Shown here piece after piece: positions 1 through 64,000 of a stretch of 64,000 bases of DNA. Position numbers and translations under genes: made by a program. Below the pieces are notes generated by a model. It made no database searches and had not been told where the DNA came from. It was given only the letters and a program-made list of their open reading frames with translations. Each line of letters begins with the position of its first letter. The stretch's first letter is position 1. The stretch covers positions 2,562,501-2,626,500 of the forward strand of contig NZ_FNTJ01000001.1 of the NCBI RefSeq assembly GCF_900105185.1. The letters are read 5' to 3'. The stretch is from Pseudomonas saponiphila (GTDB lineage Bacteria; Pseudomonadota; Gammaproteobacteria; Pseudomonadales; Pseudomonadaceae).

Positions 1-1
1 C

Positions 2-1225
2 ATGCTGCTGGCCGAGCTGGCGGGGATCCCCCTGACCCAGCGCTTCACCCAGCAACAGGCGCTGGACCTGCTGGCGCGCCAGGACAGCCTGATGTTCCCG
101 CCCGGCAGCGAATTCAGCTACAGCAACAGCGGTTACCTGCTGCTGTCGAGCATCGTCGAGCGGGTCAGCGGCCAACCGCTCAAGCACTATTCGCAGGCCA
201 ACATCTTCCAGCCCCTGGGCATGCAGCACTCAAGCATCGTCGACCAGTACCCGGTGCAGCTGCCGAACCTGGCGCAGGGCTATGAGTTGGACGAGCAGGG
301 CAAGCCCCTCGTGGCGGTGGATGCGCGCTGGGAACAGACCGGCGACGGCCAGGTGCACAGCAACGTGGCGGACCTCATGCGGTGGTTGCGCAACCTGTCC
401 ACCGGGCGGATCGGAGGCCAGGCATTGGTCAAGCAGATGCGCCAGACCGCGCCCTTCAACGACGGCGACCCGGGCTACTACGGCATGGGCCTGGCCAACC
501 GCAGCTATCGCGGCTTGCAGGAGCTGTCCCACAGTGGCAGCTGGGCCGGTTTCAGCACCGACGTGGCCTGGTATCCCAAGCTGGATGTTGCCACCGCGGT
601 GTTGTGCAACCTGAAGGATGGCCAGGCGTCGGAGCGCGCTCGTCAATTGCTGGATACCTTGCTGGGCTCGCCCGGCGCTCCCACGCAAGGGGACATTCCA
701 GCGCCGCCGCCGAGCATCAGGGCGGTGCCCAAGGCTGCCCTGGAAACCCTGGTGGCCGGCAGCTACCAGGACGCATCGGGCCGTCAATTCCAGCTGCAAC
801 GCAGCGGCGAGGGCTGGGCGCTGGAGAGCTTCCCTGATGTTCTGCCGCTGCTCCGGCACAGTGACCGGGTGTTGGCAGCAGACAACGACGGCACGCCGAT
901 CTACCTGGCGGCGGCTGGGCCAGGGCGGATCGTGGCCAACAACCCGGCTTCGAGTTATGCCCTGGCCCCGGCCTGGAAGCCCACGGACATCCGTCCCTAC
1001 GTCGGTCTCTATGCCCTGAAAACCAGTCCCGGGCAGCTCAAGGTCTATGCCCGGCAAGGCAAGCTCTACGTGCGTATCGGCCCGCACACCTACCCGATGC
1101 AGCCACTGACCGCGGAGCGCTTCAGCGCCGGGGAGCTGGGGGTGCTCAGCTTTGCCGAGCAAGGAACGCTGCTGACCAGCAGCCTGGCGCGCAACCTGCG
1201 CTTCGGCAAGGTCCGGCAGGAATAG
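2..1225 (+). CDS. Serine beta-lactamase-like hydrolase (class C / PBP fold), 5' end outside window
   Basis: This is the C-terminal part of a beta-lactamase/transpeptidase-like serine hydrolase (ABC/EstB/class C group). The visible frame opens at the window edge and its first ATG lies deep inside the fold, so the true start and the SxxK nucleophile motif are upstream and not visible. The second-motif tyrosine is seen as YSNSGY near residue 40, and the third-motif equivalent as HSGSWAGF near residue 176 (HxG in place of KTG, common in esterase or peptidase members). A C-terminal domain of about 180 residues follows, as in members that carry a lipocalin-like domain. It may act on D-amino-acid peptides or esters; true beta-lactamase activity is unlikely to be its main role. 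It converges on the RND permease gene. Confidence 0.8.
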   Translation: MLLAELAGIPLTQRFTQQQALDLLARQDSLMFPPGSEFSYSNSGYLLLSSIVERVSGQPLKHYSQANIFQPLGMQHSSIVDQYPVQLPNLAQGYELDEQGKPLVAVDARWEQTGDGQVHSNVADLMRWLRNLSTGRIGGQALVKQMRQTAPFNDGDPGYYGMGLANRSYRGLQELSHSGSWAGFSTDVAWYPKLDVATAVLCNLKDGQASERARQLLDTLLGSPGAPTQGDIPAPPPSIRAVPKAALETLVAGSYQDASGRQFQLQRSGEGWALESFPDVLPLLRHSDRVLAADNDGTPIYLAAAGPGRIVANNPASSYALAPAWKPTDIRPYVGLYALKTSPGQLKVYARQGKLYVRIGPHTYPMQPLTAERFSAGELGVLSFAEQGTLLTSSLARNLRFGKVRQE

Positions 1226-1395
1226 CGCCATGCCTGGCGCGGCAGCGCCCGGAAGCGCTTGCCGCTTTGGGCAACGTGGCGCAGGTGCTGGAGCTTGCAA
1301 CAGGCCTCTTGTTCTTGAGTCGAACTCGTCAGGCTGGGCATTTTGCGATGTGGCTCGGGGCTCGGAAAAAGGCGGCAGCCACTTCGGGGGCCGGC

Positions 1396-4300
1396 TCAGG
1401 CCCCGGGCGCGCCTTCCTCGACTGCTATCGGGCCTGGTGCCGTACTGGTGGCCGCGGAGTGAGTGGTGCCAATGAACAGGTACATGGCCGGCACCATGAA
1501 CAGAGTCAGCAGGGTGCCGATGGACAGCCCGGCGAAGATCACCAGGCCCATGTCGTGGCGGCCCGCCGCCCCGGCGCCGGACGCCCAGACCAGCGGCACC
1601 ACCCCCAGGACCATGGCCGCGGTGGTCATCAGGATCGGCCGCAGGCGTACCGCCGCCGCCTCTTCGATGGCTTCGCGCTTGCTGTACCCGGCCAGTTGCA
1701 ACTGGTTGGCGAACTGCACGATGAGGATGCCGTGCTTGGTGATCAGACCCAGCAGGGTCACCAGCCCGACCTGGGTGTACACGTTGATCGAGGCAAAGCC
1801 CATGGTGATGAAGGCCAGGGCGCCGAACAGCGCCGGCGGCACCGAGAACAGGATCACCACCGGGTCGCGGTAGCTCTCGAACTGGAACGCCAGGGCCAGG
1901 TAGACGATCAGGATCGAGAACAGCAGCAAGCCGACGAAGCCTCCGGATTCCTGGATGAACTGCCGTGACTCGCCGGCGTAGTCAGTGGAATAGCCCGAGG
2001 GCGCCACCTGTTCGAGGATGCCCTTGAGCTTGGCCAGCAGCTCGCCCTGGGACAGGCCGCTGACCCCGGACAGGGTGGCCGAGTTGAGTTGCTGGAAGTG
2101 GTTGATCGACTCCGGCTCCGTGGACGTCTCGATATGCGCCACGGTGCTGGCCGGGATCATGCTTCCTGACGGGGTGCGGATGTAGTAGTCGAGGATCTGC
2201 TGCGGGTTCAGGCGGTCCACCTGCAGCACCTGGGGGATCACCCGGTAGGAGCGCCCGGCGGTGGAGAAGTAGTTCACGTAGTTGCCCCCCAGGGCCGCCG
2301 ACAGCGCGGCGCCGACGTCGGCCTGGGTCATGCCCAGGGCGGCGATCTTTTCCCGGTCCACCACCAGCTTGGCCTGGGGCTTGTCGAGCTTGAGGTCGAG
2401 GTCGGAGAACCAGAACAGCTTCTGCCTGGTGGCTTCGGCGAGCACTGCCTGAGCCACTTCGTTGAGGTTGGCCACCGATTCGGTGGTGCTGATCACGAAC
2501 TGCACCGGCAGGCCCTGGGCCCCTGGCAGTGACGGCAGGGGGAAGGCGGCGATGGCGGCGCCGGGTACCTGGTTCCATTTCTGCTGCAGGTCGAGGATCA
2601 ACTGCGCCTGGGTGCGGCTGCGGTCCTCCCAGGACTTGAGCAGCACCCCGCCCAGCCCCTGGTTCAGCGACGGCAGTCCGGTGAGCTGGAACATCTGCAG
2701 GTATTCGGGCTCCTTGTTGGCGATCTGGAACGCCTGGTCGGCAATCCGCTCCATCTGCTGCGGCGACGCGGTGGGCGCGCCCTTGATCTGCATGAACACC
2801 AGACCCTGGTCCTCGGTGGGCGACAGCTCGCTCTTGGCGGTCATGCCGCTGGCGGCCACCAGCAGGAACAGCAGGAAGCCGAAGGTCACCAGCACCGGCC
2901 AGCTATCCAGCCCGGCCGCCAGCACTCGATGGTAGCGTCCTCGCAGCCAGTCGAAGTAACGGTCCAGGCGCTTGGCGAAACGGCCTTCTTCCTGGCCGTC
3001 CTTGAACAGCTGCGAAGTCATCATCGGCGACAGGGTCAGGGCGATCACCGCCGACACCGTCACCGCGCCGGCCAGGGAAAAACAGAACTCCTTGAACAGC
3101 GCCCCGGTCAGGCCGCTGCGCAGGCCGATGGGCACGTAGGCGGCGATCAGCACCACGGTCATGGCGAGGATCGGGCCACCCAGTTCACGGGCCCCGAGCA
3201 GCGCCGCGTCCAGCACGCCGCGGCCTTCTTCCTTGATGTGCCGGTCGACGTTCTCCACCACGATGATCGCGTCGTCGACCACCAGGCCGATGGCCAGCAC
3301 CAGGGCCAGCAGGGTCAGCAGGTTGATCGAGTAGCCCAGCAGGTACATGACGAAAAAGGTGCCCACCAGCGACAGCGGGATCGCCACCAGGGGCACGATC
3401 ACCGCGCGGAACGAGCCGAGGAACAGGTAGATCACCACCGAGACGATGATCATGGCTTCCACCAGGGTCTTCACCACCTCGTAGATCGAGGTGTTGATGA
3501 AGGCCGTGGAGTCGTAGACGATCTCGCCGCGCACCCCGGCGGGCAGTTGCGATTGCAGGTCGGGAAAGGCTTTGCGCACGTTCTCGGCGACATTGAGGAT
3601 GTTGGCGGTCGGCGCCGCCTTGATGCCGATGAACACCGAGCGCTTGCCAGAGAAGGCCACGCTGCTGTTGTAGCTCTCGGCGCCCAGGGTGACGTTGCCC
3701 AGGTCCTCCAGGTGCACCAGGGCGTCGCCGTTGTGCTTGACCACCAGGCGCTTGAATTCGTCCACCGTGTGCAGGTCGGTGCCGGCGGTAAGGTCCACGG
3801 TGATCATCTGGCCCTTGGTCGAGCCCACGGCGGACAGGTAGTTGTTGCTGGCCAGGGCGCTGGCCACGTCCTGGGCGGTGACGTTGTGGGCCGCCAGCTT
3901 GTCGGGATCGAGCCAGGCGCGCAGGGCGAACTGGCGCCCGCCGAGAATCTCCGCGGTCTGTACGCCTTCCAGGGAGTCGAGCTTGGGCTTGACCACCCGC
4001 ACCAGGTAATCGGTGATGTTGTTGGTGGCCAGGGTGTCGCTGTAGAAACCCAGGTACATGGCGTCGGTGGTCTGGCCTACGGCCACCGTCAGCACCGGTT
4101 CCTGGGCCTGGGCCGGCAGTTGGTTCTTCACCGAGTTGACCTGGGTGTTGATCTCGGTCAGCGCCTTGCTCGAGTCATAGTTCAGGCGCAGGGTCGCGGT
4201 GATGGTGGACAGCCCGGTGATGCTGGAGGAGGACAGGTAGTCGATGCCCTGGGCCTGGGCGATGGCCGCTTCCAGGGGCTGGGTGATGAAGCCGGCCACC

Positions 4301-4473
4301 GTCGCTGCATCCGCGCCGTAGTAGTAGGTGCTGATGGTCACCACGGTGTTTTCCGTGCGCGGCCACTGGTTGACCGGCAGCTCGAAGATCGAGCGCAGAC
4401 CCAGGATCAGGATGAACAGCGAAACCACCACGGCCCAGACCGGGCGCTTGATGAAGGTGTCGGTGAAATTCAT
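1396..4473 (-). CDS. RND multidrug efflux permease (AcrB/MexB family, HAE1)
   Basis: This is the inner-membrane proton-driven pump of a tripartite efflux system, 1025 aa, normal for the family. It has an N-terminal membrane segment after MNFTDTFIKRPVW and a large periplasmic loop. The TM4 acidic pair lies in GLVVDDAIIVVENVD near residue 400, and the TM10 lysine in GLITKHGILIVQFAN near residue 920; together they form the proton relay. It ends in a short C-tail after the last helices (MVPAMYLFIG). It is the third gene of a lipoprotein-adaptor-permease operon and starts 9 bp after the adaptor stop. The fold and operon are certain; the substrate and the exact Mex name cannot be read from the sequence. 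Confidence 0.93.
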   Translation of the reverse strand: MNFTDTFIKRPVWAVVVSLFILILGLRSIFELPVNQWPRTENTVVTISTYYYGADAATVAGFITQPLEAAIAQAQGIDYLSSSSITGLSTITATLRLNYDSSKALTEINTQVNSVKNQLPAQAQEPVLTVAVGQTTDAMYLGFYSDTLATNNITDYLVRVVKPKLDSLEGVQTAEILGGRQFALRAWLDPDKLAAHNVTAQDVASALASNNYLSAVGSTKGQMITVDLTAGTDLHTVDEFKRLVVKHNGDALVHLEDLGNVTLGAESYNSSVAFSGKRSVFIGIKAAPTANILNVAENVRKAFPDLQSQLPAGVRGEIVYDSTAFINTSIYEVVKTLVEAMIIVSVVIYLFLGSFRAVIVPLVAIPLSLVGTFFVMYLLGYSINLLTLLALVLAIGLVVDDAIIVVENVDRHIKEEGRGVLDAALLGARELGGPILAMTVVLIAAYVPIGLRSGLTGALFKEFCFSLAGAVTVSAVIALTLSPMMTSQLFKDGQEEGRFAKRLDRYFDWLRGRYHRVLAAGLDSWPVLVTFGFLLFLLVAASGMTAKSELSPTEDQGLVFMQIKGAPTASPQQMERIADQAFQIANKEPEYLQMFQLTGLPSLNQGLGGVLLKSWEDRSRTQAQLILDLQQKWNQVPGAAIAAFPLPSLPGAQGLPVQFVISTTESVANLNEVAQAVLAEATRQKLFWFSDLDLKLDKPQAKLVVDREKIAALGMTQADVGAALSAALGGNYVNYFSTAGRSYRVIPQVLQVDRLNPQQILDYYIRTPSGSMIPASTVAHIETSTEPESINHFQQLNSATLSGVSGLSQGELLAKLKGILEQVAPSGYSTDYAGESRQFIQESGGFVGLLLFSILIVYLALAFQFESYRDPVVILFSVPPALFGALAFITMGFASINVYTQVGLVTLLGLITKHGILIVQFANQLQLAGYSKREAIEEAAAVRLRPILMTTAAMVLGVVPLVWASGAGAAGRHDMGLVIFAGLSIGTLLTLFMVPAMYLFIGTTHSAATSTAPGPIAVEEGAPGA

Positions 4474-4482
4474 GGCCGGGCC

Positions 4483-5679
4483 CTAGTGTTCTTGTGGCGT
4501 CGGGGAGGGATCGTTCAAGGGCGCGTCGCGGTCGACGATCTTCACCGGCGAACCGTTCTTGAGCTTCATCTGGCCGCTGGTGATCACCAGGTCGCCTTCC
4601 TTGACGCCGGACAGCACCGCCACCTGGTCGCCCCGGGTCGGGCCGGTTTCGATAAAGGTCTGCTGCGCGGTGAACAGCGCCTCGCCTTGCTCGTTGTTCT
4701 TCTGGGTGGCGATGAACACCGTGGTGCCGTAAGGGTTGTAGGTGACCGAGGTCTGCGGCAGGGTCAGGTAGCGCTGGGTGCCGCCGAAGGCGACCACGGC
4801 CCGGGCGAACATGCCCGGCACCAGGCTGCGCTTGGGGTTGTCGATGGTGGCTTCCACCGTGACGTTGCGGGTATTGGGGTCGAACTGGGTGTCGATGGAA
4901 CTGACCCGACCGCTGAAGTTCTGCTTGGGCAGGCCATCGGCGCTGACCGTGACGCTCTGGCCGATGGCAACCTGCTGCACCTGGGTCTGGGGCACGTTGA
5001 AGTCGATGTAGATGGGGTCGAAGGTCTGCAGGTTGGCGATCTTGTCTCCGGGATTGAGGTATTGCCCGAGGTTGATCCCGGTGATGCCGATACGGCCGGC
5101 GAAGGGCGCGCGGATGCTCTTTTTCGCCACCAGCGCGCGCTGCTGCTCGGCGGCCGCGAGCTTGGCCTTGAGGTCCGCCTCGTCGGCTTCGACCTGGGCC
5201 TGGGACACCGCGCTCACCGCCAACTGCGCCCTGTCACGCTTGAGTACCGTGCCGGCCAGGTTGGCCGTGGCCTCCAGCGCGCGCAACTGGGCGATGTCGG
5301 CGTCGGCATTCAACTGCACCAGCAGGTCGCCCGCCGCCACTTCCTGGCCGGGCTTGAAGCCGATGCTGCGAATGATGCCGCCGACCTCGGTGGTGACGTC
5401 CACCCCGCGCACGGTCTTCATCGAGCCGACGGCCGAGAGGCTCGGTTGCCAGTCTTCGTATTGCGCCTTGAGCGCGGTCACCACGGCGGGTGGCAGAGGC
5501 ACCTTGGCCTGGGCGATCAGCTTGGAGATCTGCGCGAACTTGACCCCGCCGATCACCGCGACAATCAGCAGCACCACACCCAGCATGATCAGCATGGGCC
5601 GCAGCAGGCGGCGCTTGCGCGGCGCCTGCGGAGCCGCGGCGGGGTGCGCGGTGGCGGAGCTGGAATTGACGTCGGCCAT
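4483..5679 (-). CDS. RND efflux periplasmic adaptor (membrane fusion protein)
   Basis: Membrane-fusion subunit that links the RND pump to the outer-membrane channel. It has one N-terminal membrane anchor (about residues 25-47), then a barrel-sandwich/lipoyl half motif (GGIIRSIGFKPGQEVAAGDLLVQL), an alpha-hairpin region, the second half motif (IRAPFAGRIGITGINLGQYL) and beta-barrel and membrane-proximal domains. No lipobox is seen, so it is anchored by the helix. I chose the ATG at 5679 (MADVNSS); an in-frame GTG at 5691 sits right after the upstream stop codon and is also possible. Length is 398 aa from the ATG, usual for the family. It lies second in the efflux operon. Confidence 0.92.
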   Translation of the reverse strand: MADVNSSSATAHPAAAPQAPRKRRLLRPMLIMLGVVLLIVAVIGGVKFAQISKLIAQAKVPLPPAVVTALKAQYEDWQPSLSAVGSMKTVRGVDVTTEVGGIIRSIGFKPGQEVAAGDLLVQLNADADIAQLRALEATANLAGTVLKRDRAQLAVSAVSQAQVEADEADLKAKLAAAEQQRALVAKKSIRAPFAGRIGITGINLGQYLNPGDKIANLQTFDPIYIDFNVPQTQVQQVAIGQSVTVSADGLPKQNFSGRVSSIDTQFDPNTRNVTVEATIDNPKRSLVPGMFARAVVAFGGTQRYLTLPQTSVTYNPYGTTVFIATQKNNEQGEALFTAQQTFIETGPTRGDQVAVLSGVKEGDLVITSGQMKLKNGSPVKIVDRDAPLNDPSPTPQEH

Positions 5680-5691
5680 GGCGGATCTCAC

Positions 5692-7440
5692 TTAGGGCAA
5701 GGGTGCAGGTCGGGTGGTGGCGGCCGGCGCGGGCGCCAAGGTGCGGATACCGGTCGCTGCGGCCCCGACTTGAGCGTGCTCGCGGTCGTGCGCAGGGGCC
5801 GGCGGATACATCTCCTTGAGCGACGGCCAGCCGAAACGGTCGGGACTGCCGAGGCTGGAAGGATCGACATCGTGGCGTTTCCACCAGCCGCCGCCCAGGG
5901 CCTGGAACAGTGCGGTGGTGTCGCTGTAGCGGGCGGCCTGGGCCCGGACCCGGCCGACAATGGCGTTCTGGTAGGTCTGCTGGGCGGTGAGCAGGTTCAG
6001 GTAGCCCACCGCGCCCAGGCGGTACTGGGCCTGGGCCAGGTCCAGGCTCTGGCGCGCGGCGCTCTCGGCGGCCACTTGCTGCTTGAGGGCCTCGGCGTCG
6101 GCTTCGAGGGCGCGCAGGGCGTTGGCCACATCCTCGAAGGCGGCGATCACCGTGCTGCGATAGCGCGCGGCGGCCTCATCGTAGGCGGCCACCGCGGCGC
6201 GCTTGCGATGCTCCAGGGCCCCGGCGTCGAAGATCGGCTGGGTGATCGAACCGGCCAGGCTCCAGACCCCGGTGCCCGAGGAAAACAGCCGGGTGCCGGC
6301 CAGCGCCGTGGAGCCCAGGGAGCCGGTGATGCTGAACTGCGGCAACTGATTGGCGATGGCCACGCCGATCTCGGCACTGGCCTGATGCAACTGGGCCTCG
6401 GCTGCGCGCACGTCGGGTCGTTGCTCGACTATCGCCGAGGGCAGGCTCAGGGGCAGTTCCTCGGGCAGGTGCAGGGACGCCAGCTGGAAGTGCTCGCCGC
6501 GGTCCTGGCTGGGGAAACGGCCCAAATAGGCCTGCAGCTGGTTGCGGGTTTGCGCCAGTTGCTTCTGCAGCGCTGGCAGGGTGGCGCGGGTCTGGGCCAG
6601 CGTCGCTTCCTGGGTCAGCAGGTCACTGTCGCCGATGGCCCCGAGCCGGCGTTGCGCCCGCAGCAGCTCGAGCTGATCGCTCTGCAGGCCGATCACGCTT
6701 TCGGTGGCGGCGATCTGGTCGCGCACCGAGGCCAGGCTGATGGCGCTGTTCACCAGGTTGGCGCTCAGGGTCAGGTAGGCGGCTTCGAGCTGGTAGCGCT
6801 GGTAGTCCACCTGGGCGCCGCTGGCCTCGATCTGCCGGCGGTTGCCGCCGAACACGTCGGGGGCATAGGACACAGTCAACGACGCCGAGTTGAGGGTAAA
6901 GATCTGCCCTGACGAGCCACCGGCCGCCGCCGCGCCGCTGGTGCCCAGGGCGCTGGCAGCGGAGGCTTTTTCCCGGGTTTTCGACAGCGAGGCGCCAAGG
7001 GACGGGAACAGCGAAGCCTGCTCGGCATACAGCAACTCATTGGCCTGGCGCAGGGCGGCCTGGGCGGCGTCGATATCGGGGTTGGCCCGCAGTGCTTCCT
7101 CCACCAGGGTGTTGAGCTCGGGTGAGCGGAACAGCGTCCACCATTGCCCGGGGATGTCCATGCCGGCCACCCAGCGCTGCGCCGTGCCAGCGTTGGCGAT
7201 CTGCGCCGAGGCCGTGCTGGCGGGCAGGGGCGTGGCGCTGTAGCCGGCGTCTGCGGCGAGTTCGGGGCGAGTGAAGTCCGGCCCGACCGCGCAGCCGGCC
7301 AGCCAGGCGCTGCAGATCAGGCTCAAGGGCGGCAGGGCGAAGGCGAACAGGACAGGGTGTCGGGTGGGTTTTCGACCGGCGCGGCCGTTGCTCGGTGGCC
7401 GGCCGCCGGGGGATGGGGGCGGCAGCTGTCGCTCTTTCAT
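5692..7440 (-). CDS. Outer-membrane efflux lipoprotein (OprM/NodT family)
   Basis: TolC-like outer-membrane channel of the RND system. A lipoprotein signal ends in SAWLAGC (lipid-modified Cys near residue 50), followed by CAVGPDFTRPEL, the typical OprM/NodT mature start. Two repeated outer-membrane efflux domains follow. The n-region of the signal is unusually long (about 29 basic or Pro-rich residues), and the protein is about 582 aa where 470-500 is usual. The excess is the long n-region plus a C-terminal Pro/Ala-rich tail of about 60 residues after the GGGWWK that normally ends the family. The ATG at 7440 is preferred; an in-frame TTG at 7476 extends the frame. First gene of the operon; its promoter must lie in 7441-7670. 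Confidence 0.9.
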   Translation of the reverse strand: MKERQLPPPSPGGRPPSNGRAGRKPTRHPVLFAFALPPLSLICSAWLAGCAVGPDFTRPELAADAGYSATPLPASTASAQIANAGTAQRWVAGMDIPGQWWTLFRSPELNTLVEEALRANPDIDAAQAALRQANELLYAEQASLFPSLGASLSKTREKASAASALGTSGAAAAGGSSGQIFTLNSASLTVSYAPDVFGGNRRQIEASGAQVDYQRYQLEAAYLTLSANLVNSAISLASVRDQIAATESVIGLQSDQLELLRAQRRLGAIGDSDLLTQEATLAQTRATLPALQKQLAQTRNQLQAYLGRFPSQDRGEHFQLASLHLPEELPLSLPSAIVEQRPDVRAAEAQLHQASAEIGVAIANQLPQFSITGSLGSTALAGTRLFSSGTGVWSLAGSITQPIFDAGALEHRKRAAVAAYDEAAARYRSTVIAAFEDVANALRALEADAEALKQQVAAESAARQSLDLAQAQYRLGAVGYLNLLTAQQTYQNAIVGRVRAQAARYSDTTALFQALGGGWWKRHDVDPSSLGSPDRFGWPSLKEMYPPAPAHDREHAQVGAAATGIRTLAPAPAATTRPAPLP

Positions 7441-7670
7441 AATCACTCGAATGGATCGATCGGTGAGAGGTTTCAACGGCCATCTGGCTGCCGGGCCAAG
7501 CGCAGGACAGGCACCCCCCTCAAGCAGCGCGCTGCGCGAGGTGCCATGAACGTTAATGGATGAGTGGACTAACCGCCAATAGAGGAAATCTTGTGCGGTG
7601 CGGCGATCGGTGGCCTGGAGCTATCTCCATCGGTGTCCATCGCCCCGCGCCTGCTCGACGGCGCTGACCC

Positions 7671-8120
7671 CTACCAGTGATCGAACAGTTGCTTGACCTG
7701 TAGCGCCTCCTTGCAGCGCAGCAGCGCCAGGCGAAAGCGCGGGTTGGAAAACAGCCGCGCTGTGTCCGCCAGCAAGTCCAGGTGCTGCTGATCGGCGGGG
7801 GCGGGCACCAGCAGCACGAGAATATCGCTCACCGGCTGGTGGTCGGGGGCGGCAAAGGCCATGGGGCTCTGCGGCCGCAGGTACAGGGCGTGGATGGCGT
7901 CCAGTTCCGCCAACCGGGCATGGGGCAGCGCCACGCCATCGCCGATCGCGGTACTGGCGGCCAGCTCCCGGCGCCACAGACTGGCCGTGACCCCATCGCC
8001 GGGCAACTGTCGCGTCTCCTGAAGATGACGGCCCACCTGCTCGAACAAGCGCTGTTTGTTCGAGACGTTGACGGCCAGGAGAATGTCTTCGACCTGCAGG
8101 TAGCGGGCAAGCTTGCTCAT
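7671..8120 (-). CDS. PTS IIA domain protein, PtsN-like paralogue
   Basis: Single-domain phosphotransferase EIIA of the fructose/nitrogen (PtsN) type, 149 aa. The phospho-accepting histidine is His67 in the context GVALPHARL, which matches the family signature. The start at 8120 is fixed by a good ribosome site (GGAGAA, spacing 6). Canonical pseudomonad ptsN sits downstream of rpoN with the hpf and rapZ genes; none of those is here, so this is an extra copy. PtsN proteins are regulatory, receiving phosphate from NPr and PtsP and acting by protein contacts. Whether this copy joins that relay is inference. It is transcribed alone, between the MFS exporter and the efflux operon. Confidence 0.82.
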   Translation of the reverse strand: MSKLARYLQVEDILLAVNVSNKQRLFEQVGRHLQETRQLPGDGVTASLWRRELAASTAIGDGVALPHARLAELDAIHALYLRPQSPMAFAAPDHQPVSDILVLLVPAPADQQHLDLLADTARLFSNPRFRLALLRCKEALQVKQLFDHW

Positions 8121-8453
8121 GCTGTTCTCCGGGAGTTTCAGGCTTGGCGTGAGCTTTATTGAAGCGCATTTGCCGGACACGACGGGGGCGGCCCCAGCAT
8201 TCTTTACGAACTTTTTAGGTCGGCGTCGGGCCCTGAAGTCGCTGCCTTTCAGCCCATGGCCTGGGCCGGGTGCAGCCGTCGGTGCGCTTCGCGGATTTTC
8301 AGCAGGCTGCTGGAAATCAGAGTCTTGAGCAGGCCTGGCGGAGCATCAACACGGATCAGGATCGACGGCGAAACCTGTACCGGCATGTGGATGCCCATTG
8401 ACTGGAGCAAGGGGGGACTCGCTGCCGAACGTGCGGCAGCGGGTACCAGGCGG
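8121..8453. other. Intergenic region without recognised gene
   Basis: 333 bp between the PtsN-like gene and the end of the MFS gene. It should hold the PtsN-like promoter. I see no convincing coding frame, hairpin terminator or REP element in it. Confidence 0.5.
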
Positions 8454-9995
8454 CTACTCCAGCTTCAGGGCCAGCCCTTGCGCCTGGGGCAGGGGATTGT
8501 GCATCAGCCGGCCGACCACCAGGGCGCCTAGCAGGGCCAGCAGGCCCGCTACCGCTAGCACCAGCCCGAAGCCGCCGACAAACGCCTGCTGCGCCAGGGG
8601 CTCAACCATGGCCCGGGCTTGTGGTGGCAGGCCGGCCAGGGCGCCGGGCATGTCCCCGGCCACCACGCGGGAGGCAATGTCCGGCGCGTATAGCGTCCAG
8701 TTGCCGGGCAGTTGCCGCAGGCTGCCTTGCAACAGCTGTTGGGTATGGCTGGCCAGCAGCGCGCCGAACACGCCGATGGCCAGCATGATGGCGCTGAAGC
8801 GCATGGTGGTGCTCATGCCCGAGGCCATGCCGGTGCGCTCCCGGGGGACGCAGGCCATGATGTTTTTCTGCGTGTCGCCGTTGAGCAGGCCGGCCCCGGC
8901 GCCGGTCACGGCAATCGCCAGGGCGAAGCTCAGGTAGCCGCCGCTGTGCACCGCCCAGGCGCTGAGCAGGTTGCCGCCGCCGACCAGGGTCAGCCCGGCG
9001 GCCATCAGGGTTGCCGGAGCATAACGTCCTGCCAGGCGCGCGCCGATCCGTGGGCAGATGAGCATGGTCAGGGCGAAGGGCAGCATGCCCAGGCCCGAGG
9101 CAATGGCCGAGAAGCCCAGGCCGTTCTGCAGGTAGAAGGGCAGCAGGGTCATCATCACCTGGGCGCAGCCGGCGTAGGCGAACATGCCCAGCAGGGCGCC
9201 GATGAAACGCGGATGACGGAACAGCTGCAGATCCACCATGGGCCGGCGTTGCAGGCGTTCGATCAGCACGAACAGGCCCAGCAGGGCGACGCCTGCCAGC
9301 AGCCGGGTGGTGGTGGCCGGGTGGCCCCAGCCGATGCGATTGGCTTCGATCAGGCCCCAGATCAGGCACAGCAGGCTGGCGCTGAAGGCCAGGCTGCCCC
9401 AGGGATCGAGGCGCGCGGCCTGGGTATCTCGGGATTCGGGCACATTGCGCAGCACGCTCCACAACAGCAGGGCGCCCACCGGCAGGTTGAAGTAGAAGAT
9501 CCAGCGCCAGCCGCAGTATTCGGTGATCAGCCCGCCGACCGTGGGCGCGGCGGTCATCGCCATGCCCATGCAAGCGCCCCAGAAGGCCCAGGCCCTGGCC
9601 CGCTCCACCTCGTCATGGAAGGTGTGGCCGATGGAAGCCAGGGCCGAGGTCAGCAGCAGCGCCGCGCCCACGCCCTTGAAGGCTCGGGCGATGTCCAGCA
9701 GCAGCGCATTGGGGGCGGCGCCGCAGCCCAGGGAAGCGAGGATGAACAGGCCCAGGCCGCAGAGCAGGGTCTTTCGGCGCCCGAAGCGGTCGGCCAGGCT
9801 GCCCGCCGGCAGCAGCAAGGCGGCAAAGGCCAGCATGTAGGCACTGACCACCCATTCGATATCGGCGAAGTTGGCCCCCAGGTCGCGGGCGATGCTCGGC
9901 AGGGCGACGGCGACGATGTTGGTGTCGAGGACGATCAGCGAGCAGACCCCGGAAGCGGTCAGCAGGGTTGCCCGCGGGTTGACGGGGCGGCTCAT
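8454..9995 (-). CDS. MFS drug exporter, DHA2 (EmrB/QacA-like, 14-TM) family
   Basis: Predicted proton-coupled efflux permease of the inner membrane, 513 aa with about 14 hydrophobic segments. Motifs seen: LDTNIVAVALPSIARDLG in TM1 (motif D1 type), GSLADRFGRRKTLLCG in the loop between TM2 and TM3 (motif A), and the TM5 region GWRWIFYFNLPVG (motif C-like) typical of DHA2 pumps. The ATG at 9995 (MSRPVN) is chosen; the open frame upstream of it lacks family similarity. It is divergent from a LysR-type regulator gene (start near 10237), a classic arrangement in which the regulator controls the exporter. The substrate is unknown. Confidence 0.88.
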   Translation of the reverse strand: MSRPVNPRATLLTASGVCSLIVLDTNIVAVALPSIARDLGANFADIEWVVSAYMLAFAALLLPAGSLADRFGRRKTLLCGLGLFILASLGCGAAPNALLLDIARAFKGVGAALLLTSALASIGHTFHDEVERARAWAFWGACMGMAMTAAPTVGGLITEYCGWRWIFYFNLPVGALLLWSVLRNVPESRDTQAARLDPWGSLAFSASLLCLIWGLIEANRIGWGHPATTTRLLAGVALLGLFVLIERLQRRPMVDLQLFRHPRFIGALLGMFAYAGCAQVMMTLLPFYLQNGLGFSAIASGLGMLPFALTMLICPRIGARLAGRYAPATLMAAGLTLVGGGNLLSAWAVHSGGYLSFALAIAVTGAGAGLLNGDTQKNIMACVPRERTGMASGMSTTMRFSAIMLAIGVFGALLASHTQQLLQGSLRQLPGNWTLYAPDIASRVVAGDMPGALAGLPPQARAMVEPLAQQAFVGGFGLVLAVAGLLALLGALVVGRLMHNPLPQAQGLALKLE

Positions 9996-10236
9996 GGCGC
10001 AGTCCGCCGGTTGCGCAGGCTGTGGGGAGTGTCCGGGGTGCAGATTGCTTTGTAGGCAATGCCGAGTCGAGTGTGCCCGGCCACGGCGTTGTGTAGGCCG
10101 CAACAGACGATCATTGCCGGAAACAGCGGTTTGACGGACATGGCAGAGGCTCTCTACTGTGAAGGTCCGCCCAGCTTATCCCGGGCTTTGCGGGCTTTTG
10201 TTAGCCGCCAAGCGCCAGTTCATTACCTTTGAGCTA
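9996..10236. promoter_or_regulatory. Divergent promoter region, MFS exporter / LysR regulator
   Basis: 241 bp between two divergent starts. By LysR-family precedent the operator (an interrupted palindrome with T-N11-A) should lie here, but I cannot single out one site with confidence. Confidence 0.45.
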
Positions 10237-11127
10237 ATGCCGTTTATGGAAATTCGCCACTTTCGCTACTTCCTCGCCGTGGCCCGGCAACGCAATTTCA
10301 CCCGTGCCGCCGAGCAGTTGGGGATTGCCCCGCCGACCTTGAGCCGGCAGATCCAGGACATGGAAAAAGCCCTCGGCACCCGCCTGTTCGTGCGTCAGCA
10401 GCGCGAGGTCAGCCTCACCGAAGCCGGTGCCACCTTGCTCATGGAGGCCGAAGCCACGGTGCGCCAGTTCGAGTTCGCCCAGCGCAATGCCCAGCGCGCG
10501 GGACGGGGCGAGATCGGTCATATCGAGCTGGGTTATGTGGCGTCGGCGGTGTACGGCGGGTTGCTGCAGAAGCAGGTGCAGGGTTTCAGCCGCGATTGTC
10601 CGGACGTCAGCCTGAATGTGCGGGAGTGTCCGATGGCGACCCTGCCGGCGCGGGTCGCCGACGGGCGCCTGGATGTCGGCTACATCCGTTCGCCCATGAC
10701 CCTGCCCGAGGGCGTCGAGGCCATTGCCCTGGACGCTGAAGGCTTCGTCCTGGCGCTGTCCGCCGAGTCCTGGCTGTGCCGCCTGCCGCAGATCGCCTCC
10801 GAGCACCTGCTCAATGAAACCTTCATCCTTCCGGAACAGATCAGCGGCACCTTGCAGGTCGCGGCCCAGGGGGCCTATGCCCCGAAACTGGGCGCCCAGC
10901 CCGGTGGCCTGGTGGCGGTACTGGCCCTGGTATCCCTGGGGCAGGGCGTGGCGGTGGTACCCGAATCGGTGGTGGGCCATGTCAACCTGCCCAACGTTGT
11001 GTACCGGCCCATCGGCGGCAGCTCGGCAAGTTCCTGGCTGTCGTTGATTCACCGGCGTTTCGAACAGGCGCCGGCGGTGGTGCGCTACATCGAGCAGGTG
11101 CGTCGCGAGTACCGGCGCAAGGCTTGA
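10237..11127 (+). CDS. LysR-family transcriptional regulator
   Basis: LysR-type regulator of about 296 aa. The N-terminal winged helix-turn-helix reads MEIRHFRYFLAVARQRNF then TRAAEQLGIAPPTLSRQIQ, with the usual LEKALGTRLF-like continuation (MEKALGTRLFVRQQREVSL). The periplasmic-binding-protein-like effector domain follows from about residue 90. Two starts are possible: ATG at 10237 (MPFMEIR) and ATG at 10246 (MEIRHF); spacing to a weak GAG site favours 10237, family convention favours 10246. It probably controls the divergent MFS exporter. The effector is not predictable. Confidence 0.9.
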   Translation: MPFMEIRHFRYFLAVARQRNFTRAAEQLGIAPPTLSRQIQDMEKALGTRLFVRQQREVSLTEAGATLLMEAEATVRQFEFAQRNAQRAGRGEIGHIELGYVASAVYGGLLQKQVQGFSRDCPDVSLNVRECPMATLPARVADGRLDVGYIRSPMTLPEGVEAIALDAEGFVLALSAESWLCRLPQIASEHLLNETFILPEQISGTLQVAAQGAYAPKLGAQPGGLVAVLALVSLGQGVAVVPESVVGHVNLPNVVYRPIGGSSASSWLSLIHRRFEQAPAVVRYIEQVRREYRRKA

Positions 11128-11202
11128 TAGCGCGTGTTCAAGGGCGCGCCCGGCGCGCATAATCCCCGGGCCGTTTCCTACCCTTCAGGAGTTATGCCGT
11201 TG

Positions 11203-11580
11203 ATGCTTGATCACCTGGACCATCTGGTACTGACCACCGTCGATCCCGTGGCTGCCGAGGACTTCTATGTGCGGGTGCTGGGGATGGGCCTGGAAACCTT
11301 TGCCGGAGGGCGCAAGGCCTTCAAGTACGGCAATCAGAAGATCAACCTGCACGTGCGCGGTCAGGAATTCGAGCCCAAGGCCCACCTGCCGGTGCCGGGG
11401 GCGCTGGACCTGTGCTCTATCGCCAGCGTGCCCCTGGAGCAGGTGATTGCTCACCTGCAGCGGGTCAACTGGCCGATCATCGAAGGGCCAGTGCCGCGCA
11501 CCGGTGCCACGGGGCCGATCCGCTCGGTGTACCTGCGGGATCCGGACTTGAACCTGATCGAGATTTCCGAGCTGCTCTAG
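11203..11580 (+). CDS. VOC-family (glyoxalase/bleomycin-resistance fold) protein
   Basis: Single VOC module of about 125 aa with paired beta-alpha-beta-beta-beta repeats. The first metal-ligand strand is DHLDHLVLTTVD (His), and the C-terminal strand RSVYLRDPDLNLIEISE carries the conserved Glu. This pattern is typical of small metal-dependent lyases or resistance proteins related to virulence-associated VOC proteins (YRDP-like DPDxNxIE motif). The start was chosen as ATG 11203, 11 bp after the AGGAG at 11187-11191; ATG 11194 is in frame but lies too close to that site. No functional partner is adjacent; the LysR gene ends 75 bp upstream. Substrate unknown. Confidence 0.8.
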   Translation: MLDHLDHLVLTTVDPVAAEDFYVRVLGMGLETFAGGRKAFKYGNQKINLHVRGQEFEPKAHLPVPGALDLCSIASVPLEQVIAHLQRVNWPIIEGPVPRTGATGPIRSVYLRDPDLNLIEISELL

Positions 11581-11922
11581 CACCGGCCAGGGGGATGCCG
11601 GATAAAGTTTTGTAATGATTTCCCGCTGGGGAATCGGCCCGTCCTGGCTGTAATCTCCAAGTCCGTTTTTTCACTCAGGACTTGCATGAACACGCTCTCG
11701 GAGCCCCCCAGTCGGCGCTCTTTCCTTGTTTCGCCCCATGACCTATCGCGCCATTCGCTCGCACTGAGGCCTTGCTCTTCAGGCAGCCATTCTCCCGGCC
11801 GCACTTTTCTGGCATTTGCCACATCCTTTTCTGACCAGCCCGCTCCCAAGATCTCGCAGTTCCTGCGTCTTGGCGCTCGCTCGCGTCTGGCCGTTTGAAT
11901 TTTCCGGAGAACTTGAGTCGTT
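11581..11922 (+). promoter_or_regulatory. Long leader region upstream of the terC-like gene
   Basis: 342 bp between the VOC gene and the TerC start. It must hold the promoter and an untranslated leader. In many bacteria TerC genes follow a manganese-sensing yybP-ykoY riboswitch, but I could not find its conserved core here. The region does contain a small open frame with a good ribosome site (see 11686-11898). Confidence 0.45.
11686..11898 (+). CDS. Possible 70-aa leader ORF upstream of terC
   Basis: Open frame of 70 codons beginning with ATG behind AGGA (spacing 5) and ending 24 bp before the TerC start. The product is Ser/Arg/Pro/Leu rich (MNTLSEPPSRRSFL...), has no membrane segment and matches no family I know. 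Its position right before a membrane-transporter gene suggests a translated leader, but a chance frame in GC-rich DNA is equally possible. Not recognised. Confidence 0.25.
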   Translation: MNTLSEPPSRRSFLVSPHDLSRHSLALRPCSSGSHSPGRTFLAFATSFSDQPAPKISQFLRLGARSRLAV

Positions 11923-12361
11923 ATGGAATGGATTGCAGACCCCACGGCCTGGCTTGGCCTGTTGACCCTGATCGTCCTGGAGCTGGTACTGGGCATCGAC
12001 AACCTGGTGTTCATCGCCATCCTCGCGGACAAGCTGCCGCCGGAGCAGCGTGACCGCGCGCGGCTGATCGGCCTGTCCCTGGCATTGCTGATGCGCCTGG
12101 GCCTGCTGGCCAGCATCTCGTGGATGGTGACCCTGACCCAGCCGCTGTTCGAAGTGCTTGGGCACAGCTTCTCCGGCCGTGACCTGATCATGCTGTTCGG
12201 CGGTGTGTTCCTGTTGTTCAAGGCCACCATGGAGTTGCACGAACGCCTGGAGGGCCATGTCAGCCAGCGCGCGGGCAGCACCACTTACGCCCTGTTCTGG
12301 CCGATCGTGGCGCAGATTGTGGTGCTCGATGCAGTGTTCTCCCTGGACGCGGTGATCACCG
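11923..12361 (+). pseudogene. terC-like gene, 5' fragment (TerC membrane domain), disrupted by IS21 element
   Basis: The first 146 codons of a TerC-family integral membrane protein (TMS domain, start [19 protein letters not shown]) with the conserved acidic motifs [11 protein letters not shown] and [11 protein letters not shown]. TerC proteins of this type are linked to metal-ion export and tellurite resistance. The insertion falls after the codon for Thr146 of DAVIT. Translation would run into the IS, adding 14 foreign residues and stopping at 12405. Removing the IS plus one 7-bp target copy restores the frame exactly with the 3' part at 15010, giving a protein of about 520 aa. The fragment keeps only the first part of the membrane domain and is expected to be non-functional. 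Confidence 0.93.
12355..12361. repeat. Target-site duplication, left copy (ATCACCG)
   Basis: The 7-bp ATCACCG directly abuts the left IS end (TGCGG at 12362) and recurs directly after the right end at 15003-15009. Loss of one copy plus the IS rebuilds the TerC codons for Val-Ile-Thr-Ala-Val. Confidence 0.92.
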
Positions 12362-12367
12362 TGCGGA

Positions 12368-12459
12368 TTTCGGTGAACGTGACCGAGCGTTTCGCTAATA
12401 CGTGACCGGTGCTTCCACCCCGGTTGCGCGGGTTCTGGATTGTAATCGCATCGGTCACG
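12368..12459. repeat. IS21 left-end terminal repeat cluster
   Basis: Repeats of the form TTTCGn-N6-CGTGACCG. The core octamer CGTGACCG is at 12378-12385 and 12401-12408 (23 bp apart), and the inverted core CGGTCACG is at 12452-12459. IS21 elements carry such multiple internal end repeats as IstA binding sites. Confidence 0.85.
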
Positions 12460-13204
12460 ATGCGGCTTGTTCCTCGGCTTTTTTTCGGCGCAGCGACTCG
12501 CCTTTCATCGTCAGTCGGTAGGCGTTGTGCACCAGGCGGTCGAGGATGGCATCGGCCAGGGTCGGGTCGTTGATCCAGCCGTGCCAGTGCTCGATGGGCA
12601 GTTGGCTCGTCAGGATGGTGGAGCGGCTGCCAGCGCGGTCGTCGATCACCTCCAGCAGGTCATGCCGGGCTCCTTCCTCCAGCGGGGCTAGCGCCCAGTC
12701 GTCCAGCACCAGGACGTCGACCTTTGCCAGCTGTTGCAGGGTACGGCCGAAGCTGCCGTCGCCATGAGCGATGCGCAGTTGTTCCAGCAGGCGCGGGGTG
12801 CGCAGGTACAGGGTGCTATAGCCCTGGCGGCAGGCCTGGTTGCCCAGGGCGCAGGCCAGCCAGGTTTTGCCGGCACCGGTCGGGCCGGTCAGCAGCAGGT
12901 TGTGCTGCTGGCGGATCCAGTCGCCACTGGCCAGGGTGGCGATCAGACGCTCGTCCAGGGCGCGTCCGGTGCGGCGGTCGAGATCTTCCAGGCAGGCGTT
13001 GGCGTACTTGAGCTTGGCCTTCTTGCGCAGCCGTACCAGGCGCTGGTTGTCACGCCAGGCCAGTTCGCGGTCGAGCAGTAGGCCGAGGCGTTCATCGAAG
13101 CTCAGGCTGTGGCTGGCCGGCAGCGTCCATTGCTCTTCCAGGGCGCGGGCCATGCCGTCCAGGCGTAGCTGGTGCAGTTGATTCAGGGTGTGTTGCGGCA
13201 TCAT
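12455..13204 (-). CDS. istB: IstB-type AAA+ ATPase transposition helper
   Basis: ATP-binding regulator that works with the IstA transposase in target choice and strand transfer (DnaC-like AAA+ protein). 249 aa, normal for IstB. It begins [19 protein letters not shown], has Walker A ([14 protein letters not shown]) and Walker B ([14 protein letters not shown]), and a C-terminal arginine-rich tail. The start was placed at the ATG at 13204; the longer frame upstream reads through istA sequence. Its start lies inside the istA 3' end (113-bp overlap in a different frame), suggesting coupled translation. The stop lies within the terminal repeat region. Confidence 0.93.
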
Positions 13205-14777
13205 CGAACAGCTCCTGTTGCGGGGGTTGGTAGTAGTCGGCGCCACGGACGTTCTCGTGGTCGCCGGGTAAGGTCGTTTCGGCGGCACGCTGGGGCAGCG
13301 GCTGTTGATCCAGGCCTTGCTGGAGCAGGTTGCGCACGCTGCGCCCGGTGAAGGCGCGCAGGTGTACGGCACGTTCGGCAGCGGCTTCCAGGCGTGCATT
13401 GCCATAGCGCCGGGCCAGCGAGAGCAGGCCGAGGCAGGCGCGGTAGCCCATCTCCGGGTGCGGCTTGTGGGTCAGTTGGTGATCGATCAGTTGGCGCGTG
13501 TAGGGGCCGATCCGCGCGCCCCAGTCGAGCAGGCGTTGTGGCGTCCATTCGCGATGCGCCTGGTGCGCCGCGGGCATGTGCTCGCGCTGGGTACTGTAAG
13601 CGCCGCGTCGCCCCAGCAGCAGGTGGCTGGCCACCCGCCGGTTGCCATGCAGCACTTCCAGGGTGTGTGCCGTCAGTCGCACGTCCACGTTCTGCCGGGC
13701 CAGGGCGGAGGGCACGCTGTAGAAGCTGCCATTGACCTCGATGTGGTAGTCGATGCTGACCTTGCAGCGCTTGAAGGTGGCGACCTCGTAGGGATGCACC
13801 GGCAGCGCTCGCAAGGCCGGGCGATCCAGGCGCTCGAACCAGTCGCGCCGGCAGCCATCGAGCCGCTTGAACGGGCGCCGATTCAGATCCTCCAGCAGCT
13901 CGGCGATGGCCTGGTTAAGCGCATGCAGGCTGAAGAACTGCCGATGGCGCAGCCGCGCCATGATCCAGCGCTCGACCACCTGCACCGCCACCTCGGCCTT
14001 GGCCTTGTCCTGAGGCTTGCGTGGCCGTGCCGGCAGGATCACCGTCTGGTAATGACGCGCGCACTCCAGCGTGGCCCGGTTCAGGCCCGGCTCGTAGCGA
14101 TCCGGCTGGGCGACCAGGGCGCGCGGATTGTCCGGCACAACCATTTCCGGCACGCCGCCAAAGTAGGTCAGAGCCTGGCCCAGCGAGGTCAGCCAGTCCA
14201 CCTGGGTTTCGCCTGGCGTCGCGCAGGCATAGGTGTAATTCGAGGCGCCCAGGGCGGCGACGAAGATGTGCGCCCGGCGCACTTCGCCGGTGGCCGGGTC
14301 GACCACCGGCAGCGTCGGCCCGGCATAGTCGATGAATAGCTTCTCGCCCGCACGGTGCAGCTGACGCATCGAACGTTTGAGCGTCTGGGCGTAGCGCCGG
14401 TAGTGCTCGACGAACTGGGTGTAGCGGTAGGTCGGCTGGCCCGCATGCGCGGCGAGATATTCCTCCCACAGCAGCTGCAAGGTCACGCCCTTGCGTCGCA
14501 ACTCGCGGTGGATGCTCAGCACATCGGGCAGCACTCGCTCACCGCGCGGCTTGTTCGTCGACGTCGGTGCAAACAAGGCGGCCGCCAGCGCGGCCTCGTC
14601 CATGGCCACCAGCGCCGGCCAGTCCAGCCCGGCCACCCGCGCCGCCGCGATGTACTTGCTAACCACGCCCTTGGACAGCTGCAAGGCACGGGCAATCTTC
14701 TCGTGGGACAAGCCGGCCTCAAACTTGAGGCGCAGACATTCTTTGATGTTTCGCATGGCTACTCGCGGCGCCGCCAT
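13092..14777 (-). CDS. istA: IstA-type DDE transposase of IS21 family
   Basis: Transposase that cuts and joins the IS ends. 561 aa. It has an N-terminal helix-turn-helix ([23 protein letters not shown], then [13 protein letters not shown]) followed by an rve-type catalytic core. The probable DDE triad is Asp150 (KLFIDYAGP), Asp216 ([10 protein letters not shown]) and Glu262 ([12 protein letters not shown]). The C-terminal part is typical of IstA (Mu-transposase-like beta barrel). The start at 14777 has a strong ribosome site (GGGAGAGG). About 38 residues at the C-terminus continue past the istB start codons, more than the 1-4 bp overlap of many IS21 members. Confidence 0.94.
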
Positions 14778-14841
14778 CTTCCTCTCCCGAAATCGGTCGA
14801 GGATGGCGGCGCATCAGGTCATGCGCAACGAAGGGGAAGGC

Positions 14842-14985
14842 TTTCGCTAAGTCGTGACCGGCGATTTCGGTAAGCCGTGACCACCTGTTTCGGAACAGGC
14901 GGAAAATCGGTCACGTTGCTACCGAAATGAGCGGTCACGCGTTAGCGAAATGACCGGTCACGATCAACCGAAACGGCCGGTCACG
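14842..14985. repeat. IS21 right-end terminal repeat array with converging half-arrays
   Basis: TTTCG at 14842, 14865 and 14888 with cores CGTGACC(G) at 14853 and 14876 run in the plus direction at exact 23-bp steps. Inverted cores CGGTCACG follow at 14908, 14932, 14955 and 14978 (steps 24, 23, 23). The two half-arrays meet at a small hairpin, CCTGTTTCGGAACAGG, at 14884-14899. These are probable IstA binding sites. Confidence 0.85.
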
Positions 14986-15002
14986 GTGCTCCGAAATCCG
15001 CA

Positions 15003-15009
15003 ATCACCG
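15003..15009. repeat. Target-site duplication, right copy (ATCACCG)
   Basis: Second copy of the 7-bp target duplication, directly after the CCGCA end of the IS; it pairs with 12355-12361. Confidence 0.92.
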
Positions 15010-16133
15010 CGGTGGGCATGGTCGAGCACTTGGCGGTGATGATGATCGCGGTGGTGGTGTCCATCGCTGTGATGATCGTTGCCAGCAAGCCGCTGACCCG
15101 CTTCGTCAACGCTCACCCGACGGTGATCATGCTGTGCCTGGGCTTCTTGATGATGATCGGCTTCAGCCTGACCGCCGAGGGCCTGGGCTTCCATATTCCC
15201 AAGGGCTACCTGTACGCGGCCATCGGCTTCTCGATCCTGATCGAGGTGTTCAACCAGGTCGCCCGGGCTCGGCGCAAGAAATCCATGCAGGGCCTGCGTC
15301 CGATGCGTGAGCGCACGGCCTATGCGGTGATGCGCCTGCTGGGCGGACGCAAGCTGGCGGCGGAAGAGGTGGGCGAGGAGATTGCCGATCTGCTGGAAGA
15401 TGGCGAGACGCCCAGCCGCGAGCTGTTCGACCGCCGCGAGCGGGTGATGATCAGCGGCGTCCTGCAACTGGCGGAGCGGCCGATCCGCAGCCTGATGACG
15501 GTGCGCGCCGAAGTCGACTGCATTGACCTGACCGACAGCCCGGAAAGCATTCGGACCAAGCTGATGCATTCGTCCTACTCGCGCCTGCCGCTGATTCGCG
15601 ATGGCGCGGTGGATGAACCCCTGGGCTTTGTGCACAAGAAGGAGCTGCTCAAGGAATACCTGGCGGGCAACCAGCCGAACCTTGAGCACCTGGCGCGCAA
15701 GACCATCAACCTGCTGGAGAGCTTTTCGATCCTCAACGCGCTGGAGCAGATGCGCAAGGCGTCGACCCACATCGCCTTCGTGATCAACGAATTCGGCGAC
15801 TTCATGGGCATTCTGACCATGACCGACATTCTCGAATCCATCGCTGGCGAGCTGCCGGACGCCAGTGAGATCGAGGGACCGGACGTGGTGGAGCAAGAGG
15901 GCGGCTTTCTGGTCAACGGTGCGCTGAACCTGCCGCAGGTGCGTCAGCGCACCGGCTTTGGCGCCGAGCCCACCGAGGACTACCAGACCCTGGCCGGCCT
16001 GGTGATGAGCCTGCTGGACCGCTTGCCGATCAAGGGCGACCGAGTGGAGTGGGGCGGTTGGACGCTTCAGGTCAAGGCCGTGGAAGAGCGCCGGGTGACC
16101 CAGGTGCTGCTGGCGCGGCAGGTCGCGGACTGA
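15010..16133 (+). pseudogene. terC-like gene, 3' fragment (rest of TerC domain, CBS pair, CorC_HlyC domain)
   Basis: The remaining 374 codons of the split TerC-family gene. Membrane segments continue (VVVSIAVMIVASKPLTRFV and the helix near GYLYAAIGFSILIEVF). A cytoplasmic part follows with two CBS motifs (PIRSLMTVRAEVDCIDLTD, and THIAFVINEFGDFMGILTMTD), and a C-terminal transporter-associated (CorC_HlyC) domain from about VEQEGGFLVNGALNL. It resembles the YoaE/YegH-type TerC-CBS proteins. An internal GTG (15012) or ATG (15018) could start a truncated product lacking the first helices, but no good ribosome site is visible inside the IS end. Ends at the normal stop. Confidence 0.92.
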
Positions 16134-16267
16134 GCGATTGGCGAGGGCGCCAGCCCTGGCCGCGCCTCTGCCCCTGATGGGATGTCGGCGGCGATGTGCT
16201 TATGCATATCGTCGCCGCTGGCGTTTGCTCAGGCGCCGTTGACCTGCTTGAGCGGGTCGTTCTCTGG

Positions 16268-17434
16268 TTATGCGGGCAAGGCGCATGCCTTGTTGGGCCG
16301 GGGCTGGGCCTTGAGCCAGTTGTCCAGGCGGCGGGCAATGCGTTCGCTGGCGTGGCCGTCGCCATAGGGGCTGTGCACCCGGCTCATGCGGGCATGGAGT
16401 TGTGCATTGTCTAGCAGTTCTGAGGCATGCCGCACAATGCGCTCGCGGTCGGTACCCACAAGCAGCACCGTGCCTCCTTTCAGCGCCGACGGTCGCTCGG
16501 TCACCTCCCGCAGCACCAGCAGCGGCTTACCGATGGCGGGTGCTTCCTCCTGAATGCCGCCGGAGTCACTGAGGATCAAGTACGAGCGCGCCATCAGCCA
16601 GACAAAATGCTGATAGTCCTGAGGCGCTATCAGGTAGATGTTGGGCGTATCCGAGAGCAGGTCACCGACCACGCTCTGTACCTGTGGGTTGAGGTGTACC
16701 GGGTAGACGAACTGCACATCCGGATAGCGCTGGGCCAGGATTGCCAGGGCCTGGCAGATATGGCGGACACCCTGGCCGAAGTTTTCCCGGCGATGGCTGG
16801 TGATCAGCACCATGCGCCGGTTGTGTTCCAGCACCGCCAGGGGCGAATCGATGGCGGGGCTCCATTGGCTCTGTTGCTGGTGCTGCCGCATCCAGCGCAG
16901 CGCATCGATCACCGTATTGCCGGTGACCTCGATGCTGTCCGCGGGAACGTTTTCCCGCAGCAGGTTGGCTTTGGCCTCGGCGGTCGGAGCGAAGTGCAGG
17001 TCGGCGATGACCCCGGTCAGGCGCCGGTTGGCTTCCTCGGGCCAGGGCGTCCTGAGGTCGCCCGAACGCAGCCCGGCCTCGACATGACCGATGGGCAACT
17101 GGCGGTTGAAGGCGGCGAGGGCGGTGATGAAGCTGGTGGTGGTATCGCCATGGACCAGGACGATATCCGGTTGCAGGCGTTCGAGGGTGATGTCCAGGTG
17201 CTTCAGCAACTGTTGCGAGAGGCCATTAAGGGATTGGCCGTGGGTCATCACTTCCAGGTCTTGGTCGACTTGCAGTTCGAAGGCGTCCAGGACCTGCTTG
17301 AGCATTTCCCGGTGCTGCCCGGTGGAGCATATATGCAGTTGCAGACCGGGCCAGTGCCTCAGCACCCGGGCCAGCGGCGCCATTTTGATTGCTTCCGGGC
17401 GCGTTCCAAAAACCATCATGATCTTAAAAGGCAT
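16268..17434 (-). CDS. wecB: UDP-N-acetylglucosamine 2-epimerase (non-hydrolysing)
   Basis: Interconverts UDP-GlcNAc and UDP-ManNAc for surface polysaccharide synthesis. 388 aa with the GT-B fold marks: MMVFGTRPEAIKMAPLARVL at the N-terminus, the STGQHREML loop, VLVHGDTTTS, GHVEAGLRSGD, the central TSHRRENFG and the UDP-binding LSDSGGIQEEAPAIGKPLLVLR motif. The ATG at 17434 is set by this N-terminus; the longer open frame upstream is not part of the family. It stands alone: no ManNAc dehydrogenase, glycosyltransferase or O-antigen gene is near, so it may feed a pathway encoded elsewhere. Confidence 0.92.
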   Translation of the reverse strand: MPFKIMMVFGTRPEAIKMAPLARVLRHWPGLQLHICSTGQHREMLKQVLDAFELQVDQDLEVMTHGQSLNGLSQQLLKHLDITLERLQPDIVLVHGDTTTSFITALAAFNRQLPIGHVEAGLRSGDLRTPWPEEANRRLTGVIADLHFAPTAEAKANLLRENVPADSIEVTGNTVIDALRWMRQHQQQSQWSPAIDSPLAVLEHNRRMVLITSHRRENFGQGVRHICQALAILAQRYPDVQFVYPVHLNPQVQSVVGDLLSDTPNIYLIAPQDYQHFVWLMARSYLILSDSGGIQEEAPAIGKPLLVLREVTERPSALKGGTVLLVGTDRERIVRHASELLDNAQLHARMSRVHSPYGDGHASERIARRLDNWLKAQPRPNKACALPA

Positions 17435-17839
17435 TGAACCACTCCCTGAGCGCACTGCAGCTGGACCAGGCTGTGAATGAAAGCAGTGGGAACCGTTCTT
17501 GTCCAACCAGCAAACCGAGAGAGTCACGCTCAAGCACGAGAGCCAAGAATGAGAGGGCTGATGGTGCGCGGCTGGCAAAGGAGGTGGGAGTAGGTTGGAA
17601 AACGTCGCGAAAAATACCCAGTCATGTTGCCTCTGGCACAGCCCCGGGGATGGTTCCATGGCGTATACCCCAGGCCTTGGATCAGTTGGGCCCATCAGGT
17701 CGAGGCCTGGGTGCATGCTGGCGTTTTCCTGCGCAGAAAATTTTGTGAGACCTCGCGCCGGCCTTTATGCTCAACGCCCCTGTGACGCAGCAGCCTGTTT
17801 CAGGTCCAGGGGCCGAGGCCCTTTTTCATGGAGTGAACC
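17435..17839. other. Intergenic region between wecB and first lipoprotein
   Basis: 405 bp between two divergent genes. It should contain both promoters. A small hairpin followed by five T (GGGGCCGAGGCCCTTTTT near 17808-17825) lies just before the ribosome site of the lipoprotein gene. No other gene or repeat recognised. Confidence 0.5.
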
Positions 17840-18637
17840 GTGCACGCCCGCTTCTCGATCGACCTTACCCGCGCCGTTCTGGCGGCGCTGATGCTGACTG
17901 GCCTGCTGGCGCTGGCCGCTTGCCAGACCGCCGCCCCAGAGACGCCGGAGCAACAGCAGCAACGCCGCTACCAGCGCTTTGTCGACGAATTCCGTCAGGT
18001 GCTGGAACAGGGCGTGCGCAGCGCTGATCTCGATGGCTGGTCCGGCGGCGTGTCGCTGCGAGCGGTGATCGATCCGCTGAATCGGATGGTGGCCTGCAGC
18101 ACCGAGGCACTCCCCGAATACCCGTTGCCGCGTTATCCGGATAATCGCCTGGTGGCCGCGGCGGTGGAGCGGATCTGTTGGGATTCGGTGTTCCCCAGGG
18201 CCGAACCGCAGCTGTTCTCAGGCCGGCCCGCAGCCAATCTTGAGGTGGTGTTGCCGGTGGTGGTCACTCCTCCTGGTCGCTTGCCCGTGGAGGAACAGAA
18301 GATTCGCGAGACGGTGCGCGAGTACAAGGCGCAAGAGCAGTATTTCTGGCGGCAACTGTTCGCCGCAGAGACCCTCGACAGCCTGGGCAGCGCCCGGATC
18401 GAGGGCCACGCCAACGCTCAGGGACAGGTGCAAGCTTGTCAGGTGCGATTGTCCGCCATTGCCGCCAGAGCCTGCGACTTCAAGCCGGACCCTGAACGGG
18501 TACAGCGTCTGCAAGAGCGTTGCACGGCCCTGGATATCCGGCAGATGCCGGGTTTTTTCGCCTCGGAGACGGTGGGCGATCGATTCCTCGTCGAACTGCA
18601 ATACAGCCCCTGGAGGGGTGGGCCGAAGCGGCCTTGA
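17840..18637 (+). CDS. Predicted lipoprotein, paralogue A of a three-member local family
   Basis: 265 aa with a lipoprotein signal peptide ending LALAAC (lipid Cys near residue 29), so a periplasmic outer- or inner-membrane-anchored protein. The GTG start at 17840 is supported by GGAG six bases upstream. Shared with the two other copies (19483 and 20429) are CWDSVFP, NAQGQVQAC, ALDIRQMPGF and a C-terminal SPWRGGP. The last part has a layout like TonB C-terminal-type domains (small beta domain with conserved Cys pairs), but this is only a resemblance. Function not recognised. Confidence 0.78.
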   Translation: MHARFSIDLTRAVLAALMLTGLLALAACQTAAPETPEQQQQRRYQRFVDEFRQVLEQGVRSADLDGWSGGVSLRAVIDPLNRMVACSTEALPEYPLPRYPDNRLVAAAVERICWDSVFPRAEPQLFSGRPAANLEVVLPVVVTPPGRLPVEEQKIRETVREYKAQEQYFWRQLFAAETLDSLGSARIEGHANAQGQVQACQVRLSAIAARACDFKPDPERVQRLQERCTALDIRQMPGFFASETVGDRFLVELQYSPWRGGPKRP

Positions 18638-18682
18638 GCAAGGCAAGCGCCTTGGCCCGCCAGCCGCCTATGGGCAGCCGAT

Positions 18683-19255
18683 TCATTGCGACGCGCGGTG
18701 TTGCGCAGCGTGCATCGCGAGATAGGCGGTCAGGTTGGCGTCGTTGATGCCCAGGGTGGCGAGAATCTGCGCCATGAAGCTCACCGGGGCGCTGCCCGGG
18801 GCAGTGATCACGCGCTGGTCCGCCACGGCGTGGGGCACATCCTGATAGAACGCGGCGCCGCCATAGTTCACCGCCAACAGATTGGCCGCCGAGTTGGAGG
18901 TGTGTTTCAGCGCATCCAGTACCCCGGCGCGGGCCAGCTCGCGGGTGCCGTCACAGATCGCGGCGATCACGATGTGGCGTGCCTGGGCGGCGCGCAGCAG
19001 GTCGCCAATGTCCGGTGCATTGGCGCTTTGCCAGATGGTGCCGCCGCAGACCATCAGCAGGTCGACTTCATCCAGATGAATGTCATCCAGTGCCAGGTCT
19101 GGGGTCACCCGCAGGCCGCCCATAGAGGTCACGACGGCGCCCTTGGGGGTGGCGTAGCGGCAGTCGAAACCGTAGAAACCACGGCCGGTGGCGTTGATCA
19201 GGGCGGTTTCCCAGTCGGCGAAGTTGTCACTGAGCAGGGTGATGGCACGGGTCAT
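18683..19255 (-). CDS. DJ-1/PfpI-family protein
   Basis: 190-aa class I glutamine-amidotransferase-like protein. The nucleophilic-elbow cysteine is in AAICDGTRELARAG, and the upstream GG motif is DLLMVCGGTIW. Members of this family include glyoxalase-III-type deglycases, chaperone-like proteases and ThiJ/transcription-regulator domains; this one has no fused DNA-binding domain. The start ATG 19255 has a strong site (AAGGAAGG). It lies on the opposite strand between two of the paralogous lipoprotein genes, converging on the first. Substrate unknown. Confidence 0.85.
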   Translation of the reverse strand: MTRAITLLSDNFADWETALINATGRGFYGFDCRYATPKGAVVTSMGGLRVTPDLALDDIHLDEVDLLMVCGGTIWQSANAPDIGDLLRAAQARHIVIAAICDGTRELARAGVLDALKHTSNSAANLLAVNYGGAAFYQDVPHAVADQRVITAPGSAPVSFMAQILATLGINDANLTAYLAMHAAQHRASQ

Positions 19256-19482
19256 GGAGCTTCCTTCCTTGGACTTAGGTGTGGGTGGGGAGCGACAGGG
19301 TAACCTGATTTTCGGCGGGTGGCTGGAGAAGCTTTTACGGCACCGCTGCCAATCGCGAGCTTGGAGCGGCGGCGGTCGTGTCGTTGGCTTTTAACGTGGA
19401 TGTTGCCTTAGGATCCGGCCTCTTGAGGTCATTGAACGCAGAACAGGACGGTTCGTGAGTGAACCCATCAAAGGAACTGAAC

Positions 19483-20307
19483 ATGTACAACTGTCTGAAC
19501 AGAACCCCGGCGCGGTGCGGGTTCCTGCTCGGCCTGCTTCTGGCACTGTCCGCTTGCCAGTCGGACTTGCCTGGCACCCCGCCGTCCCAGGAAGAGCAGC
19601 AACGACAACTGGAGACGCAGTTCTATGCCAACTCTGTGCAGCAGGTGCTGTACCGCGAAAGCCTCAGGGCCAACGCCGAGCAACTGATGGGCAGCGTGGA
19701 ACTGGTCATGCAGTTCAATCGGCAGAATCAGGTCATCGGTTGTGCAGCGCAGAGCAGCCCCTTGCCTGACGCCAGGGCCTATCCCTACAACCCGAAACTT
19801 GGCGAGATGCTCAAGGGCGTCTGCTGGAACACGGTGTTCCCCTTGGCGCCCGCCGCCGCCTTTGAGCCTGATGGCCTGCTGGAGGTCAAAGGGACATTGA
19901 TGTTCCCTCGCTTGACCCTGGAGCCTGAGCAGTTGAAGGAGTTTGCCTTCAATGCCGCTCAATACGCCCAAGGCCATTTCTTCTGGACGCACACGCTGGC
20001 CCGTTTGCCGGTGGACAGCGTCGGGGTCGCCAGTTTTGAGGTCAAGGCCGACCCCCAGGGCCGGGTCCAGGAGTGCTGGGTGAACCTGCGGGCGGTGCGC
20101 TACCGACCCGAGTCATTCAAGCCCGACAATCAATTGCGCAATCGCGTCACCCAGCTGTGTGAGCAGTTGGACCTGCGGCAGATGCCGGGTTTTGCGGTCG
20201 ATCAGGGCAAGGTGCAGCCGATCCATGCCAGCGTGTTTTACACGCCGTGGAAAGGCGGGCCGAACAAGGCCGCGCAGCTACCGCAGGCAAGCGGCACCGA
20301 AGGTTGA
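19483..20307 (+). CDS. Predicted lipoprotein, paralogue B
   Basis: 274 aa, signal peptide FLLGLLLALSAC with lipobox Cys near residue 24. The ATG at 19483 follows AAGGA with good spacing; an in-frame GTG at 19459 has none. Family motifs are CWNTVFP, DPQGRVQEC, QLDLRQMPGF and TPWKGGP near the C-terminus. It is followed after 121 bp by paralogue C on the same strand. No known family was recognised; the copies are diverged but collinear over the full length. Confidence 0.8.
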   Translation: MYNCLNRTPARCGFLLGLLLALSACQSDLPGTPPSQEEQQRQLETQFYANSVQQVLYRESLRANAEQLMGSVELVMQFNRQNQVIGCAAQSSPLPDARAYPYNPKLGEMLKGVCWNTVFPLAPAAAFEPDGLLEVKGTLMFPRLTLEPEQLKEFAFNAAQYAQGHFFWTHTLARLPVDSVGVASFEVKADPQGRVQECWVNLRAVRYRPESFKPDNQLRNRVTQLCEQLDLRQMPGFAVDQGKVQPIHASVFYTPWKGGPNKAAQLPQASGTEG

Positions 20308-20428
20308 GCCTGGTTACTGCGCCTCGCTGAGCAGCTTTCACTAAAGCTTTGGCTCTTGGTTCGTTCAGTGAATGAGCCGGCCTTTTTCTGGGGCGTGGGG
20401 CATCGCCCCTGTTCCTCGTCATTGATCA

Positions 20429-21229
20429 ATGAGTCACCCCTTCATGCCACTAGCATTCTTGCGCACCACGACCCTGGCCTTGCTGATTCCGATCTTGCTG
20501 ACCCTGAGCGCCTGCCAGAGCCAGACCCCGGAGCAGATCGCCGCCCAGGCCCTGGAAACCCGGAAAAGCCTGGAGTTTTCTGCCGCCATCAGCGAAGTGC
20601 TGAGGCGTGACATCATGGCCGCCAACCCCCAGGGCCTGACTGGCGCGGTGGAGTTGCGGATCAAGCTCAATCGGCAGAACGAAGTGTTGGACTGCACGGT
20701 GCGACCGGGCCGCGGCGCAGATACCTCACAGGCGCTGGCCACCCCGACTCTGCTGCGGCTGGCCCGCCAGGTGTGCTGGAACACCTTGTTTCCTGCTGCC
20801 GCGCCCGAGGCCTTCGGCGATGAGGACGGCATCAAGGCGATTGCCGACCTGGAGTTTCCGCGCTTCAGCCAACTGTCCAGCCGTGAGCAGCAAGCCTATC
20901 GGCTGAGGTCCAGCCGCTACCAGCAAAGCCGTTTTTTCTGGGAGCAGGCAGTTGCCGGGTCGGGCATCGACAGCATCGGCGTGGCGCGCTTTCAATACAG
21001 CGCCAATGCCCAGGGGCGGGTCGAGGAATGCCTGGTGAACCTGGAACGCAGCGCGCTCCGGCCAGCAGCGTTCAAGGCTGATATCGCCTTGCGCCAACGC
21101 TTGACCCAGCGCTGCCTGCAGCTGGATCTGCGACAGATGCCGGACTTTCTCAGCCAGCCCGGCGGCCAGAGTCGCGGTGAGGTGCTGGTGGAATACATGC
21201 CGTGGCGTGGCGGCCCGGCACCGTACTGA
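20429..21229 (+). CDS. Predicted lipoprotein, paralogue C
   Basis: 266 aa with lipobox LTLSAC near residue 27. Carries the family marks CWNTLFP, NAQGRVEEC, QLDLRQMPDF and MPWRGGP. The start is ATG 20429; ATG 20444 is an alternative. It ends just before a REP element. With copies A and B it makes a local triplication that must be old, since the proteins share motifs more than overall sequence. Function not recognised. Confidence 0.8.
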   Translation: MSHPFMPLAFLRTTTLALLIPILLTLSACQSQTPEQIAAQALETRKSLEFSAAISEVLRRDIMAANPQGLTGAVELRIKLNRQNEVLDCTVRPGRGADTSQALATPTLLRLARQVCWNTLFPAAAPEAFGDEDGIKAIADLEFPRFSQLSSREQQAYRLRSSRYQQSRFFWEQAVAGSGIDSIGVARFQYSANAQGRVEECLVNLERSALRPAAFKADIALRQRLTQRCLQLDLRQMPDFLSQPGGQSRGEVLVEYMPWRGGPAPY

Positions 21230-21243
21230 CGCCACGCCGCGCG

Positions 21244-21286
21244 GTAGGAGTCGGCTTGCCGGCGAAGGCGCCTTCCCGGGCGCCTG
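21244..21286. repeat. REP element
   Basis: GTAGGAGTCGGCTTGCCGGCG followed by a GC-rich palindrome; one arm of the pseudomonad REP type seen throughout the window, just after the third lipoprotein gene. Confidence 0.75.
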
Positions 21287-21427
21287 GGCAAATAAATTCC
21301 CCCGGTCTATTTACATCCACTGCGTCATTCCCCCATCATCCGCGCCGTCTAAGTTTCGCTGCTGACCAGACAATTCCAGCCACCAACCGGGTGGTTGTTT
21401 TGTTGCGTCCAAGAAAAGCAGTTGAAA

Positions 21428-22861
21428 ATGACCAAGACTCCTCTGAAAAGAATTCAGCACAAGCTCGCCCGTTCCGGGGTGGCCATCGAACGCCTGAATT
21501 CCAACTCCCTCTCCATCTCTTCGATCAACGACGCCGGGCTCAAGGTGGATCTGTTGCTGCCCGAAAGCTTTGCCATTGAAGAAAAAGCCGTCCTGCAACT
21601 GATGGATTTCGCCAAGGTGGCTCACCCCCATGGCGGCGAAGTGAAGTGCGCCTGCGCCACGCCGGACTTCCACACCGGCAGCCCGATTCCGGTGGGCAGC
21701 GTGATTGTCACCAGCCACGACCTGGTGGTGCCGCAAGCCATCGGCACCGACATCAATTGCGGCATGCGCCTGCACAAGCTGGGTCTGAACTACGAGCAGT
21801 TCATGGCGCAGAAAGCCAAGTGGACCGCCCTGGTGCGCGGCGATCTGCTGGAAGGTACGCGCAACATTCCTACCAGCCCGATGGCCATGACTGCGCTGTT
21901 TCAGGCCGGGCTCGGGGACTTCTGGGCCCAGGTGCAGCAGCAGGACCCGATCGGCTTGTTTGCCGGGGCGGATTTCGCCCAGCTGCAACGTGAGCTGTCG
22001 GGCCTGCATGAGTCGTCGTTCGCCCGGGGTAGCGCCGACTACGCGCCGGAAGCCTTGCAGGATCTGTCGCGCAAAATCCTCCGTGACCCGGGCCTGGGCT
22101 CCCTGGGTGGCGGCAATCACTTTGTCGAGATCCAGGTGGTCACCGAACTGGTGGATCGCCAGGCCTGTTTCGCCCAGGGCCTGTCGGTAGGGCAGGTGGT
22201 GATGATGATCCACACCGGCTCCCGCGATGTGGGCTTCTATGTCGGGCGGCGCTGGATGGACAAGGCCAAGGCCCTGTGGCCGGCGGGGATCAAGCATCCT
22301 GATTCGAAGATCTTCGCCCTGATTGGCGAGATGGCCGACGAGTACCTGCTGGCTATGCACAGCGCTGCCCATTACGCCGATGCCAACCGCGCGCTGATCG
22401 CGGAAATGGTCCGCCAGCGCACCCGGCAGGTGTTCGGTGCGGGCATCGAAGCGCCGCTGATTGTCGATGTGCCGCACAACATCGTGCTGCGCGAAGAAGA
22501 CGGCAACGTGCATCGCAAGGGCGCGACACCGGCCTACGCCGGGCAGCCGTTGCTGATTCCGGGGAGCATGGGGCATGACTCCTACCTGCTCACCGGCCTG
22601 GGCAATGAGCGCTGGCTGCGTTCGGCCAGCCACGGTGCCGGGCGCTCGATGTCGCGCAGCGAGATTGTGTTCAAGGCCAAGCAGGACAAGGCGTTCCTCG
22701 GCTTGCAGGGTGTGGAGTGCATCACCACCAAGGAGGAACGGATGATCGAGGAAGCACCGGGGGCCTACAAGGAAATCGGCCAGGTGATCCAGTCCCAGGT
22801 GGAAGAGGGCACGGTGTCGGTGATGGCGCGGTTTTCGCCGATTCTGACCTTCAAGGCGTAA
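21428..22861 (+). CDS. RtcB-family RNA ligase
   Basis: Predicted 3'-phosphate/5'-hydroxyl RNA ligase using GTP and manganese. 477 aa, longer than E. coli RtcB (about 408). Signature pieces seen: CACATPDFHTGSPIPVGSV, GTDINCGMRLHKL (metal Cys; canonical form GVDIGCGM), GSLGGGNHFVEIQ (metal His), MIHTGSRDVG (metal His), a later LIVDVPHNIV, GSMGHDSYLLTG, and SHGAGRSMSR (guanylylated His and following Arg/Ser). All metal and nucleotide residues I can place are present. The ATG at 21428 (MTKTPL) was chosen. No rtcA, rtcR, archease or prfH gene adjoins. It is a diverged member, so the RNA substrate may differ from the tRNA-repair role. Confidence 0.85.
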   Translation: MTKTPLKRIQHKLARSGVAIERLNSNSLSISSINDAGLKVDLLLPESFAIEEKAVLQLMDFAKVAHPHGGEVKCACATPDFHTGSPIPVGSVIVTSHDLVVPQAIGTDINCGMRLHKLGLNYEQFMAQKAKWTALVRGDLLEGTRNIPTSPMAMTALFQAGLGDFWAQVQQQDPIGLFAGADFAQLQRELSGLHESSFARGSADYAPEALQDLSRKILRDPGLGSLGGGNHFVEIQVVTELVDRQACFAQGLSVGQVVMMIHTGSRDVGFYVGRRWMDKAKALWPAGIKHPDSKIFALIGEMADEYLLAMHSAAHYADANRALIAEMVRQRTRQVFGAGIEAPLIVDVPHNIVLREEDGNVHRKGATPAYAGQPLLIPGSMGHDSYLLTGLGNERWLRSASHGAGRSMSRSEIVFKAKQDKAFLGLQGVECITTKEERMIEEAPGAYKEIGQVIQSQVEEGTVSVMARFSPILTFKA

Positions 22862-23049
22862 GAGCGCTGGGCTGGCGGGGGCGTTGATGGCTTTCGGGTT
22901 TGCCGTGCAACTGTGCGGTCGATACATTGTCGCCCCCCGGCCTGTTCGCTCAGAGCGGCGCCGTCGCAGTTATCTGCGGTCGCAAAAGCCCAGGGTGCGA
23001 TAGCCGCTAGGGTGTTTGCCTGTTTGTGATCAACCTCGGGTGCTTAAGC
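22862..23049. other. Intergenic region without recognised feature
   Basis: 188 bp between the RtcB-like gene and a hypothetical gene; nothing identified. Confidence 0.5.
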
Positions 23050-23595
23050 ATGAATCAAGATGAAAACCTGAAGCACGATGCGGTAGCGCCATTGACCGCT
23101 GCCAGCGAGTTTGTCGTCGACAAGCAACCCCTTGCCGAACTGCTTGCCGTGCTTGCCCAGTGTGGGGAGGTGGTGTCCTGTTTCTTCAAGCCCGATCCCG
23201 CCATCAAGGTGCTGGGTGAGAGGCAGCGACTGGCCGAGTTTCTCGAGCGTTTCAGCGGCCTCGCCAGCTCGACGGCCATCGGGGAGGTCGAGCCTGAGTT
23301 CGGGCCTTTTTCCATGTTGAATCGATATGAGTTCGAGGGCTCGTTGCTGGCGGTGGTGCTGCGGGGTGGATGCCACGGGAGCGCTGCCGGATTGCCTCTG
23401 GTCAAGGCCCGGGCCTTGGTGGCCGAGGCGCTGGAGGCGGTGTTTCCGGCGCCGTTTTCCGAGCTGGTGGTGTATCGGTTCGATAGCCCTGATTGGTCTG
23501 AGTTGACGAGGGACTCGACGATTTCTTCTGCCTATGTCGCCTGCCAGGGGGCGCGGAATCTGTGGTGGGTGCTGTGTGTTGCTGATGTTGACTGA
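23050..23595 (+). CDS. Hypothetical protein (181 aa)
   Basis: Soluble acidic protein with no signal peptide or membrane segment. Start set at ATG 23050 (MNQDENLKHD); a GTG or ATT-type upstream extension lacks support. Sequence features: hydrophobic stretch around LAELLAVLAQCGEVVSCFF and a Gly/Ala-rich segment VVLRGGCHGS near the middle. It is not similar to any family I can name. Codon use is like its neighbours, so it is probably a real gene. It stands alone between the RtcB-like gene and a long non-coding stretch. Confidence 0.6.
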   Translation: MNQDENLKHDAVAPLTAASEFVVDKQPLAELLAVLAQCGEVVSCFFKPDPAIKVLGERQRLAEFLERFSGLASSTAIGEVEPEFGPFSMLNRYEFEGSLLAVVLRGGCHGSAAGLPLVKARALVAEALEAVFPAPFSELVVYRFDSPDWSELTRDSTISSAYVACQGARNLWWVLCVADVD

Positions 23596-23695
23596 TGGCT
23601 TTTGGGCTTGAGGTTGGCTGTGTGGGAGGAGTTCACCCACATGGGTAACGGAAAAATTCAGGCGCATGGGGGACGCCTAGGGTGCGGCTCGCTGT

Positions 23696-23740
23696 TGTAG
23701 GAGCTGGCTTGCCAGCGAAGGCTGCCTTGAGGGCGCCGGA
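23696..23740. repeat. REP element
   Basis: GTAGGAGCTGGCTTGCCAGCG and the following GC-rich arm, same family as the other REPs here. Confidence 0.75.
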
Positions 23741-23812
23741 GTATCTGGCGTAGTAAGTGCTTGTTGCTGCGGTAACCCCTAGTCCTCTGCTATGGCCACA
23801 ACCTTTGTGGCG

Positions 23813-23850
23813 AGGGAGCTTGCTCCCGCCCGAGCGCGCAGCGGTCGTAA
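23813..23850. repeat. REP element of a second class
   Basis: TGGCGAGGGAGCTTGCTCCCGC, a different pseudomonad REP type with a GGGAGC/GCTCCC stem; only one copy is seen in the window. Confidence 0.7.
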
Positions 23851-23875
23851 TCCCTAATATCGCGGATTTTGGGGT

Positions 23876-24040
23876 ATATCCGTTGCTGCTGTAGGTTTCG
23901 TCCTTACGGTGAGGGGCGCGTACATATCCGTTGCTGCGGGTGCCGCTGCTGACGGTTTCGCTTTTACAGCGAGGGACTGTGTACATATCCATTGCTGTGA
24001 TTGCGGCCACTGGCGGTTTCGCCCTTACGGCGAGTCCCTT
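23876..24040. repeat. Imperfect tandem repeats (48 and 61 bp steps)
   Basis: ATATCC(G/A)TTGCTG recurs at 23876, 23924 and 23985, each followed by a GGTTTCG(T/C)CCTTACGG(C/T)GAG-like hairpin block. Copies differ in length and sequence. No protein frame spans them. Confidence 0.6.
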
Positions 24041-24090
24041 TTTACAGTCGTCTAAAAAGGAACCAAAAACGCTTGCCCCTCCACTCGGTG

Positions 24091-24208
24091 CCTCGCATAG
24101 CGAGGCATGCCCGCACTCCAGCATTGATCCGTGGGCCGCCGCCACCGGCCATCCCTGGCCGGATGGCGGCTAACCCGGCGTCCTGCCGGGTTAGCCACGG
24201 ATCAATGC
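24091..24208. repeat. Structured element: hairpin plus predicted three-way junction
   Basis: A hairpin GCCTCGC-ATA-GCGAGGC (24091-24107) is followed by a perfect 14-bp inverted repeat, GCATTGATCCGTGG (24121-24134) and CCACGGATCAATGC (24195-24208). That stem encloses two hairpins: GCCGCC...GGCGGC with inner CCGGCC/GGCCGG (24135-24170), and TAACCCGGC/GCCGGGTTA (24171-24193). As RNA or extruded DNA this would be a compact three-way junction. It may be a dispersed element or an RNA; function unknown. Confidence 0.65.
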
Positions 24209-24250
24209 CTGCGTGCGGCCATCGTGGTTGACAGGGCCTTGAAGATCAAA

Positions 24251-24274
24251 AGCCAAAGCCAAAGCCAAAGCCAA
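24251..24274. repeat. Short tandem repeat (AAAGCC)n
   Basis: About four copies of the hexamer AAAGCC; a microsatellite-like run with no gene. Confidence 0.7.
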
Positions 24275-24437
24275 GCAAATCAGATCAGATCTAAGCAGGG
24301 CAGAGCAGGAGCCTTGGCGGTGCCTTGGGGTAGGGCTCTGGCAGTTGCAGCGCGTGTTGTTCCGCTAGCCGCGATACATCACGGTTTTCGCCGATTCTGA
24401 CCGTCAAGGCGTAGGCGTTGGCCGAATGCTTTACGGG

Positions 24438-24863
24438 CTATGCCGCCTCCACTGATACCGCAAGACGTTTACCCAGGGCTGCCAGGGCATTTTCCAGCTG
24501 CTCCATTTTGGAGCTGTGTAGAAAGTCTACCAGGCGATCTCCCTGGGCCTGGTGGACTCCGAGCAGTCGGCATAGATCGGCTTTGCGCATGTCCCGCTCC
24601 ATCATCGTGTTCCACAGCGCTATCTTGGCCACGGTCACCATTGGCAAATGAATGACCTGTTCCCCTGGTAGCGGCGCGGAGGCCGGGGGAATGGCGCGGC
24701 GCTGATCGACGTAAAGGGACAGAGTGGTTTCGAGCGCGTCGATGGCCTGGTTGATGGCGTGCTCGGGATCATCGCCAAAGCTATTGAATTCGGGCAGATC
24801 GCGGCAGAAGACCGCCACTCCCGGTGCACGGTCTTGCTCGAAGCGAATGGCGTAGTCGTACAT
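24438..24863 (-). CDS. hicB: HicB-family antitoxin
   Basis: Antitoxin of a HicAB toxin-antitoxin pair, 141 aa. The N-terminal RNase-H-like HicB domain reads MYDYAIRFEQD, then GVAVFCRDLPEFNSFGDD, and a C-terminal helix-turn-helix-like part (MERDMRKADLCRLLGVHQAQGDRLVDFL) should bind the operator DNA. The start at ATG 24863 has a GAGGAG site at good spacing; an in-frame GTG lies 6 bp upstream. It is downstream of hicA on the same strand with a 50-bp gap, the usual toxin-first order. It neutralises HicA and represses the operon. Confidence 0.92.
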   Translation of the reverse strand: MYDYAIRFEQDRAPGVAVFCRDLPEFNSFGDDPEHAINQAIDALETTLSLYVDQRRAIPPASAPLPGEQVIHLPMVTVAKIALWNTMMERDMRKADLCRLLGVHQAQGDRLVDFLHSSKMEQLENALAALGKRLAVSVEAA

Positions 24864-24913
24864 GGTCACTCCTCGGAGGCGACGTTTCAGCGTGCAGAGG
24901 ATGAATGAGAGTT

Positions 24914-25093
24914 CTAAAGCCCCAATTGCCTGATGATTGCCCTGCGGGTGGGTTCGGGCATTTCCTTGCTGCCGTGATCCGCAAAGGTGGTCTTGTTGCC
25001 GTTTGGGGCCGTGACTTTGAAGTGGCTGCCTTTACCGGCCTCGAACACCACGCCTTGAGATTTCAACCATCGTCTGAATTCGCTGAATTTCAT
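24914..25093 (-). CDS. hicA: HicA-family mRNA-interferase toxin
   Basis: Small double-stranded-RNA-binding-fold toxin, 59 aa, that blocks translation by cutting mRNA. It shows the whole family pattern: MKFSEFRRWLKSQGV, catalytic His in AGKGSHFKV, then DHGSKEMPEPTRRAIIRQLGL. Full length and intact. The ATG at 25093 is placed behind a GAGG at spacing 7. Its promoter should lie in 25094-25182, a short AT-richer stretch (TTTTTGTACAACACTTGTGTTG region) likely to be the HicB operator. Confidence 0.93.
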   Translation of the reverse strand: MKFSEFRRWLKSQGVVFEAGKGSHFKVTAPNGNKTTFADHGSKEMPEPTRRAIIRQLGL

Positions 25094-25182
25094 CACCTCG
25101 CCTCATGGCTTGGATTTCTGCACGGTACAACATTCATATTTTTGTACAACACTTGTGTGTTGTTTTTTGCGTGACCTGACCA

Positions 25183-25452
25183 TTACTCCTCGGACAGACC
25201 CATTGCCCGCTGCTCAACTGCATGCAATGCATCGCAGCCGTCTTGCAACATCAGGGTCGCCACGCTGGAGAAGCGCTGCAGGTCGAGGTGATCGGCGTGG
25301 CGGCTGGTCATGTCGGTAAGGCTGTCCAGCATGTCCCGGGTGGCGCGGATGCGCAGGCCGGCGTAGGTCAGCAGGTCAAGCAACGGCGCTTGTGGGTTGA
25401 TGAAGGCGATGGGGTGGGCGGAGGTGGAAGAGGTGAAAGGTTGCAGATCCAT
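25183..25452 (-). CDS. Small DUF3077-like protein
   Basis: 89-aa helical protein of a type common in pseudomonads (DUF3077-like pattern: NPQAPLLDLLTYAGLRIRATRDML, then LDLQRFSSVATLMLQDG). No signal or membrane segment. Start ATG 25452. Function unknown; such genes often lie next to toxin-antitoxin or accessory loci. Family assignment is from general appearance only. Confidence 0.65.
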   Translation of the reverse strand: MDLQPFTSSTSAHPIAFINPQAPLLDLLTYAGLRIRATRDMLDSLTDMTSRHADHLDLQRFSSVATLMLQDGCDALHAVEQRAMGLSEE

Positions 25453-25710
25453 GGCAGTGACGCTCCATGAAGGAATATTGAGGTGTGCTCATGGAGATTC
25501 GGACGGCCAAATCCGGTCGCGGACCACTGCGACGCAACGGAATGTAGAGGGTGGCGAGTGGCGTCACAAGCCGCTTGGGCGTGCCTTCAGCAAATACAGA
25601 AATGCCTGACATTGGCCGATGGCCTTTTCTCGCCTCTCCATTCCTGGTTCCGGAAAGTTTTGCCATCCCCCCTGTTATCTCCTTTGTTCTCCATGGCACA
25701 CTCTGGCGCC

Positions 25711-25750
25711 TGTTCCGCTATTTGATATTTTGTTCCGTTATAGTGGAATT
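25711..25750 (+). promoter_or_regulatory. Probable IclR-type operator upstream of the ridA operon
   Basis: TGTTCCGCTA at 25711 and TGTTCCGTTA at 25731 are direct repeats exactly 20 bp apart (two helical turns). The second also forms an inverted repeat TTCC-N8-GGAA (25733-25748), the shape of IclR-family sites. The region is AT-rich and lies 150-190 bp upstream of the RidA start. The IclR regulator encoded two genes on is the natural ligand. The rest of 25453-25897 holds no gene. Confidence 0.6.
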
Positions 25751-25897
25751 TATTCGTTCAACGCCTGTGCGTTTCCAGGCCATCGCGGGTTGCTGCGGTA
25801 AAGTTTGCGCAGAAGTCCGCAGCGAGCTGGATGGCGCTTGCGCAGGGCGGCCGGATGGAGCCGCCAGTTGGCCAACCTTCAACCAGGAGAACTCCCC

Positions 25898-26287
25898 ATG
25901 AGCATCACCCGTTACGGCACCGGCAGCACCGCAGGCGGTGGCCAGCCGCGTCCTTTCGCTCGCGCCGTGGAGGCCGATGGCTGGCTGCATGTGTCCGGCC
26001 AGGTGCCGGCGCTGGATGGCGAGATCATTCACGGTGGGATCGTCGAGCAGACGCATCAGACGATGCGCAATCTGCTGGCCATTCTCGAAGAGGCCGGGTA
26101 CGGCCTGGAGGATGTGGTGCGGGTCGGGGTGTGGCTGGAAGACCCGCGGGATTTCTGGAGTTTCAACAAGGTGTTCGGCGAGTACTTCAAGCCCGAGCAC
26201 GCGCCGGCCCGGGCCTGTGTGCAGGCCAGCATGATGGTCGACTGCAAGGTCGAGATCGATTGTGTGGCGTACAAGAAGAAGGCCTGA
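25898..26287 (+). CDS. RidA-family (YjgF) deaminase
   Basis: 129-aa RidA/Rid7-like protein that hydrolyses reactive enamine/imine intermediates released by PLP enzymes. Family marks: DGWLHVSGQVPALDG, the QTMRNLLAILEEAG helix, and a C-terminal conserved Arg/Glu face with ARACVQASMMVDCKVEID. The Arg of PARACVQ matches the substrate-binding arginine of RidA. The start at 25898 has AGGAGA. It is the first gene of a set with an IclR regulator, a PLP-dependent D-amino-acid enzyme and a PfkB kinase, which fits removal of the imine product of the PLP enzyme. Confidence 0.88.
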   Translation: MSITRYGTGSTAGGGQPRPFARAVEADGWLHVSGQVPALDGEIIHGGIVEQTHQTMRNLLAILEEAGYGLEDVVRVGVWLEDPRDFWSFNKVFGEYFKPEHAPARACVQASMMVDCKVEIDCVAYKKKA

Positions 26288-26299
26288 TGGCCACGGCCT

Positions 26300-26382
26300 G
26301 TAGGAGCTGGCTTGCCAGCGAAGGCGCCCGTGAGGGCGGCACAAGGCTTGAGGGCCTCTTCGTCGGCAAGCCGGCTCCTACG
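26300..26382. repeat. REPIN (inverted REP pair)
   Basis: TGTAGGAGCTGGCTTGCCAGCG at 26300 and the inverse CGGCAAGCCGGCTCCTAC ending near 26382, between the RidA and IclR genes. Confidence 0.85.
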
Positions 26383-26406
26383 GGTCGATAGAGGGAGCGC
26401 AGGTAG

Positions 26407-27171
26407 ATGAGCGAAGACAACATCAAGCGCAGGGCCAAGGGCCTGGATCGGGCGTTCGATATTCTCGATTTCCTCAAGGAGATCGGCCAGCCGTTGCGGC
26501 CCAACGATATTGCCAAGGGCATTGGCAGTCCCAAGTCCACGGTCTACGAGCTGGTGGCGTCCTTGCTGGAGCGGCGGGTGCTGGAGCCGGTGGGCAAGGA
26601 CGGCCATGTGTACCTGGGCCGCCAGTTGTATTTTCTCGGGCAGGCGCATTTGCGCCATTTCGATCTGAGCCGCGAAGCCGATCAGGCCTTGCAGGAAATT
26701 GTCAGCCAGACCCGGGAAACCGCGCAGATGTGCCTGCTCAACGGGCGCAAATACACCGTGGCGCTGATGAAGGAGGGCGAGCGAAATTTCCGCATTACCT
26801 CGGACATTGGCGAGAACGCGCCGATCCCCTGGACTGCTTCCGGGCGCTTGCTGTTGGGGCATTTGAGCGATGAGCAGATCGTCGAGTTGATCGATGAGCG
26901 CGACTTCATCCTCCCCGATGGCCAGCGCTTGCCGCTGGCGACCTTCCTCAAGGAAATCCGTCAGGCCACCGAGGAGGGGTTCTTCTCCTTCGACAGTGTC
27001 GCCGACACTTTCACCCATTGTTTTGCCGCGCCGGTGCGCGATGAGCGCGGGGTGTGCATCTGCACCCTGTGCATCGTCGCGCCCAGGGCCGATGCCCAGA
27101 GCAATTACCAGGAATATCGCCGGGTGCTGATCGACAGCGCCAACCGTCTGGCCCGGCGTATCAACGATTGA
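26407..27171 (+). CDS. IclR-family transcriptional regulator
   Basis: 254-aa regulator: N-terminal winged helix-turn-helix (GLDRAFDILDFLKEIGQPLR, NDIAKGIGSPKSTVYELVASL) and C-terminal IclR effector domain (SDIGENAPIPWTASGRLLLGHL, then LCIVAPRADA). It lies inside the RidA-deaminase-kinase gene set, all on the plus strand, so it very probably controls that set through the site at 25711-25750. The inducer is probably a D-amino acid, a 2-keto acid or a sugar acid; this is inference. Confidence 0.9.
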   Translation: MSEDNIKRRAKGLDRAFDILDFLKEIGQPLRPNDIAKGIGSPKSTVYELVASLLERRVLEPVGKDGHVYLGRQLYFLGQAHLRHFDLSREADQALQEIVSQTRETAQMCLLNGRKYTVALMKEGERNFRITSDIGENAPIPWTASGRLLLGHLSDEQIVELIDERDFILPDGQRLPLATFLKEIRQATEEGFFSFDSVADTFTHCFAAPVRDERGVCICTLCIVAPRADAQSNYQEYRRVLIDSANRLARRIND

Positions 27172-27218
27172 TGACTGTGTCGCGGCTGTGCGCAGCCGCC
27201 TTGATAAGGAGTGCCAAG

Positions 27219-28436
27219 ATGTCTTCTGCTTTGAATCTGCCCCTGGTGGAAAAGGGCGCTGCGGCCCACGCTGCGAGCCTGCTCAGCGACGTCAGCCTGC
27301 CCGCCCTGGTGCTGCACCGCGAGGCACTGGAACACAACATCCGCTGGATGCAGAAATTCGTCAGTGACAGCGGTGCCGAGCTGGCGCCCCACGGCAAGAC
27401 CAGCATGATGCCCGCGCTGTTCCAGCGGCAGCTGGAGGCCGGTGCCTGGGGCATCACCCTGGCGACCGCGGTACAGACCCGCGCCGCCTACGCCCATGGC
27501 GCGCGCCGGGTGTTGATGGCCAACCAACTGGTGGGGGCGCCGAACATGGCGTTGATCGCCGAGCTGCTGGCGGACGCCGATTTCGATTTCTATTGCATGG
27601 TCGATCACCCGGACAACGTCGCCGATCTGGGGGCGTTTTTCGCCCAGCGCGGGGTCACCCTCAAGGTGATGATCGAGTACGGCGTGGTCGGTGGGCGCTG
27701 CGGCTGCCGCAGCGAGCAGGAAGTACTGGCCCTGGCCAAGGCGATCCAGGCGCAGCCGGCCCTGGCCCTGTGCGGCATCGAAGGCTACGAAGGGGTGATC
27801 CATGGCGACCAGGCCGTCAGCGGCATTCGTCAGTTTGCCGACTCCCTGGTGCGGCTGGCGGTGGATCTGCACAGCGACGGGCTGTTCGCCATCGAGCGGC
27901 CGATCATCACTGCTTCGGGTTCGGCCTGGTACGACCTGATCGCCGAGTCGTTCGAGACGCACAACGCCAAGGGCCGCTTCCTCAGCGTGCTGCGTCCGGG
28001 CAGCTACATCACCCACGACCACGGCATCTACAAGGAGGCCCAGTGCTGCGTGCTGGATCGACGCAGTGATCTGCACGAGGGCCTGCGCCCGGCCATGGAA
28101 GTCTGGGCCCATGTGCAGTCGCTGCCGGAGCCGGGCTTTGCCGTGGTGGCCCTGGGCAAGCGCGATGTGGCCTACGACGCCGGTTTGCCGGTGCCGCTGC
28201 GGCGTTATCGCGCCGGGGCCGAGGCGGGCTCCGGGGATGATGTGACGGCGTGCAAGGTCACTGCGGTGATGGACCAGCATGCATTTCTCACCGTCGCGCC
28301 GGGCGTGGAACTGCGGATTGGCGACATCATTTCCTTTGGCACCTCGCACCCGTGCCTGACCTTCGACAAGTGGCGCATTGGCCTGCTGGTGGATGAGCAG
28401 CTGCGAGTGATCGAGAACCTGGAAACCTGCTTCTGA
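27219..28436 (+). CDS. PLP-dependent D-amino-acid deaminase / D-threonine aldolase-like enzyme
   Basis: 405-aa fold-type III (alanine racemase-like) PLP enzyme of the D-serine dehydratase / D-threonine aldolase group. The N-terminal barrel has the Schiff-base Lys60 in LAPHGKTSMMP, with IEYGVVGGRCGCRSEQEV, CGIEGYEGV and TASGSAWYD in the barrel. The C-terminal beta domain shows the His/Cys metal pair of the group (DQHAFLTV and FGTSHPCLTFDKW). Start ATG 27219 with AAGGAG. A zinc-dependent dehydratase acting on a D-hydroxy amino acid would release an enamine handled by the RidA protein encoded upstream. Exact substrate unknown. Confidence 0.85.
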   Translation: MSSALNLPLVEKGAAAHAASLLSDVSLPALVLHREALEHNIRWMQKFVSDSGAELAPHGKTSMMPALFQRQLEAGAWGITLATAVQTRAAYAHGARRVLMANQLVGAPNMALIAELLADADFDFYCMVDHPDNVADLGAFFAQRGVTLKVMIEYGVVGGRCGCRSEQEVLALAKAIQAQPALALCGIEGYEGVIHGDQAVSGIRQFADSLVRLAVDLHSDGLFAIERPIITASGSAWYDLIAESFETHNAKGRFLSVLRPGSYITHDHGIYKEAQCCVLDRRSDLHEGLRPAMEVWAHVQSLPEPGFAVVALGKRDVAYDAGLPVPLRRYRAGAEAGSGDDVTACKVTAVMDQHAFLTVAPGVELRIGDIISFGTSHPCLTFDKWRIGLLVDEQLRVIENLETCF

Positions 28437-28438
28437 CC

Positions 28439-28839
28439 TGTAGGAGCCGGCTTGCCGGCGAAGCGGCTCCTGGATGGGGCGCAGGTCTTGCGGACGCCTT
28501 CGCTGGCAAGCCAGCTCCTACACGGTGAGTGCAATACACGATGTTGTAGGAGCCGGCTTGCCGGCGAAGCGGCCCCTGGATGGGGCGCAGGTCTTGCGGA
28601 CGCCTTCGCTGGCAAGCCAGCTCCTACGCGGTGGGTGTAATACACGATGTTGTAGGAGCCGGCTTGCCGGCGAAGCGGCCCTTGGATGGGGCGCAGGTCT
28701 TGCGGGCGCCTTCGCTGGCAAGCCAGCTCCTACGCGGTGAGTGCAATACACGATGTTGTAGGAGCCGGCTTGCCGGCGAGGCGGCCCTTGGATAGGGCGC
28801 AGGTCTTGCGGACGCCTTCGCTGGCAAGCCAGCTCCTAC
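28439..28839. repeat. Tandem array of four REPINs, 106-bp period
   Basis: TGTAGGAGCCGGCTTGCCGGCG starts at 28439, 28545, 28651 and 28757, exactly 106 bp apart. Each unit ends in the inverse arm (GCTGGCAAGCCAGCTCCTAC) and a spacer with TACACGATGT. The fourth unit lacks the spacer and ends 14 bp before the kinase start codon. Units differ at only a few positions. The array fills the whole gap between the deaminase and kinase genes. Confidence 0.95.
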
Positions 28840-28853
28840 GGGGGGAGATGAGC

Positions 28854-29762
28854 ATGAGTAACAAGAAACGCATTGCCGCCATCGGTGAATGCATGATCGA
28901 GTTGCAACAGCATCACGATGGCAGCCTGCAGCAGGGTTTTGGGGGCGATACCTTGAATGCGGCGGTGTATCTGTGCCGCGAACTGGGGCCGCTGGCCGAG
29001 GTGGATTACGTCACCGCCCTGGGCCTGGACAGTTTCAGCGATGCCATGTGCCAGAGCTGGGCCGAGGAAGGGATCGGCCTGGGTAAGGTCCAGCGCCTGC
29101 CGGGGCGATTGCCGGGCCTGTATTGCATCCAGACCGATGCCCGGGGGGAACGGCGCTTCTTGTACTGGCGCAATGAGGCGGCGGTACGGGACTGTTTCAA
29201 CACCGCGGCGGCGGGGCCGATCCTGGCGGACCTGTGCGATTACGATGTGCTGTATTTCAGCGGCATCACCCTGGCGGTGCTGGGGGAGACGGGGCGCAAA
29301 AAACTGATTGACCTACTGGTGGAAGCGCGCATCCGCCGGGCGCAGATCGTGTTTGACAACAACTATCGGCCCAGGCTTTGGGCCTCGGTGGAGCAGGCGC
29401 GAGCGGCCTATCTGCAGGTGCTGGAGCATGTGGACCTGGCGCTGTTGACCCTGGAGGACGAGCAGGCGCTATTTGGCCATGACTATGCCCATGGCGTGTT
29501 TGCGGCTTACCCGAACATTGCCGAGGTGGTGATCAAGCGCGGGGCGGATTCGTGCCTGGTGCGTTGCGGCGCCGAGCGCTACGAGGTGCCGGCGCTGCCG
29601 GTGCAGCGGGTGGTGGACACCACGGCGGCTGGGGACTCGTTCAGCGCGGCTTACCTGGCCTGTCGTTTGCGCGGCGGCAGCCCGGTGCAGGCCGCAGAGG
29701 CCGGACACCGGTTGGCGAGCCGGGTGATTCAGCATCACGGGGCGTTGATTCCCCGGGATTGA
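28854..29762 (+). CDS. PfkB-family sugar (acid) kinase, KdgK-like
   Basis: 302-aa ribokinase-family kinase: IAAIGECMIEL at the N-terminus, substrate region QQGFGGDTLNAAVYL, and the C-terminal PfkB signature VDTTAAGDSFSAAYL with catalytic Asp. The pattern resembles 2-keto-3-deoxygluconate kinases. The start was chosen as ATG 28854 because GGGGGAG at 28840-28846 fits it; ATG 28848 is too close. The ribosome site lies directly after the last REP arm of the upstream array. Same strand as the RidA-IclR-deaminase genes, so probably the same regulon; the real substrate may be a sugar acid or a hydroxy-keto acid. Confidence 0.85.
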   Translation: MSNKKRIAAIGECMIELQQHHDGSLQQGFGGDTLNAAVYLCRELGPLAEVDYVTALGLDSFSDAMCQSWAEEGIGLGKVQRLPGRLPGLYCIQTDARGERRFLYWRNEAAVRDCFNTAAAGPILADLCDYDVLYFSGITLAVLGETGRKKLIDLLVEARIRRAQIVFDNNYRPRLWASVEQARAAYLQVLEHVDLALLTLEDEQALFGHDYAHGVFAAYPNIAEVVIKRGADSCLVRCGAERYEVPALPVQRVVDTTAAGDSFSAAYLACRLRGGSPVQAAEAGHRLASRVIQHHGALIPRD

Positions 29763-29771
29763 ACACACGAC

Positions 29772-29857
29772 CTGTAGGAGCCGGCTTGCCGGCGAACAAG
29801 CTTTTGCAGGTGGCGCCATGCGTGCGGGCGCTTTCGCTGGCAAGCCAGCTCCTACGG
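29772..29857. repeat. REPIN
   Basis: TGTAGGAGCCGGCTTGCCGGCG and, after about 40 bp, its inverse GCTGGCAAGCCAGCTCCTAC; lies between two convergent genes. Confidence 0.85.
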
Positions 29858-29882
29858 AGGGGGGCGGGGTGGTTTGGCGCCG

Positions 29883-30158
29883 TCAGTCGCGGAAGAACAC
29901 CTGCACCAGGTGATAGCCGAACTTGCTCTTGATCGGGCCATGCACGGTGCGCAGGGGCTTCTTGAAGATCACCTGGTCGATGGCGCCGACCATCTGCCCC
30001 GGACGCACTTCCCCCAGGTCGCCGCCGCGCTTGCCGGACGGGCAGGTGGAATACTTCTTGGCCAGGACGTCGAAGGCTTCGCCCTTGGCGATGCGCTGCT
30101 TGAGCTGTTCGGCTTCTTCGGCGGTTTTCACCAGGATATGGCGGGCTTGGGCTTTCAT
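29883..30158 (-). CDS. Small parvulin-type peptidyl-prolyl isomerase (PpiC-like)
   Basis: 91-aa single rotamase domain without signal peptide, so cytoplasmic like E. coli PpiC. Marks: ARHILVKTAEEAEQL, AFDVLAKKYSTCPSGKRGGDLG, and C-terminal KFGYHLVQVFFR. A second copy with the same layout lies at 44976-45257. It speeds cis-trans isomerisation of prolyl bonds; the target is unknown. Convergent with the kinase gene across a REPIN. Confidence 0.92.
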   Translation of the reverse strand: MKAQARHILVKTAEEAEQLKQRIAKGEAFDVLAKKYSTCPSGKRGGDLGEVRPGQMVGAIDQVIFKKPLRTVHGPIKSKFGYHLVQVFFRD

Positions 30159-30209
30159 GGGCGGGTGACCTGGTAGCGGGAAATCGGCGGCCGCGGATTA
30201 TGCCTGAAT

Positions 30210-32750
30210 TCAGGCCTCGCAGCCGATCATCTGACGAATCTTCTGCGCCAGTTCTTCAATCGAAAACGGCTTGGCCAGCAGGTCCATCCCCGGCTCCAGG
30301 AAGCCCTGGCGCTCGGCGGCCATTTCCGCGTAGCCGGTCATGAACAGCACCTTGAGCCCCGGGCGCTGCTGGCGGGCGATCTCCGCCAACTGCCGGCCGT
30401 TCATGCCCGGCAGGCCGACGTCGGTTACCAGCAGATCAACGCGTGTCGGCGACTCCAGCAAGGGCAGGGCGCTGCGCGCATCTTGCGCCTCGAAGGCGCG
30501 GTAGCCCAGCTCGTTGAGCACATTGAGCACCAGCATGCGCACCGCCGGGTCGTCTTCCACCACCACCACGCTTTCCCCGGCCAGGGCCTGGGGCGCTGGC
30601 TGGCTGCCGGCCGGTTCTGCCGTTGCCGGGGGCGCGCTGTGCAGGCGCGGCAGGTACAGGCGCACGCAGGTGCCCTGGTCCGGTTCGCTGCTGATGGTCA
30701 CGTGTCCGCCGGACTGCTGGGCGAAGCCATAGATCATCGACAGGCCGAGCCCGGTGCCCTGGCCGATGGGCTTGGTGGTGAAGAACGGGTCGAAGGCCTT
30801 GGCCAGGATCCGCGGGCTCATGCCGGCGCCGTTGTCGCTGACCCCCAGCATCACGTAGTCGCCGGCCTTGACCGGTTCCAGGGTGCGGATGTCGCTGCCA
30901 TCGAGGTAGCTGTTGGCCGTCTCGATCAGCAGCAAGCCGCCGTGGGGCATGGCGTCGCGGGCGTTGATCACCAGGTTGAGCAGGGCATTCTCCAACTGGC
31001 TGGCGTCGGTATTGACCGGCCATACATCGTCCGCCAGTTGCATCTGCAGTTGGATGTGCTCGCCCTTGGTGTGGTTGAACAGCTCGTGCAGCGAACGCAC
31101 CAACTGGTTGGGGTCCAGGGGCCGGCGGTCCAGGGACTGGCGACGGGAAAAGGCCAGCAGGCGGTGGGTCAGGGAGGCGGCGCGCTTGGCCGAGGACATG
31201 GCAGCTTCGGTAAAGCGGCCGATCTCCTCGCCGCGCCCGTTATCGATGTAGCGCTGCATCAGGTCCAGGCTGCCGATGATGCCGGTGAGCATGTTGTTGA
31301 AGTCGTGGGCGATGCCGCCGGTGAGCTGGCCCACGGCTTCCATCTTCTGCGCATGGCGCAGGGCGTCTTCGGCACGCTCGCGCTCGAACATCTCGTTCTG
31401 CAGGCGCTGGTTGGCGGTGGCCAGCGCCTCGGTACGCTGGTTGACCCGTTCTTCCAGGGTTTCGTTGAGGTTGCGCAGGGCTTCTTCGGTCTGTCGGCGC
31501 TCGGTTTCATCGATGACGAAGATGTAGAAGCCGTTGATCGCGCCGTCGGCGCTGTGGCGTGGCAGGTACTTCATCAGGGCATGGCGCGGACGGCCGTCGC
31601 GGTGCGGCGAATTGGCCTCGAAGCTGCACGGTTTGCCGGCCAGGGCCGCCTTGATGTTCTCGGCTCGGGTGGCGTAGATCTCGTCTCCCACCACTTCGCG
31701 GATGGTCTTGCCGTACAGCTCCTGGGGAGTCAGGCCGTACCAGTCCAGGTAGGCGCTGTTGTTCAGGCGGAAACGTTCTTCGTGGTCGACATAGCCGATC
31801 AGCACCGGCATGGCGTTGATGATCAGTTGCAGCTCGGTCTGGCTCTGGCGCAGGGCCTGCTCCATCTGCTTGCGTTCGGTCAGGTCCAGGGCGGCGCCGA
31901 GAAAGCGCGTGGGCCGGCCATGGTGATCCTTGTAGCAGCGGCCCCTGGCGAACACCCAGCGCACCTGGCCGTCGGCCAGTTGCAGGCGGTATTCCTCGGC
32001 GTATTCGCTGCCCTGGGTGATGCAGTGCTTGATGCTGCGGGCCACCGTGGCGCGGTCTTCTGGGTGCACGCCCTTGAGGTATTCACTGATCGGCAGTTGC
32101 CGCGATTGCTGCGGATCGACGCTGTGCAGCTGGGCAAAGTGGGCGTCGGCGATGAAGCGGTCTTCGCCAATGTCCCAGTCCCAGGTGCCCACCGCGTCGG
32201 TGGCCGCCAGGGCCAGTTGCAGGCGCTCCTCGGTTTCGTGCTGGGCCCGCAGGCTGGCCTCGGAGCGCTGTTGCAGTTCCAGGGCGATGCGCCGGCGTTC
32301 GTTGGTTTCGATGGCGGTCACCAGGATCCCGGCAACGTCGCCGCGCTCGTTGCGGATCGGGCTGTAGGTCAGGTCCAGCCACAGGTCGTATTGGGTGCCG
32401 TTGCTGCGCTGCAGGCTGAAACGCTGCTCGCTGAAGCTGCGCACCTGGCCGTTGAGCACCGCGCGGTAGACCGGGTCGGTGAAGTCCATCAGCTCCGGCC
32501 AGATCAGGTGCGCCGGCTTGCCGAAGGCGTTGGGGTGCTTGTTGCCGGCCAGCAAGGCGAAGCCGTCGTTGTAGATCTGGGTCAGCTCGCCGCCCCACAG
32601 CAGCAGCATCGGCATCGGCGAATGGATCACGATGTCCACCGCGGTACGCAGGCTCTGGGGCCATTGACCGGAGTGACCGAGGGCCGTGGCCGACCAGTCC
32701 AGGCGGGCAATCAGGGTGGCGGCTTCGTTGCCGGAGTGGGGGGCGTTCAT
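30210..32750 (-). CDS. Hybrid sensor histidine kinase with PAS domains and receiver
   Basis: 846-aa cytoplasmic hybrid kinase with no transmembrane segment. Domain order: a PAS-like N-terminus (about 10-150, with PAC-type [17 protein letters not shown]), a second PAS (about 170-295), a third PAS (about 305-420, [20 protein letters not shown]), a coiled coil, HisKA with [15 protein letters not shown] (phospho-His near 488), HATPase with [21 protein letters not shown] and [11 protein letters not shown], and a C-terminal receiver with [14 protein letters not shown] (phospho-Asp). The kinase core is of the FixL-type HDFNN group. No cognate response regulator gene is adjacent, so it is an orphan. 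The signal (redox, light or ligand) cannot be read from the sequence. Confidence 0.9.
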
Positions 32751-33114
32751 GTCGGGTGTGTCCTGGGTGCAGCGGTGTTACGCGGCAAGGTCATGGGGCG
32801 CGTACTGGAAAAGTCCCATGGACATGCCGTGCATATTCAAGCGGGTGGATTGTAGGCGCTTCTGGCGCGGGCATTTTCACCCGCTTTTGCGGCAGATGAC
32901 CAGTCTAGAGGGGCTGAACGGTTATCGAGGGTGCACCTAGCCGCCCCTGGCGGGTGCCATGGACTGGAAGACGCCATCGCTGGCACGCCGGCTCCCGCGG
33001 AGGGAGGAGCGGCGTTGGCTGTGTAGGAGCTGGCTTGCCAGCGAAGAGGCCCTTGGCGGCGACGGCAAGCTGGCGGATGCCTTCGCCGGCAAGCCGGTTC
33101 CTGCAGGAGGTGGG
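32751..33114. other. Intergenic region with one REPIN
   Basis: 364 bp upstream of the hybrid kinase gene; holds its promoter and a REPIN at 33022-33108. Nothing else recognised. Confidence 0.6.
33022..33108. repeat. REPIN
   Basis: TGTAGGAGCTGGCTTGCCAGCG at one end and the inverse CCGGCAAGCCGGTTCCTGC at the other, just after the acetoacetyl-CoA synthetase gene. Confidence 0.8.
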
Positions 33115-35070
<1,956 letters not shown>

Positions 35071-35104
35071 GCAAGGCCTCGTGTTCTTATTGTTTTTTTA
35101 GGGT

Positions 35105-35176
35105 GATGTTCGCTGGCAAGCCAGCTCCTGCAAGGACCGTCACATCCTTGTAGGAGCCAGCTTGCCGGCGAAGGGG
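35105..35176. repeat. REPIN
   Basis: TTCGCTGGCAAGCCAGCTCCTGC and, after a short spacer, TGTAGGAGCCAGCTTGCCGGCGAAG; it separates aacS from bdhA. Confidence 0.8.
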
Positions 35177-35193
35177 TCAATGCCAACGCGTGC

Positions 35194-35967
35194 TTATTGC
35201 GCCAGCCACCCGCCATCGATATTCCACGCCGCGCCGCGCACCTGGGCGCCGGCGTCACTGCACAAAAATAGCACCAGCTCGCCCAGTTGCGACGGGGTGA
35301 CGAACTCCAGGGACGGCTGTTTTTCCGCCAGCAGATCATGCTGGGCCTGTTGCGGGTCGGTGCCCGCCGCGACGCGATCGTCGATCTGCTTCTGCACCAG
35401 CGGGGTCAGCACCCAGCCGGGGCAGATGGCGTTGCAGGTGACGTTGCTGGTGGCGGTTTCCAGGCCCACCACCTTGGTCAGGCCGATGACTCCGTGCTTG
35501 GCCGCGACATAGGCGGCCTTGCCCACGGAACCGACCTGGCCGTGCACCGAGGCGATGTTGACGATCCGCCCCCAGCCCTTGGCGCGCATTCCCGGCAGCC
35601 CCAGGCGGGTGCTGTGAAACACCGACGACAGGTTGATGGCGATGATCGAATCCCAGCGCTCCACGGGGAATTCTTCCACCGCCGCCACGTGCTGGATACC
35701 GGCGTTGTTGACCAGGATATCGACGCCGCCGAACTCCCGTTCGGCGTAGGCGAACAGCTCGGCGATCTGCGCCGGGTCGCTGACGTCCGCCGGGTGATGA
35801 CCGACCTGGCCGCCGAATTGCCCGACCTCGGCGATCGCCTTCGAGGCATCGCCAAAGCCGTTGAGAATCAGCTTGGCCCCGGCCTTGGCCAGCGCCAGGG
35901 CAATGCCCAGGCCAATGCCGCTGGTGGAACCGGTGACCAGGGCGGTCTTGCCAGAAAGAATGCTCAT
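35194..35967 (-). CDS. bdhA: 3-hydroxybutyrate dehydrogenase (SDR family)
   Basis: NAD-dependent oxidation of 3-hydroxybutyrate to acetoacetate. 257 aa short-chain dehydrogenase: cofactor loop VTGSTSGIGLGIALALAKAG, NNAGIQHVAAVEEF, the catalytic Ser (IVNIASVHGQVGS) and Tyr-Lys (KAAYVAAKHGVIGL), and the C-terminal NAICPGWVLTPLVQKQIDDR typical of this enzyme. It starts 7 bp after the GntP permease stop, so the two are one transcript. The operon is predicted to be driven by the sigma-54 promoter at 37423-37438. Confidence 0.94.
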   Translation of the reverse strand: MSILSGKTALVTGSTSGIGLGIALALAKAGAKLILNGFGDASKAIAEVGQFGGQVGHHPADVSDPAQIAELFAYAEREFGGVDILVNNAGIQHVAAVEEFPVERWDSIIAINLSSVFHSTRLGLPGMRAKGWGRIVNIASVHGQVGSVGKAAYVAAKHGVIGLTKVVGLETATSNVTCNAICPGWVLTPLVQKQIDDRVAAGTDPQQAQHDLLAEKQPSLEFVTPSQLGELVLFLCSDAGAQVRGAAWNIDGGWLAQ

Positions 35968-35974
35968 GAATACC

Positions 35975-37366
35975 TCACACGATGCCGGTGGCGTAGAAAG
36001 TGGCGATGACGACGAATACCGCCAGGGTCTTGATCAGGGTGATGCAGAAAATGTCCTTGTAGGCCTCGCGATGGGTCAGCCCGGTGACCGCCAGCAGGGT
36101 GATCACCGCACCGTTGTGCGGCAGGGTGTCCATGCCGCCACTGGCCATGGACGCCACCCGGTGCAGCACTTCCAGGGGGATGTTGGCGGCGTGGGCGGCG
36201 CTGATGAAGCTTTCGGACATGGCCGCCAGGGCGATGCTCATGCCTCCCGAGGCGGAGCCGGTGATGCCCGCCAGCAGGGTCACGGTAATGGCTTCGTTGA
36301 CCAGCGGATTGGGGATGCTTTTCAGCCAGTCGGCCAGCACCAGGAAGCCTGGCAGGGAGGCGATCACTGCTCCGAACCCGTATTCCGAAGCGGTGTTCAT
36401 CGCTGCCAGTAAGGCACCGCTGACCGCGCTCTTGCTGCCCTCGGCGAGCTTGCTGCGAATCGCCGAGAAGCCGCACACCAGCACCATCAGGATGCCCACT
36501 AGCAAGGCCGCCTGCACCGCCCAGATAGCGGTGAGCTTGGCGATTTCGCTGGTCACCGGCGCGGCCATGCCGGGCAGGCTGAGGCTGTGGGTCTTGTCGT
36601 ACCACTGGGGAATCCAGTGGGTGAACAGCAGGTTCATGATGCCCACCAGCAGCAGCGGCGACAGCGCCAGCCAGGGGTTGGGCAGCTTCAGGTCTGGGGC
36701 GGTTTCCGGTTCGTTGCGCAGTTCGGTGCCGTAGCCTTCACCGGCCTTCTGCGCCTTGTTGCGCTGGCGCTGGAGGAACAGCATGCCGGCGCAGAACACG
36801 AACACCGTACCGATCACCCCCAGCCAGGGCGCGGCCCAGGCGGTGGTGTTGAAGAAGGTACTGGGGATGATGTTCTGGATCTGCGGGGTGCCGGGCAGGG
36901 CGTCCATGGTGAAGGAGAAGGCGCCCAGGGCGATGGTCGCCGGGATCAGCCGCTTGGGGATGTTGCTCTGGCGGAACATTTCGGCGGCGAACGGGTAGAC
37001 CGCGAACACCACCACGAACAGCGAGACGCCGCCGTAGGTCAGCAGGGCGCAGACCAGCACGATCACCAGCATCGCCTGGCGGGTGCCGAGCAGGCGGATG
37101 GCCGCGGCGACGATGGAACGCGAGAAGCCCGACAGTTCAATCAACTTGCCGAACACCGCGCCGAGCAGGAACACCGGGAAATACAGTTTGATGAAGCCGA
37201 CCATCTTCTCCATGAACACCCCGGTAAAGGCGGGCGCCACGGCGGACGGGTCGGTGAGCAGCACCGCGCCGAGGGCGGCAATCGGGGCAAAGAGGATGAC
37301 GCTGTAGCCACGGTAGGCCGCCAGCATCAGCAGCGCCAGGGCTGCCAAGGCAATGATCACACTCAT
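35975..37366 (-). CDS. GntP-family permease, probable 3-hydroxybutyrate transporter
   Basis: 463-aa integral membrane protein with about 12 helices of the GntP/short-chain-fatty-acid group (for example RGYSVILFAPIAALGAVLLTD near the start, VSLFVVVFAVYPFAAEMF, and IMNLLFTHWIPQWYDK, then IPLEVLHRVASMASGGMDTLPHNGAVI towards the C-terminus). The last motif is typical of gluconate/hydroxybutyrate GntP members. It is the first gene of the operon with the dehydrogenase, which points to 3-hydroxybutyrate as substrate. Start ATG 37366, 46 bp downstream of the predicted start site of the sigma-54 promoter. Confidence 0.9.
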   Translation of the reverse strand: MSVIIALAALALLMLAAYRGYSVILFAPIAALGAVLLTDPSAVAPAFTGVFMEKMVGFIKLYFPVFLLGAVFGKLIELSGFSRSIVAAAIRLLGTRQAMLVIVLVCALLTYGGVSLFVVVFAVYPFAAEMFRQSNIPKRLIPATIALGAFSFTMDALPGTPQIQNIIPSTFFNTTAWAAPWLGVIGTVFVFCAGMLFLQRQRNKAQKAGEGYGTELRNEPETAPDLKLPNPWLALSPLLLVGIMNLLFTHWIPQWYDKTHSLSLPGMAAPVTSEIAKLTAIWAVQAALLVGILMVLVCGFSAIRSKLAEGSKSAVSGALLAAMNTASEYGFGAVIASLPGFLVLADWLKSIPNPLVNEAITVTLLAGITGSASGGMSIALAAMSESFISAAHAANIPLEVLHRVASMASGGMDTLPHNGAVITLLAVTGLTHREAYKDIFCITLIKTLAVFVVIATFYATGIV

Positions 37367-37422
37367 GGTGTGTCTCTCCAGGATTGTTATTGTTGTCGGG
37401 TGTTGCGTGTGGAGAACGGTTT

Positions 37423-37438
37423 AGCGAGATCTGTGCCA
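37423..37438 (-). promoter_or_regulatory. Sigma-54 (-24/-12) promoter for the permease-bdhA operon
   Basis: On the minus strand the sequence reads TGGCACAGATCTCGCT: GG and GC are exactly 10 bp apart and match TGGCAC-N5-TTGC at all but one position. The predicted start site lies near 37412 and the permease ATG at 37366. The adjacent gene (37653-39071) codes for a sigma-54 activator. Confidence 0.85.
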
Positions 37439-37536
37439 GGTATTTAAGTAATTGAATTATATGGATATTTTTATTTTCATGGGAGCTGGGCGGAGTTGTT
37501 TGTCTCTGCTTTGAGACTTTTTTGGCTTGGCCAGCC

Positions 37537-37606
37537 TCTTCGCTGGCAAGCCAGCTCCTACAAAGGTTGTGCAAAGCATCGTAGGAGCTGGCTTGCCAGC
37601 GAAAAG
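37537..37606. repeat. REPIN
   Basis: CTTCGCTGGCAAGCCAGCTCCTAC facing GTAGGAGCTGGCTTGCCAGCG across a short spacer; it lies between the sigma-54 promoter and the activator gene, near where the enhancer site would be. Confidence 0.85.
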
Positions 37607-37652
37607 CGCGCAGCCCGCGCGGTAGATTCTCCAAAAAGAGATTTGTGTCTCT

Positions 37653-39071
37653 TTATTGAGATTCGGCAATCCCCAAGGCCGCCATTTTCTTGTACAGCGT
37701 CGAGCGCCCCAGCCCCAGGCGCCGGGCCGCTTCGTCCACCTTGCCGGCGCATTGCGCCAGGGTGGCGCTGATCAGTTGCCGGTCGAAACGCTCCCGGGCC
37801 GCGGCGAAGGTTTCCTGGCTCGGCGACTCGGCCGCCAGCGGGGCCGCATTGCGCTGCGCCGGGCTGAAGTTGCCGATTGCCGCGCGAATGTCCGCGGCAT
37901 TGAGTATCAGGTCATCGCTGAGCAGTGCCGCCCGTTCCAGCACGTTGCGCAGTTCGCGGATATTGCCCGGCCAGGCGTGTTGCGCCAGCAGGGCCAGGGC
38001 CTCTCGATCCAGTTCATGCTGGCTGCGCAGGTCTTCGAGAATCCCTTCGCTCAGGGCTGGCAGGTCGTCCAGGCGCTCGCGCAGGGCCGGCACCTGGATC
38101 GGCAGCACGTTGAGCCGGTAGTAGAGGTCGGCGCGGAACTCGCCACGCTTGATCGCCGCTTCCAGGTCGGTGGAGGTGGCGGCGATGATCCGCACGTCGC
38201 TGTGGATCACTTCGTTGGAGCCCACCGGTTCGAACTCCTTCTCTTGCAGCACCCGCAGCAGCTTGCTTTGCAGGGGCAGGGGCATGTCGCCGATTTCATC
38301 GAGGAACAGGCTGCCGCCCTGGGCGATCTGCAACTTGCCGGCACGGCCCTTGCGGTCGGCGCCGGTGAAGGCGCCGGGGGCGGTGCCGAAGAACTCCGCC
38401 TCCAGCAGGGCTTCGGGAATCGCCGCGCTGTTGATGCTGACAAAGGGCTTGTGGGCCCGGGGCGAGGCAGCATGAATGGCCTGGGCCAGCAGCTCCTTGC
38501 CGGTGCCGGTTTCACCTTGCAGCAGGATCGGCGACTCGGCGCTGGCCCCACGGCGGGCACGGCGCTTGACCTCCAGGCTGGCGGCGCTGGTGCCGATGAA
38601 ATGGGCGAAGTTGTACTTGGTCTGCCGGGCCCGCAACAGGGAGCGAGTGGAGGCCAGTTCTTCCTGCATGCTCAGGTAGCGCTTGAGCATCGGCGACAGG
38701 CTGCGCAGTTCGTCGAACAGGGCGAAGCCGATGGCGCCGATCACCGTGCCGGCGGCGTCGTGGATCGGCAGGCGCATCACCACCAGCGGTTCCTTGGGGG
38801 TGTCCTGCATGTCCAGCAGGATCGGGCGACCGCTGCGTACCACTTCCCGCAGCAGGCTGCCGGGTATCACGCTTTCGCAGGGCTTGCCGATGGCGAAGGC
38901 GGCGGACTCCAGGCCGAAGCGCCGGGCGTAGCGCTCGTTCATCCAGACGATATTGGCGTCGCGGTCGACGATCACCGTGCCTTCACTGGACTGCTCGATG
39001 ATCTCGAACAGCGAGCGGATCGCCAGTTGGCGCACACGCTGGTAATCCTTGAGGCTTTCGCTGTCGTTCAT
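37653..39071 (-). CDS. Sigma-54-dependent activator with PAS sensor (HbcR-like)
   Basis: 472-aa enhancer-binding protein. An N-terminal PAS domain (about 20-120, [19 protein letters not shown]) is followed by the AAA+ core with Walker [21 protein letters not shown], the GAFTGA loop that touches sigma-54 ([14 protein letters not shown]), Walker [14 protein letters not shown] and the [20 protein letters not shown] helix. A C-terminal Fis-type helix-turn-helix follows ([17 protein letters not shown]). In P. aeruginosa a protein of this build, HbcR, activates the bdhA operon; the same arrangement here supports that role. The PAS ligand is probably 3-hydroxybutyrate (inference). Confidence 0.92.
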
Positions 39072-39112
39072 GGCGGCATCCTGAAAATGGGCGCCAGGGA
39101 TTATGCCCGATT

Positions 39113-39296
39113 TGACGTCGCCGGCTTGCCGGCGAAGGGGGCTTTGGGTTGAGCGGTGGTCTTGCGGGTGTCTTCGCTGGCAAGCCAGCTCCTACGGTGA
39201 TGGCGGGGGTTGTAGGAGCCGGCTTGCCGGCGAAGGGGCCTTTGGGTTGGGCTGCGGTCTTGCGGGTGTCTTCGCTGGCAAGCCAGCTCCTACAGG
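39113..39296. repeat. Two REPINs in tandem
   Basis: Two units of the CCGGCTTGCCGGCG ... CTTCGCTGGCAAGCCAGCTCCTAC type, about 95 bp apart, filling the gap between the activator gene and yejF. The first unit lacks its outer TGTAGGAG. Confidence 0.85.
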
Positions 39297-39309
39297 GGGG
39301 AGTTGCGGG

Positions 39310-40884
<1,575 letters not shown>

Positions 40885-40898
40885 GTCTAGAGTCCGCT

Positions 40899-41921
40899 TC
40901 AAGATCGTGGATCAAAGGCATCGCGCAACGCTTCGCCGATAAACACCAGCAGCGAGAGGATCAGCGCCAGGGTGAAAAACGCCGTCAGCCCGAGCCACGG
41001 CGCCTGCAGGTTCTGCTTGCCCTGGCCGATCAGCTCGCCCAGGGAAGCGCTGCCGGCGGGCATGCCGAAGCCGAGGAAGTCCAGGGCGGTAAGGGTCGAG
41101 ATGGCGCCGGTGAGGATGAACGGCAGGTAGCTCAGGGTGGCGTTCATGGCATTGGGCAGGATGTGCCGCAGGATTACCTTGCGGTCGCTCAGGCCCAGGG
41201 CCCGGGCGGCCTTGACGTATTCCAGGTTGCGCCCACGCAGGAACTCGGCGCGCACCACGTCCACCAGGGCCAGCCAGGAGAACAGCGCCATGATTCCCAG
41301 CAACCACCAGAAGTTCGGCTCGACAAAGCCCGAGAGGATGATCAGCAGGTAGAGCACCGGCAACCCGGACCAGACTTCCAGCAGGCGCTGGCCCAAAAGG
41401 TCGACCCAGCCACCGTAATAACCTTGCAGGGCGCCGGCGGCGATGCCGATCAGGGCGCTGATGGTGGTCAGGGCCAGGGCGAACAGGATCGACACCCGGG
41501 CGCCGTAGATCACCCGCGCGGCCACGTCCCGGGCCTGGTCGTCAGTGCCCAGCCAGTTGACCTGGCTCGGCGGGCTGGGGGCCGGCTGGGTCAGGTCGTA
41601 GTTGGGCGTGTCTTCGCTGAAGGGGATCGGCGGGAACAGCAGCCAGCCACCGTCCTTGCGGATCAGCTGCTGCACGTAGTCGCTGCGGTAGTCGGCCTGG
41701 AACGGCAGCTGGCCGCCGAACTCCTGCTCGGTGTAGCGCTTGAACACCGGGAAATACAGCGAGCCCTGGTAGCTGACCACCAGCGGCTTGTCGTTGGCGA
41801 TCAGCTCGCCACCCAGGGTCAGGATGAACAGGCCGATGAACAGCCACAGCGACCACCAGCCGCGGCGATTCTGCTTGAAGCGGTCCAGGCGCCGGCGGGC
41901 CACGGGAGAAAGCTTGAGCAT
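40899..41921 (-). CDS. yejE: Peptide ABC transporter permease YejE
   Basis: 340-aa inner-membrane permease of the DppC type: N-terminal helix (WWSLWLFIGLFILTLGGELIA), a periplasmic domain, then five further helices with the EAA loop YVKAARALGLSDRKVILRHILPN. The start ATG at 41921 overlaps the yejB stop (ATGA), showing translational coupling. An open frame that runs on upstream to 42713 belongs to another frame of yejB and is not coding. Confidence 0.93.
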   Translation of the reverse strand: MLKLSPVARRRLDRFKQNRRGWWSLWLFIGLFILTLGGELIANDKPLVVSYQGSLYFPVFKRYTEQEFGGQLPFQADYRSDYVQQLIRKDGGWLLFPPIPFSEDTPNYDLTQPAPSPPSQVNWLGTDDQARDVAARVIYGARVSILFALALTTISALIGIAAGALQGYYGGWVDLLGQRLLEVWSGLPVLYLLIILSGFVEPNFWWLLGIMALFSWLALVDVVRAEFLRGRNLEYVKAARALGLSDRKVILRHILPNAMNATLSYLPFILTGAISTLTALDFLGFGMPAGSASLGELIGQGKQNLQAPWLGLTAFFTLALILSLLVFIGEALRDAFDPRS

Positions 41922-42982
41922 CAGGCGTTCCTCGCGGCGAAGTCGATGCGTGGGTCGACCAGGGTGTAGCACAGGTCGCCGATGAGTTTTATCAAGAGGC
42001 CGAACAGGGTGAAGATGAACAGCGAGCCGAACACCACCGGGTAGTCCCGGGACACTGCGGCCTCGTAGCTCATGCGCCCCAGGCCGTCGAGGGAGAAGAT
42101 CACCTCGATCAGCAGGGAGCCGGCGAAGAACACGCTGATGAAGGCCTGGGGAATGCCCGACACCACCAGCAGCATGGCGTTGCGAAATACATGCCCATAC
42201 AGCACCCGGCGTTCGCTCAGGCCCTTGGCCCGGGCGGTGACCACGTACTGGCGGGTGATCTCGTTGAGGAAGGAGTTCTTGGTGAGGATGGTCAGGGTGG
42301 CGAAGCCGCCGATCACCAGGGAGCTCACCGGCAGCACCAGGTGCCAGAAGTAGTCGGCGACCTTGCCCAGGGTGCTCAGTTGCTCGAAGTTGTCCGACAC
42401 CAGCCCGCGCACCGGGAACCAGTTCAGCGAGGTGCCGCCGGCGAACAGCACGATCAGGAACATGGCGAACAGGAAGGCCGGCATGGCGTAGCCGATGATG
42501 ATCGCGGTGCTGCTCCAGATGTCGAAGTGGCTGCCGTGGTGCACCGCCTTGCGAATCCCCAGGGGGATCGACACCAGGTAGGTGATCAGGGTCGCCCAGA
42601 GGCCGAGGGAGATGGTCACCGGCATTTTTTCCAGGATCAGGTCGGTGACCGTGGCGCCGCGGAAGAAGCTCTTGCCGAAGTCCAGCCGGGCGTAGCTTTT
42701 GAGCATCAGCCACAGGCGTTCATGGGCCGGCTTGTCGAAGCCGTACTGTTTCTCGATGTCCTGGATCAGCTTGGGATCGAGGCCGCGGCTGGCTCGCGAG
42801 CCGCTGTTGCTCATGGCATCGGCGGAGCCGCCGACCGCGCCGCCGCCGATCCCTTGCAGGCGGGCGATAGCCTGTTCCACCGGGCCGCCGGGGGCGGCCT
42901 GGACGATGACGAAGTTCACCAGGAGGATGATCAGCAGGGTCGGAATGATCAGCAGCAGGCGTCGCAGGATATAGGCCGGCAT
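41921..42982 (-). CDS. yejB: Peptide ABC transporter permease YejB
   Basis: 353-aa DppB-type permease. N-terminal helix ([20 protein letters not shown]), a Gly/Ser-rich periplasmic loop, core helices with the EAA loop [23 protein letters not shown], and a C-terminal [22 protein letters not shown] typical of this group. The start overlaps the yejA stop by the ATGA pattern, and its stop overlaps the yejE start the same way. Confidence 0.94.
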
Positions 42983-44844
42983 CAGTGGTGCCCTCCGGGT
43001 TGGCCACGGCGGACCAGCTCGGCGGCCATCTGTTCATTGGTCAGCGCGGTGCTGCTGACTTCCCACCAGCTTTCGATGGCTTCGTCGTTGCTCGCCGGCA
43101 CCTTGGGCTTGCCGAAGCGGTTCCACCACACCGTGGAGGTGCCGGGCGGGTAGTAGTTGGCGATCCAGTAGTAGTTCCACTGCAGCACCCGGTCCAGGGC
43201 GTGAGCGTAGCGCAGCATCTCCGGCTGGCTGGTGGCTTTCACCAGGCCGTTGAGCAGGCTGTCCACCGCCGGGTTCTTGAGCACCATGTAGTTGTTGGAG
43301 CCGGGGTCGTTGGCCGCGGCCGAGCCGAAGTAGTTGTACAGCTCCATGCCCGGCGAGGTGGTCACCGGGTAGCCGGTGACGATCATGTCGTAATCCCGGG
43401 CCATCAGGCGGTTGACGTATTGCGAAGGGTCGATGCGGCGGATGTTCAGGCTGATGCCGATCTGCGCCAGGTTGCGCTTGTAGGGCAGCAGCAGGCGTTC
43501 GATGGAGCCCTGGGTGATGAGGAAGGTGAAGCTCAGGGGCTCGCCTTCGGCATTCACCAGCTTGTCGCCATCGGCTTTCCAGCCGGCCTGTTCCAGCAGG
43601 GCCAGGGCCTGCAGTTGCTTGTCGCGGATGACTCCGCTGCCGTCGGTCTTCGGTGCTTCGAAGACCTGGGTGAAGACTTCGTCGGGGATCTGCCCGCGCA
43701 GCGGTTCGAGGATCTTCAGTTCCTCGGCGTCTGGCAGGCTGCGGGCTGCCAGGGAGGTGTTGGAGAAGAAGCTCTGCTGGCGGATGTACAGGTTGCGCAT
43801 CATCTGCCGGTTGCTCCATTCGAAATCCCAGAGCATGGCCAGGGCCTGGCGTACCCGGCGGTCCTGGAACACCGGTCGGTCGAGGTTGAACACGTAGCCC
43901 TGGGCCGGTTGCGGCGCCGACTGGGCCAGGTGGGCCTTCTGCAGGCGGCCGTCGCTCAGGGCCGGGCTGTCGTAGCCGATGGAATAGCCGGTGGCGGAGA
44001 ACTCGCGGTTGTAGTCGTAGGCGCCACCGCGCAGCACTTGCCGGGCGACGTCGATATCGCCGAAGTACTCGACGCTGAAATGATCGAAGTTGTACAGGCC
44101 GCGGCTCACCGGCAGGTCCTTGCCCCACCAGTCGGGGTTGCGGGCGAAGGTGATGCTGTTGCCCGAATCCACCTTGGCCACCCGATAGGGACCGCTGCCC
44201 AGGGGCGCTTCATAGCCGCCGCCTGCGGCGAAGTCGCGACTCTTCCACCAGTGTTCGGGGAACACCGGCAGGGTCGCGATATCCAGGGGCAGGGTGCGGT
44301 TTTCGTTGCTCTTGAAGTCGAAACGCACCACCCGCGGCGATTCCACGGTGACGCCTTTGACGTCCTCGAACTGGGTGCGGTAGCGCATGCTGCCCTGGGT
44401 CATCAGCAGGTCGTAGCTGTAGCGCACGTCTTCGGCGGTGATCGGTGTGTTATCGGCGAAGCGGGCCTTGGGGTTGAGGTAGAAGCGCAGCCACAGGCCG
44501 TCTTCGGCGCGCTCCATCTTTTCTGCCACCAGGCCGTAGACGGTGTAGGGCTCGTCCAGGGAGCGCAGGGCCAGGGGCGAATAGACCAGGCCGTCGAGCT
44601 GGGAGACGCCGATGCCCTTGTCTATATAAGGCAGCACATGGTCGAAACGGCCGATCTCGATGGCCGAGCGGCGCAGGGTTCCGCCCTTGGGGGCCTGGGG
44701 GTTGACGTAGTCGAAGTGGCTGAAGCCCTGGGGATACTTGGCTGGTTCGCCGTAGACGGTCATGGCGTGTTGCGGTGCCGCCTGGGCGCCCGAGGCTCCG
44801 AGCAGCAGCGCGGTGAACAGTACGGAGGGGAAAAGCAGTCGCAT
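42982..44844 (-). CDS. yejA: Peptide ABC transporter substrate-binding protein YejA
   Basis: 620-aa periplasmic binding protein (SBP family 5). The cleavable signal peptide [21 protein letters not shown] is followed by [32 protein letters not shown], the typical YejA N-terminus. Motifs of the dipeptide/oligopeptide group occur along its length. First gene of yejABEF. In enterobacteria this system imports microcin C and certain peptides; a nutrient-peptide role is likely here. Confidence 0.93.
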
Positions 44845-44975
44845 TGTCAGCCTTACGAGCCGGGTGATCGATGACCACGATTTGTACGCTAGCGGCCTGT
44901 GACTGGCCAGCCGCTTCTACAAGCGCAACGGCCCACCAGGAGGCGGGCCGTTGAGCAGACGCAAGCGCGAGGGGA

Positions 44976-45257
44976 TCAGTCCTGGCGGCTGGTGACTTCC
45001 AGCAGGTGGTAGCCAAACTGGGTTTTCACCGGGCCTTGCACCACGTTGACCGGGGCGCTGAACACCACGGTGTCGAATTCCTTGACCATCTGGCCCGGGC
45101 CGAAGGAGCCCAGGTTGCCGCCGTCGCGGCTGGACGGGCAGGTGGAGTTCTTTTTCGCGACTTCGGCGAAGTCGGCGCCGGCTTCGATCTCGGCTTTGAG
45201 TTCGTTGCACTTGGCTTCGCTGGCAACCAGGATGTGACGGGCAGTGGCTTTGGCCAT
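44976..45257 (-). CDS. Small parvulin-type peptidyl-prolyl isomerase (PpiC-like), second copy
   Basis: 93 aa, a single cytoplasmic rotamase domain: ATARHILVASEAKCNELKAEI, DFAEVAKKNSTCPSSRDGGNLG, then QFGYHLLEVTSRQD. The start at ATG 45257 has AGGAG at good spacing; a longer frame is not needed. It is more like E. coli PpiC than the copy at 29883-30158. Upstream of yejA on the same strand but separated by 131 bp, so probably its own unit. Confidence 0.93.
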   Translation of the reverse strand: MAKATARHILVASEAKCNELKAEIEAGADFAEVAKKNSTCPSSRDGGNLGSFGPGQMVKEFDTVVFSAPVNVVQGPVKTQFGYHLLEVTSRQD

Positions 45258-45352
45258 GGGTGTTGCTCCTTTCAAGAAAGTTGAGAGCCTACCGGATTCA
45301 GGTGGCTATTTCTTGTCAAAGTTCCTGCAAAGCGTTGCCGCCCGGCGGGTGT

Positions 45353-45437
45353 TGTAGGAGCCGGCTTGCCGGCGAAGAGGCCTTTGGAGCGGGCGGTGCT
45401 CTTGGCGTCGTCTTCGCTGGCGAGCCAGCTCCTACAG
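45353..45437. repeat. REPIN
   Basis: TGTAGGAGCCGGCTTGCCGGCG and the inverse CTTCGCTGGCGAGCCAGCTCCTAC, between the parvulin gene and the DAHP synthase gene. Confidence 0.85.
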
Positions 45438-45450
45438 GGGCGGGCGGTGC

Positions 45451-46542
45451 TCAGGCGGGGACGGCAGCGACCTTGTCTGCCCGCTGCAGTTGTTGCGCGG
45501 CAGTGCGCAGCAGTTGCTCGGTGGCGGCCCAGCCCAGGCAGCCGTCGGTCACCGAAACGCCGTAGCGCAGCTGACCGCTCAGGGGCTGGCAGCCTTCGAA
45601 CAGGTGGCTTTCCAGCATCACGCCCATCAGCGAGCGATCACCCTGCAGGCGTTGCTCCAGCACTTCGTTGAACACTGCCGGCTGGCGCAATGGGTCCTTG
45701 CCACTGTTGGCGTGGCTGCAATCGACCATGATCCGCGCCGGGATCTTCAGTTTGTGCAGGTCGCGCTGGACCTGGGCCACGCTCTGGCGATCGTAGTTCG
45801 GCCCGCTGTGGCCGCCCCGCAGCACCAGATGAGTGTCGGGGTTGCCTGGGGTCTGGATGACTGCCGGGTGGCCCTGGCTGTCGACGCCGAAGTGACGGTG
45901 CGGGTGCGCCGCCGAACGCATGGCGTCACAGGCGATGGCGACGCCGCCGTCGGTGCCGTTCTTGAAGCCCACGGGCATCTCCAGGCCGCTGGCCATTTCC
46001 CGGTGGATCTGCGATTCGGTGGTGCGGGCGCCAATGGCCACCCAGCTCAGCAGGTCGTCGAAGTAGCCGGCGGCCATGGGTTGCAGCAGTTCAGTGGCGA
46101 TCGGCAGGCCCAGGCGCAGCATCTCGCGCATCAGGTCCCGGGACAGGCTCAGGCCAGCGGCCATGTCGTCGCTGCCATCCAGGCGCGGGTCGTAGGCCAG
46201 GCCTTTCCAGCCGACGGTGGTGCGGGGCTTTTCCACGTAGGCGCGCATCACCAGGAACATCTGCTCGCTCACCTCTTCGGCCAGACGGGCCAGGTTGGCG
46301 GCGTATTCCAGGGCCGATTGCGGGTCGTGGATGGAGCATGGGCCGACCACTACCAGCAGGCGTGGGTCGCGACCTTCGAGAATGGCGCGCACCGCCTGGC
46401 GGTGGCTGGCAACTTGCTGGCTCAAGGCCTGGGACAGCGGCAGTTGCTGCTTGAGCTCGAGGGAGCTGGGCAGGCGCCGGGTCAGGGGTTCATTGGCGCT
46501 GACTTGGGCGGACAGGGGCAGAGCGGATACGGATGAGTTCAT
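45451..46542 (-). CDS. DAHP synthase (3-deoxy-7-phosphoheptulonate synthase), AroF/G/H class
   Basis: First enzyme of the shikimate pathway: joins phosphoenolpyruvate and erythrose 4-phosphate. 363 aa, class I-alpha. Marks: RLLVVVGPCSIHDPQSALEYA, VMRAYVEKPRTTVGWKGL, GARTTESQIHREMASGL, PVGFKNGTDGG, LRGGHSGPNYD, MVDCSHANSGKD, and SVTDGCLGW near the C-terminus. The start at ATG 46542 (MNSSVSALP) has AGGAAG. The gene lies behind an aromatic-rich leader peptide and a strong terminator (46802-47024), so its level is probably set by attenuation. Which aromatic amino acid inhibits the enzyme cannot be told from sequence alone. Confidence 0.94.
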   Translation of the reverse strand: MNSSVSALPLSAQVSANEPLTRRLPSSLELKQQLPLSQALSQQVASHRQAVRAILEGRDPRLLVVVGPCSIHDPQSALEYAANLARLAEEVSEQMFLVMRAYVEKPRTTVGWKGLAYDPRLDGSDDMAAGLSLSRDLMREMLRLGLPIATELLQPMAAGYFDDLLSWVAIGARTTESQIHREMASGLEMPVGFKNGTDGGVAIACDAMRSAAHPHRHFGVDSQGHPAVIQTPGNPDTHLVLRGGHSGPNYDRQSVAQVQRDLHKLKIPARIMVDCSHANSGKDPLRQPAVFNEVLEQRLQGDRSLMGVMLESHLFEGCQPLSGQLRYGVSVTDGCLGWAATEQLLRTAAQQLQRADKVAAVPA

Positions 46543-46588
46543 GTGCGGTCTTCCTGGGCGGGCGGCGGGTGATGTCCCGCGCGCGGCC

Positions 46589-46741
46589 CTACTGGGGTGT
46601 TCGACAATTGGCCGTACTGGCCATCTGTGTGCAATTGCCACCGGTAGGTGACCGATCGGAGGCGGCAGGCTGTCCCGAGCGGAGGCTGCTAAATCGCCAG
46701 GCGGAAAACATGTCGTAGCGGTAATAGGTGGCGTAGTTCAT
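46589..46741 (-). CDS. Small aromatic-rich ORF (50 aa) between the attenuator and DAHP synthase
   Basis: Begins MNYATYYRYDMFSAWRFSSL: four Tyr in the first nine residues after Met, then Phe, Trp and Phe. The rest is hydrophilic. ATG 46741 has GAGGA at good spacing. It ends 46 bp before the DAHP synthase start. Near its 3' end the transcript can fold TGGCC-AGTAC-GGCCA within a CAATTG/CAATTG pair. The Tyr run next to an aromatic biosynthesis gene suggests a second translated leader; it has no terminator of its own. Low-complexity aromatic content could also be chance. Confidence 0.55.
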   Translation of the reverse strand: MNYATYYRYDMFSAWRFSSLRSGQPAASDRSPTGGNCTQMASTANCRTPQ

Positions 46742-46801
46742 GGGGCAATCCTCGGTAAGTTCGGTGTGTTGCGTAAAAGTCGTGGTTGAAAACGTGGTGC
46801 C

Positions 46802-46842
46802 GGAAAAAACAAAACCCCCGGTCGGGAGGCCGACCGGGGGTT
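46802..46842 (-). terminator. Rho-independent terminator of the DAHP synthase attenuator
   Basis: A perfect 13-bp stem, AACCCCCGGTCGG (46813-46825) with CCGACCGGGGGTT (46830-46842), GAGG loop, followed on the minus strand by TTGTTTTTTCC. It sits 48 bp after the stop of the 44-codon leader peptide and 60 bp before the small ORF, upstream of the synthase gene, so it must be read through for expression. Confidence 0.9.
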
Positions 46843-46889
46843 GAGATTTCTCTGGTAGGCGACCCGTCAAAGTGGGCGCCGGTTGGGTA

Positions 46890-47024
46890 TCAGGCGCGCC
46901 AGTGGCTAAACCAATACCCAAAATAAAAATTGACCGGAGCCAGAGTGCCGTTGACCCAGGCAGCCGCGACCGAGCGCAGTACGCTGGCGGTGTGGCGATG
47001 CAGGGAAAGGGTCTGGGACAGCAT
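46890..47024 (-). CDS. Aromatic-rich leader peptide (44 aa), attenuator of DAHP synthase gene
   Basis: ATG at 47024 behind GGAG (spacing 8). The product is MLSQTLSLHRHTASVLRSVA and more, ending VNFYFGYWFSHWRA: Phe-Tyr-Phe, Tyr-Trp-Phe and a last Trp within the final 14 residues. The stop is followed by a strong terminator. This is the layout of a transcription attenuator in which stalled ribosomes at Phe/Tyr/Trp codons prevent terminator formation. No antiterminator pairing was computed. The frame is too short for automatic gene calling but has a clear ribosome site and purpose. Confidence 0.8.
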   Translation of the reverse strand: MLSQTLSLHRHTASVLRSVAAAWVNGTLAPVNFYFGYWFSHWRA

Positions 47025-47183
47025 GGGGTTTCTCCGTGAAGTGGGGCGAGCTTACTAGAGGCCAGGGCCGCGATTCAATCAGTAATTTCTATGGGCGCGG
47101 TTGTCTTGGGCGATGGATTAAGCGGCGCCAGGATTTATGCCACACTCGCCGCTCCCCCCTCGTTGCCTCGCCAAGGAATCTCC

Positions 47184-47939
47184 ATGACCGTGCTGACCCT
47201 CGCTGCCGCCCAATCGGTGTCCATTGCTGGCGACTGGCTGGGGAATCTCGCCCGGCATCAGCATCTGATGCGGCTGGCGGCGCAGCAGGGGGTGCAGGTC
47301 CTGGTGTTTCCCGAGCTGTCCCTGACTGGTTATGAGCCACAGCTGGCCGCGCAACTGGCGCTGGCCCCGGATGCCCCGCAGCTGCAGCCGTTGCGGGACC
47401 TGGCCCGGGAGCTGCGGCTGACGGCGGTGGTGGGCTTGCCGATTCGCCTGGTCGAGGACGGGCCGGTGCTGATCGGGGCGCTGGTGCTGGCAGCCGACGG
47501 CTCGCTGGCGGTGTACAGCAAGCAGCATCTGCATGCCGGGGAGGAGCGCTTTTTTGCCCCCGGCTCTGGCGGGGCGCCGCTGCAACTGGCAGAGGCAAGG
47601 TTGGCCCTGGCGGTGTGTGCGGATTTTTGCCATGCCAGTCATGTCCAGGCCGCAGTGGCGGCCGGTGCCGACATCTATGCCGCCGGAGTGCTGATCAGCG
47701 AGGGTGGTTATGCCGCCGACAGTGCGTTGTTGCAGGGTTATGCCCGGGAGCACGGCATTGTGCTGTTGATGGCCAATCATGGCGGTCCCAGCGGGGGTTG
47801 GGCCTGTGCCGGGCGTAGCGCGATCTGGGGCCCTGACGGCCAGTTGCTGGGCGCCGTGGAGGGGGTTGGCGAAGCGCTGCTGATTGCCCGCTGTGTTGCC
47901 GGGCAATGGCAGGCCCAGGTTGTGCCGGTGGCCGGCTGA
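47184..47939 (+). CDS. Carbon-nitrogen hydrolase (nitrilase superfamily)
   Basis: 251-aa omega-amidase/amidohydrolase-like protein. The catalytic triad is visible: Glu in LVFPELSLTGYEP, Lys in YSKQHLHAGEERFFAPG and Cys in ALAVCADFCHASHV. The start at 47184 has AAGGA. The next gene, a GNAT acetyltransferase, overlaps it (TGATG), so they form one unit; a carbon-nitrogen hydrolase next to a GNAT gene is a common pair. Substrate unknown. Confidence 0.88.
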   Translation: MTVLTLAAAQSVSIAGDWLGNLARHQHLMRLAAQQGVQVLVFPELSLTGYEPQLAAQLALAPDAPQLQPLRDLARELRLTAVVGLPIRLVEDGPVLIGALVLAADGSLAVYSKQHLHAGEERFFAPGSGGAPLQLAEARLALAVCADFCHASHVQAAVAAGADIYAAGVLISEGGYAADSALLQGYAREHGIVLLMANHGGPSGGWACAGRSAIWGPDGQLLGAVEGVGEALLIARCVAGQWQAQVVPVAG

Positions 47940-48391
47940 TGAATGCGCTGCAATTGCGCCCGGCGTCAGCGGCCGACCTGGCCTTCGCCCGGGACCTGAC
48001 CCGCTCGACCATGCTCGGCTACTACATCCGCAATGATCTGCTATGGCTTGATGAGGCTTTCGATGTGGCCTGGGCCGGTCGCGAGAACCTGTTGATCTGC
48101 CAGGCAGACGAGGTGCTGGGCTATGTCAGCCTGAGTCGGGACCTGCGGGCCCTTTATATTCGTGAATTGCATGTGCAGCAGGCATGGCGCGGGCGTGGGG
48201 TTGGCGCCTGGACCCTGGCGCGGCTGCTGGAGCGGGCGCGTCAGGAGCACCTTGGGCTGTTGCGCCTGACGGTGTTCAAGGGCAACCCGGCACAGCGTCT
48301 GTACCAGCGGATGGGTTTGAAGGTGGTGGGGGAGGAGGAGTGTTTCTGGCGTATGGAGCGTCCTACTGTCGCAGGCGCCGATCCTGGGTAG
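47939..48391 (+). CDS. GNAT-family N-acetyltransferase
   Basis: 150 aa with the acetyl-CoA-binding motif AWRGRGVGAWTLARLL and the core strands IRELHVQQ and LRLTVFKGNPAQRLYQRMGLK. Start ATG 47939 overlaps the stop of the nitrilase-family gene. The acceptor (protein N-terminus, amine or antibiotic) is unknown. Followed by 171 bp containing the gacA promoter. Confidence 0.88.
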   Translation: MNALQLRPASAADLAFARDLTRSTMLGYYIRNDLLWLDEAFDVAWAGRENLLICQADEVLGYVSLSRDLRALYIRELHVQQAWRGRGVGAWTLARLLERARQEHLGLLRLTVFKGNPAQRLYQRMGLKVVGEEECFWRMERPTVAGADPG

Positions 48392-48562
48392 AGGGCCCCG
48401 GGCTGTCGGGGCCTGAAGGTGCCAGGCCGTCCGCGGTCGGGCAGGCGCTGTCGCTTTATCGCTCGCCGATGAATTTTATATAGCGCTTGTGATTAGGTTT
48501 GTACGTCGCTTTTTTGCTAAGGTGTCCGGCAACCTTTAAAGACCAAATCGCGAGGTGTCTGC

Positions 48563-49204
48563 TTGATTAGGGTGCTAGTAGTCGATGACCATGATCTCGT
48601 TCGTACGGGCATTACACGAATGTTGGCTGACATCGATGGCCTGCAAGTAGTCGGGCAGGCGGAGTCAGGGGAAGAATCCCTGCTCAAGGCGCGGGAGCTG
48701 AAGCCCGACGTCGTCCTGATGGACGTCAAGATGCCCGGGATCGGAGGTCTTGAAGCCACGCGCAAACTGCTGCGCAGCCATCCGGACATCAAGGTCGTGG
48801 CGGTGACTGTCTGCGAAGAGGATCCGTTCCCGACACGCCTGCTGCAAGCCGGCGCGGCGGGCTACCTCACCAAGGGCGCGGGCCTCAACGAAATGGTCCA
48901 GGCGATTCGCCTGGTATTTGCCGGTCAGCGTTACATCAGCCCGCAGATTGCCCAGCAACTGGTCTTCAAATCGTTTCAGCCTTCCAGCGACTCGCCGTTT
49001 GACGCTTTGTCCGAGCGTGAGATTCAGATCGCGCTGATGATTGTCGGCTGCCAGAAAGTGCAGATCATCTCCGACAAGCTGTGTCTGTCGCCGAAAACCG
49101 TGAACACCTATCGCTATCGTATTTTCGAGAAGCTCTCGATCAGCAGCGATGTCGAGCTGACGCTGCTGGCGGTTCGTCATGGCATGGTCGATGCCAGCCT
49201 CTGA
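48563..49204 (+). CDS. gacA: Response regulator GacA
   Basis: Master two-component regulator of secondary metabolism and biocontrol traits through the small RNAs rsmY/rsmZ. 213 aa. N-terminal receiver [20 protein letters not shown] with phosphoacceptor Asp54 in [14 protein letters not shown]-terminal LuxR-type helix-turn-helix ([32 protein letters not shown]). It starts with TTG at 48563, the start commonly used by pseudomonad gacA, after a GAGG site. The uvrC start follows its stop within 2 bp, the classic gacA-uvrC linkage. Its cognate kinase GacS is not in the window. Confidence 0.97.
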
Positions 49205-49205
49205 A

Positions 49206-51029
49206 ATGACCGACCTGTTTGATCCCAGCGCTTTTCTTTCTACCTGCAGTGGCCGTCCTGGCGTGTATCGCATGTTCGACAGCGATGCACGCTTGCTGTA
49301 CGTCGGTAAAGCCAAGAACCTGAAAAACCGCCTGTCCAGCTACTTCCGCAAGACCGGCCAGGCACCGAAGACCGCCGCCCTGGTGGCGCGTATTGCCCAG
49401 ATCGAAACCACCATCACCGCCAACGAAACCGAAGCACTGCTGCTGGAGCAGACGCTGATCAAGGAATGGCGGCCGCCGTACAACATTCTGCTGCGCGACG
49501 ATAAATCCTATCCCTATGTGTTCCTTTCGGACGGTGATTTTCCGCGATTCAGCATCCATCGTGGGGCGAAGAAGCAGAAGGGCAAGTACTTCGGCCCTTA
49601 CCCTAGCGCCGGCGCGATCCGCGAAAGCCTCAGCCTGTTGCAGAAGACCTTCATGGTTCGCCAGTGCGAGGACAGCTACTACAAGAACCGTACCCGACCC
49701 TGCCTGCAGTATCAGATCAAGCGCTGCAAGGGGCCTTGCGTAGGCCTGGTGGAGCCTGAAGTGTATGCCGAGGACGTGCGCCACTCGGTGATGTTCCTGG
49801 AAGGGCGCAGCAATGCCCTGACCGATGAACTCTCCAGCGCCATGGAAGCGGCCGCTGCCGCCCTGGATTTTGAAAAGGCCGCCGAACTGCGGGACCAGAT
49901 CTCCCTGCTGCGCCGGGTCCAGGACCAGCAGAGCATGGAAGGCGGCACCGGCGATGTGGATGTGGTGGCAGCCTTCGTCAACCCGGGCGGCGCTTGTGTG
50001 CACTTGATCAGCGTGCGGGGCGGGCGGGTGCTGGGCAGCAAGAACTTCTTCCCCCAGGTGGGCATCGAGGAAGACGTGGCGGAAGTCATGTCGGCCTTCC
50101 TAGGCCAGTATTTTGTCAGCAGTCCGGAGCGCGACCTGCCTTCCGAGCTGATCGTCAACGTGGTGCATGACGACTTCCCGACCCTGATCGCTGCCATTGA
50201 TGAGTTGCGCGGGCGCGAGCTGACCATCAGCCATCGGGTCCGTGGCACCCGGGCGCGCTGGCAGCAATTGGCGGTGACCAACGCTGAACAGGCCCTGAGC
50301 GCGCGCCTGGCCAACCGTCAGCATGTCGCGGCGCGATTCGAAGCCCTGGCCGAAGTGCTGAACCTGGATGAGCCACCGCAGCGCCTGGAGTGCTACGACA
50401 TCAGCCATTCAAGCGGCGAGGCCACTGTGGCGTCCTGCGTGGTGTTCGGCCCGGAAGGGCCGCTGAAATCCGATTACCGGCGCTACAACATCGAAGGCGT
50501 CACCGCCGGCGACGATTATGCGGCCATGCACCAGGCCCTGACCCGACGCTTCAGCAAGCTCAAGGAAGGCGAGGGCAAGCTGCCGGACATTCTCCTGGTG
50601 GACGGCGGCAAGGGGCAGCTGTCCATGGCCCGTGACGTGCTCAACGAGCTGGCGGTGCCGGACCTGATTCTCCTTGGCGTGGCCAAGGGCGCCACGCGCA
50701 AGGCCGGTTTCGAAACCCTCTACCTCAATGATGCGGCCCACGAGTTCACCCTCAAGGGCGACTCCCCGGCCTTGCATCTGATCCAGCAAATCCGCGATGA
50801 GGCTCACCGCTTCGCGATCACCGGTCACCGTGCCCGACGCGGCAAAACCCGGCGCACCTCGACCCTGGAAGGGGTGGCGGGCGTCGGACCCAAGCGTCGA
50901 CGTGATCTCCTTAAACATTTTGGTGGGTTGCAGGAACTGTCCCGTGCCAGCATCGACGAGATTGCCAAAGCACCGGGGATCAGTAAAAAGCTCGCAGAGT
51001 TGATTTATGCAAACCTGCACAGCGAGTAG
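49206..51029 (+). CDS. uvrC: Excinuclease ABC subunit C
   Basis: Nuclease subunit of nucleotide excision repair. 607 aa, usual length. N-terminal GIY-YIG nuclease ([28 protein letters not shown]), a Cys-rich motif ([19 protein letters not shown]), the UVR motif ([19 protein letters not shown]), the C-terminal RNase H-like nuclease domain ([23 protein letters not shown]) and tandem helix-hairpin-helix ([21 protein letters not shown]). Start ATG 49206; 2 bp after the gacA stop. Confidence 0.97.
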
Positions 51030-51061
51030 AATGCCCCATCACCTCGTAGCCAGTTGTGCCG

Positions 51062-51622
51062 ATGAATATCCCGAATCTGATCACCGTTCTACGCGTCCTG
51101 CTCATCCCGATTTTCATATTGCTGTTCTATTTGCCCTATAGCTGGAGCTACATGGCAGCCAGTTCAGTGTTTGCCTTCGCGGCCGCCACGGACTGGCTCG
51201 ACGGGTATCTGGCGCGACGCCTGCAGCAGAGCACGCCATTCGGCGCGTTCCTCGACCCCGTGGCCGACAAGCTGATGGTGGCGGTGGCCCTGGTGCTGCT
51301 GGTGCAAGAGCATCACAACCTGTGGCTGACCTTGCCCGCCGCGGTGATCATTGGCCGTGAAATCGTCATTTCGGCGCTGCGCGAGTGGATGGCCGAACTC
51401 GGCGCCCGGGCCCAGGTGGCGGTGTCCAACATGGGCAAATGGAAAACCGCGGCACAGATGCTGGCGTTGGTGATTCTCCTGGCCAACCCTTCGGATTTCA
51501 GCTTCTGGGTGTTGGTGGGTTACGCCTTGCTGCTGGCGGCGGCGGGCCTGACCTTGTGGTCCATGCTGCAGTACCTGCGGGCTGCCTGGCCGCACCTGAA
51601 AACTGACAACGAGAAAAAATAA
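51062..51622 (+). CDS. pgsA: CDP-diacylglycerol-glycerol-3-phosphate 3-phosphatidyltransferase
   Basis: First enzyme of phosphatidylglycerol synthesis. 186 aa, with several membrane helices. The CDP-alcohol phosphotransferase motif is [22 protein letters not shown], with DPVADKLM completing it. ATG at 51062 ([12 protein letters not shown]) is the standard start; an in-frame GTG at 51056 is 6 bp upstream. Follows uvrC and precedes tRNA-Gly as in many pseudomonads. Confidence 0.96.
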
Positions 51623-51641
51623 GTTTTTTTGAATCAAAGGC

Positions 51642-51669
51642 TTGACGCGCATTCGGATTTCTATAGAAT
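51642..51669 (+). promoter_or_regulatory. Sigma-70 promoter of tRNA-Gly
   Basis: TTGACG (51642-51647), 16-bp spacer, then TAGAAT (51664-51669) within CTATAGAATG; the tRNA begins 18 bp further. Confidence 0.8.
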
Positions 51670-51687
51670 GCGCAACACCAAGACGTT

Positions 51688-51763
<76 letters not shown>

Positions 51764-51804
51764 AACATAGCGCTGCAGAGTTCCACGAATTCTGCAGTGA
51801 TCGC

Positions 51805-51828
51805 AAAAAGGACCTTCGGGTCCTTTTT
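51805..51828 (+). terminator. Rho-independent terminator after tRNA-Gly
   Basis: AAAAAGGACC-TTCG-GGTCCTTTTT: a 10-bp perfect stem with a UUCG-type loop, T-run included. Works in both directions. The rest of 51764-52075 holds no gene that I recognise. Confidence 0.92.
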
Positions 51829-52075
51829 GCGTTTCCGTGCCTGGCGCCGGCACTTGCTCCTCTCCAGCTCCCCGCCAATCCAGGGTCGAGCCCTTTCCAG
51901 ATCTGTCCTCATCACCTCAGCTGGCATCGGATGAATTTACAGCGCGGCGCTACCAGCATGAGCTTCGCTGCTCGCTGCGCTTTGTTTTCCGATCAACCAT
52001 GAGTGCCTAAGCTGGGACCATGGGGCTTTCCCATGTTTACTGAACAGTCGTCGCTGCAGAGCCAAGGAGTGTCTC

Positions 52076-52861
52076 GTGAGCCAAATGCAAAGAGCTGCCG
52101 ATGTTCTACGCAGGTCCAAGAAAATCGTTTTTTTCTCGGGCGCGGGCATCTCGGCCGAGAGCGGAATACCGACGTTTCGCGACAAACTAACCGGGTTATG
52201 GGCCAAGCACGACCCTCAACGCCTGGAAACAGCCGACGCCTTTGAGGAGAACCCAGCTCTCGTATGGGGCTGGTACCTGTGGAGGCGACACCAGGTGAGC
52301 GGGGCGAAGCCAAACCCAGCCCACCTGTGCATTCCCCGGTTTCAAGATGCCGGCTGGGAGGTGTCCGTCATTACCCAAAATATCGACGACCTGCACGAGC
52401 GGGCAGGTTCATTGGACGTGGTTCACGTTCACGGCAGCTTGATGGACGCGAAATGCTTTGCATGTCACCGGCCAGGCGAATTGACACCTGACCAGCTGAG
52501 GGTTGCTGAGGAAGGGCAGTTGATCGAGCCTCCGCGGTGTGACCATTGCAACGCAAGGCTTCGGCCGGGGGTGGTCTGGTTCAGGGAGAAGCTGCCCGAG
52601 GACGCGTGGCGATCCGCAGTAAGGCGTGTGAGAGAGTGTGATTTGCTGATTTCCGTGGGGACTTCCGGCGTAGTCATGCCGGCAGCAGGCATTCCGGAAA
52701 TGGCGCTCGCAGCCGGGGCTGCGGTGATCCATGTCAACCTTGAAGAGGTTGGCTTGGTTGGCGCGGACGAAATAATGCTCAAAGGAAGTGCTGGCGTGGT
52801 CCTGCCTGCGCTGCTCCGAGCGGCAGGGGCAGAGGCCATCCCCGATCACCACTCATGCTGA
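52076..52861 (+). CDS. Sir2-family NAD-dependent protein deacylase
   Basis: 261-aa standalone sirtuin. NAD-binding GAGISAESGIPTFRD near residues 22-36, TQNIDDLHERAG at 100-111, catalytic His119 in VHVHGSL, zinc cysteines CFAC (127, 130) and CDHC, then the Rossmann motifs ISVGTSGVVMPA and VNLEEVG. The GTG start is supported by AAGGAG at spacing 6. It resembles CobB-type deacetylases and lies just behind the tRNA-Gly. It may belong to the accessory segment or be a defence or regulatory sirtuin; no helper gene such as a SIR2-linked nuclease or Argonaute is adjacent. Confidence 0.9.
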   Translation: MSQMQRAADVLRRSKKIVFFSGAGISAESGIPTFRDKLTGLWAKHDPQRLETADAFEENPALVWGWYLWRRHQVSGAKPNPAHLCIPRFQDAGWEVSVITQNIDDLHERAGSLDVVHVHGSLMDAKCFACHRPGELTPDQLRVAEEGQLIEPPRCDHCNARLRPGVVWFREKLPEDAWRSAVRRVRECDLLISVGTSGVVMPAAGIPEMALAAGAAVIHVNLEEVGLVGADEIMLKGSAGVVLPALLRAAGAEAIPDHHSC

Positions 52862-53029
52862 TGCGCCCGGCGGCTCTGCCGGGCCTGTGCGTCGTCAATG
52901 TCGCGATCTTCCCCGGCGTTATCTCGGATTCTGTCCGCAGGAACAACGTGGATTTTGTCCTTCGCTATGCTTGATCTGCTAGGCCGATACGAACAGCGGA
53001 TTGTGTTTTTCCACAGGAAGGGAAGAGCT

Positions 53030-54883
53030 ATGAGCAAGAAGCTTGGAAATGCGGACATCGTCTACGCAAAAATTCACCCGTCCATAGGGATCGCGCGGGT
53101 CGGAAACTCCATGCAAGAGGATGGCTTCTATATCGGGCCACAGGTCGTGGAACCGGCACCGAAGCCGCCAGGGTTCTACCGGGACGCCACTGGAGCCTTG
53201 AAGCGCGAAGTCGCGGAATTTCGCCTCTACGGCTATGACGCCCATGGCAAGGTGGTTCGCGAGTTGCTGATGGAAGAGGGCGTGCAGATCAGCTGGTCGG
53301 TGGAACTGGCCAACCGCAAGGCTGCCTGGTACCGCTTTGAACTGGCGATGGATATTCCCGAGGCGCTCACGGCGCCGCCGTCGACGCGCCGCAATGCCGC
53401 GGTGAGCGAGCGCAGTACCCTGGCGATACTCCCCGGAATACGCAGCGTCGATGCCCCCAATGCCCAGGGCGACCACTTGCGATTTGACGGTGGCACCTGT
53501 TTTGGCATCGAGGTCCCCCTGGGCGAGTTGCGCACCGATGGTTGCGGGCGCTTGAGGGTATTCGGCGGCCATGGGAAGTCGGCCTCGTGCGACGGCCAGG
53601 CGCCTACGGATTTCGCCAACAACGACGGATGGTACGACGACACCAGCGACGGTCCGGTGACCGCCCGGGTCCGCCTCGGCGAGCGGGAGTTGCAGGTGGC
53701 TCCGGCCTGGGTGGTGGTGGCGCCGCCCAACTACGGCCCGCAGCAGAAATCGGTGCGGACCCTGTATGCGTTGATGACCGACGTGGCGATCCAGGCCGGA
53801 CTCCTGCCCACCCCGACCAGGCCTTCGTTTCGAGATGACATCTTGCCCATCCTCAAGGCCATGTGTGACCTGCAGTGGATGAACGCCGGCTTCGCCGCCG
53901 GTTTTGGCCATGGCATGGCGCAGCATTTCCTGGACCCGGATTACCTGCACAAGCTCGCGCAGCCAGGCAGCCTCTACGCCGAAATGCGGCGCACGGTGGC
54001 CAACGCTTTCCGCAATCCGGCGGACCAGGATATTTCGCTCAAGCCCTGGCCTTGGGTATACGGCGACGCGATGGACATCCCCATGCCGGCCTCGCCACGG
54101 GCGATGAACGCCTTGACCGCCACCCAGCTGAGGATGCTGGAACTGTGGGCCAGGGGCGATTTCCGCGCCGACTATTACCCTGTCCACGAGCCGGTGCACA
54201 GCCTCGATCAAGTATCCGTAACGGCACAACCGGCCATGCTCGACCGCGCCGCGCTGGAGTTCTGCCTGGCCGACGCCTTCCATCCCGGCTGCGAAATGAC
54301 CTGGCCGGTACGGCATGCATCGATGTACATGGAGCCTTATCGCTGGCGCCACCGCGCCGCCGACAATCCCGAGCCGGACTACGGCAAGACGCTGACCGTG
54401 GCCGAGGCCCTGTCCTATGACGGCCCCTTGTATGCCCAGTTTCCTGGAGCGATCACCCGCTGGATGGCGATTCCCTGGCAGACCGACACCGCCAGTTGTC
54501 GCTCCGGCTACGACAAGCAATACGATCCCTATTTGCCGACCTTCTGGCCGGCCCGGGTGCCGAATCAGGTCTTGAGCGAGGAGAACTACCGCAAGGTCAG
54601 GGATACCACGCTGGATCGTGAAGAACGCCTGGCGGCCTTTTGGCAGCGTTCCGAGTGGGACCGCACGCTGGGTGCCGGGGCCCAGCACCAATTGCAGGTG
54701 ATGGTGGAACACTTTGATCGGCAGGGGATCGTCGAGGTGCGCGAGGGCGTCGCCGACGATCCGGACTTCCCGCCGGTGATGCAGGTCGAGGATCGTGGCG
54801 GTGACGACCTGAGTCGCGAGGAGCGCAAACTCACCGACAGCGGCATGCGCAGGGCCTTCATGAGCGGGACGTTGAAACCGTGA
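53030..54883 (+). CDS. LodA/GoxA-like quinoprotein amino-acid oxidase
   Basis: Probable amino-acid oxidase with a self-built cysteine-tryptophylquinone cofactor (LodA, the lysine epsilon-oxidase, and GoxA, the glycine oxidase, are the known members). 617 aa. The N-terminus IVYAKIHPSIGIARVGNSM and the closing KLTDSGMRRAFM fit the family. The crosslink residues can be proposed as Cys421 (FHPGCEMTWP) and Trp483 (IPWQTDTASC). The ATG at 53030 has a GGAAG-type site; the longer open frame upstream is not family-like. The flavoprotein needed for cofactor formation overlaps it downstream. No signal peptide, so secretion would be non-classical as in LodA. Substrate unknown; the product would be peroxide and an aldehyde or keto acid. 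Confidence 0.9.
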   Translation: MSKKLGNADIVYAKIHPSIGIARVGNSMQEDGFYIGPQVVEPAPKPPGFYRDATGALKREVAEFRLYGYDAHGKVVRELLMEEGVQISWSVELANRKAAWYRFELAMDIPEALTAPPSTRRNAAVSERSTLAILPGIRSVDAPNAQGDHLRFDGGTCFGIEVPLGELRTDGCGRLRVFGGHGKSASCDGQAPTDFANNDGWYDDTSDGPVTARVRLGERELQVAPAWVVVAPPNYGPQQKSVRTLYALMTDVAIQAGLLPTPTRPSFRDDILPILKAMCDLQWMNAGFAAGFGHGMAQHFLDPDYLHKLAQPGSLYAEMRRTVANAFRNPADQDISLKPWPWVYGDAMDIPMPASPRAMNALTATQLRMLELWARGDFRADYYPVHEPVHSLDQVSVTAQPAMLDRAALEFCLADAFHPGCEMTWPVRHASMYMEPYRWRHRAADNPEPDYGKTLTVAEALSYDGPLYAQFPGAITRWMAIPWQTDTASCRSGYDKQYDPYLPTFWPARVPNQVLSEENYRKVRDTTLDREERLAAFWQRSEWDRTLGAGAQHQLQVMVEHFDRQGIVEVREGVADDPDFPPVMQVEDRGGDDLSREERKLTDSGMRRAFMSGTLKP

Positions 54884-56034
54884 GCGCAACGGCTCGGCCA
54901 GCGCTGGAGAGCCATTGCGATGTCATCGTGTTCGGCGCCGGGCCAGCGGGCTCGGCGCTGGCCCACAGGCTGGCGCCAAGGCACCGCGTGCGAGTACTGG
55001 AGCGCAGCCTGCCGAGCCAGTCCTCGCCCGCTGCACAAGCCTGGCGCATCGGTGAGTCATTGCCCGGCGCGGCAGCGGTGCTGTTGCGCCGACAAGGGCT
55101 GTTGGAGCGTTTTCTGGCGGACGGCCATGCACCACGCGGCGCCAGTGTTTCAGTGTGGGAAACCCCGCAAGCGGTGTGGTTCGATGCCCTGCGTGACCCC
55201 AACGGCCCTGGCTGGCACCTGGACCGTGTGCGGTTCGACGCGATGCTGCGCAACGCCGCAGGCGCAGCGGGGGCGGTCTTCTCGGCGGTAGCCGGAGGTG
55301 TTCAGGTGCGGCGCGAAGGTGGGCGCTGGCAGGTGCAAGATGAACGCACAGGGCAGTGCTACAGCGCCCGAGCCCTGGTGGACGCCACGGGCCGCAGCGC
55401 GGTCCTGTGTCGCGCTTTGGGCCTGCGCCAGCAGACGCAGGACCGCCTGCTCTGCGTCCATGCCCGGCTTCCGGCGCTGGCACAGGACCAGGATCGTTGC
55501 ACGCGGACCTGCGCGGATGTGGACGGCTGGTGGTACAGCGTGCGCCTGCCCTCGGGCGATCGGGTGCTGGCCTACCATCTGGATGGGCGGGATCCGGCCC
55601 TGCAAGCGTTGCGCAACGGGCCGGCGCTGCTGAGCCACGCCAGGCGCCTGCCGCTGTTGGCGCCGGTGCTGCCCGAGGCTGTTGCGTCCCTGGCAACCCG
55701 GGTGCGACCGGCCGGCAGCGTGCTCTTGAATACCGCCGACGGGGTGCCGGGACCGGGCTTCTACGCCGTCGGCGATTCGCTGCTGGCTTTCGATCCGCTG
55801 TCATCCCAGGGGTTGTTCCATGCCCTGGCCTCGGCGGAAAGCGCGGCCACGGCGATCGAGGGGGAATTGGCCGGCGACCCGCGCGCCGGCCAGCACTACT
55901 TTGTGCAGATGCGCGAGGTGCAGGCCCGCTATAGCCAGCACCTGGCCGCCACTTACGCCCGGCCCGAGCGTTACCGCGAGCGCCCGTTCTGGGCGCAACG
56001 GCGCGCTCCGTTGCAGGCGCCGCCAGCGCAATGA
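54880..56034 (+). CDS. LodB-like FAD-dependent maturation enzyme
   Basis: 384-aa flavoprotein of the tryptophan-halogenase/PHBH-like group. N-terminal FAD fold DVIVFGAGPAGSALAHRLAP (GxGxxG), LVDATGRSAV in the middle and a C-terminal GFYAVGDSLLAFDPLSSQGLFHAL (GD motif). The start GTG at 54880 overlaps the oxidase stop (GTGA), the standard lodAB pairing in which LodB-type protein modifies the oxidase's cofactor tryptophan. No tryptophan-halogenase WxWxIP motif is seen, in line with a LodB role. Confidence 0.9.
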   Translation: MSATARPALESHCDVIVFGAGPAGSALAHRLAPRHRVRVLERSLPSQSSPAAQAWRIGESLPGAAAVLLRRQGLLERFLADGHAPRGASVSVWETPQAVWFDALRDPNGPGWHLDRVRFDAMLRNAAGAAGAVFSAVAGGVQVRREGGRWQVQDERTGQCYSARALVDATGRSAVLCRALGLRQQTQDRLLCVHARLPALAQDQDRCTRTCADVDGWWYSVRLPSGDRVLAYHLDGRDPALQALRNGPALLSHARRLPLLAPVLPEAVASLATRVRPAGSVLLNTADGVPGPGFYAVGDSLLAFDPLSSQGLFHALASAESAATAIEGELAGDPRAGQHYFVQMREVQARYSQHLAATYARPERYRERPFWAQRRAPLQAPPAQ

Positions 56035-56357
56035 ACCGCTCCGGCGGCCGCCTCATGCGCCGCCGCTCACGGCAAACAGGCACCGGGCGCCCTGGCGGCG
56101 ATTCCGCATCAACCCTGGGGGGAGCAGTGGGGCAGAAGACCGGCGAACGGTCTGGCGCCGGCGATGAGCTGTGCAAGACGGCTCGGAAACAATTGGAATA
56201 ATTTGCTCACAAACTCAAATAACCCCACGAACGCAATTGTGGATCCGCGGGCGCTGGCTGCCCCATCATCGGAGCCCTGCAAGCAGTGCAGTGGGGCTCC
56301 AGCAGCCATTTATTCACCGACCATCGCTACCCGCCTGTGTCGATACAGGGATGTCAT
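56035..56357 (+). promoter_or_regulatory. Intergenic region before the SpeD-like gene
   Basis: 323 bp. An AT-rich patch (AATTGGAATAATTTGCTCACAA region, about 56190-56235) suggests a promoter for the SpeD-like gene. No gene recognised. Confidence 0.45.
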
Positions 56358-56777
56358 ATGAACCCGGATGCCAATGCTTTTTTTGGAAGGCACACCCTGG
56401 GCGAGCTCTATCAGATCTCTCCCGAAAAGCTCAACGACCTAGAGGCCCTGACCCGGTTGCTGTGCGCAGCATCCGTCGAAGCGGGGGCCACCGTGTGCGG
56501 CACCATGACCAAGCGCTTCGAGCCCCAGGGGGCGACGGTGCTGGTGATGCTGGCGGAGTCCCATGCTTCCTTTCACACCTATCCCGAGCACGGTGCGCTG
56601 TTTCTCGACATCTTCACCTGTGGCACCACCTGCGATCCGGTCAAGGCCTTCGACTACATCTGCGCCAGCCTCAAGTGCGATGTGCGAGCGATGAAGATCG
56701 TCGAGCGCGGAGCGCTGGGCGGCGACAGTCGAGCGGCCCGGCCGGCGCTGGCCAGCCAGGGGCTGCACAGTCACTGA
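56358..56777 (+). CDS. SpeD-like pyruvoyl-dependent decarboxylase (class 1b AdoMetDC family)
   Basis: 139-aa proenzyme. Self-cleavage is predicted between Glu67 and Ser68 in LAESHASFHTYPEHG, making the pyruvoyl group. His73 and Cys88 (DIFTCGTT) match the other catalytic residues and the spacing equals that of the Thermotoga enzyme (63/68/83) shifted by 5. Canonical function is decarboxylation of S-adenosylmethionine for spermidine synthesis. No spermidine synthase is near, and pseudomonads usually carry speD elsewhere with its partner. SpeD homologues have been reported to work as ornithine or arginine decarboxylases, so the substrate here is open. Start ATG 56358. Confidence 0.88.
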   Translation: MNPDANAFFGRHTLGELYQISPEKLNDLEALTRLLCAASVEAGATVCGTMTKRFEPQGATVLVMLAESHASFHTYPEHGALFLDIFTCGTTCDPVKAFDYICASLKCDVRAMKIVERGALGGDSRAARPALASQGLHSH

Positions 56778-57083
56778 GCGGGCCCCCTGGGGAAGGCAAG
56801 ACGCTCGCAGGTTCGGCGGCTGATGAACAGCCGGTGAATACGCTGAGCAAGTTTGTTGCAAGTTGATGTTTGTTACAGGGGAGCTTGTTCATCCAGGCCA
56901 TGTCGCTTGGTTGTGCCATTGCCATTGATTGAACTGTCCATTTGCAAGTTGCACTGCATCTTTCAAGTTTGAAAGAGCAGAACCTTGATTGATTGTTTTT
57001 ATAAGTGGTTATAGGCCAGTGGTCGGCCGGTGCCTGTTCGTAACCTGCTGTTCATTATGTTTATCTCTTGGGAGTGAGTGATC
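56778..57083 (+). promoter_or_regulatory. AT-rich control region of the biosynthetic operon
   Basis: 306 bp with lower G+C than the flanks. TTGCAAGTTG occurs at 56856-56865 and 56942-56951 (86 bp apart). A perfect palindrome CTTTCAA-GT-TTGAAAG lies at 56960-56975. A weak promoter (TTGATT at 56985, TTATAG near 57009, 18-bp spacer) follows, then GGGAG before the AlkP start. These look like operator and promoter sites for the downstream genes; the regulator is not in the window. Confidence 0.55.
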
Positions 57084-58583
57084 ATGGAAGATCAAAAGTT
57101 GAAGTTGCTGGTCTTCGGTGTCGATGGCGCCTCCCATGCCGTGCTCCAGCAATTGATGGCGCGGGGCCTGTTGCCCAACTTCAGCGCGCTGCGTCGGCGC
57201 GCCGCCCACGGGGTGTTGCAATCGACCTTTCCACCCCATACCGCACCGGGCTGGGCCTCCATGTTTACCGGGGTTTCCCCGGGTGAGCACGGGATCTACC
57301 AGTTCTGGTCGACCCACAGCGCCGACTATCGTTTCCGCGCCATGAATGCCGCCGATTACGGGCGCGAACCCTGCTGGCTGACCTTGCAGCGCCATGGCCT
57401 GAAAGTCGGCGCTTATAACATTCCCATGACTCACCCGCCGGCCGACTTGCAGGGCGGCTACATGATCAGCTGGCCCCTGGCCAAGACTTTGAGATATACC
57501 GCTCCCGGCAACTTGATGCATGAACTGATGCAGGCGGGGCTGCACTATCATTCCGATCTGGTCACCATGTATCGCGGCCAGGAAGATTATTGCGAACAGG
57601 CGCGAAAGTTTATCGATGGTCGCGCCGAAACTTGCTGTTTTCTGCAAAAGAACCGGCCGGTCGATGCACTCTTCGTGGTCTTTACCGAAGTCGACCGGGT
57701 CAGTCATTACTATTGGGGCGATGCCCAGGCCCCCAGCGCGGCGGTGGAACAGTGCTACGTCGACATCGACCGGGCGCTGGGCACCTTGCTGACCCTGACC
57801 GACGACCAGACCCTGGTGGTGGTGGCTTCCGATCACGGCTTCGGCCTGTGCGAGGCCGACTTCAGCGTGCACGAATTCCTCCAGCAGCATGGCCTGCTGG
57901 CCACCCGTTTCGAACGACAGCAGGACGGCGCCGAGACGGCGCACGACGATCCGGGCGCGCGCTCCTGGTTCGACGACCCCGCCAGCTACCGGCGGCTGAT
58001 CGACTGGTCGCGCACCGACTTCTACATGCCCACTCCCGGCTGCTTCGGCCTTAACGCCAACCGGGTGGGGCGCGAGGCCCAGGGCCGCCTGACCGACGAG
58101 CAGTTGCCGGCCGCCGAAGAGCGCCTCAAGCGCGCCCTGGCCCAGGTGCTCGACGATCAGGGCCAGCCCTGGTTCAGGCTGGTCCGCGCCGACCAGGTCT
58201 ATGCCGGTGCGCGGCTGACGGATGCCCCGGACTACCTGCTGATCCCCAGGGACTTCAGCGTCATGCCGACCCCGAGCCTCACCGGGCAGGTCTGGAGCAC
58301 GCCGACCCAGCGCGGGGTGCATCGCCCCGACGGCATCGTCTTCATCCGCGGTTCGAACTTTGCGCAAGACGCCGCGCTGCAAGCGCGGATCGAAGACATC
58401 TACCCGACGATCCTCGCCCACCTGGGGCTGCCGGTGCCGGAAGGGCTCGAAGGCCACTGGCTGCTGGAACCGCCCCAGGAGCCCCGGCGCGAGCCCGGGC
58501 GCAAAGGCAGCGGCGGGCCCCGCATGAGTGAAGAAGAGCAGCGCTTCATGGACAGCCAATTACAGCAAATTGGGTACTTTTAA
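57084..58583 (+). CDS. Alkaline-phosphatase-superfamily phosphohydrolase/phosphodiesterase
   Basis: 499-aa type I phosphodiesterase/nucleotide pyrophosphatase-like enzyme. The metal-site Asp14 is in VFGVDGASH and the nucleophile is probably Thr53 in FPPHTAPGWASM. Further metal residues are in FTEVDRVSHYYWGD and VVASDHGFGL. The C-terminal His is probably in GVHRPDGI. ATG 57084 fits GGGAG at 9 bp; GTG 57078 is an alternative. First gene of a tight operon; the next gene overlaps by 1 bp (TAATG). Cytoplasmic (no signal). In this context it could hydrolyse a phosphate ester or nucleotide-linked intermediate, or a phosphonate; inference only. Confidence 0.88.
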   Translation: MEDQKLKLLVFGVDGASHAVLQQLMARGLLPNFSALRRRAAHGVLQSTFPPHTAPGWASMFTGVSPGEHGIYQFWSTHSADYRFRAMNAADYGREPCWLTLQRHGLKVGAYNIPMTHPPADLQGGYMISWPLAKTLRYTAPGNLMHELMQAGLHYHSDLVTMYRGQEDYCEQARKFIDGRAETCCFLQKNRPVDALFVVFTEVDRVSHYYWGDAQAPSAAVEQCYVDIDRALGTLLTLTDDQTLVVVASDHGFGLCEADFSVHEFLQQHGLLATRFERQQDGAETAHDDPGARSWFDDPASYRRLIDWSRTDFYMPTPGCFGLNANRVGREAQGRLTDEQLPAAEERLKRALAQVLDDQGQPWFRLVRADQVYAGARLTDAPDYLLIPRDFSVMPTPSLTGQVWSTPTQRGVHRPDGIVFIRGSNFAQDAALQARIEDIYPTILAHLGLPVPEGLEGHWLLEPPQEPRREPGRKGSGGPRMSEEEQRFMDSQLQQIGYF

Positions 58584-60397
58584 TGGAAACCGTGCCGTTC
58601 ACCAACGCCGCCGAAGGGCTGATTCCCCTGACCAATCTGGCCGAGTCGTTTGACGCGCCAGCGGCCAATCCACTGCATTCCAGTGTCGACTTCCGCAAGC
58701 CGCAGCCCATGCGGGTGTGCTTCCCGGTGCTGCTCGACGGCGACCTGGTGATGAGCTCCGAGCACCTGGGCGTCAGTTACCTGGTGTCGATCCTGCGGGA
58801 CCTGGGGGCCGAGTGCCTGGTGGTCGAGGTCAAGTCGATCCAGCACGGCGACGAGATCGCCATCGCCGAGGTGGTGGCTTTCAAGCCCGACCTGATCGGG
58901 TTCTCCCTGACCACGGTCACCGTCAGCCACGCCACCGCGTTCGGTGCGGCGTTGCGTGCGGCGCTGGAGCCGCGGGTGGCCTTTCTGGCCGGCGGTCCGC
59001 TGGCCACCTTCCTCGGCTCCAAGCTGTTGAGCAACCCCAACTGGAGCTTCCTCGACGCCCTGGTGCGGGGCGAGGGCGATGTGCCGCTGGTGCGCTACGT
59101 GGAAGCCTTCTGGGATCACGGCGACTACGCCTCGGTGCCTAGCCTGAGCTGGCGCGAGGAGGGCGGGTTCGTCATCGACAACCCCATCGGCAAACCGCTG
59201 CCGGAACTGGACATGCTGCCCGAACCGGCCCGGGATCAGTTCGAACTCAACCATGGCAAGCTGCCTTACCTGCGCCTGGCCACCACCCGCGGCTGCACCG
59301 CTCGCTGCACCTTCTGCAACGCCCCCCACGCCGGCAACAAGATCAACCCCGGCAAGCTGTGGCGGGCCAGGACCCCGGACAACATCGTCGATGAAATCGA
59401 GCGCCTGTATCACAAGTACAACTTCAACACCTTCGACTTCGTCGACTCCACCTTCGAAGACCCGGGTGGCGCGCCGTTCGCCAAGCAGCGCATCGCCGAC
59501 ATTGCCCAGGGCGTACTCGATCGCGGCCTGAAGATTTATTACAACTGCTGCATGCAGGCCAAGAACTGGCACGCCGAGGACCAGCCGCTGCTGGACCTGC
59601 TGTACCGCTCGGGCCTGGAAAAGGTGCTGATCGGCATCGAGTCGGGTTCGCAGATCGGCCTGGACCGCTGGAAGAAGAAATCCACGGTCGAGGACAACAA
59701 GCGCGCCATCGAACTGGTGCGCGGCGCCGGCATCTACGTGGCCTTCGGCTTCATCGCCTACCACCCCTGGTCGACCTTCCAGGAGATCCGCGACAACAAC
59801 CTCTTCCTGCGCCAGTACATGGGCTACAACCTGCGCCGCTACACCGTGCGCCTGGAGCTCTATCCCGGTGCCGAAGCCGTGGAAACCCTGCGCGCCGAAG
59901 GCAAGCTGCATGACGACTTCGACGTCTCGCTCAACGCCCTGAGCTACGACTTCGAAGACCCGCGGGTGCGCCAGCTGTCGTCCATCAGCGCCTTGCTCTA
60001 CGGCGAGAGGTACGCCTCGGAAATGGTCATCGAAAAGGAACCGGCGGTGTTCGAATTCGAGACATACGACATCGTCATGCACACCTTCATGTCGCGCCTG
60101 CGCCGGGCGGTGCTGGATGACCCCCGGGGCCTGGCGATCCTCCAGGCGGGGGAGGCCAAGGCCGCCGACCTGCGCCGGCAGATGAGCGACTTCAACTACG
60201 AGCTGATTTCCCAGATGACCGACCTGGCCGAAGAGGGAACCCTCACCGAGGCCTATGCCCACGAACGGCGGCCCCAGGTCGAGCAGTTCTACCGGGGCAA
60301 GCTCGGCGAGCTGCGCCAGGTGCAGTTGGGCATCAGCATGCAGCTGCACCGCGCGGGCCTGAGTCTGCGCGACATCCAGTTCAGCAAGGAGTCCTGA
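58583..60397 (+). CDS. B12-binding radical SAM enzyme
   Basis: 604-aa radical SAM protein. The N-terminal half is a cobalamin-binding-like Rossmann domain (about 45-190, VSYLVSILRDLGAECLVVEV and FLAGGPLATFLGS). The 4Fe-4S cluster ligands are Cys238, Cys242 and Cys245 in TRGCTARCTFCNAPH. The rest of the core follows (FVDSTFEDPGG, EKVLIGIESGSQIGLDRWKK). The DxHxxG cobalamin-ligand motif is not obvious, so B12 may bind base-off without a His ligand or not at all. Such enzymes methylate, cyclise or rearrange unreactive carbons. Start ATG overlaps the AlkP stop. Confidence 0.88.
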   Translation: METVPFTNAAEGLIPLTNLAESFDAPAANPLHSSVDFRKPQPMRVCFPVLLDGDLVMSSEHLGVSYLVSILRDLGAECLVVEVKSIQHGDEIAIAEVVAFKPDLIGFSLTTVTVSHATAFGAALRAALEPRVAFLAGGPLATFLGSKLLSNPNWSFLDALVRGEGDVPLVRYVEAFWDHGDYASVPSLSWREEGGFVIDNPIGKPLPELDMLPEPARDQFELNHGKLPYLRLATTRGCTARCTFCNAPHAGNKINPGKLWRARTPDNIVDEIERLYHKYNFNTFDFVDSTFEDPGGAPFAKQRIADIAQGVLDRGLKIYYNCCMQAKNWHAEDQPLLDLLYRSGLEKVLIGIESGSQIGLDRWKKKSTVEDNKRAIELVRGAGIYVAFGFIAYHPWSTFQEIRDNNLFLRQYMGYNLRRYTVRLELYPGAEAVETLRAEGKLHDDFDVSLNALSYDFEDPRVRQLSSISALLYGERYASEMVIEKEPAVFEFETYDIVMHTFMSRLRRAVLDDPRGLAILQAGEAKAADLRRQMSDFNYELISQMTDLAEEGTLTEAYAHERRPQVEQFYRGKLGELRQVQLGISMQLHRAGLSLRDIQFSKES

Positions 60398-60400
60398 GCC

Positions 60401-61528
60401 ATGAGCAAAGCCGAACCGGTGAACTTCCTCGGCCACAGCCGCTTGCTGGGCAACGACCTGGTGATCAACGAGGACTCCTGCAACCTGGGCTGCACCTACT
60501 GCCTGACCGGGCAGAGCAACATGAAGTCGTCCCACGAGGGCAAGTTGATCTTCCAACCGCCGGTGCATGACGTCTACAGCGAAGACAGCGAGCTGGGCCA
60601 GCGCCTGCAGACCATCGTCGAACGGGTCAACCGCACCTTCAGGCCACCGCTGCTGAAACTCACCGGCGGCGAGATCTTCATCATCAAGGGCATCATGAGC
60701 TTCATCGAGCGCATGGCGCCGCTGCACGAGGTGCTGATCGTCCAGACCAACGGCCTGCCGCTGACCCGGGACAAAGTGCGGCGCCTGGCCGAGCTGGGCA
60801 ATGTCGTGGTGCAGATTTCCCTGGACAGCAGCCACTATGAGGGCAACAGCTACCGGGTCCTGTCGCCGCGCATCCACGAGATGATCATGGAGCGCATCGC
60901 CATGGTCCTGGAGGCCGGCCTGCCGCTGGAAATCTACGGCGTGCTGAATGATCGCAGCGCGCCTTACCTGCGGGAGTTCGTCGAATGGTGCGCCCAGTTC
61001 GAAGACAACCCGCCGCAGCTGTTTCCCTTCCCCGTGCGCGGCCCGGACAGCGACAGCTTCAAGGTCCGGCCCGAGCAGTATCCGCTGATCGATGAGCTGT
61101 TCGAGCTGCGCGAGCGCTACCCGCAGATCCTGCCGCCCAAGGCCTACCTGGACCGCCTCAGTTCCTTCTATCACCAGGGCCGGCGCACCTGGCGCTGCCA
61201 CCTGCCGCGGCTGGTGCTGTCGACCTTCAGCGACGGCGTGGCCACGCCGTGCCCGAACATCTGGTTCCACAACATGGGCAACCTGCTGGAGGACGACTGG
61301 AACAAGGCCCTGGCCCCGGTCAACCGTTCACCTTTCTATCAATTGCTGCTGGCCGAGCGGCCGCGCCTGGATGCCTGCAAGGGCTGCTTCACCCCCTGGG
61401 ACACCCTGAGCCTGTACTTCGAGGACGCCATCAGCCTCGACGAACTGTGCCGCGCGCCGTCCTACGCTCCGGCAGCGGTCAGGAGCCTGCTTGAACACGC
61501 CAAGGAGGCCTATCGCCATGGTGCATGA
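60401..61528 (+). CDS. Radical SAM enzyme with C-terminal Cys-rich region
   Basis: 375-aa radical SAM protein: cluster motif CNLGCTYCL (Cys27, 31, 34), then KLTGGEIFI in place of the usual GGE motif context, and IVQTNGLPL and VQISLDSS core strands. The C-terminal part carries several cysteines (WRCHLPRLVLSTFSDGV, TPCPNIWF, CKGCFTP) that fit a SPASM/twitch-type auxiliary cluster. It starts 3 bp after the preceding stop and overlaps the next gene by 11 bp, so it is co-translated. Together with the B12-type enzyme it gives the cluster two radical steps. Confidence 0.88.
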   Translation: MSKAEPVNFLGHSRLLGNDLVINEDSCNLGCTYCLTGQSNMKSSHEGKLIFQPPVHDVYSEDSELGQRLQTIVERVNRTFRPPLLKLTGGEIFIIKGIMSFIERMAPLHEVLIVQTNGLPLTRDKVRRLAELGNVVVQISLDSSHYEGNSYRVLSPRIHEMIMERIAMVLEAGLPLEIYGVLNDRSAPYLREFVEWCAQFEDNPPQLFPFPVRGPDSDSFKVRPEQYPLIDELFELRERYPQILPPKAYLDRLSSFYHQGRRTWRCHLPRLVLSTFSDGVATPCPNIWFHNMGNLLEDDWNKALAPVNRSPFYQLLLAERPRLDACKGCFTPWDTLSLYFEDAISLDELCRAPSYAPAAVRSLLEHAKEAYRHGA

Positions 61529-63749
61529 GTGGCCTGACGACGAGCGCTGGTTCAACGAAGTGACCGCCGGCCCGGTGCTGGCCGCCTTGCCTGTCGCCGT
61601 GCGCGAGCGCTGGGCAGAGCCGCTGGCGGCGCTGGCCGCCGCTGGCCCGCAGCGCCTGCTGCTGGTGTTCGACAGTTCCCTGGAGCATGTCGCTCTGCTG
61701 CTGATGCTGCTGCAGCACGGCCTGTCGCCGCTGCTGGTGGCCAGCGATGCCCGGCCCGGGGAATTGCAGCGCTACGCGGCCCAGGCCGCCATCAGCCACT
61801 GCCTGGCGCTGGACCAGGGGCAATTGCAGGTGACCCGCCTGGAGCCGGGCAGCGGCGAGGCGGCGCCGCTGCCGCAGCGGCGTGGCCTGTATCTGCTGAC
61901 CTCGGGCACCACCGGCGAGCCGTCGCTGATCTTTCGCGATCTGCAAAGCTGGCGTGACGAAGGCCTGCGTTACTGCCGCCTGCTGCAACTGGCCCCCGAG
62001 GACCGGGTGCTGTTCATCGCTCCGGTGTATCACGCCTATGCCCTGGGCTGGTTATGGGGCGCGCTGCTGGCCGGGAGCCAGGTGCGGGTCTGCAAGCCCA
62101 CGGAGCTGGGGGCCGGGTTGCGGGCGTTGCGCCACTGGGCCAGCCATGCCGTGGTGACGCCACTGCTGGCCGGTCTGCTGGCCCAGCGCGGCGGACCGGG
62201 AACCCGTCCCGAAGGGCTCAAGGGGGTGATGTCCGGCGCCGGCCCGGTGGACGGCCAGCTCGACCAGCAGTTCCAGCAGGCCTTCGGCATCGGCCTGTCG
62301 CGCAACTATGGCAGCACCGAAAGCGGTGCGGTGTTTGCCGGCGTCGCGCCGTTGCCGCCGCTGTCCATCGGCTTTCCCATGCCGGGGATCGAGGTGCTGC
62401 AGCCGGGCGCGCCGGGCCTGCCCTTCGCCCTCAAGGTGCGACTCGAAGACGGGCGCCTCTACGACACCGGCGACATCGCCGAACAGAGCGCCGCCGGCTA
62501 CAGCATCGTCGGCCGCGAAAGCACGGCGATCCGCCGTGGCGAGCGCTGGATCTCGCCGTTCGAGATCGAGTCGGTGCTGGGCAGCCACCCGGATGTGCAG
62601 GATTGCGCGGTGCGTGCGGTCAAGTCGGCCCAGGCGGGCAACGACCATGTCTTTGCCTTCGTGGTCTGGAACCCGCAACGCCCGTGGGACCCGCGCCTGC
62701 TGCGCGAGCATTGCCAGGCCCACCTGGCGCCGGCCAAGGTTCCCGACCGTTTCGAGCGCACGCCGCTGATCGCCCGCAGCGGCAACGGCAAGCCGCTGCT
62801 CAGCCGGCGCTATCGTCCGGCGAACAATCAGGTGCTGCTGGAGGCCGCCCATGCCTACAAGCGTTCGCAGTTGCTGCTGGCGCTATGGGAGAGCGGGGCC
62901 TTGCAGCTCAGTGCCCAGGGCCTGAGCGTCGATCAGATCGCCCAGCGCACCGGCCTGCATGCCCACACCCTGGCGGTGGCCTTCGACACGGCCCAGGCCA
63001 ACGGCCTGCTGCACGAGGCCGCGGAGGCCGAGACGCCGCAGGACCTGGAGGACCTGGCCGCGGTGCTGGACCTGGAGTCCTTCAACAGCCGCCACTGGAA
63101 CCGCCTGGACGCGTTGCTGGCGGTGCTGCACGACGGCCTGGACCGGCGCGCCTTCGAACAGACCCCCAAGCACCCGCAACTGCAGCGCCGTTACCAGCGC
63201 GCGGTGGCCGGGGCGGACAAGCAACTGGCAGCCCAACTGACCTGGCGCAAGGCCCTGCACAAGGCCCCCAGGGCCATCGCCCTGCTGGACATCTGCGCCA
63301 CCGGCGCGGTGTACACCCAGGCTTTGCTGGGCCGTCGGCGCCTGGATTGCCGGGCCAGTCGGATCGTGCAGCTGGGCGGGCTCAACCCGCCGGCGGCGGA
63401 TATTCCGGTGCACAGCCACGAGGACCTGGCGCAGCTGGACGCGCGCGGGTTCGACGTGATCGTGCTCGACAACACCCTGCATCAGCCCGGGGTGGCCCAG
63501 GCCCTGCCGGCCTTGCTTGAACGCCTGGGGCCCGATGGCCAGCTGATCATCGACGAGATCTTTTTCAACGACACGGCTTCGGCGGCCGTCGGTGTGGACT
63601 GGCTGACCCATGGTGGCTGCCAGTACCCGCGGCAGGCCGAAGTGGTGACGGCGCTGGCGCGCCATGGATTCGTCGCCGAGCCAGTCTGGCGCCGCGAATC
63701 GACGATTTACCAATGCACGATGTTATTCACCAGGAGTTTAGAAAAATGA
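61518..63749 (+). CDS. Adenylation enzyme fused to winged-helix/methyltransferase-like domain
   Basis: 743-aa two-part protein. Residues 1-435 form an AMP-binding acyl/amino-acid-activating domain: YLLTSGTTGEPS (A3, near 125-136, lacking the usual PKG lysine), NYGSTESGAVF (A5), YDTGDIAE (A7), GRESTAIRRGERWISPFEIE (A8), and the catalytic Lys of RSGNGKPLLS (A10, near 425). Residues about 447-500 read as a winged helix (SVDQIAQRTGLHAHTLAVAF). The last about 225 residues resemble O-methyltransferases (VIVLDNTLHQPGVAQALPAL, LIIDEIFF) but lack a clear GxGxG SAM loop. It should load an acid onto the carrier protein encoded next. Start ATG 61518 has AAGGAGG. Confidence 0.85.
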   Translation: MVHEWPDDERWFNEVTAGPVLAALPVAVRERWAEPLAALAAAGPQRLLLVFDSSLEHVALLLMLLQHGLSPLLVASDARPGELQRYAAQAAISHCLALDQGQLQVTRLEPGSGEAAPLPQRRGLYLLTSGTTGEPSLIFRDLQSWRDEGLRYCRLLQLAPEDRVLFIAPVYHAYALGWLWGALLAGSQVRVCKPTELGAGLRALRHWASHAVVTPLLAGLLAQRGGPGTRPEGLKGVMSGAGPVDGQLDQQFQQAFGIGLSRNYGSTESGAVFAGVAPLPPLSIGFPMPGIEVLQPGAPGLPFALKVRLEDGRLYDTGDIAEQSAAGYSIVGRESTAIRRGERWISPFEIESVLGSHPDVQDCAVRAVKSAQAGNDHVFAFVVWNPQRPWDPRLLREHCQAHLAPAKVPDRFERTPLIARSGNGKPLLSRRYRPANNQVLLEAAHAYKRSQLLLALWESGALQLSAQGLSVDQIAQRTGLHAHTLAVAFDTAQANGLLHEAAEAETPQDLEDLAAVLDLESFNSRHWNRLDALLAVLHDGLDRRAFEQTPKHPQLQRRYQRAVAGADKQLAAQLTWRKALHKAPRAIALLDICATGAVYTQALLGRRRLDCRASRIVQLGGLNPPAADIPVHSHEDLAQLDARGFDVIVLDNTLHQPGVAQALPALLERLGPDGQLIIDEIFFNDTASAAVGVDWLTHGGCQYPRQAEVVTALARHGFVAEPVWRRESTIYQCTMLFTRSLEK

Positions 63750-64000
63750 CCGACACCGACCGCTTGATCAAAGTGTTCTCCAGCACCGTGGGCCGTGAAC
63801 TGAACCGGGAAGACCTCTCGGGAGGGGACCTGATCGGCAGCCTCGGGCTGAACTCGATCGACGCCCTGCAACTGCTGATCCAGGTGGAAACCGAATTTGG
63901 CTTCTCCATCGAGGACAACGAGCTGTCCATCGAACTGGTCAATTCCCTGGAGCGCCTGGAGGCCTTCGTCGCCGACAAGACCCAGGCCCGGGTGGGCTGA
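63746..64000 (+). CDS. Acyl carrier protein
   Basis: 84-aa carrier protein with the phosphopantetheine Ser37 in GLNSIDALQLL and helix I RLIKVFSSTVGREL. Start ATG 63746 overlaps the stop of the adenylation gene (ATGA) and has AGGAG. Its stop is the last codon of the window. Directly behind an activating enzyme, it is the probable carrier for the cluster's substrate. More genes of the cluster may follow beyond the window. Confidence 0.92.
   Translation: MTDTDRLIKVFSSTVGRELNREDLSGGDLIGSLGLNSIDALQLLIQVETEFGFSIEDNELSIELVNSLERLEAFVADKTQARVG

Follow-up and report, generated by a model that had tools for sequence, protein, structure and literature searches.

At the end of a 64,000-nucleotide stretch of the Pseudomonas saponiphila genome (contig NZ_FNTJ01000001.1, positions 2,562,501 to 2,626,500; here called the window), closely packed genes for acid activation, a carrier protein and two radical SAM enzymes raise the question of what kind of compound they serve to make and which of the surrounding genes belong with them. 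The original prediction, made from the window alone, placed them in an orphan biosynthetic cluster that also comprised LodA-, LodB- and SpeD-like genes and had no counterpart among known pathways. We followed the cluster beyond the window, compared it between genomes and weighed its gene content against that of characterised biosynthetic systems.

Gene content and operon structure

The genes under discussion within the window are the following.

53030-54883, + strand: LodA-like gene
54880-56034, + strand: LodB/GoxB-like gene
56358-56777, + strand: SpeD-like AdoMet decarboxylase (PF02675; TIGR03330 above cut-off)
57084-58583, + strand: AlkP1, alkaline-phosphatase superfamily protein of the PF01663 phosphodiesterase type (PF01663, E = 1e-40)
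58583-60397, + strand: B12-binding radical SAM enzyme (PF04055 and PF02310)
60401-61528, + strand: second radical SAM enzyme, radical SAM 2, with a proposed MitD-type role (PF04055)
61518-63749, + strand: AMP ligase with a C-terminal O-methyltransferase-like domain and a proposed MitE-type role (PF00501/PF13193)
63746-64000, + strand: acyl carrier protein (ACP) with a proposed MmcB-type role (PF00550, E = 2e-6)

The AlkP1 and B12-radical SAM genes overlap by 1 base, 3 bases separate the latter from radical SAM 2, the AMP ligase at its best-placed start (61518) overlaps radical SAM 2 by 11 bases, and the ACP overlaps the AMP ligase by 4 bases. Since the five genes from 57084 to 64000 are joined by overlaps of 1-11 bases or a 3-base gap, and since a GGAG run precedes four of the five starts, reading them as one operon is fair; the tight operon that had been predicted was confirmed by the ORF positions and the protein families. 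The LodA-, LodB- and SpeD-like genes expected just upstream on the same strand were also all present.

Residues D14, T53, D204, H208, D250, H251 and H413 of AlkP1, which we take to be the usual metal and nucleophile positions, are invariant in all seven aligned sequences. The same holds for the CxxxCxxC motif of radical SAM 2 and its residues C266, C284, C326 and C329 (7/7 aligned), and these four C-terminal cysteines fit a predicted auxiliary cluster. The carrier-motif serine of the ACP is retained in 6/6 aligned sequences. A structural model of the AMP ligase (mean pLDDT 82) finds its matches among CoA and aryl-acid ligases. The C-terminal half of the protein resembles methyltransferases by hhalign (99%), and the model of this half (mean pLDDT 76) retrieves the CurJ C-methyltransferase and PhzM in Foldseek. 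The predicted adenylation-methyltransferase fusion therefore stands as far as an O-methyltransferase-like fold is concerned; methyl transfer by the protein is doubtful, and a working methyltransferase unsupported, because no Pfam methyltransferase reaches its cut-off there and the SAM loop looks eroded.

The cluster beyond the window

Past position 64000 the cluster runs on for about 29 kb, to at least position 93,364 on the window's scale, and totals about 37 kb. The five genes at 57084-64000 do form a conserved operon, but the earlier description was incomplete in that they account for just the first fifth of the cluster. The genes that follow encode, in this order, a PLP enzyme of the cystathionine-synthase/methionine-lyase family, an OsmC-like protein, a VOC protein, a sulfotransferase, a HAD phosphatase, a type II dehydroquinase, a carrier protein, a non-ribosomal peptide synthetase (NRPS), a second VOC protein, a DUF1801 protein, a methyltransferase, a hexapeptide acetyltransferase, an APS kinase, an MMPL pump, a LolA-like protein, an outer-membrane-like protein, a FAD-like protein without a Pfam hit, a BpsA-like protein, a PIG-L protein, a GT2 glycosyltransferase, a MATE pump, a Gfo/Idh oxidoreductase (Idh), a DegT protein, a second alkaline-phosphatase superfamily protein (AlkP2), a transglutaminase-like protein, an SDR and a ROK kinase. 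Gfo/Idh, ROK, SDR, GT2 and PIG-L were assigned by Pfam; the FAD-like and outer-membrane-like labels were given by eye from the sequence. Two of these genes are needed below with their positions on the window's scale.

68,929-72,927: NRPS (TubC, condensation/Cy-like, A, T and TE domains)
81,610-82,764: BpsA-like gene

The earlier statement that neither a ketosynthase nor a condensation domain was in view holds for condensation inside the window, but the NRPS at 68,929-72,927 has such a domain; no ketosynthase family matched among the proteins of the P. saponiphila cluster that were scanned. The PDB matches of this condensation domain are mainly heterocyclisation domains, and as the first Asp of its DxxxxD motif is replaced by Arg in 7/7 loci, its cyclisation activity may have been lost. 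The A domain presumably is of the cysteine type, judged by its specificity code. Among the remaining proteins, PIG-L retains its HxDD motif (7/7), the sulfotransferase retains the nucleotide loop GLPRSGTS (7/7 aligned) and the glycine motif of the SDR is largely retained.

Conservation of the core and its neighbours

Ten loci were compared, all chosen for having the B12-radical SAM gene. Six are from Pseudomonas (the P. saponiphila locus, genome G061, Pseudomonas sp. LD120, P. protegens FD6, Pseudomonas sp. PH1b and P. fuscovaginae IRRI 6609), and four are from a Rhodospirillaceae MAG, Burkholderia sp. D-99, a gammaproteobacterial MAG and Sphingomonas sp. DG1-23. The core recurs in five lineages (Pseudomonas, Burkholderia, Sphingomonas and the two proteobacterial MAGs), and the expectation that the five operon genes are conserved as a unit was borne out. 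All ten loci have matches to AlkP1, both radical SAM genes, the AMP ligase, the sulfotransferase, the dehydroquinase, PIG-L, GT2, Idh, DegT and AlkP2. The ACP was found by tblastn in nine, the tenth having an ORF of the same family, and the HAD protein in nine, being missing from the gammaproteobacterial MAG. SDR and ROK match in all eight loci read far enough (in FD6 and PH1b the stretch stops short of both genes), and APS kinase in 8/10. Identity of the B12-radical SAM protein across the nine other loci ranges from 47 to 99%. In the two most distant loci, the gammaproteobacterial MAG and Sphingomonas, the ROK match is partial, Idh is weak (27% identity in both, and half length in the MAG) and so is PIG-L (26-27% identity). 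A relative of the Burkholderia genome, a match among 60 relatives searched, shares these genes over the 32 kb examined, a stretch in which SDR, ROK and APS kinase were not seen.

No match to LodA or GoxB turned up in the sequence read around the nine other loci, among which P. fuscovaginae provides a weak test, its contig ending 1.8 kb upstream of AlkP1. The G061 cluster encodes proteins 89-99% identical to those of P. saponiphila, yet it lies at a different chromosomal site (with ftsH-like and hsp20-like neighbours, as judged by eye), and none of uvrC, pgsA, cobB, LodA and GoxB matches in the 52 kb read around it. Because this near-identical cluster stands in other surroundings without LodAB, the cluster seems to be mobile between sites, with LodAB as a mere neighbour at one of them; the absence of LodAB from the stretches read at the nine other loci, the G061 site among them, rules it out as a cluster part, contrary to its proposed membership.

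SpeD, whose inclusion was likewise proposed, is an accessory of the Pseudomonas clusters and has no match at the loci compared outside this genus. SpeD and the BpsA-like gene occur in the same 6/10 loci, the six Pseudomonas ones only, and SpeD lies on the opposite strand in four of these six, at the far end in one of those four. AdoMet decarboxylase makes the aminopropyl donor used by BpsA-type enzymes. Given this donor supply and the co-occurrence of the two genes, an aminopropyl step is likely in the Pseudomonas clusters.

AHBA synthase and precursor supply

When the DegT protein was searched against all PDB sequences, RifK (1b9h) was the best match with E = 3.3e-105, leading the next protein (4.1e-56) by 49 orders of magnitude. 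The DegT proteins of all ten loci are 42-50% identical to RifK, and in each of them the PLP-lysine stretch FSFQNxKLMTAGEGG is retained. The protein looks like a 3-amino-5-hydroxybenzoate (AHBA) synthase, an assignment that is solid by sequence. The HAD protein matches TIGR01454 ('AHBA synthesis associated protein') at 1e-58, which is below the model cut-off, and the type II dehydroquinase is above 2/5 of the NCBIfam cut-offs listed. At family level, the kanosamine-branch types RifL, RifM and RifN and a RifJ-type aminodehydroquinate (aminoDHQ) dehydratase are present; for the roles of RifK, RifL, RifM, RifN and RifJ in the AHBA/kanosamine pathway we rely on the sections of PMC8788734 drawn on here.

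The cluster thus shares the AHBA synthase, oxidoreductase, HAD phosphatase, ROK kinase and type II dehydroquinase types with the rifamycin AHBA/kanosamine pathway (RifG-N, RifJ). In contrast, according to the same sections of PMC8788734, the rif cluster carries genes for aminoDHQ synthase and class II aminoDAHP synthase, whereas neither was found in the P. saponiphila cluster, whose genome has copies elsewhere (RifG and RifH types). Rifamycin and other ansamycin clusters also encode an AHBA-primed type I polyketide synthase, for which the scanned proteins of our cluster include no counterpart. The locus of the gammaproteobacterial MAG carries a class I DAHP synthase.

Genome comparison ties AHBA synthase to the radical SAM core. 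The same 3/298 genomes of the genus, P. saponiphila included, hold both the B12-radical SAM and the AHBA synthase gene, and the distance between the two is 2-27 kb in 10/10 genomes, these having been chosen for the B12-radical SAM gene. For GT2, the 69 matches scoring at least 220 bits, which a visible gap separates from the rest of the 120 listed, were taken as one tight group. Within this group 37 matches lie on contigs of at least 10 kb, and for 15 of these 37 the contig is exactly equal in size to that of a listed B12-radical SAM match; random shifts of the sizes gave 0.06 on average and 3 at most.

Likeness to early mitomycin biosynthesis

In mitomycin biosynthesis, MitE activates AHBA, MmcB holds it, MitB adds N-acetylglucosamine, MitC deacetylates the product, and MitF and MitD, the latter a radical SAM enzyme, process it further (PMC8621148, PMC9570651, in the portions consulted). 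The cluster described here has each of these enzyme types at family level: AMP ligase, ACP, GT2, PIG-L, SDR and radical SAM, the last in two copies. The likeness, which is one of families, covers the supply of AHBA, the loading of an acid onto a stand-alone ACP, and the glycosyltransferase, deacetylase, reductase and radical SAM types of the early mitomycin pathway (and that of FR900482) in Streptomyces. The view that the genes have no counterpart among known pathways does not survive the reading past position 64000, where the genes match early mitomycin enzyme types and point to AHBA and an amino sugar.

However, the two systems differ in several respects. The hosts here are Gram-negative, and the AMP ligase is fused to a methyltransferase-like domain. 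A conserved sulfotransferase (accompanied by APS kinase in 8/10 loci) and two AlkP enzymes belong to the core, and neither gene type is mentioned for mitomycin in the portions of PMC8621148 and PMC9570651 consulted. The B12-radical SAM gene adjoins AlkP1, aminoDHQ synthase and class II aminoDAHP synthase are absent from the cluster, and the Pseudomonas clusters add cysteine-type NRPS, SpeD and BpsA-like modules. The mitomycin cluster contains the carbamoyltransferase MmcS (PMC8621148, in the same portion), for which a counterpart (E<=1e-5) was found in 1/10 regions, that of the Rhodospirillaceae MAG, and none in our own cluster. A GT2 profile search gave no mitomycin-named protein among the 120 of 610 matches listed, most of which are nameless. 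A Micromonospora B12-radical SAM query had many actinomycete relatives and no name pointing to mitomycin among the 120 of 358 matches listed, where names are incomplete, and querying the PDB with the GT2, radical SAM 2 and AMP ligase proteins brought up no mitomycin protein. We consider it probable, from the enzyme families, that the cluster works like early mitomycin assembly, as an AHBA-glucosamine pathway; because of the differences from known systems we go no further than this and do not claim a mitomycin cluster.

Two other systems offer partial likenesses. Azinomycin-type aziridines are formed by sulfate elimination, as cited in the consulted portion of PMC9570651, and with azinomycin and vazabitide the cluster shares, by gene type only, a sulfotransferase beside the pathway of an amine-bearing substrate and a gene for PAPS supply (APS kinase). 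The nearest solved relative of the B12-radical SAM enzyme is OxsB, a B12-radical SAM ring contraction enzyme from a different pathway, with a match over the core only (E = 3e-28).

Hypothetical pathway

We propose the following hypothetical multistep route, in which every reaction and the product are our reading of the observed genes, their families, the AHBA synthase sequence, conservation and co-occurrence: (i) UDP-glucose would be converted to kanosamine-6-phosphate by Gfo/Idh and DegT together with the HAD protein and the ROK kinase (RifL, K, M and N types), then to aminodehydroquinate by shikimate enzymes encoded elsewhere in the genome, and to AHBA by the type II dehydroquinase and AHBA synthase; (ii) the AMP ligase would place AHBA on the ACP, in the manner of MitE and MmcB; (iii) GT2 would attach N-acetylglucosamine, PIG-L deacetylate it and the SDR reduce it (as MitB, C and F), the GT2 and PIG-L substrates being inferred and both families broad; (iv) a radical SAM enzyme would form a C-C bond, as MitD, and the B12-radical SAM enzyme would methylate or rearrange the scaffold; (v) the sulfotransferase, fed by APS kinase, would sulfate a hydroxyl, the sulfate plausibly being the leaving group for closure of an aziridine or other ring; (vi) the AlkP enzymes would take off a phosphate or nucleotidyl group. 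In Pseudomonas only, the product would be extended by the cysteine-type NRPS module, would probably receive an aminopropyl group through SpeD and the BpsA-like enzyme, and would be exported by the MATE and MMPL pumps. Very likely, as had already been suggested from the operon, the adenylating protein activates an acid, which stays bound to the ACP while the radical SAM enzymes act on it. Ring closure through a sulfate leaving group is a guess by analogy, proposed because azinomycin-type aziridines arise by sulfate elimination (PMC9570651, portion consulted). Only tentatively do we envisage the whole, a Gram-negative class of mitomycin-related AHBA-glucosamine compounds with a reactive ring closed by way of sulfate, whose pseudomonad member carries cysteine and an aminopropyl arm.

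An AHBA-derived product need not contain the AHBA-glucosamine scaffold, since the NRPS might extend loaded AHBA directly while GT2 and PIG-L serve in late, ordinary glycosylation elsewhere. The solid AHBA synthase suits such a route, as do the TubC-Cy-like-A-T-TE NRPS and stand-alone PCP of the Pseudomonas clusters and the use of AHBA as an ansamycin starter (PMC8788734, sections drawn on). Yet GT2, PIG-L and SDR are retained in Burkholderia, the gammaproteobacterial MAG and Sphingomonas with no NRPS match in the stretch read, which argues that they are core rather than late decoration, and the scanned proteins of the P. saponiphila cluster lack a ketosynthase family match; we regard this route as unlikely.

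In bacillithiol and mycothiol formation, an N-acetylglucosamine glycoside is deacetylated by a PIG-L enzyme, cysteine is attached and acetylation follows. A low-molecular-weight thiol or metal chelator built by this logic, in which AHBA would be the aglycone and a BpsA-type aminopropyl arm would bind the metal, would account for the pseudomonads combining GT2 and PIG-L with a Cys-like A domain, a hexapeptide acetyltransferase and SpeD/BpsA. We find it more improbable still, as the stretches read in Burkholderia, Sphingomonas and the gammaproteobacterial MAG retain the radical SAM core and the sulfotransferase but give no match to NRPS, acetyltransferase, SpeD or BpsA. The reading first put forward, an unprecedented product requiring the LodA/LodB quinoprotein oxidase and SpeD in addition to the operon, draws on the position of LodA, GoxB and SpeD directly upstream on the same strand; with LodA and GoxB unmatched in the stretches read at nine other loci, the G061 cluster persisting elsewhere without them, and SpeD inverted in 4/6 Pseudomonas loci and at the far end of one, we give it hardly any credence. 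The AHBA-glucosamine pathway is the reading that we carry forward.

Implications and distribution

To our knowledge, a mitomycin-type building block joined to a sugar is known only from soil actinomycetes. AHBA products such as the mitomycins and rifamycins are medically important, mitomycin-type compounds being antitumour drugs, and they are of actinomycete origin in the parts of the literature drawn on here. Among the matches listed in the openly licensed PMC literature (titles and abstract beginnings) there was no Gram-negative AHBA-glucosamine, AHBA or mitosane cluster. A hidden family of related compounds may thus exist in Gram-negative bacteria, possibly a bioactive one in biocontrol-type Pseudomonas. 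A conserved AHBA and amino-sugar pathway in culturable pseudomonads and Burkholderia would make it easier to study, in hosts amenable to genetics, the middle part of mitosane assembly, which is still poorly solved (the radical SAM C-C bond and the aziridine), with the conserved sulfotransferase and B12-radical SAM genes, which can be deleted individually, as a route into these steps. If the sulfate-closed Gram-negative class were true, its members would be natural products of a new DNA-reactive class and would reveal one way in which the aziridine step can be solved.

The cluster is rare, since the B12-radical SAM gene was found at E<=1e-90 in 0/397 other genomes of the phylum sample; AHBA synthase was found at E<=1e-80 in 0/297 other genomes of the family sample. 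In the plasmid collection, radical SAM 2 had no match at 1e-10 and the B12-radical SAM protein matched seven records, each at less than 60% identity. Database relatives of the B12-radical SAM protein numbered 269 at E<=1e-40 among 7999 scored candidates, and the family is broad, including actinomycetes and Sorangium.

Borders and possible mobility of the cluster

Upstream of the cluster start, the window carries the following features:

51688–51763, tRNA-Gly gene, approximately 5 kb upstream of the cluster start
53030–56034, LodA/GoxA-like quinoprotein oxidase and its flavin maturase, with NCBIfam matches below the equivalog cut-offs

The tRNA-Gly gene, together with the different chromosomal site occupied by the cluster in the related Pseudomonas genome G061, suggests that the cluster has moved horizontally. 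Both members of the oxidase pair score well under their NCBIfam equivalog cut-offs (386 versus 750 bits for GoxA; 174 versus 400 bits for GoxB). The oxidase is possibly a family member acting on another substrate and bearing no relation to the cluster. At the opposite end, further same-strand genes, including GT2-like and desaturase-like ones (labelled by eye), extend beyond the ROK/YitT end (L015:11072–16671; window-scale 93,571–99,170). Since the first two of these also follow the cluster in G061, the actual right border may lie beyond the ROK/YitT end.

Altered motifs and additional genes

Three further features lie behind the window or elsewhere on the contig:

L003:5430–6929 (window-scale 68,929–70,428), heterocyclisation-type condensation domain of the NRPS
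L015:6147–7433, AlkP2, the second alkaline-phosphatase-superfamily protein
G000:C1:510371–510700, second DHQ-synthase-family gene, outside the cluster

In the condensation domain, the first Asp of the motif is replaced by Arg in 7/7 loci, including that of the Rhodospirillaceae MAG. Compared with AlkP1, AlkP2 is changed at the expected catalytic positions in 7/7 aligned proteins (it has Glu preceding Gly in the first motif, and Ser in YEPS), and perhaps catalyses a different reaction or none. The second DHQ-synthase-family gene, which might encode an aminoDHQ synthase or another cyclase, is also present in LD120; none was found in the five other genomes searched.

A ketosynthase-like ORF (L012:3580–5817; labelled by eye) had no match in the remaining eight regions searched; it is common to the Burkholderia stretch and, as a counterpart, the Sphingomonas stretch (36% identity). 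Burkholderia sp. D-99 also carries a second B12-radical SAM-like ORF (L039:11690–13498), similar by eye to the cluster enzyme.
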